From Opisthorchis felineus (taxonomy: Eukaryota; Platyhelminthes; Trematoda; Opisthorchiida; Opisthorchiidae): 64,000 nt of DNA. The notes below the pieces were generated by a model, which was not told where the DNA came from, ran no database searches, and worked only from the letters and a program-made list of their open reading frames with translations. Location of the stretch: the NCBI GenBank assembly GCA_004794785.1, contig SJOL01006406.1, forward strand, positions 151,793-215,792, read 5' to 3'. Every line of letters begins with the position of its first letter. The stretch's first letter is position 1. Below are positions 1 to 64,000 of this stretch, piece by piece. The translations under genes and the position numbers were made by a program.

Positions 1-379
1 TTACTAATCACAGTGTGTAGAGTTGCTGGAGGTATCTACTCCTCTAGTATTTACCTCTATATGTTGAGTACGAACAGATTCTAGTGATATGACACGGTTG
101 AGATCGCGATTTCAGTTATTTAGCTCTGATAATTGCAACTGCCGTTCCCAATTGGAGCTTTGTTTTTTCCACTCTGATTGCGTTTCACTGAAACCGACTA
201 GATTCACGATGCTGCTTGGTTGCAGGAATTACATGTATAGGACAAATTGTGTGAAACGTCTATCATTCATTCAACGTGAAATCTACTCAGCTTTGGCGAA
301 AACGGATATCCGGATAGCCAAAAAATCGTTCGTATAAGGCAAAACGGCGGCCAAGTAGCAATATAGGTAAACTCACCTC
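1..379. other. No recognisable gene
   Basis: I see no protein motif, RNA gene or repeat here. Open frames are short and at chance level. It is probably intergenic or intronic DNA. Confidence 0.4.
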
Positions 380-454
380 TTGTTAACTAAAACCAATTTT
401 CTCGCAAACACTTATGTGCTGCAAACACGTACCAGATCGAATCTCATGAGTTTT

Positions 455-672
455 ATGTTTCCTCGCATGTTCATAATTCTACTGAAGATTTTGGGAGGGG
501 TGACTGATCACCAATGTGACTTAATCCGTGGATATTACCAAATTCAGCTGTTTTCAGTGATCGTGGATGAATTCAAATCATTTCTGTTTTCTTCAGTGAG
601 CTACTCAGAGCTGGGTTTCATGTGGGTGATACCCAGTCGATCACCCTACTTCACGTTTGTTCAGTATGATGG
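455..672 (+). pseudogene. Ty3/gypsy reverse-transcriptase relic
   Basis: The translation contains DLIRGYYQIQL, which matches the conserved Ty3/gypsy RT block usually read as DLxRGYxQIPV, just downstream of the first catalytic region. About 30 residues later TFVQYDG may correspond to the TFQRxMD block of the same domain, but the part in between is badly diverged. Only about 70 of the roughly 1000 residues of a full pol are left. No protease, RNase H or integrase was found beside it, so this is a fragment cut off on both sides. The element would have copied its own RNA for reinsertion; this piece cannot. The family is likely from the one motif, but the rest is inference. Confidence 0.55.
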
Positions 673-676
673 CTGA

Positions 677-1180
677 ACCAATTCCGTAATACGGTTTGAC
701 CATAGAGTATACTCTTCCTTTGATGTTTGAAGGGCCTTTTCGAATCATAGTGGCTGATGGTTTCCGAAGTAGGTAACAAGGGGTGCCAGGCTTCGTTAGA
801 GATTTGTCAGTCCGCGTATTTTCTTAGAACTACAACTCAGCCCTCATCAAATTCCCTTCGTAGTCAGACATCATCAAAGCACTGTGGATAGCGTTGATAT
901 CCTTTTAGACGAAAAAGATGAATAACTGTTTTATAAATTAGGCATTTAGGCTTGAATTAATCCTACAACACAGGATACTTCGTTCAAAGAAATATTACTT
1001 TTGTTGTGTAGGTCGGTGTTTTTATTTGGTCCACCATGGAGGGAAAAAATGAATACGGGATAGTAAGATGAGTGACATTATGCTGTTGGACAGGCACAAC
1101 CTAGCTAGATAAACCGTAATGAAATTACTCTGGAACCATCCAAATACAAACGTACCTTTGAAATTGAAGAGAGCGTGCAC
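677..1180. other. Unassigned spacer
   Basis: This lies between the gypsy relic and the Penelope-like element. I recognised no coding motif. It may hold the worn 5' part of the Penelope-like element, but nothing I can read supports that. Confidence 0.35.
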
Positions 1181-2010
1181 ACCTTTGGACTTTTCATGGA
1201 TGCATACTTCCTTCAACAGTTGAAAGGAACTTGAAAAGGAGCACACATGCCCGGACTTGTCCACAAAACGATGATGCAGCAGCTAGAGCACATTGTGCTT
1301 CCAGTACTCAGCCCTGTACCCCTCGCCCGCTTTGTAGACGACACCGACAAACGGACAAGAAAAGAGAACACATATGAACTGCTTAACACTACACTGGAAG
1401 ACAGTAAGATCACGTTCGAGTTCGAAGACAAGTGTCAGTTCGCATTCCTAGATGCGTTCGTTAGGAAGAGTACGAACGGCAATCTTCAAACCTGCATTTA
1501 TCGAAAGGGGATACACGGACCAGATACAAAAATACCACAGCACTCACTCAATGAACCCCGAAAACAGCTGGATGCAGACTCTGTTCAGTAGAGCAGAGGC
1601 GCACTGTAGAACAGCGGTATTAAGAATAATAAAGGACGAAAACCACTTATATCGAAGATTTCAGAACAATGGCCACCCACGAAACTTCGTCAGAAGAAGA
1701 TTGAATAAGAAAGCCCTCTGGCCACAGCAGCAGCACAAGGAAAAACAAAACGATCAATAAAAAACGGGTTGTCCTACAATACACCAGAAATACATCTGGC
1801 TTCTTAGGAAGGTTATTTTAACCAAAAGGGATTTTGTAGACGACAAATCAACTGTCACTTTGAAGAAACGAGGACCAAAGGACAGCACCAGTGGAGGTGC
1901 AAGCAGCAATGTTGTGTGCCGAATCGACAGCGATACATAATACGTTGGACAAACTGAACGAAAACTATCTAGATATATTAAGGAACAGCCATCAGAAAAC
2001 ACTATCAGCT
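1181..2010 (+). pseudogene. Penelope-like retroelement, RT and GIY-YIG remains
   Basis: Penelope-like elements encode an RT fused to a GIY-YIG endonuclease. The order of blocks fits. Around 1217-1260 is QQLKGT, a stop, then KGAH.PGL, matching the family's EQxKGTPMGSPISGL block. MMQQLE follows. FVDDT at 1331-1345 is the RT active site, with its Asp pair intact. FAFLDAFV and NLQTCIYRK follow, the LPFLDVLV and VYRK blocks. Near 1490 the frame shifts by +1 and continues as FSRAEAHCR and NGHPRNFVRRRLNK, typical of the end of the RT. At 1908-1990 VVCRIDSDT, a stop at 1938-1940 and YVGQTERKL correspond to the nuclease motif. In-frame stops at 1232 and 1938 plus the frameshift mean it is dead. The 3' boundary is not resolved. 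Confidence 0.85.
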
Positions 2011-5000
2011 GTCCCTGGTTGGCATACCTGAGTTACAGGAATCTATTCTATAAAACGTGACGATCTTGGCACGAGGAAATACAAGACGTGCATGGGAGCA
2101 TGGGACATCGCCACAAACGTAAAATAACGACACAGAAATCAACTTAATCTACGGATTACTACGGGCACATGGATGCATAGAAGAGAACCAAAAGCCTGCA
2201 AATAGTAACCAGAGAACTGACAGGACAAGGATAATCGGACGTGATTCACTGAGATCAAAGTCAAATGTCGTCGACCGTTGTTAGTGTCGACTGGAACAGC
2301 CAATCACAATCACAATTCACCCCTCCCGAAAGCAAAAGTATATAGAAATTAATACAGTATTGCTCAAAGTCTTCGCACGGACAGATTGCTCTGTGAAGCT
2401 AATCTGCTACGCACTTACCACGTCTTATCGACTGTTAACAAAACGTTTGCAGAAAGTTCGCCAAGCTCATCCAGCAGAACCGGAACATCCATATAATTTG
2501 ACCCACCGGTATTCTCCTCAGTGGTAAAAGATATTTTCAGTCCGGTTACAGAGGAGTGGTGATACAACTGGTTTCATATTATCTTCGCCCCATTAAATTG
2601 AACAAATTCAGGTATCTGCCTTGACTTAAAATGAAGTTTAACTGAATGGATTTCGAGTGTTGCTTTAATGTGGCTAAGCAATGCATGGCTAATGAGGGTC
2701 GCCAGGTTCGTTTAATTTAAAAACATTTTATTTTCGTTTCAGGACGTCTGGGGCATTTTGCTATACGTTTCGATAAAGCTCTTCATACGACCCTTAAACT
2801 CAGTGTCTCAGTCAAAATCTACAGATGACTCGATGTCATGTCAATCGGATTCAATCGATCAACTCCTAGCATGGAATCCAAGCTATTACACACCTCAAGG
2901 CACAGGACCTCTTGGTTTAAGAATAAGGGTCAACTATCAATAGTAATTGGCATATTGACCAACCTATCAGGTCTTAGAAGTTTCACCAGGTGAGGAGCAC
3001 TGTTGCCGCACATTTATTTCGATGGTTTGGGATCACAGTTAAATCTAAGAGACTATGGTTGACAAAAATGTCACTGGGAGAGCTGGATACTTGTTTTCTT
3101 AATCTTCTGTGGAATGCGCATTTAGTTCACTTTCGAGCCGTTCTTTTTTAATATTTTACTATTTAATCTGATGTCTGATGTAACAGCCAAACGGTATCTT
3201 CGAGTGGCGCGTAACACCAGAACCTCCGGGAAGGCAAAACAAAGTCGGAGCTGGGTTTCTATACGGTAATATTAACGTAAAACATCAATTCACAAAATAT
3301 ACAAACCTCAAAAGTATATACTCGTCTACCACAAATGGTCCACTTGGTCTACAAAAGTACTCACCAAATGAGCAAACAGGCTCCCACGTGAGACAGTTAC
3401 ACGTGCATAAGGTCGGCCACAAAATGGCTGGATGACCTCAAGGTCAAATGAGTGAAATGGTAGGGACAAACAAACGCCAGTTCATACATACGCAGTAAGC
3501 ATAGAAGTGGTTCGGGGGTTACAAATAGGGACAAAAGAAATGCCAAAGTAATGGACGATACATTTGAGATAGGTAAACCGGTGTGTCCACAACCACGGAC
3601 ATCTGATAACCCATAGGTATTGGTTGTTGGAATGGCGTACAGAACAAAATAACCTTAGGGTGACACGGGCGGATTACACCCTGCAGTGCAAACCAACTCG
3701 AAACGCTACAACGGTAACGCCTTTGGTGAAACCCACTGACATTCCGCATTGTACTATTCAACAGTGAAACACGAACTAGCGGTATTCCGGCATTCCATAC
3801 TGGGAGAGTGAGTCTTGGAAAGCAGACTCATAATCTTGTCATTGCGTACAAAGTTGACCACCTATTTTTCTTAGTGTTGGTATTCATCCTAGGAGAAAAA
3901 GTGACCAGCTGTTTGTTTTATGAAGCCAATGAACGGCTGACAACGTACATCACCTTGCGCTCAAGGTATGGTCAACAACATGCGATTTGGCCATCGGTTT
4001 GTTTGCTGAGGTTGGCAATGTAATTAAAAATGCCTCATCACAAATCACATTGACGTCAATCCGTCATTAGGAGGCGGAGTATAGCGGAGTGTTGGTATTC
4101 TGCGACGTCAAAGCCCTCTAAATCAACTCCCAACTTTACTAATTATTGTCCACTAAAGCCTTCAGATGAAAGATATGATGAAACTTTGAACCTGGGAAGT
4201 TATCCTGCGGTTTTAAGTGAGAGATTTCGGAATCAACAACCGAACGTCGCATTCCAAATACGTTTTGTGTCGATAAAGATGTGAAAATTGAACAGTATTA
4301 GTTGAAACGCCATAAAACGCCAGCTTTGAAGGCACTAGGGAGGAGTGGGTTTAAAGACTTTATCTGAACTTGCACTGAAGTCAGTCTATGCTAGACTGAG
4401 AGCTGAATGGCTCTTTTATCTTTGTTTAGAATTATCAGAATTTCGTACGGGACTGACCTTCTGGGGAGATTCGAATCCATAACTGGGGTAGCAGTCTAAG
4501 TATGTCCTCATTCAGTAGTGCCTTTAATGCCTTTAACCCAAGCAGCACGTAGCCTCACTCCTTCCAAAGTATCAGTTTGTTTTGCGTACTCCGATGCTGA
4601 TGGATCTCAACACGACGAGTCATATGTATATTTCTGTTTGGCTTTCAATATAGGTGGTTTTCATTTGTGGGTTGAAATCTGGGTCTAGACCGAGTGTTTT
4701 GTCGTCTGGAGACATCTGAAATTCCTCTAGCTTGAGTGAAGTTTGGTTTGTGCAGTGCGCCACAGGATCAAGTCTCATACATAGTGGAGCACACAACGAT
4801 GTACCTTTTTGATGTCGAAGGTCTTGGCGAGCAGCGGTACACTACTTGAATTTGATGCTACATCATTTCATATTAAATTTAGTCTTTTTCCCATGTGCCA
4901 AAGTCTGTCGAATTGTAATCATTCCAAGTTCTAGGTTTCCTAATGACTATGTATCTACGGCGTCATATCATCATTTCAACTCACAAATCTGAAAGTTGTT

Positions 5001-6642
5001 GAGGCATGATGTATGGTCCCCGTAATTAGCAGGGAGGTGCTCTTGCTCAGAGTAGCATGCTCGTTCAGGAATACTGGATGTGATTTAGAATAGTGTTGAC
5101 TTAAACAACTGGACTAGGTCGACGCGGATTAGGGTAGATTCACCAGACACCACTTGAAACGCGGACTTTTTTTGTAATATTTGTTAAAATTAGTACTCAG
5201 TAGGAAGTAAACAGTAAAAAATGGGTTCCGTTAGCAGGGAATGCACTCACCACCTCTTGTCCGGCGAACAAGTCGTCTGTCACAGATATTGGAATCTGTG
5301 TACATTAATTCCAGCTTTTTTTCGCACCTCTGACTAGACTAGACTTTAGGGTTAAGTTAAGGAAGCTATTGTCGGTTGCTCCTTCCAGCCGGTCTCAACA
5401 ATTAGGTGAGAGGGTTTTCTTACATGACTCGAATACTGATGTCACAATTTTGCCCGCAAATCGCGCATCCACGGATTCATTGATTTTCATTTCTTTCTGG
5501 TTCTCAGTTTATCGAAACGGCCATTAAACTATTGTGTGCAATTAGGAAGCTACGTGATGACAGTGGGCTAATGTACGGCGGGCTCGAGTTTAGGGTGGTA
5601 CGTACGACTGGGTACCTCTTCACTACCTTGGCTTTCGTGCATGCGACTTGTACGTGGATTTTATAGGAAATAGACAAATACCTTCTAGGTGTTAACGGGA
5701 GTGTGTATTTCAAACGAATTCGAAAAGAGCAAGATGCGGTTGCGGTTGCGATTGTGCTACCCGCTCCCTGATTTTACGAGCACATGGTTTAATGTTGACG
5801 AAATAGTGGGACACACTGATTAACACTAGATGAACGACAAAAAATACCGTCGCGGTACGACCGCAACATATTTTGGCAATAAGCTAACGTCATTGCGTGG
5901 GAACTGTCAATTGTTGCACACGTGTTTCTCGATGAGACATCTAAAATATTAGAAAATTTCGAGGAAAACTTAGTTGTGAAACATTTTTGGGGGTTTTGTT
6001 TGGAACTAACTCATACACCAGAATCGGGCTCAAAATTTTACGAGTTCCTAAACTGTTTTCAAGGGAGTATCAGGAACGCAAGTGTCTTACAGAGGAAAAT
6101 GCATAGAAATTAATGAAACCAAACTTTTTGTTATGTGGTCCTTCGTTCAAAAGTTTACTAGGTCCAAAGGGGCTAATCTGTGATTGTTACTTTCAATTGC
6201 ATAAACGGCTCGGGATGTGGACTGCGGCTATGCGTGCATCTGTCGTGGCCGTATCAAGTTTTACGGGTCGCGCGCATGTGATTAGGAAAAGTCTGATCTG
6301 TACGCTAAATATGGAGTCACCTCCACTAGCGAAAACTGGTTCACTGCAGGCTGCTTTGGCTTGGAGTACCCGAACCCAACCGTCGCTTTTCGAATGGTCC
6401 TGTCTACACTTGGAGCCTTGGTATATCAACCTTCGTTTTTGTTGGTTTTGATGGTGGCTGTGAGCCAAAACAGCACCAAAGCTGAATAGTTTTGCTCTTT
6501 TCAACTGTTAAAATGATAGTGTATTTGACCATAAAGATTTACGCATTTGTATCGACTATAAAAATAGGATACAACGGTTCTGGTCACTTATGCTTCACAC
6601 ACGTCCCGCAGATATTTTTTGCACAGATCACAAACTATAAAC
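2011..6642. other. Gene-poor spacer, possible Penelope tail
   Basis: The first ~450 bases may still be the 3' end of the Penelope-like element: AAAACGTTTGCAG near 2450 resembles the segment that ends hammerhead-like sequences in such elements, but no matching ribozyme core is preserved. The remainder (open frames near 3.5, 5.9 and 6.2 kb) shows no motif I recognise and no convincing splice sites. Confidence 0.35.
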
Positions 6643-6658
6643 TGTATCTCCGGAGTTA

Positions 6659-6741
6659 GCGAAATACACTCATTTGCAAACAAATTTGTTTGTTTGCGAG
6701 AGACTCACCTGGAATCCAGCTGAATCTCTCGTTTGTGATGT
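6659..6741. repeat. Single copy of the 'CAGCTGAATCTCTCG' repeat module
   Basis: This 83-base stretch begins GCGAAATACACTCA and ends CTCGTTTGTGATGT. It is close to either arm of the palindrome at 22570-22766 and shares GAGAGACTCA and CAGCTGAATCTCTCGTTTGTG with it. Unlike the copies at 22.5, 39.4 and 62.1 kb, no hammerhead-like core precedes it. It is bracketed by near-identical 15-base direct repeats, TGTATCTCCGGAGTT at 6643-6657 and TGTATCTCTGGAGTT at 6739-6753. These could be a duplicated target or part of a tandem unit. Confidence 0.75.
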
Positions 6742-6753
6742 ATCTCTGGAGTT

Positions 6754-8545
6754 TTCGTGCCACAGTGAACAAGAAACTACTGTTCCGGTAAACGCATTTC
6801 CCTGTTTTGTTTTGCTTTAGCAGCCACCACTCATTCACTATACCTCAGTATTCGATTGGAATCATCTATACAGCAGTTGGCACATTAGCATGTACACTGT
6901 CTTTGTTCAGTCAAACTGAAATGACAGCTACCTCCATGGCCTACATCGAACTGCGTACCAGTCCTGTTGGCGGGACTGCTACCTGCAGGTGCGTTGAATA
7001 TGAGTGCACCTGAAATAAGGAAACCGCTAATAAGGCCTGTTTATGACAATACGGCAACCAAACTCACGAGCTGTCTATGATTCCGGACCACGGCTACTGC
7101 GCGGTCATATGATTGAGCACATTTCACCCACTACATTAATGGCTCATGTTCAGGGCCCGATAGTTTTACAAGAACCTAGCTACACATGGAAGGCAGGTGC
7201 ACACAATTAAAGCCCTGGTATCTTTGAGTTTCATTTGTTTCACCTAAACAGGTGTCAGTACAATGTGGTCTCACAACTCTGGAAAAATGAGTAGTCAAAT
7301 AAATTATCCCTTGATTTCCCTAACGGAGACTACGGAATAGTGAACGATAGTTGAAACATTTCGAATCAGTCTAACATTCTTCATCACTCATTGCGAAAAC
7401 CTGGATTTTACTGAATTTGGTTTCTAATCAAAGTGGTAACGTCTCCTACTGTCCAGTAGACTACAGTTTATTTACAGTTCTGGGACATTTGTGTTGCGCT
7501 GCGGTGGCATCGCATATAGAAGAAAATTTGTATTTTGATACAGACGCTTTGGTGTGCAAATTTGCATGGTATTTTTGACCCGTTCATGTGGTGTCAGTAT
7601 TGGAACAAAGTGTTCGTTAAAAAACGACTGCATGATCGTCCAGATGCATGCCTTCAGTGCATCATCCATCATTTCAGTGCAAAAGCGTGATTCTTCCGTC
7701 ACACATCTATGCGCGGAAGATGTCCTTAATGTCATTACGTGACAAAGCGGAACCGGTGTAACAGGAAGCAGGTGGACCGGCGTCTTGACCAATTCGTGTG
7801 GGTTTCGAAGGAAGTGCTTGAAGTTCCATTCTTGTGGTATGAGGCTTCAACGTACAAACGAAAATTTGAAGCGGTCTGCGATGTGAAGTTGAGTATAAAA
7901 ATTTTTCATTTAAGATCTCGAGTTCCGGTAATTTGAATTTTTAGATCGTCACGTGGCTCAAAATGTGATCTTGTCTGCCTATACAAACGCGATAATTTAG
8001 GTTCCTTCAGAGGTGCCACCCGAACATTGGAACAAGCTCGCACACCAGAAGTTTGTGGTTCAAATCACGGTGAGAAGAAGGATACATATTTCTTTTCAGC
8101 TTCGACGGATGTGAAGAAGGAGAGGAAGAGTGTGAAGCGAATGAGGGTGATATGGATACATGTTTTTGCTGAAACAGGCCCTGCAGGTTTGCACACGTTG
8201 GTATGGTGTGGTCACTCACTTCATTTCGGTGCAATGCCTCGAAGTTATGCATGGTTTTAGAAAAGCTCTGAAGAATAAATAGGAAGCCTTCACATTGTTA
8301 GCTAGCCATTCTGAACCTTCTCACTAGAAGAGCTTTTAGTTCCAGTGACAATAAAATAATGATTTCCGTGGTCCCAGGCAGATTGTCTGCCGAGATTCAT
8401 ATGAAGTATGGGGGATGAATCTATGATTTACGACAGCGGCATACACGGACACGTTCAGTAATTGTTTGGCATTGTCCATGCTTGTTGTAGCAGGTATTAA
8501 GTCGTGTCACAACAGTAGCAAACAAAAATAACCAAACCAGCAATT
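6754..8545. other. Spacer upstream of the gypsy element
   Basis: No recognisable gene. The last few hundred bases should contain the 5' LTR, primer-binding site and leader of the gypsy element that follows. I could not match any part to sequence downstream of the integrase, so the LTR is either lost or too diverged to see by eye. Confidence 0.35.
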
Positions 8546-9250
8546 ATGCAACCACTGAAGCAGCAGCACCAACAGATCCAGCGACAGAATTCAATAATCC
8601 AGGCGAATCAACTGGCCAACGCGAAGCCTTTTGCAACAATCACAGACATCCGGCTCTATAAACCGTCCTGAATCGCTATTGAAGGATTTACACTGTACCG
8701 GAAGTCACGAGTTTTAATGCGATGCAGATAGTGATATCACATTCAGTTCTTAGAATCAAAGTTGTCAAGATTTTTTCCTAGCCGACCTCAGATGAACCAA
8801 CATGCGCCTACTGATTCATAGACTCGGTGCTATAAAACCTGCTCAGTACTGCACTTACGTTCTATCACGAAATTCGCACGTCTTCAACTGTCACGAAATT
8901 GAAGTCCATCTTTGTTGGAAGAATGTTCTTCTCCACCGTTCGGTACAATTATCTGAAGATCTCGAGAAAGTCAACAGAAGATGGCGTCATATACACCTGC
9001 AGGGTTAAACAGGGATATGGACGTTTTCAGTTTAATCACCTAACAGGTACACAATCCAGTTCGTTGATACTTGTGGCAGGACCAGTTTTCCAAGAAGCAG
9101 CTAATATTAGAATTCACCTACCTCCAACTTTGGGTACCACCACAGAACTCCCAAATCATGACCTTGCCGCTGAATAATTACGGCTTGTGAATCTGGAGCA
9201 ACACTTACGAATGCTGCAAAGCAGGCCACATTTCAACTGCGTCGACCGAG
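8546..9250 (+). pseudogene. gag remains: Gln-rich start, capsid and zinc knuckle
   Basis: The ATG at 8546 opens a Gln-rich stretch (MQPLKQQHQQIQRQ), a common start for gags of this group. At 8802-8990 LIHRLGAIKPAQYCTYVLSR matches the RLLLxKLGxxEYxxYxNYILP capsid block. It is followed by TVRYNYLKISRKSTED, the FNxRYxCLxISKxxSED block. RIHLPPTLGTT near 9110 and RLVNLEQ near 9185 match the end of the capsid. At 9209-9250 is a zinc knuckle, ECCKAGHISTAS, in which the last metal-binding Cys has become Ser. Gag would form the particle and bind RNA. Stops, for example at 9174, and frame changes break it. Recognition rests on the order of several weak blocks that agree with the pol downstream. Confidence 0.75.
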
Positions 9251-9619
9251 TAACAAGGCAATTTGCTATAAATTACACAAATCGTGATTATTCGGTCGCT
9301 TTTTGACCATGTAAACAGTAGCACTTTGCTCGGATCTGCACCGTTCCATGACCACGTTAGCTAGAAATGCATGTGGTGGATTACGCGTGTGTTACTTTGT
9401 CAAGTGGATTCAACGAAGCAGTGAAGAGGCATCATTAACAGCTGCCATCCCATGAGGACAACGGGGGTAAATTGTTCCCTAAAAATGACTTTTCTTATGA
9501 AGATTTGAAAGTAGCAATTAAACAACAATCCAAAGAATTACTTGCATTAGATATGCATTGTGGTCTCCATTGCTGCTGTCAATCAATTATGCGCCATCTA
9601 TACCTCAGCGTGTGGTAGA

Positions 9620-9991
9620 CATGACGTTGTCCAGTTTAAAGTTTGCAGTGACATGCGTTCATGATACTATCGTAGCGGGTTCAACACCAGAGGGTCACTT
9701 TGTTCACCTAAGCAAATCATTTGAGTGAGTCGTGGGGTATGTTTTTCGTTTTCATCCGCAGAAGTGCTCATTTATTCTCTCCAGTATCAAGTACGTGGGT
9801 CTCTTGATAGACAGTACCGGTCGTCTGCCGGACCCAAGTCAAGTCGCAGCCATCAAATATAGGCAACCACAGCGTGATATGACTCCCTTACAGACATTTC
9901 TTGGCCTATTCAACTACCACTGCGATTTTGTTACACAGATGTGTAAATTACGGTTACTACGTAACCCTCCCTTATCGGAAGACGCGAAGTA
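9620..9991 (+). pseudogene. Ty3/gypsy reverse transcriptase, C-terminal half, active site lost
   Basis: The readable part begins with LSSLKFAVTCVHDTIVAG, which fits the gypsy block LxGLExAVxYLDDIIVAG. The catalytic Tyr-x-Asp-Asp is now Cys-Val-His-Asp, so one of the two metal-binding aspartates is missing. After a stop at 9725-9727 the frame continues as FHPQKCSFILSSIKYVGLLI, DSTGRLPDP and LQTFLGLFNYHCDFV. These are the QKCxFxxxxIxYLGHxI, GRxPDP and LRSFLGLxNYYRxFV blocks that end the RT. The N-terminal half of the domain was not found. RNase H follows in the expected place about 100 bases on. Confidence 0.88.
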
Positions 9992-10079
9992 GATTTGATC
10001 TTCGGAGTGATAGGAGAATTTTCAAGAAGTAAGGAATTTTTAATCCCTTGCCCACTGTCCACACTGTATGACGCTACAC

Positions 10080-10370
10080 GAATTGTCACTGCATCGTTTC
10101 CCTAACGGTAGCGAAAAAGCCGTGACATATCTATTTCGCATGTATTAACTGCAGCGGGAAAGATTTACACTCAGGTCAAGGTGCTTCGTGGTCTACGTTT
10201 TACGATGTACACTGATCGCAAACCCATGTTATCCATCCTCGGCACCAAAAGAGGTATTCTGTGCACACAACCAATGGGCTTCAGTAGGCTACAACACTAC
10301 CGGTATACAATCTTGAACAAGGTTGTTTCGGCCAGGCAGATGCGTTTTCACGATTTACAGCCGATTTTAC
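10080..10370 (+). pseudogene. Ty3/gypsy RNase H remains
   Basis: HRFPNGSEKAVTY at about 10095 is the AHRxPDGSEKPIAY block. After frame changes, GLRFTMYTDRKPMLSILG at 10184-10240 is the GRxFTxxTDHKPLLxIxG block, which contains a catalytic Asp codon at 10214-10216. KRGILCTQPMGFSRLQ then fits KGIPxxxANRLQRW. The domain would remove the RNA strand after copying. In place of the usual His in TDHKP the sequence has Arg. It sits between the RT and integrase remains as expected for Ty3/gypsy, and the end near GQADALSRL is only partly readable near 10335-10350. Confidence 0.85.
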
Positions 10371-10639
10371 AGCTAAAATGCCAGATGAGGATTTTTGTAG
10401 CTTACATCATCACCAGCTCAGGTGTTTGGCATTTGTTTCACACGTCTGTGCATCAGTCTTCGGTTAGTACTGATGCGGTTATTGCCGAAACAGGTAAAGA
10501 TCTGGGATTACAACTCATTATGTAATATCTTCATGACAGATGGCTTACGCAATTCACTGAGTTTTATTGGAAAGTTCAAGAGGCGGGACTGTGCACTCAT
10601 GGTTACTGACGGGTGCATGATGCCATATCACTAGGTGGT

Positions 10640-11400
10640 TGTACCAAAAACACCACATGTCATAGTGGACATCCAGGAGTCATCCGAACGAAATATATTG
10701 CTCGCACTTACACGCGTCGGCCATTCATGGGCCAGGATATATAGAATGGCTTGTTTCCACTTGTCATGAAAGCACCATTGCACCAAAGTTACTTGTTAAA
10801 TGTGAATTGTAATCATGGCCAACTCCATAACGTCCATGGTCTCGTATACATATTGATTTTTCCGGGCCCACTGACGGAATCAGCATCCTCGCGGTTATCC
10901 ACGCCTATTTCAAATGACCAGAAATGCCTTTTAAGCACAACTTCACACATGACCACCATTTTCTGCTTAAATCGATTGAGTCAGCAGTTCGGATTCCCAT
11001 AAACAATTGTCACTGCAGATGGCCCCCAGTTCATTTCTTCACAATCTGTTAATTTTCGCAAATACTTCGTTTGCAGCACGTTCGGAACCCAGCTTGTCAT
11101 CCCCAGTCAAACGGACAGGCTGAAGACTTTGTCGATACATTCAAATGAAAACCTGAGAGAAAATGGAAACTTGATGATATTGTAACGCATTTTTGCGCAC
11201 TTATCGCTCAACAACAAGCCGGACAATTTAAAACCAGTACCCATCAGCGGAAAAGTTCCTTCGTTGCAGAATAAAAACAACACTGGACGGTCCTCAGTAC
11301 CACCGGAGAAGAACGCTTCCGATGATGAAATTTCACTTCTGTCAACATCATTCAGCAAAACCACGAATGTTTCGACTCAATTCTCCATTGTGTTTATCGT
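10640..11400 (+). pseudogene. Ty3/gypsy integrase remains, three catalytic residues in separate frames
   Basis: HSGHPGVIRTKYIARTYTRR at 10661-10720 is the end of the integrase zinc-binding domain (HxGHPGVxRMKxLAR). The frame is closed by a TAG at 10742. The catalytic Asp-Asp-Glu triad can still be located: HIDFSGP, with the first Asp at 10855-10857; TADGPQF, with the second at 11018-11020; and NGQAED, with the Glu at 11122-11124. The last two lie 104 bases apart, close to the 108 expected for a D,D(35)E enzyme. They are read in different frames, so several small indels separate them. Near 11205 QQAGQFKTS is the usual RSTPxxxTxxSPAELL region, diverged. The C-terminal tail fades by about 11630. 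Confidence 0.87.
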
Positions 11401-11640
11401 TCAAGATAACGAATCAAGCTGGTTCCTTCGTAGTGTTAGCTCATCGTCCGGAAGATGTGATACTTGGACTTGTGGTTGGAAATGATAAGCATGTATGTTA
11501 TGTCGACCACATTAGACCATGCTACACGAATACACCTATCATTGCAAACACGGAACGTAACATTCTAATTGATATTCACTTGATGCTTTCGAAAGCAAAG
11601 AGGAGGACTGTGAAGACAATCATACGGTGACTAGTGAAAC

Positions 11641-13775
11641 TAGACATTCAAGAGGAGTTTGACCATCAACCCAGCGCCTTTGTGTAGAACCCGCGAAGAA
11701 ATCCCATCATTAATGAGTATCTTTCCTCGCAGAGAGATGAAGAAGGCAGTAAGTCTTTTGCTGTCAGGCGCGTCTGTCTCTGTGTATCTGTGGCTTTTTG
11801 TGTATCACCTCATTGTGGCATCCGGTTTCTTGTCCTCTCAAATCATGTTCATGCTTGACCTTACCCGTTATGTATTCTTGGTCAATATAGTGTCCTGTTT
11901 CGGATGATGCTTGTCAACCGATCATAACTACATACATCGATTTCTCAGCTGATTGTTATTTTCCTCTTCGAACTAGCCAAACAGCCCAACAGCTCATTAG
12001 CTGTGAAAGTGGCTGAGTCTTTGGAGACACGTGCATATTTATAGTGACAGACTTACGCGCAGCCGTATATGCCACTGTGGATGAACAACGAGATCAGCTG
12101 AGACACCCTGCGGATATCTGTTAACACAAATCAACTATCCTGTTCATGAAGGCATTACAATGATCATTACCATCGCATTGAGCAGTGGTGTCACTAGCGT
12201 CATTCGTCCATTTCCTTTTTTGACAGCACAACATCATACAGTACTATTCAAAAGGAACCTTTTAGGTTGTCGTGAATAACCAGTCTGTACAAATGTAGGA
12301 AAAGCATAATTTCATTTGCTCGGAATTGGAGCACACTTACCTCAGACTACTCGTCATTGCTAGGAGAATGGAATACCGTGGGAGCTTTGATGTCCGCAAA
12401 GTTCGATTCGTTTTTTTGGGTGTCTCCACAGACTGACTACCTCCATTACTGTACTGGTGTTCGTACTGTGTTGGTACATTTGCCGTGAGTCACTTAGGAA
12501 TGAGTCGTTTGTTTTTTATAATCAAGACAAAGTGAGTCGTGGAATGCGATGCGCCTTTCGCTGTGACGTCTGCCAGGTGCCACCGTCTGGCGCAAAATGT
12601 CCCCATCATGTAAATTCAAAACAAACTTTCTTTAAGCTCACCTGATATCTGCTTCTGTATCGTAGTTTTGGTTCTCCTGAGACTTTCGGACCAATATTCA
12701 ACTGATCACACACAATTCCCGCACGCAACTACAACCATGCGAATACGACTGATATGGATCAACCTTCGCAGCGGGTTGTGAATAAAAATATTTTTGATTT
12801 AGCACATTGTTGCCTTCCAAAGCACTTCAGCAGTCAGGTTCCGGCCTAATCAGTATGGATGTGTTTTCATCCACAGAACTTGTGGATCAAGTCGGTCGGA
12901 CTTTCGGGTGTAACAACGGTATACCTACAGTTCATGTCCCACCACTATACAGGAGTGGGATGCCACAATATACCATGCGAAGATGTTCGTGATTCTAGAC
13001 ATTCGCTCAGATTCTTTCAAGTGCTACACTAGTCTTTGATATCGGCGAGTTCAACTCTTCGCCGATCTATTGGTCGGTGGTTAATATGCTGAAATGCAGA
13101 TGAGATTGCGCACTATTCCGTTACTCTTCTTACCTATGTTAGGTATATTTTCGTGTCTCTCAGAGACCGATCGAAGGAAAACCAACTTTTTGGAATTATT
13201 TATACTTTACCTGAGACCGGATGTTGCGGACTTCGGTGATATGATATATCGCAATTGTGCTTCTGAAGGCGCAAACAGTGCGCAACCGTCCACAAAGAGC
13301 TGCGTTAGTGGCTCTATCTGTCCGATTTTTCGTTTTTCATTGAACAAATGGCCACGCAGAAAAGACTGACATATTCAATGCACCAACTGTAAATATGTTG
13401 TCCACTGACAATGTGCATAGGTATTCGACCACTGGTTTATACACAACCTTAACCACTGGACCATAGTCAGATTTCTCGGCCAGTCGATTGCACTCACGTA
13501 TGCAGAATCTTACGAGTGTAAATGCTCTCAGACCTAGTACAGGCTACGAAATCGTTAAAAACGGATCATAGTGTACATCTGTTTATCACTGGTAGGTTCA
13601 AATGTGCAGTCTCTTCTCATAGCTCGTTATCCAAACAAGCTGATATTCCAGTCGGCACACCGATATATTACCTAGAACTATTGTACCCTGTCTACTTTTT
13701 TGATAGCGGACACAAGGTTCATTACTGTTGTTACGTTGTTCTCGGTGCGACAATAGGCGCTTGTCAGAACTTAGT
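11641..13775. other. Spacer after the gypsy element
   Basis: A purine-rich run near 11733-11750 (AGAGAGATGAAGAAGG) could be a polypurine tract leading into a 3' LTR, but no paired LTR was found. The remainder has only short open frames with no motif. No tRNA or other RNA gene was recognised before the SINE. Confidence 0.35.
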
Positions 13776-13980
13776 GAGGCGAAGTGGCTCAGTGGTTAGA
13801 GGGCGAATCTACTGACTGGAAGGTTCGTGGTTCGAACCCGACCTCTGCACCTCGACTTCTCCTGTTTAGGCTTGGGCAAACTGGCAGTATCCCAGCCCTC
13901 GTGCTTCCTTCGGGTGGCACGGCAGCTAGCCACTGAATAGATGAACGATTGCTATTATTACTATTATTATTATTATTATC
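13776..13980 (+). repeat. tRNA-derived SINE with (ATT)n tail
   Basis: A tRNA-like head carries an RNA polymerase III box A, TGGCTCAGTGG (13785-13795), and a perfect box B, GGTTCGAACCC (13829-13839), 33 bases apart as in a real tRNA. An unrelated body rich in C and T follows, then a tail of ATT units (13952-13980). Such units are transcribed by polymerase III and moved by the RT of a LINE. The tRNA-like part lacks a readable acceptor stem pair and is followed by extra sequence, so it is a SINE, not a functional tRNA gene. The well-kept promoter suggests it is younger than the surrounding gypsy and LINE relics. Confidence 0.88.
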
Positions 13981-14139
13981 CTTCTAAAGGTTTCGGGGAC
14001 TTGACATAAGATGTGTCAGATCTGGGCCTACAATTGTCCGATACTCAGAAAAATTACATATCCCGTGATGGACGTTATTCATCCTATATTTTGCTCTTGT
14101 TTTCACATCAATATTCTCAACCAAATACAGGCTTGCCGA

Positions 14140-14345
14140 ATCATTCATTGGGAGGCAATTCTTTCAGTAAAACTACCCTGGTCTGAGCAAGGAAGAGAAT
14201 TATCAACCGCCTATGCAAATAAGGTACCGGTCGTTCGAGGTATGCGCTGTGACTGTGTACTCAGCCCTCCGCTTTTGATGACGTCTAAATTTATTCACTG
14301 CACGAACTCGGAAGGCGGAAGTCTGAGACAGTTTGAGTGGCGTTC
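14140..14345 (+). pseudogene. LINE reverse-transcriptase fragment
   Basis: RELSTAYANKVPVV followed by RGMRCDCVLSPPLL (14230-14275) matches the non-LTR RT block usually read as SGVRQGCVLSPLLF, which leads into the active site. The Gln-Gly of that block is here Cys-Asp. The YADD catalytic motif expected about 50 residues later was not found. The fragment is about 65 residues of what would be an ORF of over 900. Its style agrees with RTE-like elements, the type whose 3' end lies at 51.8-52.1 kb, but they are not one insertion. Confidence 0.65.
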
Positions 14346-17300
14346 AGCCTCTATGGATGCTGTCCGAAAAGCGCAGGGAAGAAAATCTGTGCTTTTCACT
14401 GTCTCCGAAGTTTAGGGTGGGTGTTATTTATAGCGTTGTGGGAGAAAACTCAAGTAACAATTGAAAAAGCGAAAACTTTTGGTGTAATCTTTCGTTCATT
14501 TCACATTCACTGGGGCATGTTCGGATAATGTTTCAACAGCTAACTTGTTCGAGAACCTAAAGGCAGCCGTGTTCCCTGAAGTTTCTTTACTTTCAGTAAG
14601 GGAGATCAGGTGACCACAATACATGATGTCTTCAGACAAACAGGTTACCCATCGCATGTGACCAGAGATTATTTGACATTACAATAACAACCTTCCGTTG
14701 GCCTGCTTTGTTCAAACCTAAAACTCAGACAATCAAGCGCAATTCTAGATGTAAAGGGACAGCAAGAAATCTAAAGGTGACCCATTATTTATTTGGTGTT
14801 TGGCACGAAAAGCAGGAGTAACTCAGTATTTACATCAGTTCGTCCCAGAAATTTTCTTCCTAAAAATTGTAATGGCGTGGGAGAAACGAGGGTGACTGAG
14901 GCACCGACACCGGCTGACGTGAATAACTTTGTCGACAAAAATCTACACCGTGAAAAATGGGACGAGAATGTGGCCATATTTTGTTGCCTCTGGCAACCAC
15001 GTGGGAGAATAGATACACCGTTCCCTGGTGCAGCACTCGGTCCCTCCTGCCCAGCAATGAACTCAATCTATCGTTTTCATATTGAAGTGCAGAATTCATG
15101 GAGCCGTGTTTGCTTCGCAGTATATCTTCCTGAAACCTTAAATCCGGTTTGCAGATTCACGGAACAATATATGAGGAACTCGAACTTGGTTGGAAAGAAG
15201 GCGTCTCATACACCTTGAAAACCGTTTTTTTTCGGACAGACTAATCGTCAACTTAGCCATGTTTCCAATTGGGTTACATGCGTCAATTTGCGATATTACC
15301 CCACTTCGACTTTTCAGGCGGTGAATCGGTTTGCAATCCTGCCTTCGAACAGTTCTGTAAATTTGGCCGCACTCAAAATGCAAATTATTGTTTTCCCTTT
15401 ATTCATCTCCTTAGAACTGAGGGAAGACGTGTTCTTCGATATGTTAACCCGTCTTTTACTCTTTTTAGTTGCGGACGTGAAACATGATAGATATATAACT
15501 AAAGAGTAGAAACAATGTAGAACAGACTCTGGTTGGCTGATTTCCGTAGGTCACTTGGTCACTGCCAAGGTAACTAAATCGCTTGCTTCAACTCTTTTGT
15601 GCACATATTCTGGGTTGATTTAATTCAATCAGCAGTGCTTCGCTTATCGTCAAAAGCTTGCGGGCTGTGTTGCGAAACAGGATTCGGGAGGACTGACCGA
15701 GTCAATTCGATGGCCGGTATCTAACAGATGTCTGGCTACTGAGGGCGCAGGTTTTCTACTTTACCTCTGACTTGAAGGTCTTTCTGACGGCAGTTAGATT
15801 ACATACTCTGGAGTTAAACAAAAATCAGCCCCTTTACTTTTACTGTCAAAGGAATTGAGACAATTACAAATGCATTCTAATTTTGGGTCGGCGGTGAAAC
15901 CAGCGCATCGATATGGACTGCACGTCAGTAGCAAGAGGATTTGTGAAGTTGCTGCATTGTACCAGTAACGGGAAATGTCAAGAGTTTTCTCTTGCATCAG
16001 ATATTTGTGTGAATAACTGATTGCAAGCACCTCACATGAAAATGGCCGACTTCTAGCAATCCGGTTATGTGTTTTCGTTGCAATTTTGGGTGCACAGACG
16101 TATAGTATCAACCCAAATATTTTCGGTTAGAATTTGAATCCGTTTCTACAATGGATTTAGAGGGAAACACGTTCTGGTTAGTTGTTTTGTGTAGTTCGAT
16201 AAGACAGGACGTATGCCAATAAAAATTGATGTTTAGACACGAGATCTAGTCAGTCAATAAAACCTCTACATATTCCAGATTGGTCATCTTTTTATTTATC
16301 CAAACCTGGGATGTTTGAATCCATTCAAGATTGTTTTTTGTTCATTTTGATTTGGTTCTTTCACCTCAATATTTGGGGTTTGTTGCACTTTTAAAACGTA
16401 CTCATAAGCTGTATCCTGTTTTTCAGCTGTTTTAAGTCGAAACAAAACAGCGCAATTACCAGAGTGGGATGATGGATGTATATTTAAACGGATACAGCAA
16501 TTATGCATAATTACAGACTTGGAGATACACTACTGGTGGAATGGAAAAACAGCCGTATACTGCTATTGTTGAATACTTTGTTTTACTCCTAATAACATGG
16601 AGGGTGTCCGATTGCACTAAAGCTTGTGCGTATGAATACAGACAGGAACTGATCACCTCTTGAACGCTGTTCAAGATGTTGCTAGTCTGTCAGCCATAGG
16701 TGAAAAATTGACGAGAGTGTGGCCAAACTGATATGATGTAATTACGATGAGGTCATCAATAGTTCCACATAGATCACCTCCCGAAGATGGAATAAACCGA
16801 TTGGCATGCATTTTCGATTCAGTATTTTCTGCTACTTTCATGCTCCTCCGCTTACTGATTTGTTCTGTTTTTTTGTCACTGTTTTCTCACCTTCATTTCA
16901 TTGGAACTAGTTTCATTATTTACGCTTCTAGATTTAAGTCAGTCTTGTGCATATCCAGTGGTCACCTCGTAGGGTAACTCACACTTACACTTGCATCACC
17001 CCTTCCTGAATGGTTTGGAAAGCATGTCAAAAGGAAGAACGAGCTTAACTGCCTCCAACTGACTAGCTTTGAGCAGTCGCTTTACGTTGTCAGTTCTAAG
17101 CGTCTTTCGTAGAATGCACGATTTCAACCTAAAGGGTATGATGGGCTATGAGGAGTTGGAAGCTAATAATTATTTGCGTACCTCTTTTGAACTGTGTTGT
17201 TGAGCCTCGCAAAACGTATGAATGATCGGGAAGCCAGGGATGCTTATTGCGGCTGGAAATTTCAATCAGTATGAGTGACGCAGGCACACGCTGATGATCA

Positions 17301-20300
17301 GACATCTAGTGGTTAGGACCATATCACTTCATGATATATGCTAGGGCAAAAGCAATTCTTCTACTCCTTTCGGCTTTATGCATTCTGTGCTACTTAGATA
17401 GCTGTTACACTCCACGGCGAACAAAGTACTTTGCATTTTTGCCTGTTCTTGAAGCCAGTGTCTCTAGCCGTCTTTTTGAACAAAAGTGATGCACAAAATA
17501 AAATGTCGCCAGATAAAAAATTGCAATGTTGTTGAAACGAATCCACTTTGAGATTTATGCCTTCCAGAGGATTTTCTCACATGCCCGCTACCTCACGCAG
17601 GACATCTTTGATATGAAAATTTCAAGATCAAGGAACAATGGGTGATCTTTTTGCGTAGGTCACATATTTTCTGGATGATGGGAGAGCTTTTGTAAAAGAT
17701 GGTCGGCAGCGAATCATATAACTGGATTCTTCATCCAGAACCACATATCTATTGGGGACATTCATTTCAGTGTCCTGAACTCTGCACCGTACTGTATAGA
17801 AGGACGAGGGCAGACCGGTTACATAATGTTTTGGAAGGCTTGACTAAATCTTTCTCGAGGTGTATACTTTCGTAAACCCATTGCAGTTGTGCAATGCTTC
17901 TGACTTTCCCTCTAAGGTGTTGTGAACTTAAGGGCTATGGTCACGAGAGTCATACATTGGGTTCAGTTTGGGGTACTGGCCTACACTGTCCCAGAGAATA
18001 CTTGCCTTTCAGGACGATGTTTCCAGCCACAGATAGCCTATTCTTTTTTTTCCCTCAGCGTCGACACATATTCAGAAGTTTCAGATCCACATCTTGGCTA
18101 GCAAATAAAGTCAAGCAATGAAGTTTCATTGGAGCAGCTAGTCATCAGCGGATCATGTGATACAAACTACAAGCAAGAAGGATAATATGTAGTATATCAC
18201 GTATAGTTAGAAGATTTCGTTTTCGAACGTCCCTGGGGGTTTGCAAAATAGACATTGCGGGCGATTATGAAAAATCAGTAATCTGTACCATGCCTTCTGG
18301 TTTTTCAGCCTAGGCGGATTTGCTTGCACCACCAAATTTGTACATGCTTGTTTTACTCAAGCAGATGATACTTTGTATACATATCACTTTAAAATGTACT
18401 ATCGGAAGTTGTTTAAGTCTCACTTGCAGGATACTCAAAGGAGCCCTTGGACACAGTGCAAACGTAGCTAAACAAAGTGACTGTAGTCCTGAGTTATTTC
18501 AGGTTTATAAGCCTATCTTGTGAACGGTTGAACAACATTCCGAACTCTTTTTGGGTGCTACCAACCGACGGGAGATCCCTTGATATATTTCTTTATTCAG
18601 TTGATCGGCGGTATATTACGAAATTGGTTTAAAATTGTGCACACTGACTATTTTCAAATTCATTAGTTTCTCAGTGTTTTTGAATTGGTTTACATAGTCG
18701 GAATATCCTCTGTCAAACTATTACAAAAACTAGCTTCCTGGTGCCCTTTCTGAAACGGTCGTTTGCAAGAAAAGCCTCGGTTTTCAATAAATTAATATAC
18801 GAAGCAATATAATAAAGAGCGCCATCAGAATTGATTTTGTTTACTTCCAGGTCATAAACGGTGGAATTCTGTTCGTTGCAATAATATGGGCAGCTTGTTT
18901 ATGCTTCTAAGGACAAGAAAGTGGACGAAGATCAATGTGATTGATTGTGTAAACACTTGTTTGCTCTTTTGGCTACTTACCAAACAGTTCAAGGACTGGA
19001 GGTTAGTGTGGAGCAACAAAACGGCGAAGCATGTCACAGCAATTTCGCGAGGTGTCATATATAAAGAGATTGAAAGCGTTAAACAGGCGACGCCTGCTCA
19101 TTCCTACCAAACCAGATAAGTTGGGCTGTTGGTGTAATGCACATTAAATGGTATGGACGAACTTCAGACAGGTAATTGAGTTCAACATGAAGCCACACAA
19201 CGATGTGAGCACTATTTAACCTGAAACAGGGACATACTGTCACCCGGTTTTTCAGGTAAAATTTCATAATTCTAATTCTGGTAAATTGACAACTGCATGC
19301 AACTACATCCGTCAGTCAAATTGTAGATACACATGCAATTGGATCGGAGAAGAGGCGAAAAATTACCTTGACACCGTTATATGATCATCCTGATTTTCAG
19401 CTCAGCTCGGCGACCGTTAACCTGGAGTGACTAGATTTCCTTTCTGAATCATATTTATTCGACCATAAGTCAACCAAAGTACTATACCTCTCAGACATAA
19501 GAGAAAGAAAAGTACAGTTACTTGGTTATTGACGTCCTGAAAGTCGCGTAGTTCCAGAGCGTGGCTATCCGTCTACTGTCTGTGTTACTGGTAATTCTGA
19601 GAATACGCAAGTGGATACCCTGCTGCGCCAAACTAAGGGCTAGTTAGTTGTACAAGATGGCAAAGCGGCTCAGTGTAGCAGGAATGCTACCTGGGATCCA
19701 GCCAAAAGGCTTGTACCTAAGGGATCCATACTGATCTTTTAGCAAACCTCTCCGCTGATAGCTAATGACTGTATGGTTGAATTGACTGCGTGGTTGTTTA
19801 GGAGTTGGGCGATTCCAGGCAGCAAACTGGCGTCTACTGCGTCTAAGACTCCGAAAAAGAACTGACGGTTAGCGCGCGGTTGTAGAAGATTTCCACTATC
19901 TTTGCGCCTTAGGTCCATAGTAAACTTGCTAACAAATCTTGCCACATATAAACAGAGGCATTCTACTCGCACATTGAACTCTCTCGCGCTTAGGACCGTT
20001 CAGGAAAGATTTCGTCCTGAAAGTGAAGCCAGTATATGCTGGAAAGCCGAGAAGCATTGTGTATCTATTTCATTCTTATTAGCTATCATCAACAGTGCAC
20101 ATAATACGAAACTCCAGGGTTGCAAACTGGAAAGCCCCTACTACTTTGGACACTTAACTACTCGGCTACTAATCACCGATAAACAGAGTGACTAAGCCGC
20201 ACTAACTTTTGCCAATACCGAAAATGTATTTCTACCGTGGCACTGCTGAAGTACACGAGCGATTCGCAACATAAAGGAAAACTGTGAAAGCTATGAAACT

Positions 20301-21041
20301 GATAGTCAACCTGAGTCGAGTAGAAACGCGGAGGTTAGTTTTAAGTCATTCAAATTGCAGCTGATGCTTTAGCCTCTCATCTTCCCATAATTTTCCATGT
20401 GAAATAAGTAGAGAAAAATATGATCAGTGGATCATTCCACTGACACGCAGCTAGTTTAAGTAATGATGAGTAATGATATCTATCAATATCTTGGTCTAGA
20501 CAGCATATGCTTAATCACTTAGAAGTGAACCTTTCTCCATAACATAACCATAGAATTAATTTAACGCTGACCCACATGAACTTGCCGTTGGCGAAAATTC
20601 AGCCTCAAGTAACTTAGCAGATAACTTAGGTAAAGTACTCCTCCTTTACAAAAGGTCTACTTCCAGGCAAATAAATGGAGTCTTGATGGTTTTCATTTTT
20701 TTCACATTGTAGTTTATAGCGTTACTTCTTTACAAGAAGCCTACACAACAATATGTAAGGCATAGTTCCGCGGTGTAAATCCTCCATGCAAGCGAACATC
20801 CGCTAATAGTCGAAAGGAAAGCTCCTAAAATCTACAAAATTACACTCAGGTGTGAACAAGGTCAACCTGCGAGTCATCAACAGCTTCATCCTTGATCTTG
20901 ACTTCAGTTTAAAACGTTAGACAAAAATTCACCCAACTCTGCCTCCTGAACACAATCCAAGAAACTAGTAAGCAGCCTTCAGTTGAATGCATTTCGTTAG
21001 TTTGCTCGATCTACGCGCAAACAGAAAGATGATTTTACCGT
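14346..21041. other. Long stretch without recognisable genes
   Basis: The longest open frame (14793-15218, plus, 141 codons) has no motif, lies at chance level for this much sequence, and overlaps comparable open frames on the other strand. Nothing else between 15.2 and 21.0 kb showed a domain, a pair of good splice sites in phase, or a repeat shared with other parts of the window. Confidence 0.35.
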
Positions 21042-21352
21042 TGTCCTTTTCATGGACAGTTTGTCCTTTGCCGAAAAAGTAAGTTTTGTGTAGTGGCAAT
21101 GCAAAAAACAGCGAAGGCAGAATTGCAAATGTACACGTTGCCGGGCGATGTCGTCGTTCGTCCGTGGCTCCATTTTGGTGCGTAGTTACCGTGCCTCCTG
21201 AAGGAAGCGCAAAGACTGTGATACCACCAGGCTGCACACCCCTCGACAAGAGCAGTCGAGCTTCCAGTGTCGCTTTCGAACAGCGGAACTTCCCATCAGT
21301 AGCTTCGCGCCTTATTCACTGTGCTGTTGTGAGCTTTCTTGGCCAGCTTTAG
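21042..21352 (+). pseudogene. CsRn1-like Ty3/gypsy gag (zinc finger) and protease relic
   Basis: CPFHGQF, CRKSKFC and then CSGNAKNSEGR in the next frame resemble the unusual CHCC zinc finger of CsRn1-type gags (CxYHxxFGxxAxxCxxPCxxSGN). VAGRCRRSS follows, then KTVIPP, the position of the SVIPP block just after the protease active site. DKSSRASSVAFEQRNFPS and SRLIHC fit the next stretch (DRRSxxSxxLQAANGTxIxTYGxRLI). The protease DTGA itself is not readable: the equivalent sequence is degraded. No RT follows here; the RT of a similar element lies 10 kb away at 31 kb, so this is a truncated copy. The assignment rests on several partial blocks in the right order, all from remembered family consensus. 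Confidence 0.6.
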
Positions 21353-22447
21353 GTATGGCGTGCAGTTCACAAAAACTATTAACAACCACAGTAAAACGAT
21401 TAATGTAAGAAACTGCGTCTCCTTCGGACTAGGGTGGATCAAATTACGACTTATTCAAATAGAAGAGAAAAGTGGACGGTCCAGCATACCTAAATAATGT
21501 TTTGGGGAACACTGACGTTGAATTCACCTAACTTTCTTATTTGTGTGTAAAATCCTATGTCACCTCAAAGAAGCTAAAAAATTAGGTCTTTATATCCATA
21601 TTAAATTTCAGACTCTTCGGCAGGACGCGTAAGTGAATAATGTATAAACTTTGGGAGGAGCTAAGTTGTTGCAGGATCGTGTGTCTCGTCAAGGGGGAGA
21701 ATCAATAATAACATCAAGTTAGCGCTATCCGATCAAATAAGTAAGTGCCGTTTGAAAAAGCAACCCACTTTTTACGTGTCCCTTTCAATTTTGAACATTA
21801 AACGTCCTCAAACAAAAACCAGTTCGTTTCAAATGACCATTTTCCAAAAAACGTTCCACTCTTAGCGGGTATACGTTGCCTCGAGTTCTTACTTGCAGTT
21901 GAGTGTAGTTGTGAGGGTGGGGGGTTGTGCCTTCTAATGAAGAGGAGTCCACGGAATTTGATAAGGTGCCTGTGAATATCAGTTTGTTTTCGTCCCACTG
22001 GTTTTCACTGCGGTAGGTTCAGCACCGTGGTGGGCATTGGAGGCAATGTCCGTGATTGTGCTTCAGATAAATGATACAGCCGTGTCTGAAGGAAAGTACT
22101 CATTGTGGTATGACCATTTGAATACTGCTCCAAGTGTAAAGATATGCGTTACCTCCTTATCTGTGCAAACAAATGCACAACCGCAACTTCAATAGAATCA
22201 TATGTGTCAGCGTCCGCATCCAATACTAGCCAGTCTAGGCAATGGAGTACCATATTACTAAGATAAAAATATGTCGAAATTAGGTGACGACTATCAGTTT
22301 AATGTAGAGTGAAAGTAAATGAATTTTATGCCCATATTCTGAATCAGTTAGTTCACACCCTGAGAAACCTAGTGATCGCATAATTTTGTGGTAGCCGTGC
22401 TAGCAGAAACAGCAGATTAGTTTATACGTAGTGTACTACTCATAAGG
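21353..22447. other. Spacer, nothing recognised
   Basis: No domain, RNA gene or repeat was recognised. The sequence after 21352 does not continue the gag/protease relic into RT. Confidence 0.35.
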
Positions 22448-22467
22448 TTGCTGAAAATTCTTTAACA

Positions 22468-22510
22468 GTCCACGACCGGTTTTACCCTTCTTGGGGCTCA
22501 TCAGGTAGGC
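22468..22510 (-). ncRNA. Hammerhead-ribozyme-like motif (copy A)
   Basis: Read on the minus strand the order is CTAC, CTGATGA, GCCC, CAAGAA, GGGT, AAAA, CCGGT, C, GTGG. CTGATGA (22498-22504) is the invariant first core strand. GCCC/GGGT forms stem II with a six-base loop. The second core strand should be GAA and here is AAA; the change from GGGCGAAAC to GGGTAAAAC is what CpG loss would give. ACCGGT is a perfect palindrome in the place of stem III, followed by the cleavage-site C. CTAC/GTGG closes stem I with one wobble pair. The G-to-A change in the core probably inactivates this copy. A palindromic, loopless stem III suggests a form that would act as a dimer, as known in Penelope-like elements and retrozymes. 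Confidence 0.65.
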
Positions 22511-22569
22511 GCAGTCTCCGAGTTTCCGTCAACCTCATGTTCTACCTGAAACCAAATTGCACGAAATTA

Positions 22570-22766
22570 GCGAAATACACTCACTTTCAAACAAATTTGG
22601 TTTTGCGAGAGACTCATCTGGAACCCAGCTGAATCTCTCGTTTGTGGTGTTTCCAGGCTGGTGCAGCACATTCAGCTGCCTGGAAACATCACAAACGAGA
22701 GATTCAGCTGGGTTCCGGGTGAGTCTCCCGAAAAACCAAGTTGGTTTGCAAATGTGTGTATTTCGC
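22570..22766. repeat. Palindromic module, 89-base arms, 19-base loop
   Basis: The left arm (22570-22658) and right arm (22678-22766) are inverted repeats of equal length that match at roughly nine positions in ten. Arms begin GCGAAATACAC and end GTTTCCAGGC. The loop (22659-22677) is TGGTGCAGCACATTCAGCT. It looks like two copies of the module at 6659-6741 joined head to head. Such a palindrome can fold into a long hairpin in RNA or single-stranded DNA. An open frame across it is an accident of the repeat. Confidence 0.9.
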
Positions 22767-22771
22767 CAATG

Positions 22772-25700
22772 ACACGTTGTTCACATGAGCTTATCTAGCT
22801 GCAGCAGAATTCCTCACTGAAAGCCTAACTTATTTCCGTCTAAGTGGGAGAAAACGCCGTCTCAAACAATTGGGGTGTTTCGATAACGGTCCTCATCCTC
22901 AAGAAAGCATTAGCAGCGAGTGCTGTAACGACTCCCTCTGATAACGCCCCTGGCGTCACTGAGTATTCGTCAACTTAGGGCTGCAGCAGGATCATTCAGG
23001 ACCGGGTACAGGCTCCATCGACATATTCTCACTCTGCCTTATATTGAAACCCTTCCAGCTGATTACTGCGTATAATTTAAAACTCCACTTGTTCTATCGG
23101 GTAACAGAACAGCCCGAATTTGCCTAACCATGATGAGTAAATATCAATTCGTTTGACAACCTTTCATCATTGATCACTGTCGTCTGATCTATTGAAGAGT
23201 TTTTGTGGCCTATTGAATGTATTAGGGTTGTTTGCCATGTTCTTTCAAGTTATGCTCCTTTGGTCAGCTCCAGCTTCCTTATAAATGACCACCGCCGCAT
23301 GTGATCCGAACCCATTAACAGATTCGTCGGTGAACGATCGGCAGTAATCAAGGGAACTGTCTTTGGTTTCTTATGCTGCTTTTTTATATCTTATTTCATT
23401 ATCGTGCTCTAGATTAGACTTTATTGTTGACTTGTTCTATCGAAATTGATTTGTCCTGTAGGCGGCAATGACCATTTTGTTAATTAATTAGACCACATCT
23501 ATGACCTTTTATGCCAGGTGCACAATACAAGCTAACAATTTCCTTTCGTTATGTGTAAAATAACTAAAACAACTGCCGCCAGGAATTTAAACGTCAATGT
23601 CTGTGAGAATCGTCTCACCCATAAAAGTCAGGTTTAAGCAGCCACTTGGACGTTGTCTGGGCATCAGCGAGCGTGTGAGCTCCCAAAAACTATGGACGGT
23701 TTGCAGAGACTCGGCAACTGCCCGAAAAGCACCATTAGAAACGGAGAAGCGAGTAGACAGATTAAGCACATGACATTTGAAATTAAATCGCTTTTTTAAC
23801 TCCACTGGTTAACCATACTGGGCAATGTACATAAGTCAGGCAGTCGCCTTATCGTGTGATGGGACGCACATTCATTCAAATGACTGCACAAAAGCGGATT
23901 GCTGACCACGAAAAATTGTCCTTCAGGTGATAACAGGAGGTTCCGAATAGAAGTTTACCTGTTCTATACGCCGTTCCGATGCCAGCTCGGAGGCTGCAGG
24001 ATCATCTCAGTTTGACGGCTAAGGGCTGTTTTTTTCGCACTAAATGTATTGGTTATTCGTTTCAACTGGAAATATCTTCTAGTTCAGCGTGTCACCCAAG
24101 GTCTTTCTCATTATTTTATCTGTTAAATTTCATACCATGATGTTTTTTTGGTCCACGGAGTAGACCACTCAAATTGAGTGGACCTAAAACGTCACATAGT
24201 CTCGACGACTCATTTGCCCAACCTCAAGCTTTATATTGCAAAACTCATTGATCGGAAGATGTAAAGTTTGTGTTTGCTCTCTGTTCGGTGTGCGCATTGT
24301 TTGTGGTTAGTGGCGGTATTATTTCAACTAGTCAACACCATTCGAATGCACCGTGTTAACCAACTCTCTCGATGTAAAAAATTCGAAGCGAACATTCTTC
24401 TTTCGACGAGCTTTACAGGCAGTTTAGCCGAGCATTCTTGCATCTAACTCAAATCGGAACAACAAAACAATTGAACAGCGTAGTATAACAAATAGAGATC
24501 ACCTCATACCGCGACAAATTTTGGTGGCCATTTGACAGATGTACAGTAGTAACCGATAGCAGTGATTTTATGGCGAACGTTCTTCATAAAACCCTTGAAA
24601 TTACTTGTGATCAATAGGTAAACCTCCGATAAGTTTTACAATAATATGTTTTTCACCATACGTTATTTTATTCGACCCAAGACTAGGTTTCCGTTACACC
24701 CTAATTCTCTGCATTTGAGATAATTCGTGTTCTGACGGATAATGTACGATATAGTACTAGAATATATGTAAATTCGTCGCAGCCAGATGAGTTTCCATAG
24801 CTCGAACACATGGTTTAAAACTACTCTAGCTCCAAGTTTTGGCGTCATTGTCGGAAACAGCTGTATTGGCCAACCATAGTAAATTGAAGACCGGTTTCCA
24901 TCTGAATAAATTACAAGGAATACATAAGAGGAAAAAAGGCAAAAGACGACTCAACTCATCAATTCAGGGGTCGCATTTTCGATTAACTGTACAACTGCAG
25001 AAGGTTTTGTGGAACATTAATCATAAAACAGATATTTACGATGCACTAAATCCAAGTTTTCGATGTTTGTGTTGCTTTTTTTCATTATTTCGAGCTAATT
25101 ATACCATTAGTATTTGGGATACAGCCCTAGAATGGTCTCAAAATTCTATGCCACAGACCGCAGTTGTCTCACTAGAACCGGGACCACAGCTCCGAACTTT
25201 GGTGCTCCATTTTTGTCATGGTTACTGTCCGGAATCGTAATGTGTGACAGCTAGCCAGATACCAGGTAAGTTTGTGCTTGCACAACATCCAAGAGCGAGC
25301 CGTCGCCAATGGATCGAACTACAGAATGAATGCAACCGACTGATGGTAATCACACATGATGGGTTTGTGACCCATGTCTTAAGTCTGATGAAGCGCTGTC
25401 TAACGGCTGCAGACAGATCATTCTGGGTGATTCTTGGCACTGCTGACCTCCTCTGATTTCCCGGATGTGTCATCGAAAAGTGCGTCAGAGTAGTCTCTAG
25501 GAATGAATATGATTCTCACTGAATATTAGTCAGAAATTTGCAACCAAGCTTTACACCTGTCCGTCCAACGCAACCAGCTAGGTTTACCATATTTCTTGCA
25601 GCTGTCTATCCGACGGTTCACAAACTTGATACTGGCTACTTGATGTGCTAATGACTTTTGCGGCCGGGGCTGACAGTAGGTGGTCGTACTAATGTAACCC

Positions 25701-28700
25701 TTTTTGACGTATTCTTTTGCATGTACGCAGAAGTTCATATTGTATACGAACGTTAGAGACATTTTAGTACGAAATTTTACAAGGTGTATTTGAACTCAAC
25801 AATGATGATGTAACGATCTTGACAGAAATACAACTTTATGGCAAAAGTCAGAGCCTGGCCGCTCTAATTTAGGTGTACAGATGTACAATAACCTCTCTAG
25901 CGCTTTAGTTCGATGTTCACGACTAAAACATTTGGCCAAAGGCCTTGGATTTAACTTCGCACTTCCAAAAATGACTAACAAATCCCTCGTGTAAGTGGAT
26001 GTGGTACGCTGACATCCTGTCCATTAGGCGTGGGAAACGGAAACCCCTTGCAATAAACATTCGGCTTGCGGGCAGGCTGGTATTCCACTCGGGGGGCTCA
26101 AGGGAATCAAAAGTACTACGTTCAAAGTCACGTGCATATGAAATTATGGGTATTTTGTTTACCCGTCCAATGCTGTTTGTTGCTATGCGCATTTCCCCAA
26201 AGTTAAATTCATAAATATCACACATTAAGCCAACTGTTTTTACGCAATAAATAATAGACAAGCCACCAGGATCCCTGCATCCTAGTGCCAAAGAAGTAGA
26301 GAAGTGAATTTAATCAGTTGCATGTATTGTACTGTTCTGTAGTGACTTAGTGATGCTTCCCTAAACGATATAATATCACCAGCATGACATATAGCACACA
26401 TGGTCAACAACGGATTACGTTTGACGCTGTGCTGCAACCAGAGCATGGTGAATCTAATGACATCAGCTTGGTGAATTAGGCTTTTCAGGACTAGTTTCTA
26501 GTCAGTGCGTTAAAAAAGCAAGTGGAACGGATATAAGTGATCATATAGTCTTGGCTTTGTGGCACTTCTGTCACAACTTTCCCAAAGTTAATTCAAGTGT
26601 CGAGCAGCTCAATTGATAATTCTGCTTCTATGTTGTTTCTGTTCCAACATTAGGTCTATTCATCTTCTCAGGCCACTTTTTTCATCTAACGAAAGGGAAG
26701 GCTATTATCAAGACTTAGGAACAAACATGCGTTAGATCTAAATCATCATCCACAGAGGCCGCTCAAGGAATTTACAAAGTATCTGGCCTACACAAAACTA
26801 TCTACAAGAAAGGACGTAGAAAAAGACCGACCGAGTGTCTATAAGGCCACTTATTGGAAGTTCATATATGAACTCAGGATCGCCAAATACGTATCGCTTT
26901 GTCGGTCGCCTTGTTGTGTCTGTGACCTAGTTCAAGGAACCCTTTCTATAAAAATGACGTGAACGGAACAGATGCATTTTGGCTCTTCGTTTCCAATACG
27001 AGTGCAGCGAAGATTATCTATGGGTCGCCAAACGGTATGTTCATCCCTTGGTGAAATCATCTACAAATGTTTCCTGACGGTGTGGTCATTGCTCCGCAAT
27101 GCTTCACCATTGGACTCATTGTAAATGAACCCGAAGTCAAAACTAAGTTCATTCTTTCAGGAGAAATTGCCTAGGAGTAGGTGTGAAACGTTTCGTGGCA
27201 GAAAACACATGCAGTTTTAATAATGACCAAACACACTGTCTAAAAGTGTTTAAGAGCTCGTAACAGCCTTATAAGTAGCTCTGGGTCAAGAAGGATAATT
27301 TGGACAGATTATATTGTCAGTCAGTTTCTCCAGCGAACAAGTGATTTCCATCTGTATTCCCTCCGACACTGTGTTCTGGTCCGATTAGTTCGCTATGGTA
27401 AACCTGAGATCCAGATTAGTTGTGCAAGGTTTGTACTTTGCAATATTTGCTCTTTCGTATCACAGTTTCGTACCACTTATTTGTTCGTAATGCAGCCTTC
27501 TGGATATAACTGCGTGAATGAGGTCCTCAGTTCATAAAGTTAAGTACATATGTAGGGTAATCCTGATACAATTTCCTCCGGTTTTATAGGCAACGTTCGT
27601 CTTTCCTAGTTTGTCGAAAATAAACGTTCAGTTGTATATAGTTATGTAGTTCATCGTTAACATACGATCATTATGACCGGACTGGGAAAGTGAACCGCTT
27701 TTGGCGAACAAAATGCACAGGGACTAAATATAGAATAAGCTTTCGTTATGAAATATACAAGCGCACTTAGTATAGGCACATCTATACGCCAGTGTCATCA
27801 GTGTGTTGGAATTCTTGGTCGATTGAACGAGTCACTTACGACGTTAACGGCCGTCAAATATCAATGCAGGAGCGTGGTGTGTCACTTTGGAAGTTCAGGT
27901 GCTCAATAAGCGGCTCCCTAAGCAGCTCAGTTGTATCATCAGTCTCCGGTGAGCGAGAGATATTTGTGTCACGACCATCATTATGAGTGTTTCGAAATCC
28001 ACGATGGCCCCGATAATCTATTTTGGGAAGGACAGGCTTGGTGAACCGATTAAACAAAATACAAGGAATATACAAATGAAAACAGTCTAATCTTTTGGAC
28101 TACGTTTATTTCATTTTCCAATGATGTTTACGAATAAGCACTTAAATAGGTCTTGGGTAGGGAACAACCGAACAAACAATATCACAGCAAACTTTCAGCC
28201 AGCCTGGCGTTTCTTAATTGCTCTCTTGCAGGAATCTCGTTCACTTATGTTTTGGGACCATCCTTAGCCTGCAGGTCATAAGATCAACTGAGGTGTGGAT
28301 AGGCGCTCAGTAACATGAACCTCGAAAGACTCCTCACGTTCTGAATCATTTTTCGAAACTTTCGAACAAATTCTATGTAATTAGCTCAAACGTATTTTCT
28401 CAGACGGAGAACTTGAAAGAACTGTAGGATCAAGCCATCTTTTTGCTATTTTATTGATTATTTTTGTCTGACAGGCCTGATCTACCTCATACAGAGCCCT
28501 CCAAACTATAAAATTCGTCGGAGTTTGGCATTTCCTTTTTGGGTCAGAGTAGGCGCCTAAAGAATCAGGTGACTTGTTAACGCTGGTAACATTTGTCTCA
28601 ATTACAGACGATGACAATCTCTCATCAGCATTGCTTGAAATATGGTGTTACATCCACATTTGCTAGATATTTTTACTGGTCTGCTTCCGTTATGTCCTTA

Positions 28701-30414
28701 TTAAAAATTATCTGCTGGTAGGTAATAAAATCATAGGTTTGCTAGCCATGAATTCTTTCTTAGATAAAAGCAGTCTCTAAAGTGGGATGGTTGCCATCTA
28801 ACCAATGTCGGTTTGCAAAATTGGCGGTTTGTATATGCAGCTTGCTTGATTAGACCGGCAACTGCGCGCACGCACATAATCACACACACTACGCGGCGCA
28901 ATTCAGCCAGTATTAGGACATTGTATTCAAGATGATGGATCATCTTGTTCTGAATTTTGTATGTTTACCGTCGTGACTGAACGGTGGGTAATTCAGTCAC
29001 ACTAAATGAAGGAAGAACGATGGATTGCTGAAGTGAATTTGGCACGAGAAAGTTAACTAGGCTCATTAGGTGGAAAAAATTTGAGACAATCGTTACAGTG
29101 AAACAGTGAAAAACGCGTTTATCTACGTGCTAAAAAACTACGGGAAAGCTCACCTCAGGTTTGTGCGCACTTTTTTTCTGATGTCGGGATAAAATTTTTT
29201 TTACCGTTCAGTCTACGCTGGTTTCAGCAAGTTATTATTTTCCCCCGGCTTTATTTTTTTATAACGACTCTTTGATACTGGCGTCACTGGATTTTCCTTC
29301 TCCTGTCGACATTTCATCAGAAGTTAGCCACACCCTACACCAATGTCATCCTGGGCGGTTGTTGTCACTTTCCTGGACAGAATAGCCTTTTCAACTGTTT
29401 TTCTTGCAAAGAAGTTATCTGGTATATGAAGACAAAAATCAGTTAAAAATAAAGAAAACGAAAACGTGAGGAATGATGGGGATTTTGGGATTTTTAGTTG
29501 TAATATCCTCGGGAGGAGTAAAGAGTCTCATGAACTTTTCGAAATCAAAGCAAATCGTATGAATCAAATTTATTTGCGTGCGTTATTCATCCTACAGAAA
29601 TATCGTTATAACGTATAACTTGCTCCCCATTCACGTGGAAAATTATGGTCATCACTATCGTTAGAACACTGTCAGTACTCAGAGATGATGCTTCGCCACC
29701 CTAAAACGATGAGTTGTTTAAAAGCCTAATTGTGAAAAGGAATAAAAATGGATGGAGAAGGGATTTACGGCCAGTCTACTACAGTATGTGCGAGATGCTT
29801 ACACATCCAGAGACTCATCCAGATAATCTAGATAATAAGTGAGGCGAGTAATGAATGGGGCGAGAAATGCCAATCAGAACACTGCCTCTGAATTTTTTTG
29901 GCGCACTAGTAATTCTGAACTCTTAACATGCGAACATAGAAGTCATCGTTATATGAACCAATTCCTCAACATTAATTGGACAGACGGACGCACAAGTAAT
30001 TATGTGGTCAAAAAGGTCGACAAGCGCTATTACTGTTAACTTAAGAACACCATGTTGCATACAAAGCATGTGGTTGAGTGATGTTCAGTTTTGTCTTATT
30101 ACTGATCCTCAGCGTGACCCCTGGTTGTTGACCACCTGTTCATTGCACTTAAAGAGGGATTATCCACCACTGACCAGGTCACGCAAATATACAAAATGCA
30201 GCTGAGCGGTGAATTTGCTCGAGCAAGGTCTGACACTGACGTACAAAGAATAAAAACTGAGTACCAGAATGATTACAGAAAAAAATAGCAATCAACGAAT
30301 GACATCCATGGCTTTCGCACTGGTCCTAACAGATTTTATCAAGATAGCAGTGCAGAAGTGGATGAGAGATTTCCGTTAGGACGAAGAGAATGTTTGCACG
30401 TGCATCTTCTAATC
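22772..30414. other. Long stretch without recognisable genes
   Basis: Open frames near 24.8-25.2, 25.9-26.3 and 26.7-27.0 kb lack motifs and are at chance length. A weak terminal-exon candidate on the minus strand near 28.4 kb is discussed as a finding. No RNA genes or shared repeats were seen. Confidence 0.35.
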
Positions 30415-30416
30415 AA

Positions 30417-30730
30417 CTTGGATCGGATGGCTTAGAGGTTAACTCCGTGTGCTTCCGTATTGATGACCCGGGTTGGAATCCCAACATGGATGCCTCCAAA
30501 TTGGCTACCGGCTTCCATCTTGAAGAATGTGCACGCACGTTGTTTCACTGGTAAAAATTTCTAGTGATTTTTATCATTCCATAACTAGATGGATATTTCG
30601 GGATGGATGGTACTGCGCGAGGATTGCAGCCATCGCCGCATTACACTCTATGTATGACGTATACAAAAGGAGTAAAGTACAAGGTTGAGTTTCAGACATA
30701 TTCGGAGGAGAACTAACTAACTAACTAACA
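30417..30730 (+). repeat. Second tRNA-like SINE, (AACT)n tail
   Basis: A box A of TGGCTTAGAGG (30428-30438) is followed 32 bases later by a box B of GGTTGGAATCC (30471-30481), one base from consensus. About 220 bases of body follow, ending in AACTAACTAACTAACTAAC (30711-30729). Head, body and short-repeat tail are the plan of a SINE. Its body and tail differ from the SINE at 13.8 kb, so it is another family, and the box B change suggests an older copy. The alternative is chance similarity of the two boxes; the correct spacing and the tail argue against it. Confidence 0.58.
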
Positions 30731-30984
30731 TTAGGTGTAGTTCTCAACCAAATAATGTCTCTGGGATGATAAAACCTTTAGGTTAGATGGTCTTGAGGTG
30801 CAAGTGCACTGCTAGCATTACGTGCAAAAAAATCCAGGCTTCAGTTAACCGCAAGTCCCAAATGGACACTGAGTCTGGAAGAAAGTACTTACTTGAGTAA
30901 CAGAAATTTCTACCCAAATGAGCTCCCCTACAGAAAATCGCTGCAAAACGCTTGTATGTCATGACCTAGTCAGAGTTGCTCTGT

Positions 30985-31770
30985 CGGATAACATACTCTG
31001 AATAGGCATCATTCGTTTAGTGGGCATATCAAGGGCTCAAGAGGGATCGCAGTCAAATGTTTATGGTTCTCTCAGTGACGTCGTGGTCTCTGGCCACTAC
31101 CCTATTTCTCACATCCATGATTTCTCTACCAGGCTGCACGAAAAACGTGTTCTTACTAAAGTCGACTTGGTATGTGCTTTCTTGAAATTCTCATGTCCTC
31201 TGATGATATTTTTAGGACATTCTGGATTGTATGAGTTTAACTGGATTACTCAATGCTTTTCAAATACTCCAGCGATTCGGTGATAAAGTTTTCAGATGTT
31301 TGGAATTAAATTTTGCACACATTGATGACATTCAGATTGCTAGTCGGGATATTCCGGATCACCTTGTGCACTGCGGCTAGTGGCTGGTGCATTCACATTA
31401 CTGATCGGTTTACTGTAAGGGAGACCAGTTATGTTTTCGGTGTGACTGCTTTGGACCCTCCGGGCAACCATACTGGTGCTGATTTTATCAGGCCTATTCC
31501 TGAGGAAGTTGACGCGATTGCAGCCAACCCTTTCCTATAATCAATCAAAAACTTTCTACGAGTGTTGGGTAGAATTAGCTTCTTCTGTCAGTTCATTTTA
31601 AAGTGTTTGGTCTTTTTGAAGCTTCTGACCAGTCCGCTGTGAGGAGCGATTTTTGCGGAGAAGACTAATTTGAGGATTCCGAAGGAAATTAAGTGACTAA
31701 CTTACAACTCAAGACGGTTAACAACTTCCTACCTCCTCCGACTTTGGCAGACCTGCTGGGTTCATGAACT
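30985..31770 (+). pseudogene. CsRn1-like Ty3/gypsy reverse-transcriptase relic
   Basis: GHYPISHIHDFSTRLHEKR then VLTKVDLVCAFLKFS matches DRYPIPHIQDFSxxLHGKxVFSKVDLVRAYHQIP of CsRn1-type elements. After changes of frame, HIDDIQIAS at 31318 keeps the two catalytic aspartates of the (Y/V)xDD active site. FGVTALDPPGNH, ADFIRPIPEEVDAI and then VLGRISFFCQF correspond to FGVxxLDFLGHH, GIRPLPEKVxAI and FLGMINFYxRF. LRIPKEIK near 31670 may be the link to RNase H. The stop at 31538 and frame changes make it inactive. No integrase was readable beyond 31.8 kb. It belongs to a different clade from the 8.5-11.6 kb element. Confidence 0.85.
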
Positions 31771-34700
31771 CTAAGCTTGATAACGCAAAGATAGCCTAAG
31801 TAACCACAATGTGACGGCTGATTCACAAAATGAAGCGTGTGGATTAATCTGCTCCCCAAATTTGTGCCACCTGAGATAATTGTTGTCTGAACGAACGAAT
31901 TTTCTTTCGAGACATGTTAAAATGTTATCGTTGTTTAAACCAGTCTAAAAATCCAAAGGGGCTGCCTGTCTTTACAAGCCTGGTACCATAACTCAGGTAC
32001 CGAGTTTACCCAGGATGATCTTCATGTTCTTGCAACTTATCGAAATTCTCAGGTTGTAATCAGGAGGCAACATGGTAAATACGTCTTTTAGATTTTAGCT
32101 TTATGCCAATTGAATCAAATGCTCGAATTTCTACAAAATTCCCATGGAAACTGACACACAATTTACGCAAAATTTACCTTAAGCAGACAAAGACAGCTTC
32201 AGGGCATAAGTAATCTCAAGTTCTTGGCCCAGAAGCCTTAATCCAGTCATAAAATTAAAGAGCTGCAGTGTGTGGTAGTTCTACAAGACCACATGTAGTG
32301 TCCTCGAGGACAGTATTGGTTCTCTTACAAGCGTACTATCGAAGCGGTGCAAACTTTCTTAGACTGTGTTCTCTGGAAAGTGGTACCCGAGAGCAATTTC
32401 CAAGAAAATTGACGTTGTGAAAGCAGCCCATTTCAGAGATGATATCGAGTGATATGCGTTATTGGTGAACGTGCAAATAATGGATAAAAAATCTGCTTAG
32501 GTTAAATTTTGAATCTTAGGAGCAGCTAGATTTGACTAAAAATCTCTCGCTGTGAATAGGTACCTCAGGCTATCTCCAAAGGAGCCGAATGCATAGGACA
32601 TTAAGCAGGAAATATGTCCACAACCCCTGAACAGCAATAAGACGCAAATCGTTGGAAGTAAGCAATATATTTACTTTTGCCAGCAAAAATATTGAAAAAG
32701 TAAGTAATATACAGTAAGGGGCATAGAAACAACAGTTCAGAGACTGAAATATCTTGCGCATGACTTTTGCTGTGATGCAAGCAAGTCTATCTCCGGAGTA
32801 GACAAAGTGTCTTAGAGTTTTCTGCACACACAAGATGATCGTCTATATTTTCGCTAACATTGCTCGATTCAAAACGTATAAACGGAGATTGTGGTAACCT
32901 GGTAAGACAGCGAATTATTCGCTGGAGCTGATAATGTGTTGCATCAAAAGTTTTTTGTGCTAGGCGGCCTACGTCATGATCAGAACATTAAATCTGCTGA
33001 AGTTATCATCTTCCGGACATAAGCCTAAAAAAGAAATCGAAATCTTATAGATGAAAACAATGAATGATCTTCTATCTGCCACTAAAAAATTGGGAAGATG
33101 TGTTTGCAGGGATAACGGTTTGAAATTCTGGCATGAAGAGCAGCTTTCACCAAAAAATTCTGAGTGCTCAACTATGTGAGTCGTGTGAATTTTTACCACG
33201 TCCTAGCCGTGTTGCAACACCGCACTGGGCGGTCAATCCGGGGCCTACTGACCACGGCCAAACGTCAAACAGTTTGGTGTGAGAGCCCGAGATTTGTTGG
33301 GCACAGCATAACCACAAAAGATGGTTGAGTAAATCCGATGCGCGTTTGGTTGAGCTGGTAAACGTTTTTTGTGTAATAGCAAACAGTTTGTTGAAAGCAG
33401 GGTTGCTTTTAAAAGCACCCTATGAGTATGAATGACTACAAAACTCGCGTCTTATTTGCTGCACGTTTTGACCATTGCAGCAGATATATAATAGCGCGCT
33501 TGAGCGTTCCAACTAGTATGGACAAACGCGGAATTTATTCAACAGTCATATGAGCTTATTATGTAGCGTTTTTCGCATCACTATTTTTCATTGAGAGCAC
33601 AAGTTTAGAACGATATCACATGAAAAATGCAAAACTATCTAAAAACACTGATTGATAAACTTTCTGCATACAATAGTTTTCAAGTTCCCATGTGATCACA
33701 AACCCATGCACATCTAGGATTTAACATAGATTTCCGACAATATTTTATAAAGTTTTTACGTATGCGTTGTAAACTGTTTTAACGTGGGTACACGAGCTAT
33801 TATGAAAAGTTACGGAATAAAAAATCATACAAGGCGGTTTACTCTAAGTGCACGTTCAGTGAACGACGCAGCAAACTGAATAGCCGAATTAAACGTTCGA
33901 AAAATCGTTCATTATTCACTTGAAGTGCACACTCTAAGCAATGTTTGAAACTGTAACACAGGCAAGAAAACATTATAGTCGCCTGCACAATTACAACGTA
34001 AGTAGGCAACTTTCGATTCTTGTGCCGGATGAGACTATTGTTTTAAAGAGCTTTTCTGTCCAGGAAAAATGAATTAATCATGTTCATTCGCACAAATTTG
34101 AATGCGGAAACCTGTGCGGAGAGTGCATGTTGTCTGGTTGCACTTTGTAGTTGAACAGTTTTAATTACCTTAAAAAGCAATGTTTTCAACCACCACTTAA
34201 AATTTATGGCTGTGTACATGTGAACGAGGGTGAATAAACATCAAGAAATTTGGGAAATGTTGAGGTTGTATTCTAAGGGACCTTTCACGACTTCAAAGAT
34301 GTATCATCTACTTTGTTTTCAAACTGTTCAAGAATAGTGAATATAATTACTAGCGAGGAAAATGAGTCACCCGTGTGAGATCAACGAGCCATGTTCCCCC
34401 AATTTGTGGAACAATAAATAATCTGTGATACAGAGCAGTAAATGAAAGATATTTTAAACGCCTAAGTCTTTTGTTGCCACAAACGAGTAAATTAGTTTGT
34501 TTGTGTTTGCAAGATGTGGAAGGGACAGGCATTTTAAAACCAGGCAAAAAGTTCCACGGATGCGGAATAACCGTGACTATGTTTAGACTATGTAAACGTT
34601 AAACTACGTTTGTTGCTCCACACATTTTCAGGTGTGATTTCGTATTACTGGTTTTTGGCCAGACTATTGCGGTGTACTACCATTACCTACTATGTTGATG

Positions 34701-35999
34701 TGCCTTTTCCTTAGTGAGAGGATATGGAGTAATTCCATGTCCTGTAAGGTAGACGTTCTTACCTTCCAGTGTTCAAACTCTACCTTTGTGTGAAACTACC
34801 GTATTTCTCATCGAACTTGCAGCTTCGATATCCCCTAATAAACCTTTGACCCTCTTGATGAACCAGCTTTTCTGCGAACTTTTACCATGCGTTACCCATA
34901 AAATAATCTATTTGTAGTTTGATCCTGTTTTCTGTGGGCTTTATCAATGAGTGCAACAATCTAGGCAAAAATGCTCGTAGCTGGATGGTCGTATTCCTTT
35001 TATATACCTAATTGTATACATGCGATGCCTCATTTTATTGATGAATCTCAATACCTAAAAATTCTTGGCTTGTGGTTTCGCGCGCAGGCAATTTAGGGAT
35101 GACGACTGACTAGATGTGATAAACCATTATTAGGTGACAGCATATCCGCGTGCGGTGCTACGACACCGCAACAAACATAGGTCCACCTCTGTTTACCATT
35201 CAGATATGAAAAAGACAAAACTACAGTTCACGAAGTCCTTTGAATGATTGAAAATTTATTTATTCATTACAAATGACAGAAGCTAATTTTGGCCAGCTAG
35301 CAAGCAACCTGCAACAGCTTCTAAAATATCCATTTCTCTGCGTCCACAACCTGGAATATACAAAAGGCGTATTTCATAATAAAATGAGTACGTGTGTGTG
35401 ATTTAGTTGTTTGCCAATGACATCTTCACTGTCATTGTCCAATGGAACTGCAACCCTCTTCTTCTTCTATCACTTACAATATGACTTTTACTCCAGACTA
35501 TGACTTGAGCTCGGCTAACAATTATGGCATCAGGCCGCCTAAAACGGCTGAAACTTTCGCCTTGTTTTATCTGTGCACACACCAAGCTCATTCACTTTCT
35601 CTACACACCTGTGTTTCCGCATTTTCACAACAAAATAAGCTTGATAAAACTCATCCTTGATGTCAACTGACGTGCCGTCCGTATTTAATTTTTGCATGTA
35701 ATGGGGATTGTCATTCGGGTAAACATTGTTGATGCATTTAACAGCTCTGGATTGTTGGAATGCAGCTCAAGTTGTGATTTTATTGGGATAATTTTACTTG
35801 GAATTATGTAGCGGTGAGAAACTGGAGTCGGTGGTTTTATCTGAAAGTAGTATCAATCATCTTGGAAACATACAGCCGTCCATGTGTTTCATTCGATTGT
35901 GGACCAATGTTTACTTTCTATAAAATTTCTTGAATTTAAGTGCCAGGAGCTGTTCACTACATAAAAGTTCTCTCTTTTGATTTACGGGGATTATGTAAC
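31771..35999. other. Spacer after the CsRn1-like relic
   Basis: The integrase and 3' LTR of the preceding element would be expected in the first 2 kb, but I could not read either. The remainder has no recognisable gene. Confidence 0.3.
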
Positions 36000-36136
36000 A
36001 TAAATACTATAAATGTAAATATATTACAAATATTATACATATGTATGATATTATATATATATTATACGCATATATTATAAATATATTATATATATTATAA
36101 ACTTAAATATTATAAATAACGTAAATATTATTTATG
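36000..36136. repeat. AT-rich low-complexity block
   Basis: About 135 bases consist almost wholly of A and T, built from irregular TATTATA and ATAAATAT units (for example around 36047-36063 and 36070-36105). There is no regular period over its length. It may be a worn simple repeat or an unstable, easily melted site. Confidence 0.8.
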
Positions 36137-39100
36137 GTCATCACATTTTATTCTAACGTATTTATCAGAGAGGCTGATTTACCTACTCCACTCACTTTTG
36201 AAGGAGTCTCAAACGCAGTGGACGATTTTCTGTCCTTTTTACCACATTGTTGTCTATAGAAGAAAATCCAATTTCGCAACAGTATCAGACGACTTCTGAG
36301 GCTCAGTCATTTCTTCTGGGTGAAGGATTAAGACCTCTGACTTAACGGTATCCTCAGTCTTCACACTTTACAGGATCAGGCACATCTACTTTGCTAAGAC
36401 ACTGTGTGATATTTCTCAAATGTTCATCATACCAGTTAGGTGGCGTGTTTCAAATTTATGGTGTCTATCTTGGTAATAATTGGGCCCCAAAAATGGGTTG
36501 GACCCCATTTAAATTTCAACATTTTGGTTTAGAATTCTCTGAGTGGTTTATCTACTCCTAAAGCGCATATTTATTCTGTTCAACTCACATTATATTTATT
36601 GACCTTTTTCATATTTTCATTATTCGATTTCAGTACCAGGTGACGCATTCGAATCTGGTGTGTGTAAATTTTCAGAGGATAGATATTCGGTGATTTTACT
36701 ATGTATTTCAGTTTTTGTTTCAACGCAATGACAGTGTATCCCATTTTCAGTTGCATGCTCCTAAAAAACAAGCGCATTTGAAATGCAAAATTATAAGTTA
36801 TGTTAAGTGGCCGACCGAAAGTATGCATGATGGAAGAGAACGCCGCAACTACAACGAAACTAACTGATATATATGTCTGCATGAGGTATAAAATTGGATG
36901 AAATTCAACGCGTCGCATTCAGCCATCAGTTGGCCGATAGTGCTGGTCGGTGTTTACAATTTGCACAATAGGGCATGCGCAATAAGATGAGTTACTCATG
37001 AACTTTGAATCCCAGCTTTTGAACGAATGCCTAATTTGAATTCAAAGAGGCGCTGACATTCGCGTTACGTCACACAGCTTTAATTTAAGGGGATTATTCA
37101 AACTGACACCAGCGTATCGTCTTTGTTTCTTCTGGCGTAATTGTCAGACTGTTGGCCTGAAATAGTTGAGCATTGTTTGGGCTTGGACATTTCATTTCTC
37201 AGAACAACTGAAGCGCAGCAGATTGTGCTAATGAATCCTTAATCTATTGGAATTTGCATATTTATGCTTGGGCGGTAAATTGATATGAAAAACATACTAA
37301 TTCAGCTGACTGTTCAGTTGTCGTCGCAAACTATACATTAAATGAGGTCCGATAAATTTTTGTGCAAAATTACTGTCTAAACAGTGATTTGTCTGAGCAT
37401 AAACAAAATTCAGTTAACTAACTTGACGAGAGTACTTCATGACGGGGACGGTTTTTACTTATTGTTAAAGTGGGCGTGGATCCAGAATTTAATGTTGGAA
37501 TTACTAGTCACGATAAACCGATGGACTTGTTACTGTGTCATACCTCAAGATTTCGATGTATTCTACCTTTAGTTCCCACATGTTCCCACTCATATTTGAC
37601 TAGAAGATGCTGGCTACAATGAAATATTACGTACACTCTCGATTGTTCTGATTTCGGGCTCATCGAAACGTTCTTAACAAAATAATTCTCTAAACAAAGA
37701 TTACTTTGACGTGTTTTCTCGATTTTCGCTGTTTTACGACGAATGATAATTACAGTATTTCATCAGTTAGATATTGGCCTCAAAGCTGAGCACCGGTAGT
37801 GTGGGAAAGTATAAACGGGGTAGTTCTTGGCTCTTTGCTGATTTGAATGACCATAGCTTAAACGATTAACCGTCGAATAACCGAAGAATAAGCCGTTTAG
37901 CATTTGGGAAATACCAAGGCAATAGCCAACGAAACAATTTTACAGTAATCAGCACTAAGCATATGAGGGTTAGCTTGGTATTCAGGTCAATTTAAGCAAT
38001 AGTTAATTACCCTGAATACTGACCTAAGACGTAGAAGGCTTGCTACCACAGTAGACTTCCTCATTTTTCGCGCATGCTTTTGTATCAAACTGCTATAATA
38101 CTCCTTCATTGGTTCAAGTACCGGCTGATTTATTGATTGTCTCATGGTTTCCATTTTAGTGCGTATCACATTCCAGTATTTGTATCTTATTTACACGCCT
38201 TTCGCAGGTCCGACTGTTGTTATAGGATTATGAATTATTGGCGTACTTTGGACGTTTATCTTTGCTCGCCTCTGTATATCCTTCTCCTAACGTAAGCCAA
38301 CGGGTGAGATACCGTTTTAACTTCTCTTCGGCATTCACCTCTCCTTGTTTGTAGGTGAAACGGAAAAATCTCAAAAGACAAGATGTTTCTAGGACCAGCA
38401 GGATATTTAAATGCATACTGATGTATTTGTTTCTGAATGGTTGTGTGGGTGATCAGCAGTAAATCTCAATAGGTATTTCAGAAAGGAAAAATTGCACTCA
38501 ACAGCAGATTGATTATGTCATATTGCAAAATGGACGAATGTCACACACAAGGTATGCTTGTAATCTTAGCAACTTTCAGGGTAGTATTCCTCGAAAGGTT
38601 CATGAGATCCGCATGAGTGATGATTCTTAATGAGGACGAAATAACCATGGGGTGCTTCTTCACATAGTCTGATTTGGCCTACGGCCTGAGTCGTCGTCTG
38701 GAAATCCACAAACACGCCCGAACTGCCCTCTGCCAATACGATTCAGAACTTTGTATAGCGCACACTCAATCAAAAGCTGACTAGGTTACTCAGCACTTTT
38801 CGTCCAAACAAAAAATGACCGCATTTGAGCCTAGGGTGTACGAAGGTCCCTAAACATTTTTGATACTAAGGTGATTCATGCAAGCCAAAACCCACTGGTT
38901 TATGTACCACCACCCAATTTAAATGCATTCCTAAGTTTTTTATGAGCTTCGTAAATCAACAACACATTACAGCTTTAGGGGATAGATCAAGTGATCATTC
39001 AACCTGAATGTGGGATATGTATTTTGTACGGGATTATCTTTATATTTGTTTGACTCTGATGATAAGCCGAAGCCGTAGGAAAGCAAAATCATTTTCTAAC

Positions 39101-39417
39101 TCAGATTTGTGTTTGTTCGTTTGACGCTTTGGTGCTATAAATTTAGGATCCATCCGCGACACACTTGCATAAACTCTAGAATGTTAATTTGGAGTTCTTA
39201 ATAGCAGTCTAACACAGATTTCAAGTGGTCGGTTGGACTGTATTTATTGTTGTTGTGAGCACCAGAACTGTTACGTACGTAAATCCTTACACGAAGTTTA
39301 TGGAGGGAGGCTCTTTCAAGTGGTTTTGCACATGCTTTGAAATTTGATTGATCTGCCTCCTTGTAATCAGTCGTATGGAATTATTTTACCGCAACAAGTT
39401 TTATTGAATCGGTTTGA
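36137..39417. other. Spacer, nothing recognised
   Basis: No gene, RNA or repeat was recognised. The 112-codon minus-strand open frame at 36580-36918 has no motif. A CTGATGATAAGC sequence at about 39056 only loosely resembles a hammerhead core. Confidence 0.35.
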
Positions 39418-39600
39418 CAGCTTGCTACTGGTTTTCCTTTGCTCTGGTTCCTCAGGTAGGCGTATTCAATGAGTTCCACCAATCCAATGTACCGGTTGAA
39501 CGTCTGTCTTTATATAATCGGCAAAACAGCGTCAGTTGCAAACTGAATTGAGGTTAACAAGGAACTCAGCTGAATTCGGATGAATCACTAGTGTATGATA
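39418..39600. repeat. Composite repeat, copy C, decayed
   Basis: This copy has the core region at 39425-39456 and, 66 bases from the core, the second module (39521-39596) with GGCAAAACAGC, TTGCAAAC and the shared CTCAGCTGAAT. The CAGGTAGGCG beside the core is identical to copy A. On the minus strand the core reads CTGAGGA where copy A has CTGATGA, and AAAAC where GAAAC is expected. It has only one arm and no palindrome. Confidence 0.65.
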
Positions 39601-42600
39601 TCTGTCAATAAGAACTTCATCTATGACTCAATGGAATTTCCTGCTAACACCAAAACGATTCGCAAATGATTGTGTTTATTCAGACAACCTGATGATGCTC
39701 ACCTAGGGTCACATAAGAAGCCGTAAGGTGAAACGTTTTGAAGCGATAATCGTAAATCAGTAGTAGCGGAACCTAAGATATCAGCCTATCACGGGCTTTG
39801 TCCTGACTGACGCTCATCAGATTGTGACTCGATGTTTGTGCTCAAAGTTTACTCTGCTAGCAAGGATCAAGCGCAATTTTATATCAGCTAATCAAAGTTT
39901 GGTGTTATGAACACACCACAGGGCTTATGACACCAACTGGCGACACACTGATGTTTGGAATACCTACAAAAATTTGGACCAGGATTCAGCACCGAAATCA
40001 TTGTTCTATAAATGCGGTTTGATTGAGTTGATAAATGCGCTTTATCCTTGGGTGGGAATAGTTGCTATCAATCTGTCTTATAACTGTGTCTCCGTTCCAC
40101 TTATATTAGCACCTTCTTTGCTACATACAAGCTTCACGTCAAGTACGACGATGCCTTACAATTTCCTGTCACGTTCGAACCATCCATCTGAACGTAACAC
40201 AGCATCCTGCTTCCTGTATTTGTACATTCTACAGAGTAAGCCCTATAAGGTAGATTGCAAGGTAACTAGTTTTGACAAAATCACAATATACTGGATTATT
40301 GTTAGTGTGTACCTACCAAAGCACTAGCATTTTAAAGCGTGCGCAAGCAGAGAATAAAGCACAGAGTAAGATGCAATCAGTGACAGTGAATTCGTTTTTT
40401 CCAAAAGTTGCGGGATTAGACTTCATTGTCTGGTAATTTATAAACAGAAAATATACACGTATAAATCGACGGATTCATGTTTCATCACATTCAGTGTGCG
40501 TGAATCTAAACCCAGAATTATATTTGTTACGGCAATATTTTCTAATACGGCGATATGGCTGCGCACACATGGAGGATTTGGGTTCTTAGAAAACGACAAT
40601 GGTTTCCACGACAAGGCACCATTCCTCTGATCTTTTGGTGCAGTAGTACGTGGTAATGCACAGTGTATTTTGTTTGTAACAGAGAAATCTCAGTGGATTA
40701 TCCATTATCCCAAGCAGCAAATTACCAGACACTCACATGTAAAACTTTTTGAATAAACTAAGATAAAGGGAAAGATTAAACTGTTTTTGTTCTACGCAGT
40801 TTACTAAGGATCCTTATGTTAGTAATTTGTTTTTGCAATCAAGTGTTGACCGGTACCACTTGAGCCCTACGAAAAAACCCTTAACAGAAACGGCTACAGA
40901 ATTATCACGGTTGGGGACGGATCTCACCGCCACACCAAAGCTTTAAATACTGAATATATTTTGATAAAATCTCTGTAGGGCCCTTAAATGGTTCTTTGTT
41001 AGCTGAGTGTAGGACGTTTGATAAATTCGGCTCTAATTATTGTCGCTCACCCACCTGGCACTAACCAAAGGTTCGATGTAGCGTGTATCAAGTAGTGTGA
41101 GCTACTGTTTTACTATTCACTGCGTGACTTGTCGTCTTGGTAGCCCAAGACAGTTTTTGGTCTCTGAGTAAATGTTTCTGAAAACTTTCTAGGCAAAGAA
41201 AAAGTAAGAAAGGTTGAAAAACCCTACTCTAAGGTGTCGGACGTACATTCCCAGTGGAGCTAGAAGTACAATCATGTTCATGAGTGAAGGCCAAGGATTT
41301 TGAATTTATTACTATTAGAAGATGCAATACAAGTAGGCTTTAACAAACAAACTATAAACCAGAGCGTAACGTCTGTTCTTAAAATAAATCGGCACAGTAA
41401 GATATTAATGATGTTCATATTGTTCCAACTTCTGCTATAAGTTAACACCCTTAGTCCTTTTACAGAACGTATCAAAGATACAGTACTATGTATCGTCTTA
41501 ATTTGCGTAATTTACGATGACGACTACATAAAAGACCTTTAACTTTTACCAGAATTCACTTTATTTTAGATTAACTATTGGTTGCTTTATCCAAGCATTT
41601 TGAAACAAGTTTGATTTGCATTCTACTGTTGAGTTTTGATTGGGATTTGTTATGTTCAAGAAAATAATTTGTGTGTTTGTATGACGTCTTTCTGGCATTG
41701 CCGAGAATATAGGTTTAGGTTCGCCTTACTGACAAAATGTTTGTCAGCAGACTTCACGGTTTTACACGCTTACAGATTTGAACATCGCAGTGGTCAGTGA
41801 GCACCACACTATAAATCGCAAGTTCCAAGTTTTTTTGTCAAATTGGATATTTCACCACACTATTGGATGAGAAAACTAAAGCATAAGTTCTGGCAGTAAA
41901 CCAAACTATATAAGAGCTCGTAAGTTCTCGATCGAGCTTTAGTGTTGCTCCAAAAAAGTAAAGACCACTGTACAGCTGATTCATATTTATTGCTATTCAT
42001 TTGCAGGACATATTTCATGAGAATCTAGTATGATTCGAAGTTTAAACCGTCCCGTTACCAGCAAGGTGTGGCAATGCTCATTCCTCAATCCCGGAGTTCA
42101 CATCACATGGTCACCTATTGGCTAGAATTCAAATGACTTCTTCTCAGATGGGATGTTAACCCATCCTTTAAATTATCCCTCCTTCAAAGCTTCATGTATT
42201 TTGTTGACAGTCTGAGAAGAACTGGAAGTTTAAAATCAAGCTTTCGTCCTGTAAGTTAAGCCCTTTTTTGTCAAAGCAGAAAGAACCACCGTACAACCGT
42301 TTTTATCCTTTCTTAAAATTATTAGAGTGCGTTATCGACTTTTGAAAACAACAAGTAAATCCCTTTGGAAAGGTTTAGGTGTCAAGGCCAATTTTATTTG
42401 CACAAAGTATAAATAATGTTAAACTTTCGCAGTGTCTACGCTGTGGAGATTGAAGGCAATAAAAAATGAATAAAAAACGTAAACAAATAAAGGTGTTAAT
42501 TCAGTAATCCGTTTAGGCTACTTTTGTGCCTTGTAACCCATCCCTAGAGAGCTTTTAGAAGGGAAACAATAGGTCTATGATAGCAAACTGCTAATCAAAA

Positions 42601-45600
42601 TTAAGGGTTTGCATTTTTGTTTCCTCAAAGAATTACGAGTCTACTTGCACCTCAACTTTTATTGTTTAATGTTCAATCAGTGTTCAGTGTACATCGACTT
42701 GAGCTAATAAAGCAAAAATCACCAAATGCTCTGAGAATAGGTGTAGGTATTTCGCAGAAATCTTCGTCCTAAAAAAATTGTAGATAAGTGTTTATAGGTA
42801 ACATTATAAATTTGACAGAATTTAATTGTCATTTAAGATGTGCATTTCTGTCCCCTCTCTGGATGACGTTTGTTGTTATTTGCTATCGTGCACCTCATTT
42901 TTACTGTTGGTCATGTCCGGGCTTGTCCTGGGTAGACTGAGCCTGTACTTGAAAGTGTCGATGTCCAAAAGCCGTTTTTCAGTCAGCTAAAATGTCCTAG
43001 AATAAATTCTTTCCGCAGAGTTCGACGCTGTGTCACGTTCCTTACTAGAAACGTCATAGTCTCATCAACTGTAAGGCCTGAGAAATTGAAATTTTTTTGA
43101 TCGAGATGATGCATACACGAATGTCAGCTGTCGATCTTTTTTAGCCCTCGAACAAAATAAAATAATTTTAAAGTTTATTGCCGCTCATACTAATCAGGTT
43201 AGCACTTGTGACATGTTAAATAACATGGTGCCAAATTTATTAGCGGGCGATTCCAATCTCGCATTACAGAGATTCATTTTTTTCTTTAGTCCATGTTTTA
43301 ATTTTAAATTTGTTCTGGGAATTCGATCAAACTGATCTAATTATCCTAAAGAAAACTGTGTGCTTTCGAACGCCAACCATCATCACCAAAAGCTGAGCAT
43401 TGCTGTATAATTTAGCTTTTCCTTTGTAAGAGTGTATCTGTCGTCAAATTTTTTGTAGCAAGTAGATTTTGCATTGCTACCTCTGGGATATCTACCTGAA
43501 TGGCGCTTCTCGAAGCTACAACATAAAAGTACAGCATTCACTCATCCGGCACTGTAAAATTTGCATAAAAATAAAAAAACATTCGGCAGCAAACTGAATA
43601 AATATGCGCCACAACCACCTCTCGCAGTTCTAACATAAAGAGAAATAAAGTCATTATTTTCTTGTAATGTTTATCACACAACGGAGCCTTGACTATCATT
43701 TGCGGGTGATTTCAACTGCCGTGATTCCTTGGAAGCATCGACGTATTGTCAATCGGTTTACCAGGAGATTTAGCTGCTATGCCGTCAATTCTCTTTTATT
43801 GCAAAATCGGCTCCAAAGACAAGATTTTTCCCAAGGGAATTCACTTTGAACGTCGCATAGCAGTATTAATATTTCTGAGACGCACGAAGAAAAGGTGGCG
43901 TTCTGACAGGGCTTGTTAATTTACATGCTATAAAGACACTTCATTTCGCTTCCTAATGTGATTAATTTGATGATATTTTTGAAGGCATGAAACGTGCTCA
44001 AGAGAGGAACCATATGTCATTCGGTCTGATACAGTCTATCGTGCAGAAAATATAAGTAACAACCTTATCGGATATTTCATCCAGAGAGTGGATTTAGTTT
44101 ATACCGGGAAACCCGAACGTAACGTACGCAGATTGCTATTGTCGGGTATCATCAACAGTGCCATTCTCAAGAGCCGCTAGGGAGATTTTAAACTCAATGC
44201 ACTTGAATATTCCAATCTTTTCACTATGTTCCGCCTGGAGGCAGAAGATTTATTAGAAATGTGTGTGCTTTTTACCATATGGACATCTAGCTCGTCTTGT
44301 TCGATGTCTGAAATGGCAGTAAACTAACATGACACAGAAATTTAAATACACTATCGTCACCACGCACTCATCGCGTGATTCTGTCTTTCCTAGTAGCAAG
44401 CCCACCAATAAATGCAAACCAAACTATTCACAAAGAATACTCCTTCATGTGGCAAAATAAATAGTTTGGTGTATAACAATTTTGGTATCTCATTCGAGTA
44501 AGCACTGGTTTCAGCGACCCAGAATATTCATGCAACCACATGGGCTTCAGCACATTCAAACAAAAAGCTCGAAAGCAACCAGGAAAAAAACCAACAGGTT
44601 TCCTGTGATTTTTCAGTAAGACATTATTCTAACCATTCAGCTTCAGACATCGTCATCCGACTTTGGCGTAAAGCCATTTTACTTAGTGATGTTGGCAAAG
44701 ATTATTGTTTAACTGGTTTTCTACCGCATTTAGATAAACTTATCTGATTTGACTCTTCCGTTCCCTAAAATGACATTGCTTTGGATTGCTAGTCCAGAAA
44801 AAATCATGGTTTTATTGTGGCTTGTTAAATTATCATAGTCCTAAATAATTGGTGCAAAGCTCTAGCTAACGGTTATCTTATCAGAGCATAGCAAGTGCAC
44901 TCAAAATCACATGATCACCTTTGAACCTAACCGAATGCTCTCAAGTTTCTCTCAACCCACTCTCTCCTTAAACATTAACAGCTCGAGCACACTCAAATAT
45001 AAAGCAATTTTATTCTACCTCCCGCATTTGACAAACGACAACTGTTCGCGTTTTGCCAATATCGAAACAAATGGCGGATTTTTCATCAGTTTTGCTTACA
45101 TACGGTTGTGGTAGTTATGGAACTACACAGCCAGCAGCTAGGTTAATGAGTATTCGGAGTGGAAGTTTTTTTATCCTGGAATGTCAAAACATTCAGCAAA
45201 CCGGGTTTCCTATATCAGTTTTTGCCGTGCTGCGCCACGATTTGTACTGAAAAACCCTTGTTCTTGAATTATACCTGCTGTGCCTGGCAGTACTGTCCAG
45301 CGATAGTTTTCAGGCTTCTACCCTAACTTTAGAAAAAACCGTCCGTGACTAAAACCTTAGTACATTCGGATGGTCTTCCAGGGCGGTTTTATGCAAAATA
45401 TGCGTTAAGTCAGCCGTCAAATGTTTTGGCGAAATAATGCTGTGACTAGCACAGTGCGCTGATTTTACATCCTTCAAAACCTATTTTCCTACGTTTTGAT
45501 TCAAATTTAACCTGCTGACCTACTTCGACAAAACTGTACCTCCAGGATATTTGGCGAGAAAAAAGTGGGTGTGGGTGAAACCAAAGCCTTTCAAACACTG

Positions 45601-48600
45601 CTGGACTACGCTGAAGCTGAAGATCATTTTTTCTTGTTCGACAGATGCGTATATGAGCACTGTTACGTGGCTGTAAATTTTATGATAATAACTACCCCTC
45701 TCATCATAACCGCACAATCGAGGTAACAAATCGTCAGTTTCATATTTTCTTAGCAAACTCCTCGATATTGTGAAAGGTTTTTCTCATTAAACGAAAAGTG
45801 ACTCATCAATTCCCAGGAGGCTGATCAGCTGTCTTCTAGAAATCCGGGTCCTCTGAACGAAAACGATTTAATGTTTACTGAGCTAACTTTTGGAAGTGTG
45901 GTACCCGTAAACAATGGGTAGTAATAAACAGGTTGCCAATAGGACCATACGCTTCACAGTTTAAGCCAATTCAACCACAGTAAAGCGACACTGGATCCAA
46001 AATAGGTCGAAAAATTGCGCCACAAAATAGAAGGAGTTATTGAATTAAACCGAAATGTTTAATTTACTACTGATTGGACAGACGATGGTCACAGTTCGCA
46101 GGGTGCCTACTGGAATGTCGTTTTGCTTGGAACACGGTTTGCTGTTTCGACTTGAGTTGCGGTTCACATCGTTTAACAAGACAACATCGCAACAAAATCA
46201 GTTAGGTACACTTGGTTTTACCATTCAGTGGCCAATACGTAAGAAAAGCGAGCCCCATTGATAGGTTTATAGTCACAGGTCTTTCTAAGTTTACTGTGCT
46301 CCTTTACTCTAGTCGTACAAACTGTCATACGCGCACGCTTTAGACACAACATTTTATTTTGCGTAATGCGGTTAACAAAACCGTTGTAATTTGTGTGTAT
46401 GTAAGGTTGGATATTTTGGGCACATTTCCACGCAGAAATAGTGCAGCTAATGCACGCACGTCTCCAAAGTGAACAGAAATGTTTTGTTTCCGAATGGGAT
46501 AGCTCGGTAGATGAATGCCGTGTGGACCCGAATCGCCCCAAGGGATCTCACGGTATACAATCGTCACAAGGGTCTGGATGATTCAGAAAGTGTCTATGAA
46601 TTCGTCGTTCTTTTGGCGACCTGTGATGGTACAGCCGGATCTGGGCGATCGCCAATTTGTTATGCACACTGAGATGAATGTAGTTGTTAACCTTGCACTT
46701 TGGGTTCGAAAGTTGAAATTATGGAATCTGACTTTATACCTGACTGTGGATAAAGCAGGTAACTGTTTTTATCCGCCATTATACTCATAGGATTGACGAA
46801 AATACAGCGGATTGAACCGTTCTACATAGTGCCATCAAAATTTTTCATTTTGGTGAAATCTACTGGGTGAGCTCGGACTGTAACTAGCCCTAACTCACAC
46901 TCTGTCGCGACACCAAATCGACCCCAGTACTCTTAATGTCAGATGTTTTCTAGTCAAATGTATTCAGTTTGTTTACTATGAAGTTAGGCAGTACGACAAA
47001 GTATGGTTAAAGACATCGCTGACTTGGTTCTCATGACCCGGCCTTCATGGAGGATAAACCAGACAGATGGGTTAGGAACGAAATCGGATACATAAAGTAG
47101 AAGCAATAGCATGACATCCCTGTCTGATTTCACCACACTTCGCAGACGCTGGAGCAGCTAATTCCGAAATCTCCACACTGACTGCTTTAAAACGGCAATT
47201 TCTTCAAACACGAGTCGTCATAATCCGGAATGGAATTTCGGCCCCATTTTTTCTGTAACCAATCCACCTTGAGAGGGAACATGCGATTGAATTTCTGACT
47301 ATGTTTTGCTCGGCGACGAACACCGAAAGAAGAGACTACATGTGTTTATCCTAGTTTCACGGAGCGGGATAACCTTAATAGCGCGCTGGTGAGAGATACT
47401 GTTTTTTGAGTTGACCAAACAAATCATAAGAGATTTCGTTTTATCTTCATTTGGATGCCAAATTTAGATAATGGATGGTCCCATTCACGTTTTGCTGTGA
47501 TGTGCTTTGCTATCCTTGCAAACTTCGTTGAATTGAGAACTTCCGGCGTTTTAGGGGACACTTCGGGTATAAATGTTTATGGCTTCTTACGTTGAAATGT
47601 CATGCATCCAGCCTACGGAATCACAATCTGTCCTAATCACACACTGTTTGTAAATACCTGTGAGATATGCCGCTTTCCAACTCACGAAGCTTCTATCCCC
47701 TCATTTTTTCGAAGACATCGCAGTTAAGTGCAGCAGATGAGTTTTTAGTCACGTATCTAATTAGAAAACGAGTGGGGAATTGATTCATTTGAAAATGTTG
47801 CAGACAAATTTCTTTGTAAAATGTATCCATTACAGCAGCCAAGTGCTCACCGGCCGATCATCACAGCGCCTAATTTGCCAAAGTTGAAGGCTGTGGATTT
47901 TCAGTAGCACATACGGACGGAAAATGACTTTTGAAAATACAAAGCCTTACAAAAGACCGATATGGGGAGGTGCAGAGGAACCGTTCGGTCAAGATGTTTA
48001 ATAAGAACGTGTAGTATCGGGACCGCCTAAAAGTGCAACTCGTTGGGGATTGAAGACACATCACAAAATCACATTGCTTCCCTCTCAGATCTTGCAATTT
48101 CTGTCTGTGTTGCATTTCAGTTCACATAGAATCGGTGATGATAACGTGATACGTTATAATTGGGACAAGCTTGATTTTCCGCTCTGAGGAGGCGTCTATC
48201 GTGAGAACATTTTCAGTAACGACTGCAGTCTGTCTAAGCAAGATTCTCAAAAAAACCTTTCGTTACAGTGCACTCCCATTCTTCAGCATAGCCTTTCATA
48301 TCGTTGACTATATGCAGCTGAGTCTGCTGTACGCCAGCTTCCACGGGGAAAGCATAATGAGTAGGTTTAAGACATTGGTGAACGTTTAGGAATTACAAAT
48401 TTTACAGGAGGGTTACAGTGATAATTATTTTAATTTAATTTATTAAGTTAAGACCACACGACTAGTACAGCCAAATAAATATAGCCAAACCAAGTGCAGT
48501 CAAGGAAGTGTTTTGCGTATCATATTGAATAATTTAGTTATCGGGGGAAATGCAGAGTTTTCGAGGAAAAATTTATTGTTTAATGTTTCGGCCATCGATT

Positions 48601-51600
48601 GGCACCAACTGATGGGTGCTGTTTTTTCCCTCTCTATGATTTTGATTGTGTTGCTAATAATGAAGGATGCAGTAAGTAACCGAACGTTTAACTCAGCTTG
48701 CTTGAGAATTCAAGCTTGAGTTGACATCATGATGTAGACTACGGAAACTGCGAAAACTTATATATCTCTGAGTCGTACGGACTGCATATATTACCGGTGG
48801 CAATCATTGTGCAGTTCAAACCACACAAAGAAGTCGTGAATTACCAACATTTTGGATAAAGACGACGTGGAGGTGCGGCCACAAAATAACTTATTCTATT
48901 GTATGGTGAACATACCGGTGTTAAGAGTTATCTGACCTCTTTTTGGTATGTAAAAGCTTAAATAGCATATGTAGATCGTAAGAGTGAATTCGGTAACTCA
49001 TAGAAGCACGTGATTTGAGCGATCACTGACCGACCATACATAAAATGCAGGAAAAATACAAACTGCTTCCAGTAGTTTGGCAAACTAGTGCGCCTTTTTG
49101 AATGAATAAGAATCTGCGAACCCGAACTAATAGAGGAATTTTGTATTCCGCGAGGTCGTGGTAAAAATGTGACCTGCAACTCAGTGCTACCTTTGGCGGC
49201 CGTGGTAAATCCTGGTCGCTTGCCTGCCATGGGTGATTTGTTTCCTAACCTGTGTAATTAAGGTCTACACATCTCATTACCGACTTAGTTGAGGTTACCA
49301 GCAAATCAGCGACTAATGACAATCGTACCCGCAACCTGAGCCTTTTTAAAGTATGAAACAAGGCTGGTGAAAGCGACGACACAACCATTTGTTGTGTTCT
49401 GAGTGACCATAAAGCACATGCACTTGTTTCGGGGCCTACAGACAAAAGGTTTCATGTTTGTCATGTAAGGAGATTTCGGCCAACTGACAGATGGATGAAG
49501 AGCCAAAAATTCTTTTTACCTGTGAAGTCATTTTCTGACATAAGATCGGTCCAAACAAGTATGCAAACCTTGGAACTTTGCTTTTGACCCGCTCACATTC
49601 ACTAAAACGACCTATTGTAATTGCCACGAATGTTACCTATGGATGAACGGAACGGGAACACAGCTGCAAGTCAGTTCACGATCCATCTGTCAGTCCGGTA
49701 GAAAAACTTCAGTGAAAAAAAGTTCACTGGACACGCTGACAGTCTGTCGTTCGTTGTGCTGAAATATGAATAGCGGACCATACATCTGTGTACCGCGTGT
49801 TTATTCTCACTGAATTTAATCGACATTGCGAAGTATCCAGACTGTGGGCGCGTGAACGGAATGTTCTCCAAATAGTGTTTGTTCATTTTTTGTCTATGGT
49901 CTGGCACAGGCTGCCGAAGGTCTATTTTTGTTGGAATGTTTCGGTTACTCCCAACAACTGAATAGATACTGAAATGTTAATGGAGGCTTCATCTTCTAAG
50001 TAAAGTCAGTTTATGCAGAAATGCCACATATATCTGTTTCCTCTTTGTTGGCAATCATCGGCAGTTTGCACCTGCAAGGTTGCAGTTGAAGCCAAAAATG
50101 TTTTGCCACAAGTGACTTATCCGCAGTGTGAATAATTCGCATTTGGGCGGGGTAAAGTGATATTCCTCTTTTAATCATGGAATTCACATCACGCAGTCAT
50201 CTGTTGAAACTCCTATCGAGTGACGTTACTCAAATAGATGGTCCACTCATCTAATGAAATATTGTGACTTCTGAGCTACACAGAGAAATTTGGCAGTATA
50301 AAGAGATTTTGAAATTTTAGTGGAGATTTGCTTCTGTAAGTAACTTCAAGATAAAATCTTGAGGGTCTGATTAAATTCTGCCGTCTAAGGTATGAGTGTT
50401 TCTGGGTTGGAAAGATTCTCGTTCTGCAGACTCATCCAATCCAATATTAGCTGTTAAGTATTTTCAATAAAAGCACTATCATTGTCGAGCTTTGCGTCCA
50501 TCCAATGAACTTACCACTCTCTGAAGGATTACGGCATATAAGTTTCAGTATGCATTTCAGTTCCGTACAGCCGATAAGCTTTCCCTGTTTGTGGTATCAT
50601 AGGGTTGATTTGATCAGCCATATTTTACTTCAGATTCCATTACCGAACCGAATCAACACACAGTAATCACATTAGCATGTAAGCCGAGGACGGAACGAGG
50701 CCCTTGTTCCATAACTCTAAATTCCTAGCAGACTGTACGTTGGCAGTCAAAGGGTTACTCCGCACTTTTGCGAAATTCTCGTTCAGCACGTGATAGACAC
50801 TAAAACATTAGGGTTTGGTTTTGAAGATGTTAGTATGGGAGCAGACTATGCAAAATCCTAAAAAACTCGAATTCATTCATCCCTGAAAGCAATCTCCATG
50901 AGTCTGGCGTCTATTCATCTGGTACCTCGGTTAACGGTTTTTATTTACGAACTTTTGACGGACCTTTAAAACGTCTTGCCTAAAATTGTCATAAAAATTC
51001 AGTTGGTTGCCTTTTTGGCGGGTGACAATATAGAAGCTGGGCACGCACTAGAACAACTAACCGCTTTAATGGATATTTATAATATTGCTTTTCCTTGAGA
51101 AATACGCGTCCTTACTCTCGGTAATTCTAGCAAAGCTGGTGTCTTGTCAACGAATAGTAGTTCATGCGCACATACTGCGGATATATTCATCGACTTACCC
51201 TACTACTGAAAACCTGCTCTGTTGTTTCATATCTACTATTGAGGAGGAAGGACATCCCGGCAGTCTTGAACTTGTCGCAAAACTAATTAATCAACGTCGT
51301 AATGGGGCAACAGGTCTGAGCAAACAACTTACCAACTTTCATTGTTTGTATGCAGCGAGCTATTTATGCGAGTTGTCAGGTTATTCCAGTGCGGATGAAT
51401 GTCACGTTAAAACAGAATGTTGTATTTTATACTATTCAGGTGGTGTTTGGGCGAGTTTGTGTTATTTTGCGCAAGAGAAAAAGTGGCGTTGTATCAAAAT
51501 TGTGCGGCTGTGGAAAGACGAATCGCATGTAAAAAACGGCAATCTGCCCTAGGGGGATCACTGCCTTCTGCGAGACAGTGATTCGTCACCGGGTCGTGGT

Positions 51601-51769
51601 AGTAAATGACATTTCCATACCGTCTGCACATAGTTGAACTTTTTTCTTCATGGTTTAGTTAGCATTTTTAAAGCAAAACCGGAATCCCTCACTTGAGCCG
51701 CAAATGACTTGCCCTCATAGGAATTGCCAGATCCCATTCTTTGTTACTGTAAAGAATTACGTTTTAGCT
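39601..51769. other. Longest stretch without recognisable genes
   Basis: Twelve kilobases without a readable domain. A weak hammerhead-like sequence on the plus strand at 39689-39734 is treated as a finding. Open frames such as 45053-45250, 46340-46567 (minus), 49245-49627 (minus, overlapping) and 51085-51552 (plus, 155 codons) have no motif I recognise. This could be intron or intergenic DNA with old repeats. Confidence 0.35.
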
Positions 51770-52206
51770 ACTAAGTCTGGGTTAGGCCATGTATTGCAAA
51801 TGTGGAACCATCATTTGCCGAAGAGCATGCTGTTTTCCATGTTCGATTCAGGGTGGCGGAATTAGAGAGGTGGCCAACCGTTGACCTGGCAGAGGGGTAT
51901 GAAACAGATAACGATTCATTTGGGTGCTGTCGGGGCTACTCACCTAACAGGATGGGGATCGTGTGGTCCCCACTACGCCTGGTTGAAGGCGCCGCAAGAT
52001 ATGGCTGCTAACCGACGTCAGTGGCGTTATTGTTGTCAGTTCCCACCCAGGTGTAGGCACCTGGAATGATTGTAGTAAGGTAGCACTAAGTCCCTCCCCT
52101 GTCCTCCTTTATTCTTTTCTTCACAATAAGGCTTTCAAATAGATCATGGTTGTACGGCAGTGAAGCCTCAGTGTTGAACTTTAATTTCATGCTGTCCATG
52201 CTGTCC

Positions 52207-52278
<72 letters not shown>
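51770..52278 (+). mobile_element. 3' end of an RTE-like LINE with (ATG)n tail
   Basis: From 51782 one frame reads LGHVLQM, then after 30 residues a stop (TAG, 51863-51865), RGGQPLTWQRGMK, LTGWGSCGPHYAWLK and APQDMAANRRQWRYCCQF, ending at the TGA at 52067. These are the closing blocks of RTE-like LINE polyproteins (RWLGHVLRM, RGGQxxTWxRxMK, LxxxAQDRxxWR). The RT and endonuclease are absent: the copy is 5'-truncated, as is usual when reverse transcription stops early. A short 3' untranslated part with GTCCCTCCCCTGTCC is followed by the tail. There is only one in-frame stop in about 95 codons, so it is fairly young beside the gypsy relics. Confidence 0.85.
52207..52278 (+). repeat. (ATG)24 microsatellite, LINE tail
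   Basis: Twenty-four perfect ATG units, preceded by a duplicated CTGTCC-ATG. It sits at the 3' end of the LINE, where RTE-type elements often carry short tandem repeats instead of poly(A). A run of Met codons in one frame is a by-product, not a gene. Confidence 0.95.
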
Positions 52279-55200
52279 CTAATGATGACGTCGACGATGA
52301 TACTGAGTCTGAATCAAACAAGACTTTTGTTGGAACAACGTGCATTGTGGTATACACAGGAACCTGTCCATAATTTGTAGCTGAAAAATATCACGTAGTC
52401 TTTCAGCTACATTCCTATTGATTCATGCCTCACAGTGGCATACTACTTTCCAGATAGACTGCGCTGGATTTTCCAAGGCAAATGGGATAGGGACCGCATC
52501 ATCTTAGGCAAACACCACCCACGATAAAAAAAGAAACCACTGGTGAGGTTTCTGTGGATCTCAAACAAATTTTAAGGGTGCTGCTTTAGCCCTTCCACTC
52601 AGCCCTGGGAATTTTTCGGCCTGTGAGCAAGAACCATCTTCACTTGCACGATTTAACTGATTATAATAGCGGTTAATTCTTTGCGCAATGCGCCCTTTCC
52701 GAGGCGTCTTACAGTGATTACCCGTCAATGTAACGCACAATTCTATGTCAGTCTAAGGATCGCCTTCTAAGGCGATCATCAGCTTTAGAGTGTGCTATGT
52801 TTACTATAAAGCCGAATAATCCTCAATAAGCTCGTTGTATGGGTGCAAAATATTTTAGACAGTTAACTCATCTGGTTACAGTACACTATTTGCCGATCTG
52901 AATAGTTTTGCAACAGTCTGTTCCATTCCAACAGCTGAGAAAATTTGAAAAAGTTTGATATGCATTGGACATACAAATATCGATTTGGCTGGGCGCATTC
53001 AGTTTTTTGTTCTGCTACTTGTTTCAATAGGATAATATAAATATCAGGCTTATTTCGTTATCAGTAGAATACTAGAAGACCACTTTCATCCCACTTGAAT
53101 GTCTCACGCAATAGACAGCGTAAAAATCTTTTACCATCATCCCATGGGTAACAGCCTGAAGTTTTCGTTTAGATTAAAGGTGAATGACCATTAATCTGAG
53201 TAGTAGGATAAACCTGTTAGGGAAATATTGTATTGTAAAGAAGGGGTGTCACTTGCGAATGGAACAAAAATTACCAACAACTAAGACAACACATTGCGCA
53301 CCTTGACTTCGCTGTTAGCAAGCGAATGTTCTCGTTTTAAACGTGAAGCCGTGGCTGTAATGCATTATACCTCTATATGCATTTGGTAAAATGTTTTTTT
53401 TTGCCTCATTTGACAAGACTAGTTTATCTAGATGGATCTAGATGAAGTTGTCTGGCAATCATCAAAGTTCGAACGAAATTATCCACAAGTCTGCATTCAG
53501 ATGTGTACCTAAATTAGGCCGATATTCATATCGACTGAAGTTTACCCGCAAACAAATTTAGAAAACCCTTGTGGATGAACCAACTCTTTTCAGCACCTCA
53601 TCTTCAGGTTAGTAACTACATAAGCTGATCGGTGAATCAACTTTTGCGCAGCTACTTGTCACACTGTGCCATCCAAACCCAAGTTGTTTGGCCGAGGGTC
53701 CTCCTGTTGGGATATTCAACATTTCACACTAGACCAGGCTTTGGTACCATCCGGCTATCAAAAGATTTATGATTCAAACTGAAAAATGCAGGCAGAAAGA
53801 CAAAAGTTCAACGCAGCATTTCTCTATACTACGGCTTGTGGTTAAAAATGTCTACAGTTGCACCTGTATATTACGTTTGTCGATAGAATTTCCAAAAAAT
53901 ACCCTGGTTTCGGCAATAATCCTTGTGACTGTGAAACAGGCGCTTTTAAACCAAGCGCTTTTTCTGGCTGAGATAACCATTGAACTCCAGTTAACTAGTT
54001 CATAACTTGTCAGTAGCACCACCAAAACTGACCTTAATAGCTAAGCCTCTAAGTGTATGTCTAGAATTCGTTCTGCTTTACTGACTCGACTTAAACTGTG
54101 GAGTGTGTGATTTGTCTTCTGGAAGAGGGCGCAAAAAATTCGTCGTCGAAGTCGTCCCCCCTTGGGTGTTTCTCCCATACAGAACTAGCGTATCACTCAT
54201 GGAAACTGATTGGCGCCAGGTTTTCAACCGATCGTTAGTTGTTACTCTTTATGCACATTTTCAATCAAATGAGTAAAGTGAATAACAATCCCTGGAAAAA
54301 AACGTGACAGAACAACAGCCGTTTCACTTCCAGCATAAGATTCTACCTTAATCTCTAAAGGCCTGGCTTGAGAGCTTATGCCCAACTAATGTTTCCTAGG
54401 GTAGAAAGCCGCCATTGTCTAAAACCTTCGCATTGTGTCTTGATTGATCAACCGTGATAGGAGCATCAAGTTATTTTCACAACAATAAATCTTCATGGGA
54501 TTACGTAAAAATGAGAGCAGGGAACGAGAGCATACTTATCGTGACATCTTGAAAATCAAGCAGGGATTATTCAGCAAGGTGGCACCCGGTAAGCTCATAA
54601 CTGTCTTTACCCACGGGTTACTGAAACTGCACCAGGGAGGAGTTAGACGAAGAGTGTGAAAATCTTCGTAAGACGGTTTTACAGATAGCCATTTTGATTG
54701 ATCAGTTATCCTGCTTTGACAGAAGACGTTTAATCGGCAACAGTGAACGTTTTCAGTAGCCTGTTTGCCCTATGATAAGACCTAGGAAAGGAGTGGGAAA
54801 TAATCGACGAATTTATTTCTGGGCGAAATTCGAGATTTGCGAGTTCTTGTCCAGTCGAAGAAGCAAGCTATGAGTTTAATCATGTTGTTTTTAAAAAGAT
54901 AAGGTTTCTGAGAACGTCAAGTCATTTTTACACAATTTAGACTAATTAAATATGCACACATATATTGGTCTGTCGAAAACGAAGTGAAATACCAACAAAA
55001 GTTACAAACAGTTTCCATTAACAGTTTCCATTAATTTTGCTGGCATCCAAAACCTTTGCACTAACGGCTTCTAGTAGAACTGAATAACCCGATCAGGATA
55101 TTTAGGCAATATCGCGTTAGGGTTTTGTCTGCAGGTTCACATGACTTCATGTAATGACATCTGCAATGTCCGATGACACGATTGCACAAATTTTCAACTC

Positions 55201-58200
55201 AGCTTTCATGAAATTGCCTCTTTCACATGCGCCTTTGGACGTGTTTCACTAGGATCACCGTTCGCTTGCCATGATGCGCAGTTTTCGTCATAAAGTTTCC
55301 AATGTTTCCGAATTTTAATTAGTCCTCATGTAATTCCTAACTTAGTGAGCCCGTAAATATTAGTTGTGTACAACTTGTCTCGATGGTCCGTTTATACACA
55401 CAAATTCCGTTATACGACCTACCTTCTGTGTGATTCCTAGTGCAGTCGTTGTATCTGAGTTGTTTTTGAGTACAAAATGTCACTCCTTAAGTCTACAGTT
55501 CCCATCGCAATCTTCCCCATTTTATGGGAGCTACTCTAGTTTTGGATATACTTTCCATCTGGGATATTTGCTCAGGTGGTATTGTTTATACACTTACTGG
55601 GTGTAGCCACAGAAAAACCTACACTACTTAATTGACGTTTTGTTAGGTAAACCCGTTATTTGCTTTCCTGAATTCTTTTGTTGACTTCCTATTAAGTGGT
55701 TTTCTGGTCTAGCTCTACTGTGGACAAAGCATTTATTTCGTAGTAATTATATGAGTGATCACCAGGGTAGTCTTCTGACAGATAGTTTTGGACTGTATCG
55801 GTGTCATTTACTTTGTTCAGCTTGGAAGATATGAGTTTCTAATTTTTCTCATCTCTGCTGCGATGCCATATGTGTATTTAACTAACTTGGTCGCTGGTAC
55901 AAATAATTCTACCATGCATATCTAATCACATCAAAGAAACCATCTACACAAAGCTGGCTATCTTCAGTGAAGTTGGAAATCTGTTTAAGGCCCTTTGTAA
56001 CTATGGTGCTCAAAGAGAGGATACTGAGGAGTTCCTCGCAAAAACAAAGGCTGACAGAAATTCCACTATCTCTTTCATCTTCGGGCAAAATTTTGACTAT
56101 TCAAGTAGAAAGCCCACCGGTCCTTTACGATTTCGTTCCTGTTTTTTTATCAGGACTAAAACATAATAATTTGTTCTGGGAATATCGGACCATTTTTCGT
56201 GTACATAACAGGTTTACCAGCATTATATAAGAGCCTTTTGTTGTTGCCGCGACCGCACCCACCTGAATCACAACGTGTGAAGAGGCAAACATGTTCACAC
56301 AAAAAGCGACATACTTTGTTTGACTATAGCCGGGAAAAAAGACACCGGAAATATCTCATCTTTTAGAATAGCAACGTTATGTAGTTGCACAGGAAAGCAA
56401 CATCTACCGGAAAATCCTTGTTTCAGGGGCGAAAATTTCGTAGCACTATATCTACCAGTGTTTCTCAAGCTTTCGCTACAAGGATTTGCATTCGTCGTTT
56501 CATTACCCTTATGCTTTGCCGCCCGGTAGAAATAGGCGGAGAAGATACAAATACTGGTTAGACCATAACTCTACAGCTCTCTGCAGACAGAAATTTTTTG
56601 AGGTACTGAACTGATTTTGCTGTCCGGAGGCTGTTTTTATTTGTGGCAGTTGTGTCCAGCTTGGACAATCTGAGACAGCAACTGATGTTTGCCTTGAAAA
56701 CGTAACTTAACTTAAGGAGTAAGTGTGGTTGAGGCCATTCTATGGGTTCAACTTTCAAAGACATTTTATTATGCTGCAGCACTTATTAGTTCCATCGCAT
56801 CCATAAGTTCTGGATGACCCACATGTTGCAATTCACAAAGTTATTATGTGTATTTAGTAAGAACTCAAGCAACAAATCATTCCTATAAGTAGTTAATTTC
56901 AGTATAAATTGTGACAATATTCACGGAACCCGTGGCTCAATCATACTGGGAAGAAATCAAGCTGAAATATCGATGAAGCGAACCCCGTCGCTTTTCGTTA
57001 TTCTAATCAGGTTAAAATAGCTCTCACTCTTTTCCGCATCAAATGAATTCATTCCTAGTTAAAAGATTTTACTGAGCCGTACAAAGTCTATCATTTGCAT
57101 AACTCTATCTATTGAGAAGTTTACCTAACATAAGTTGCGTAATTATCGTTTTGAGCCGGGAAAGCAAACTACCTGGTTGTGATGCAAGAGAATTCGATAT
57201 CACTTCACTATATTTATTTTGTTCCCAAAACGGTAAGTCCAGCTTATTTAACATTTCACTGCCGGATTTGCTTTCGTTACTTCCCAAATTATAAACATGC
57301 CTTTTTCCTCCTGCCGATCTTTCATTTTACCGAATGTTTTGGGGGTATTTACTTTACTATTTATTCAAATGCTGCTCAGCACAGTTCAATTCTCTTTGGA
57401 GTTCAGTCTTCAGGGTTGATCTGGTTGTTTGAAAAGATTCCGCAGAATTATGACCAGTAGACAGAATCATGCAACAGTGTCTCTGTTGTCTTCACGGATA
57501 AAGACGTAACAGTCTGTAGACATAATACACTACGTAACGGTGTAATTTATGACTGCCAACAAGCTACAGAACCGTACACCTGATAGTTGATGCTTGTCCG
57601 ATAAAACATATTACGTGGAATACAATGGTTTTGGCATCCATATTACTGTATTCGAAGTTTCTTTAATTTCGTTTTTGTATCGTCTGATTTCCTGTTCAAC
57701 ATGAATTTTGAATAATGAATGCACAATATTCAACCCTCAGAAGCAGGAATGGCCTTTCATACTTTGCTTCGTACTTTGCAAAAGTAATCACTAGTTTTTG
57801 ACTGCTCATCACTGCCTCCGATAAGTCAGTTTTTTAGTTATCATTATTATCATTATTGTCTACAGGGAAACCCATTTTGTTCCTGATGTAAGATTTAACA
57901 TTCACAAAATGTCAACAGCACTCCAGAGTCTCTACTTATTACTACTAAGTATTTTTATTTCATGGAACATCTTCTTCTGTGTCAGCACAACTTGCAAAAG
58001 TATCGAATACAGTTAATTCGCTGAAAATTGTGGATCGTACAAAACGGGTTACCAGTCACTGTTCCAGACTAGGCTTCTGGAACATTTTGGAAAGTATAAA
58101 TTCAACCACCGAAATTCGGTTACACAATGGGTATGGTTTGTAAAAACCGTAGTAAAAGACTATCCTGGCCGGAATTTAACTTTCCAGTTAAAGAAGTTGG

Positions 58201-58385
58201 AGAACAAAGTAAAAACATGGTCGGTTTACTTATGAAACATTTCCAACGTTAACTTGGCAACCTTCAAGTATTCCTGCCGAGATTACAGTGCCCTTGTCTT
58301 CTCTAAACAAATGTCTAAAAATGATGTAGTGCATTAGGCAAATTTAGTCTTGTTTGAGTGATTTTTATCTGTTCATACTCAGCCT
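52279..58385. other. Spacer, nothing recognised
   Basis: No domain, RNA gene or shared repeat was seen. A 94-codon open frame without a start codon at 55882-56166 is at chance length. If the minus-strand gene at 58.7-59.9 kb goes on further left, its introns would lie here. Confidence 0.35.
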
Positions 58386-58391
58386 TTTATT
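58386..58391 (-). terminator. Possible polyadenylation signal AATAAA
   Basis: The minus strand reads AATAAA here, 325 bases past the stop codon of the exon at 58949-58716. It is the first such hexamer I noticed in a suitable place. The hexamer is common by chance in this sequence, so support is modest. Confidence 0.3.
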
Positions 58392-58715
58392 TACACAACT
58401 TCGATCACTGAGAATATGAGCAACCAAAAACGGTGTAATTTTCGTTCTACACCGAGAGCTTGAAACGCTTTTCAGAAAGTTTGGGACAGACTGATGGATG
58501 GGGTTTACAGGTGCATGTGCTTGTAGTATACATATGAACCTTCTAGTACAATGAATTCTGTGCAAACCAGGTTGTGCGTATATTATGCATACAACTGACT
58601 CCAAATCATAAGGTAAGTGAAGTTTGATGCTAGTCACGGGTGAAAGTGCTTGATGCAGACTGATAGAGGTAATTGCACAAAGAGAATTTTGCTGTATATT
58701 TGTGGTTGACAGTGA

Positions 58716-58949
58716 TTAATTATCTGCAGAAGACAGGGCCACGTTGGGATCAACTTCTGTGACGCATGACAAGGGTGAGTAAATATGGACAAACGGTAGG
58801 GCAAACGAAGCATGCACCTGCGGGAATGTGGAGAGACCTGTCGGTAACCAGATGGCTTTTGACACGGGCTGCCCGGATGCAGTACTGGTGTCCAGGCTAT
58901 CCTCGTTACCGCTGTCTCGATCGAGAGATCCCACACTGTTGCGCTTGCT
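58716..58949 (-). CDS. Last exon of an unrecognised host gene (candidate)
   Basis: The minus strand has a good 3' splice site at 58950-58951: a T-rich run (CGTTTTTGTTTTTCGTGC), then ATCAG. From 58949 the frame is open for 77 codons to a TAA at 58716. The protein starts SKRNSVGSLDRDSGNEDSLD and is rich in Ser, with acidic residues near the start and a more hydrophobic middle (SFALPFVHIYS). It begins exactly at a codon boundary, which matches the phase at which the exon to the right ends. No good donor site was seen inside, so it is taken as the last exon, with a possible AATAAA downstream. I do not recognise the protein; no domain or catalytic motif is visible. Another frame overlapping it on the same strand is also open but does not fit the splice phase. 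Confidence 0.45.
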   Translation of the reverse strand, partial: SKRNSVGSLDRDSGNEDSLDTSTASGQPVSKAIWLPTGLSTFPQVHASFALPFVHIYSPLSCVTEVDPNVALSSADN

Positions 58950-59478
58950 CTGATCGATGGGAAGCACGAAAAACAAAAACGATACAAAATGTAATTAGTC
59001 CATTTATATCATTTTTTCTAGCGAGATGATTGAAAGTCAGTAGAAGAGTGACTCCGAAACAAATCTCTAATCTGAACTATCAGTATGGCGTTCCGAAGCT
59101 AATGCCATGAATTACAGGGTATTACATTGTTCTTGCGAGAGTGGTTCCTCTAGATTATCAAGTGTCAGGTTAAAAATTAAAATGGGAAAACAGAACAATC
59201 GGCGAATTTAACGCAAGCGTTATCCAGGTTGATCCCTTAATTTGATGGATCTCATTTAGTTTGGAAATATAAATATCTTTTTAGCAATTCTGTGGTTTAC
59301 AGGATTACAGTGTTTTCGGGAAAAGTTCAGTTACAGCTACATACTCTGAAGATATTTCATTTTTTCACGATATCTAGTAGTCAGCCAACAAATTGCGCCT
59401 CAGTCGCATTCGTTGGCAGCATTGTGGCCGGATTTTAGGGTAATGATCATAACGGACACCTGATTTTAGTGTACTCAC

Positions 59479-59945
59479 ATGTTTTGGATGAAGACACATA
59501 TGCTGAACTTCCGTAGGATGTCCACGGGTTGAGGTAGGAAGCGTTCCGTATAAGTACTTCACCCCAGTGTTGTTCGTTTGTGGCGGCTTAACTTTGCCTG
59601 CTGGGTTAGCTTGTTCATCTGCGGTGTATAATATAATGGGTTCAATTGGGGGAGAGATCGACCTAGCTAAAACCAATGGAGCCGTCACCAAGTGAGGAAC
59701 GCTATCACTGCCGGAGCACACCATTTGCACTTGCTGAAGTTGTTCCATGGCTTGGTTGCTTGTACAGGGCTGGACATTCAGCAGGTGCAGTGCAGTTGGG
59801 TTGTAGGGTAAAACTCTCTCAGTGGGCAATGAGCTCAGCAAAGAAACTGTGCCTTCATCATTTGCCGTTTCCGAGGACAGCTCTTTCATCACCCAGGAGT
59901 TGGATCTTGACATTCGTTTTAATGTCTTAACCGAGCTATCGATGC
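59479..59945 (-). CDS. Internal exon of an unrecognised host gene (candidate)
   Basis: The minus-strand frame around this exon is open for 215 codons, the longest in the window and longer than expected by chance. It is bounded by a strong acceptor (TTCTCCTTTTCAG, AG at 59947-59946) and a near-perfect donor (ACAT, then GTGAGTAC, GT at 59478-59477). Between them lie 467 bases: two bases finishing a split codon, then 155 codons, ending at a codon boundary. The protein runs from IDSSVKTLKRMSRSNSWV through ILYTADEQANPAGKVKPP to MCLHPKH. It is rich in Ser, Thr, Pro and Gln with no membrane segment, suggesting a disordered region of a larger protein. No family is recognised. The preceding exon, which must supply one base of the first codon, was not found. 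It joins in phase with 58949-58716 across a 529-base intron. Confidence 0.55.
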
Positions 59946-62107
59946 CTGAAAAGGAGAACAAAAGAGTAGCAAGTTTTATCTTTTTCCTTTTGAGCACTGG
60001 AGATGGCATGGTAAGTCCCAAAAGCTTAAATTGTCGGTTTATCCTCTCTGCTTGTTTTTTTTTTTGAGATTAATATTCCGTTGTTTGTGCTGATTGAAAG
60101 GCGTGTGATCAACCAGAATCATGGACCAGCACTTCCCGTTTCGGAAGAAGTACTTTGTGGTTTTCGTTTTCATTTTGTGAAAAGTTTGGGAAAAATCGGT
60201 AGATCTGTTTTTGGGCGATGTTTCGCTTTTGACACAAAAGCTTCGTCAGTTCAGATGACTAAGTTCGAGGTTGGTCAAGAGTTAAGGCGGAAGAGGAACC
60301 AATCCGTTACGTCAAGCTAAATCTGTGTTTGGTGCCGGTCAAGGGATTTGTGTGTTAGGGTGGACCACCAAGTACTAAGCCAATGGAGAAACCTACATGG
60401 ATTTGGGTTCAGCTAAGAGTCTAGTTCTTCCGGTTCGGTTCACGTGAAGATCCCTCTTGAACCTCTTTTGTACTTTTCGTCCGTCCGTGTGGTGAGCTAG
60501 TGCTACGATAGTTGTGTAGGGGAGAGGGATTCTGTTAACTCTGGTAGGGTTGGGATTTCTACCCCTTTTTTTCCTAATGATTCTACATGCATTGACAACC
60601 ACATACAGTCACCTGTCAACTCGGCTTATCTAAGACCGCTCTCCGTACGTTCGCCAGTTCCACACCCACGATTTTATGCACGCTGTCATGCTTCGTAAGT
60701 TGCACCGCCTCGACCCGACTGGATATCAAGTGGTCGTTTGAATATCTGTTCGTAATTTTCAGCTAAACTACTTCCTCTTATAGAGTTGAACCAGACATTC
60801 TTTTCATTAGCTGTTTTGCTCTGCAATGAGCTTGTTGGATGTATCAAGCTGAGGAAATTTTACACATTCTTCGGAGTCCTTTTTTCCCGCATTTATTAGT
60901 CATTATGGGACAATCAAGCTTCTCAGTCAAAAGACGTACACTTTTCACTTGATTGCTGGCTGTCCGTCAAATGACGTTTTATTCTGCGCCAATCTGATGC
61001 CGAGTGGATTTAGATTCTTATCCAAGAGCCTCCTAGTTGTTAATGCTCTACCTCAAACAGGGACCCCAGCTCCTGCAGGGTTTCAGATAGTAATAGTAAG
61101 AGCCTGTGCAGGAAAATGGGTTGACCGAGAGAGATTTAAGTTTATATTTTGACCAATCTGTTCCAAATCGCTGTTGAGGTATGGGCGGATTTTTCCTTTG
61201 GATAGCGCAAAGGAATGAAGCACTGTGGAAGTAGGTGATCGCAGCCAACATAGGCACCCCCAGAACGAACAACATCCAATAAATGTCTTAAGCTAACTAT
61301 GGCTGATGGTGATGTGACCTCTTTTCCTTTAATGTTGGCTTGTACATTAGGAGCAAAATGTAGCCAGGTGGTTTCGGTTGCTTCGGAAGTTGATGCGGCG
61401 CGGAAACAGTGTGACCAATATCAGGCTCCAACCGCTTCACTTCAGCTTTCGGGACTTAGCAGTGCTAAGTCAACCTACTTGAGCGGTAATGGTTTCAGCA
61501 TCCGGAACAATATGTGTTTCTAGTCCACCGTAATAAAGCACTCAAAACACAGTAGGAAGTTTCTTTAGGGATGCCAGAATATCAGTCTTTTGGGGCGTAA
61601 ACAGGAACGAGTTACAGGCAACGGTCACCAACGCTTTTGAAGGATGGCTTTCCAGGCACTTCTAAACGAACCACGTAAAGGTGACTAGTAACGGGTATCT
61701 GATTGAGTAGAGGTCTGCCCGACGGTTTAGGACAATATCAAACTCGGTGGAACACGTCAATTCCGTTTCTGGAGGACCAGAGGCGCGTGACCGGATGCGC
61801 CTGGGAGAACTTTTCAACAGATATAATTGGACCTTGGGTTTTTGACTGAAGTAATAAATCACACATCAGTGGCAAACAAGCACGACCTGTATGTAGGAAA
61901 CCCTTGCTGTCCAGAGAGAGAGAGAGTCAACGTAAAATACTGTAAGAAATACTGAGCAGCGAATTTCGAAGAAAAACTTCAGTGTCCATAACCGTGTATA
62001 GGTTACGGCTTCCTAACTGAAAGCTGACAAGTTAATGACTTTGGATTAACAAAGTATCCATCCAAAGGCAGTTTCAGTTCATTTTCTTGGCGGAACATGC
62101 CATGACT
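59946..62107. other. Upstream of the exon pair; no further exon found
   Basis: Earlier exons of the minus-strand gene are expected to the right, but none has a donor in the needed phase that I would trust. Open frames at 60393-60602 (minus, Arg/Lys-rich) and 61299-61523 (plus, 74 codons, starting MADGDVTSFPLMLAC) lack recognisable motifs and could be chance or old repeats. Confidence 0.3.
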
Positions 62108-62308
62108 GAGTTCGCTGAAAATTCTTCTATAACCCGTGACCAGTTTCGCCATTCTTGGGGCTCACCAAGTATGTGTAGTTCCCGAGGTTCTCTCAACTGT
62201 AGGTCTTACTTGGACCCAAATTGGAAGCAATTCGCAAAACACTTCCTTGCATACAATTTTGGCTTTAAGGGAAACTCAGCTGAATCCAGCTGAATTTCTT
62301 GTTTATGC
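62108..62308. repeat. Composite repeat, copy B: hammerhead-like core plus single arm
   Basis: CTGAAAATTCTT at 62115 lies 23 bases before GACCAG, the same distance as in copy A. The core is followed after 65 bases by the second module (62234-62308), with GCAAAACAC, CCAGCTGAATTTCTTGTTT and no palindrome. It is clearly a copy of the family, diverged by many substitutions. No open frame here is meaningful. Confidence 0.75.
62134..62175 (-). ncRNA. Hammerhead-ribozyme-like motif (copy B)
   Basis: On the minus strand GGCGAAAC (62143-62150) keeps the second core strand intact, and ACTGGT then C keeps the stem III palindrome (with one wobble pair) and the cleavage-site base. Stem II is GCC/GGC around CCAAGAAT. 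The first core strand is damaged: CTTGGTGA (62162-62169) in place of CTGATGA. It therefore complements copy A: each keeps the half the other has lost, so the shared ancestor fits the full motif. Confidence 0.6.
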
Positions 62309-64000
62309 TCTTCTTCTTTAGTTTCCTTTGTTCCCCCTGTTTCTGATTTGTTTATCTAAACTGTTCAGAAAACCGCCGACGGACTGCAAAATAGCGTGGA
62401 TTCAGCAAAACTGGTTAAGGCAGACGATAAACACATTGAGTAAGAGAAGTAAATACTGGACGTGGAGCTACGTTTATTCTCCGTGGAGAAATATGACAAA
62501 TATGCAGATGTATTGGAATCTACCGAACAGCATTTCGTCGTAGGTGTTATCGTTTTGTTGTGTATATTCTCTAGCATTACTATGAAAGCCATTCGCCTGC
62601 TCGGAACTGTCCGATTATCAGTTAACTGCTGCAAAATATAGTTCAAAATAGAAGTTCATCATCATATAGCCACCCAGTTCCTTTTTATAGGTGTTCTGTG
62701 CAGTTTACTACACACTAAGCTCAAATATACAGTTTCTGTTCAAATTCGAACTCAGACACTACAAATCCTGAATCAACTAGTAATTGCTAGGGAGACTGTT
62801 CTTTCCTTCCTCGCCACGTAGTGCGCTTCAGCACTGATATCTCTTGAGCCCTAGGGTTGGAATTCAAAGTGCTCCATGAGTTTTCTTTCTAAAGTGTTTT
62901 CAACTAGCGTACAAAGTCCCATCCTCACGTTTTGTGATCTAAGAGCCCAAACACTAGTCAATCAATAACATCTAAGACTTCGACTTTCCAGCAGCATTCA
63001 CCGGATATTGTGTGTTCTGCTGGACAAGTAAGACTTTAACCCGTCCGAAATACGAAATTATTTGAGTAAATTGGAGAATAACTTTGGTGGCTTTGCTGGG
63101 AATAGTCGAGGCTTGAGGCCGTCAGCACAAAAATTTGAAAGTTATTTACACTAATGTACCCCATACGTTTTCGATGATCTTTGTAGTAACAAATGCTGAA
63201 GAAAGATAGATAAAAAACCACAGCTCCTTTTTGCTATATTTGGTTGTTTCTTTGGCATCACCAGACCCAGATTTTGATAAGCAAAATTACAGCAGGTAAA
63301 ACTGTAAACGATAGGTCACGCCAGTGGTAACAGCCCACAATATTAGGGCACCAATGTCTGTGGCTTCGCTGTAGTGCAAATAGATCTCGATACATTTTCC
63401 CACTCATCAGATCACAGATAACATCGACATTTCCAAAAGGCTCTGGTGCAAATACTATTGTTGCAACTTGCCCAAAGGAGAGAGCCCTTATTCCAATTGC
63501 GGTCTTTGGAGTACTTTCATGTGATTGTCACCGGATTCCCCATGATCCCAAACTGTCACCTTTTTGCGGCGTTCGGGCTTTAGTTTTGCAATGATCCTTG
63601 AGATGTTGCTGGCTAAAACGAAGTACTTTTGGTTTAAAGATGCTAATGATGCCAACGGAGAGCAGACCGATAGAGAACAGTGATTCCTCTTTCTACAAAA
63701 ATAACTCATATTACTAGGTGGCTAACTAGGTTGGATAAAATAGTATGACTCGTTTTATCAGAAGTGTAGAAACATTAAATTAATTCACCAAAGAGGCATC
63801 CAGCCGTAAAGTCAAAATTGATGTCTTTTGCCCGATTGTGAAGAGGTTGGGTCACTTAAATCCAGAAAAACGCACACTCCGATTAGTCTGCAGTTCCCGC
63901 CGGTTCAAGGCAGTTCCTCCGTGAATTTTGAAACGGGTATTTTGGTCAAATCAACTAGATAGAATACCAGAAATAACCCTAATTACTACTTTGAATATCA
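62309..64000. other. No recognisable gene; weak coding-like segment on minus strand
   Basis: Between 63709 and 63220 on the minus strand two adjoining frames give protein-like text in succession, treated as a finding. No family match, good splice sites or repeats were recognised elsewhere. Confidence 0.3.

Follow-up and report, generated by a model that had tools for sequence, protein, structure and literature searches.

Positions 22448–22771 of a 64,000-nt stretch of Opisthorchis felineus DNA (the window, meaning the whole stretch that was analysed) read on the minus strand like the parts of a hammerhead ribozyme beside an inverted repeat. What kind of element carries this motif, and how was it inserted? 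The original prediction held that three dispersed copies at 22.5, 39.4 and 62.1 kb share a minus-strand, dimer-type hammerhead core that is damaged differently in each, and that the core is linked to a second, sometimes palindromic module. Our results argue that the repeat is a non-autonomous, non-coding metazoan non-LTR retrozyme, twin-primed at two sites that we call A and B and probably moved by a Penelope-like element (PLE). We give this joint explanation a probability of about 0.68.

Copies of the repeat in the window

All three copies were found, at 22420–22770, about 39394–39684 and about 62075–62316, together with a fourth piece at 6651–6744 that has no core. Their features, with identities to the repeat units described below, are:

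6651–6744, minus strand: arm-only fragment of the repeat family (unit 128–219, 90%), ending at site B, without ribozyme
22420–22770, minus strand: whole head-to-head element copy, outer ends at sites A and B
22420–22658, minus strand: forward arm of the 22.5-kb copy, 92% to the 307-nt unit, RNA 3' end at site A (22420)
22452–22519, minus strand: decayed type I hammerhead region, from core layout in the sequence, Rfam match and family alignment
22504–22498, minus strand: CTGATGA; 22497–22494/22487–22484: stem II
22483–22481, minus strand: GAA position (AAA here); 22480–22475: ACCGGT; 22474: cleavage-site C
22658–22770, plus strand: inverted arm of the 22.5-kb copy (unit 103–215), 93%, RNA 3' end at site B (22770)
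39394–39599, minus strand: forward arm of an old copy, hammerhead badly decayed, 63% to the 307-nt unit over 39413–39599
39610–39684, plus strand: inverted arm belonging to the 39.4-kb copy, with 70% identity to the 293-nt subfamily
62075–62316, minus strand: forward arm of an old copy, decayed hammerhead at 62116–62183, 75% to the 307-nt unit over 62109–62312

Read on the minus strand, 22448–22771 holds CTGATGA, GCCC/GGGT, the GAA position, ACCGGT and the C, plus a 98-nt inverted repeat. The damage does differ among copies, as predicted: the 22.5-kb copy has lost the first base of GAA, the 62.1-kb copy deviates from CTGATGA at two bases, and none of the three keeps an intact core. Hammerhead_HH9 is the only Rfam hammerhead family matched in the window, at 22518–22455 on the minus strand, with 25 bits (E 0.07) against a gathering score of 52.

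Mapping the repeat unit onto the loci did away with the second module as an independent entity, since it is the ~307-nt unit itself, inverted (about positions 103–215). In the 22.5-kb copy, the forward arm comprises unit positions 123–307 and then 1–54 on the minus strand, and the inverted arm comprises 103–215 on the plus strand. We looked for a target-site duplication around this copy, which is old, and recognised none. The 39.4- and 62.1-kb copies are older than the 22.5-kb copy, and a search for an inverted arm in the 62.1-kb copy found none.

A genome-wide family of tandem units

When the 630-Mb genome was searched with a 31-nt core pattern allowing up to three mismatches, 11,590 matches were returned (5717 + 5873), compared to 0 (0 + 0) for the reversed pattern. 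A whole-genome search with the 22448–22771 stretch gave at least 95 scored matches. Well-kept copies (for example L019, L003 and L042) form head-to-tail arrays with a period of ~307 bp. On C14, 11 core matches follow one another at 307-bp spacing in a single array, and the pieces of this array that we checked contain four and five consecutive units that are letter-for-letter identical, which suggests that this retrozyme family was probably active recently.

The 307-bp unit has a GC content of 46.3%, its longest stop-free run is 66 aa across four tandem units, and no LTR-type ends were seen on the retrozyme copies. The frame for reverse transcriptase (RT) plus GIY-YIG that belongs to a Penelope-like element is absent from the unit. 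With tandem units within 150–450 bp, one type I hammerhead and GC below 50%, the family has the make-up of metazoan non-LTR retrozymes. Units of 293 and 304 bp, which we took from loci chosen for a perfect core, also occur. What the three unit types share is the ribozyme, together with the helix that closes it, and positions ~57–118; they diverge to varying degrees in the A loop, the 141–175 hairpin and the B region. One 293-nt unit (L066:2251–2543) has its B region swapped for another sequence that ends in a hairpin, formed with neighbouring unit sequence at positions ~231–245.

Conservation and pairing of the hammerhead

The prediction depended on the family keeping both CTGATGA and GAA. These are indeed its commonest bases: G occupies the first GAA position in 101 of the 118 copies aligned, a set that includes 46 fetched by their core, and in 56 of the 67 copies that were not fetched by their core. 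The majority sequence has the CUGANGA and GAA core, three helices and H17 of a type I hammerhead. Its helix III, ACCGGU, can be read either as a lone A-U pair capped by the palindromic CCGG or as six pairs between two ribozymes. Judged from these sequences, the family carries a dimer-type type I hammerhead motif with a weak, palindromic helix III, and its self-cleavage is putative.

A further expectation was that the core would be better conserved than its flanks. We compared identities in 72 copies whose selection did not involve the core: CTGATGA plus GAA reaches 88.2%, helix I plus flank 86.1%, loop II 80.8% and the cleavage-site C only 75%; with five antisense mis-hits taken out, the 67 remaining rows give 91.8, 87.9, 86.8 and 80.6%, respectively. 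In these decayed copies, then, the core is preserved just a little better than its surroundings, so the expectation held by a small margin. A mild excess is what dead copies would be expected to show. Two alignments, A1 and A2, kept 63 and 52 of the 72 rows. Of the 10 core columns, 9 attain at least 90% in the 52 hand-picked rows, compared to 29 of 58 other columns (one-sided Fisher p 0.018), although the dropping by hand of rows that were identical, gapped or short, or palindrome mis-hits biases both alignments toward conservation.

Helix I and stem II are paired in 86–93% of cells. In all, 88.7% of cells are paired, compared to 87.7 ± 0.4 in shuffles (2 of 500 as high) and 29–42% in slid structures. 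Stem covariation, which the prediction had proposed as a check, is present but weak: both-side changes occur in 10 cells compared to 5.0 ± 1.9 in shuffles (9 of 500 as high), for example stem II C-G to U-A in two rows, but further pair types are not above shuffling. HH9 matches the better-kept copies L019, L042, L053 and L069 with 33–40 bits (best 39.5; E 3e-5 to 3e-7), yet in none of these four scanned loci, as in the window, is the gathering score reached. Rfam matches to WsnRNA46, MIR9555 and mir-87 on L019 and L069 lie on inverted arms, and we took them to be spurious.

In a free fold of one 68-nt copy, helix I and stem II form and three core bases pair with the ACCGGU stretch. When two copies were co-folded, the expected ACCGGU:ACCGGU helix was not the best structure.

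Head-to-head copies end at two fixed RNA positions

In ribozyme sense, a typical copy runs through an inverted arm from ~214 to ~110, a forward arm from ~122 to 307 and then 1 to ~50. The inner junction of these head-to-head copies is variable, whereas their outer ends fall at two constant RNA positions past the cleavage site: A at 31–64 nt and B at 208–214 nt, in the 18 A+B elements with duplications. Loci L002–L030, obtained with the inverted query, and the window together contain 37 elements of which 29 are two-ended (22 A+B, 1 A+A, 1 B+B and 5 other). We picked L031–L080 by the ribozyme core alone, which avoids the bias of that query. This sample holds 47 elements, 26 with two RNA-3' outer ends (17 A+B, 1 B+B, 5 A plus other, 3 B plus other) and 21 with one. 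Pooling gives 55 two-ended elements, among which A+A occurs once and B+B twice, and 13 have one end unassigned. Duplicate loci (L001, L024, L041 and L043–L052) were left out.

Target-site duplications were surveyed in 84 of 90 elements, six near locus ends being left out. At a score of at least 10, duplications are recognisable in 20 of the 84, and in 0 mismatched pairings. Their median length is 13 bp (range 9–16; 23 of the 84 elements at a score of at least 9), above the 4 bp that retrozyme duplications exceed. Only a minority of copies therefore has a recognisable duplication, but where present it flanks the entire head-to-head composite, which implies that in these copies the head-to-head form arose at insertion and not by later rearrangement. 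L010 has a duplication and ends that are not A+B.

In 20 of the 39 A+B elements, the window copy among them, the inverted arm has at least 15 unit positions that are missing from the forward arm. Twelve of these 20 come from the 17 core-sampled A+B elements, and six have duplications (L007, L035, L039, L057, L063 and L071). Such extra sequence suggests that two cDNAs were started independently. Twin priming explains the inverted arm best: reverse transcription would start twice, once on each strand of a staggered break. An inverted terminal copy, a duplication and two internal RNA starts together make up an insertion anatomy of the PLE type.

Among the one-ended elements of the core-sampled loci, 8 of 21 start at unit position 231–237, a further fixed point. 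This start lies about 40–46 nt upstream of CTGATGA in several subfamilies (L038, L040, L053, L059, L065, L066, L077 and L078), and is perhaps an RNA 5' end or a strong reverse transcriptase stop.

Target and RNA share microhomology of 2.4 nt at A, where the swap control has a mean of 0.76 and a highest value of 1.5 in 500 swaps, and of 1.7 nt at B, where the corresponding control figures are 0.63 and 1.33. These values may be inflated since the duplication finder picks the longest shared stretch and the swap control covers only part of this effect. The circular fold of the unit reaches −99 kcal/mol, compared to −76 ± 6 for mononucleotide shuffles. In this predicted structure a long helix extends from hammerhead helix I, and its distal end carries A (38–60) and B (195–217) in stem-loops. 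Folding of three 293-nt units that are close relatives predicts the B stem-loop in every one and the A hairpin in two (L065 and L040); the predicted folds of the 304-nt unit and of L066 differ at the A and B regions.

Penelope-like elements in the same genome

A PLE RT query gave 150 scored matches of 2853 candidates, and 16 of the 150 lie in open frames of 780–860 aa. A GIY-YIG fragment adjoins the RT fragment in L084. At L087:552, L088:583 and L089:522, a PLE minimal hammerhead with a palindromic ACGT helix III overlaps the start of the reading frame. Some RT matches fall within overlong frames (C733:254302, 5323 aa; C1498:562667, 4871 aa; C366:114798, 4497 aa), perhaps in-frame tandem copies.

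One PLE insertion, on C1447, was confirmed with a duplication, which is 14 bp long (TTGATACGACCTTG). The left arm of this copy is inverted, and by manual count its outer ends fall about 58 and 94 nt beyond the presumed hammerhead cut, with about 36 nt between them, an arrangement that matches published PLE anatomy (PMC3846280 and PMC11167929). This copy and the retrozyme have duplications of similar length, arms arranged head-to-head and internal starts, but they differ in sequence and in the spacing of their ends (~165 nt in the retrozyme, about 36 nt in the PLE copy). We infer that the protein that moves the retrozyme most likely comes from the PLEs, which are abundant in the same genome. 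PLEs are named a strong or likely candidate for this role, without demonstration, in the portions of PMC7229834 and PMC7761336 available to us.

The retrozyme unit showed no significant similarity in sequence to two PLE start regions, and on this ground we rejected the PLE pLTR as its direct sequence ancestor. We interpret a likeness beside a PLE in L083 as an old retrozyme copy nested there rather than as ancestry. We also set aside a head-to-head PLE pair on C1743, in which 321 of 331 fetched bases mirror perfectly. Because this contig palindrome runs past the element, other head-to-head PLE pairs were not counted as evidence. The 321-nt perfect mirror, which reaches past the PLE (L092/L093; C1743:7230–7560 and 12520–12850) could be a recent inverted duplication or an assembly artefact, and is likely the latter.

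Alternative explanations and a proposed insertion cycle

A chance core inside an unrelated palindromic repeat, such as a MITE, would fit the weak Rfam score in the window, but it is contradicted by the genome-wide core count against the empty reversed control, the target duplications, the conserved core, the 33–40-bit copies and the pairing test, and we find it scarcely credible. Snap-back, in which one cDNA primes itself and yields a palindrome, has been proposed for rotifer Penelope copies, and the consulted part of PMC3846280 discusses self-priming for palindromic junctions. The arms do overlap, many inner junctions of the mapped loci fall in one region (about unit positions 54–148), and the inverted arm contributes under 15 new positions in 19 of the 39 A+B elements, so self-priming may apply to some copies. 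The other 20 hold inverted-arm sequence missing from the forward arm, which rules it out as the general mechanism; moreover, the inverted arm has a constant outer end, at B, and starts there with target microhomology. We consider snap-back very unlikely.

Two further possibilities concern the machinery. The retrozyme could be moved by a LINE, for example of the RTE or CR1 type, via ordinary LINE twin priming instead of by a PLE. Twin priming and 7–20-bp duplications are known for LINE-1, and the retrozyme does not share sequence with the two PLE start regions. However, both of its start sites are fixed, internal and within predicted stem-loops, an A-tail was not seen by eye at the printed ends, a PLE of the same genome (C1447) has matching anatomy, and hammerheads are common to the retrozyme and PLEs, all of which makes a LINE an unlikely vehicle. 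It is also conceivable, though we doubt it, that the ribozyme is a passenger on a linear multimeric RNA whose 5' end is fixed near 231–237, and that cleavage has no role in spread. The one-ended elements that start there, within a few nucleotides for any subfamily unit, speak for this, as do PLE hammerhead mutants that still insert in vitro, according to the accessible text of PMC11167929. Yet the core remains the commonest sequence across subfamilies that are 73–89% alike overall (units from core-matched loci), and the identical units within arrays hint at a circle or multimer on which copying rolled.

Under our preferred reading, twin priming by a PLE protein, a multimeric transcript would be cut by paired hammerheads, and the RNA is predicted by folding to form a long rod out of helix I with stem-loops A and B at its far end. 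A retrotransposon protein would then cleave the two strands of the target at points offset by about 13 nt, as the duplications suggest, and the free 3' ends would prime reverse transcription, one at A and the other at B, apparently helped by 0–7 nt of microhomology, as the swap statistics indicate. The two cDNAs would meet and be joined at a variable inner point, giving the head-to-head geometry seen in the copies. One could go further and propose that the retrozyme RNA mimics Penelope RNA by offering two docking stem-loops, one per 3' end, that insertions are usually two-stranded, and that the family records PLE-moved retrozymes; we put the odds of this broader proposal at about even.

Relation to known systems

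The original prediction also suggested that the linkage of the core to the second module might be new. As a hammerhead repeat the family is ordinary: PMC7229834, as far as its text was available, already describes type I hammerheads in 150–450-bp tandem units, so the presence of a ribozyme in such a repeat is not novel. The metazoan non-LTR retrozymes of that paper are like ours in their type I hammerhead, ~300-bp tandem units, lack of a reading frame, GC below 50%, duplications longer than 4 bp and PLEs in the same genome, but head-to-head copies with two fixed RNA ends are not described in the sections seen. These paired fixed ends are the less expected part, and make the family new as a variant. 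Among the literature matches listed, drawn from a coverage mostly outside subscription journals, no title concerned fixed twin-primed retrozyme ends.

By description only, the family can also be likened to schistosome SM-alpha, a SINE-like 335-bp repeat with a type I hammerhead, and to axolotl HHR_Amex1, which has a one-pair helix III closed by a palindromic tetraloop. In the excerpts of PMC8490949, however, the inverted repeats within SM-alpha and W-elements flank predicted miRNA and snoRNA parts, and fixed twin ends are not mentioned. The excerpted PMC7229834 reports that HHR_Amex1 cleaves far better as a dimer, and well only in that form.

PLEs share with the retrozyme tandem and inverted terminal copies, target duplications, an internal start in a stem-loop and a minimal hammerhead, but unlike it they encode RT and a GIY-YIG endonuclease, and their starts are 30–40 nt apart (PMC3846280 and PMC11167929, both in part). 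The same portions describe rotifer PLE copies with inverted pLTRs, 8–10-bp duplications and an optional 31-bp tail (PMC3846280), and a PLE protein that extends both target strands and initiates inside a stem-loop (PMC11167929). If the twin-primed ends hold, elements such as ours would be tied to Penelope-type retrotransposons, and paired two-strand priming could be a usual insertion route for a small retroelement. Which enzyme moves animal retrozymes becomes a question that can be tested in vitro, given fixed start sites and long-frame PLEs in the same genome.

Other features of the window

Pfam matched none of eight reading frames in the window, and one protein search gave no hit. One frame, at 10112–10525, has no Pfam match and by eye resembles what we take to be the RNase H stretch of a Gypsy-type retrotransposon. 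A run of ATG trinucleotide repeats occupies 52198–52278.
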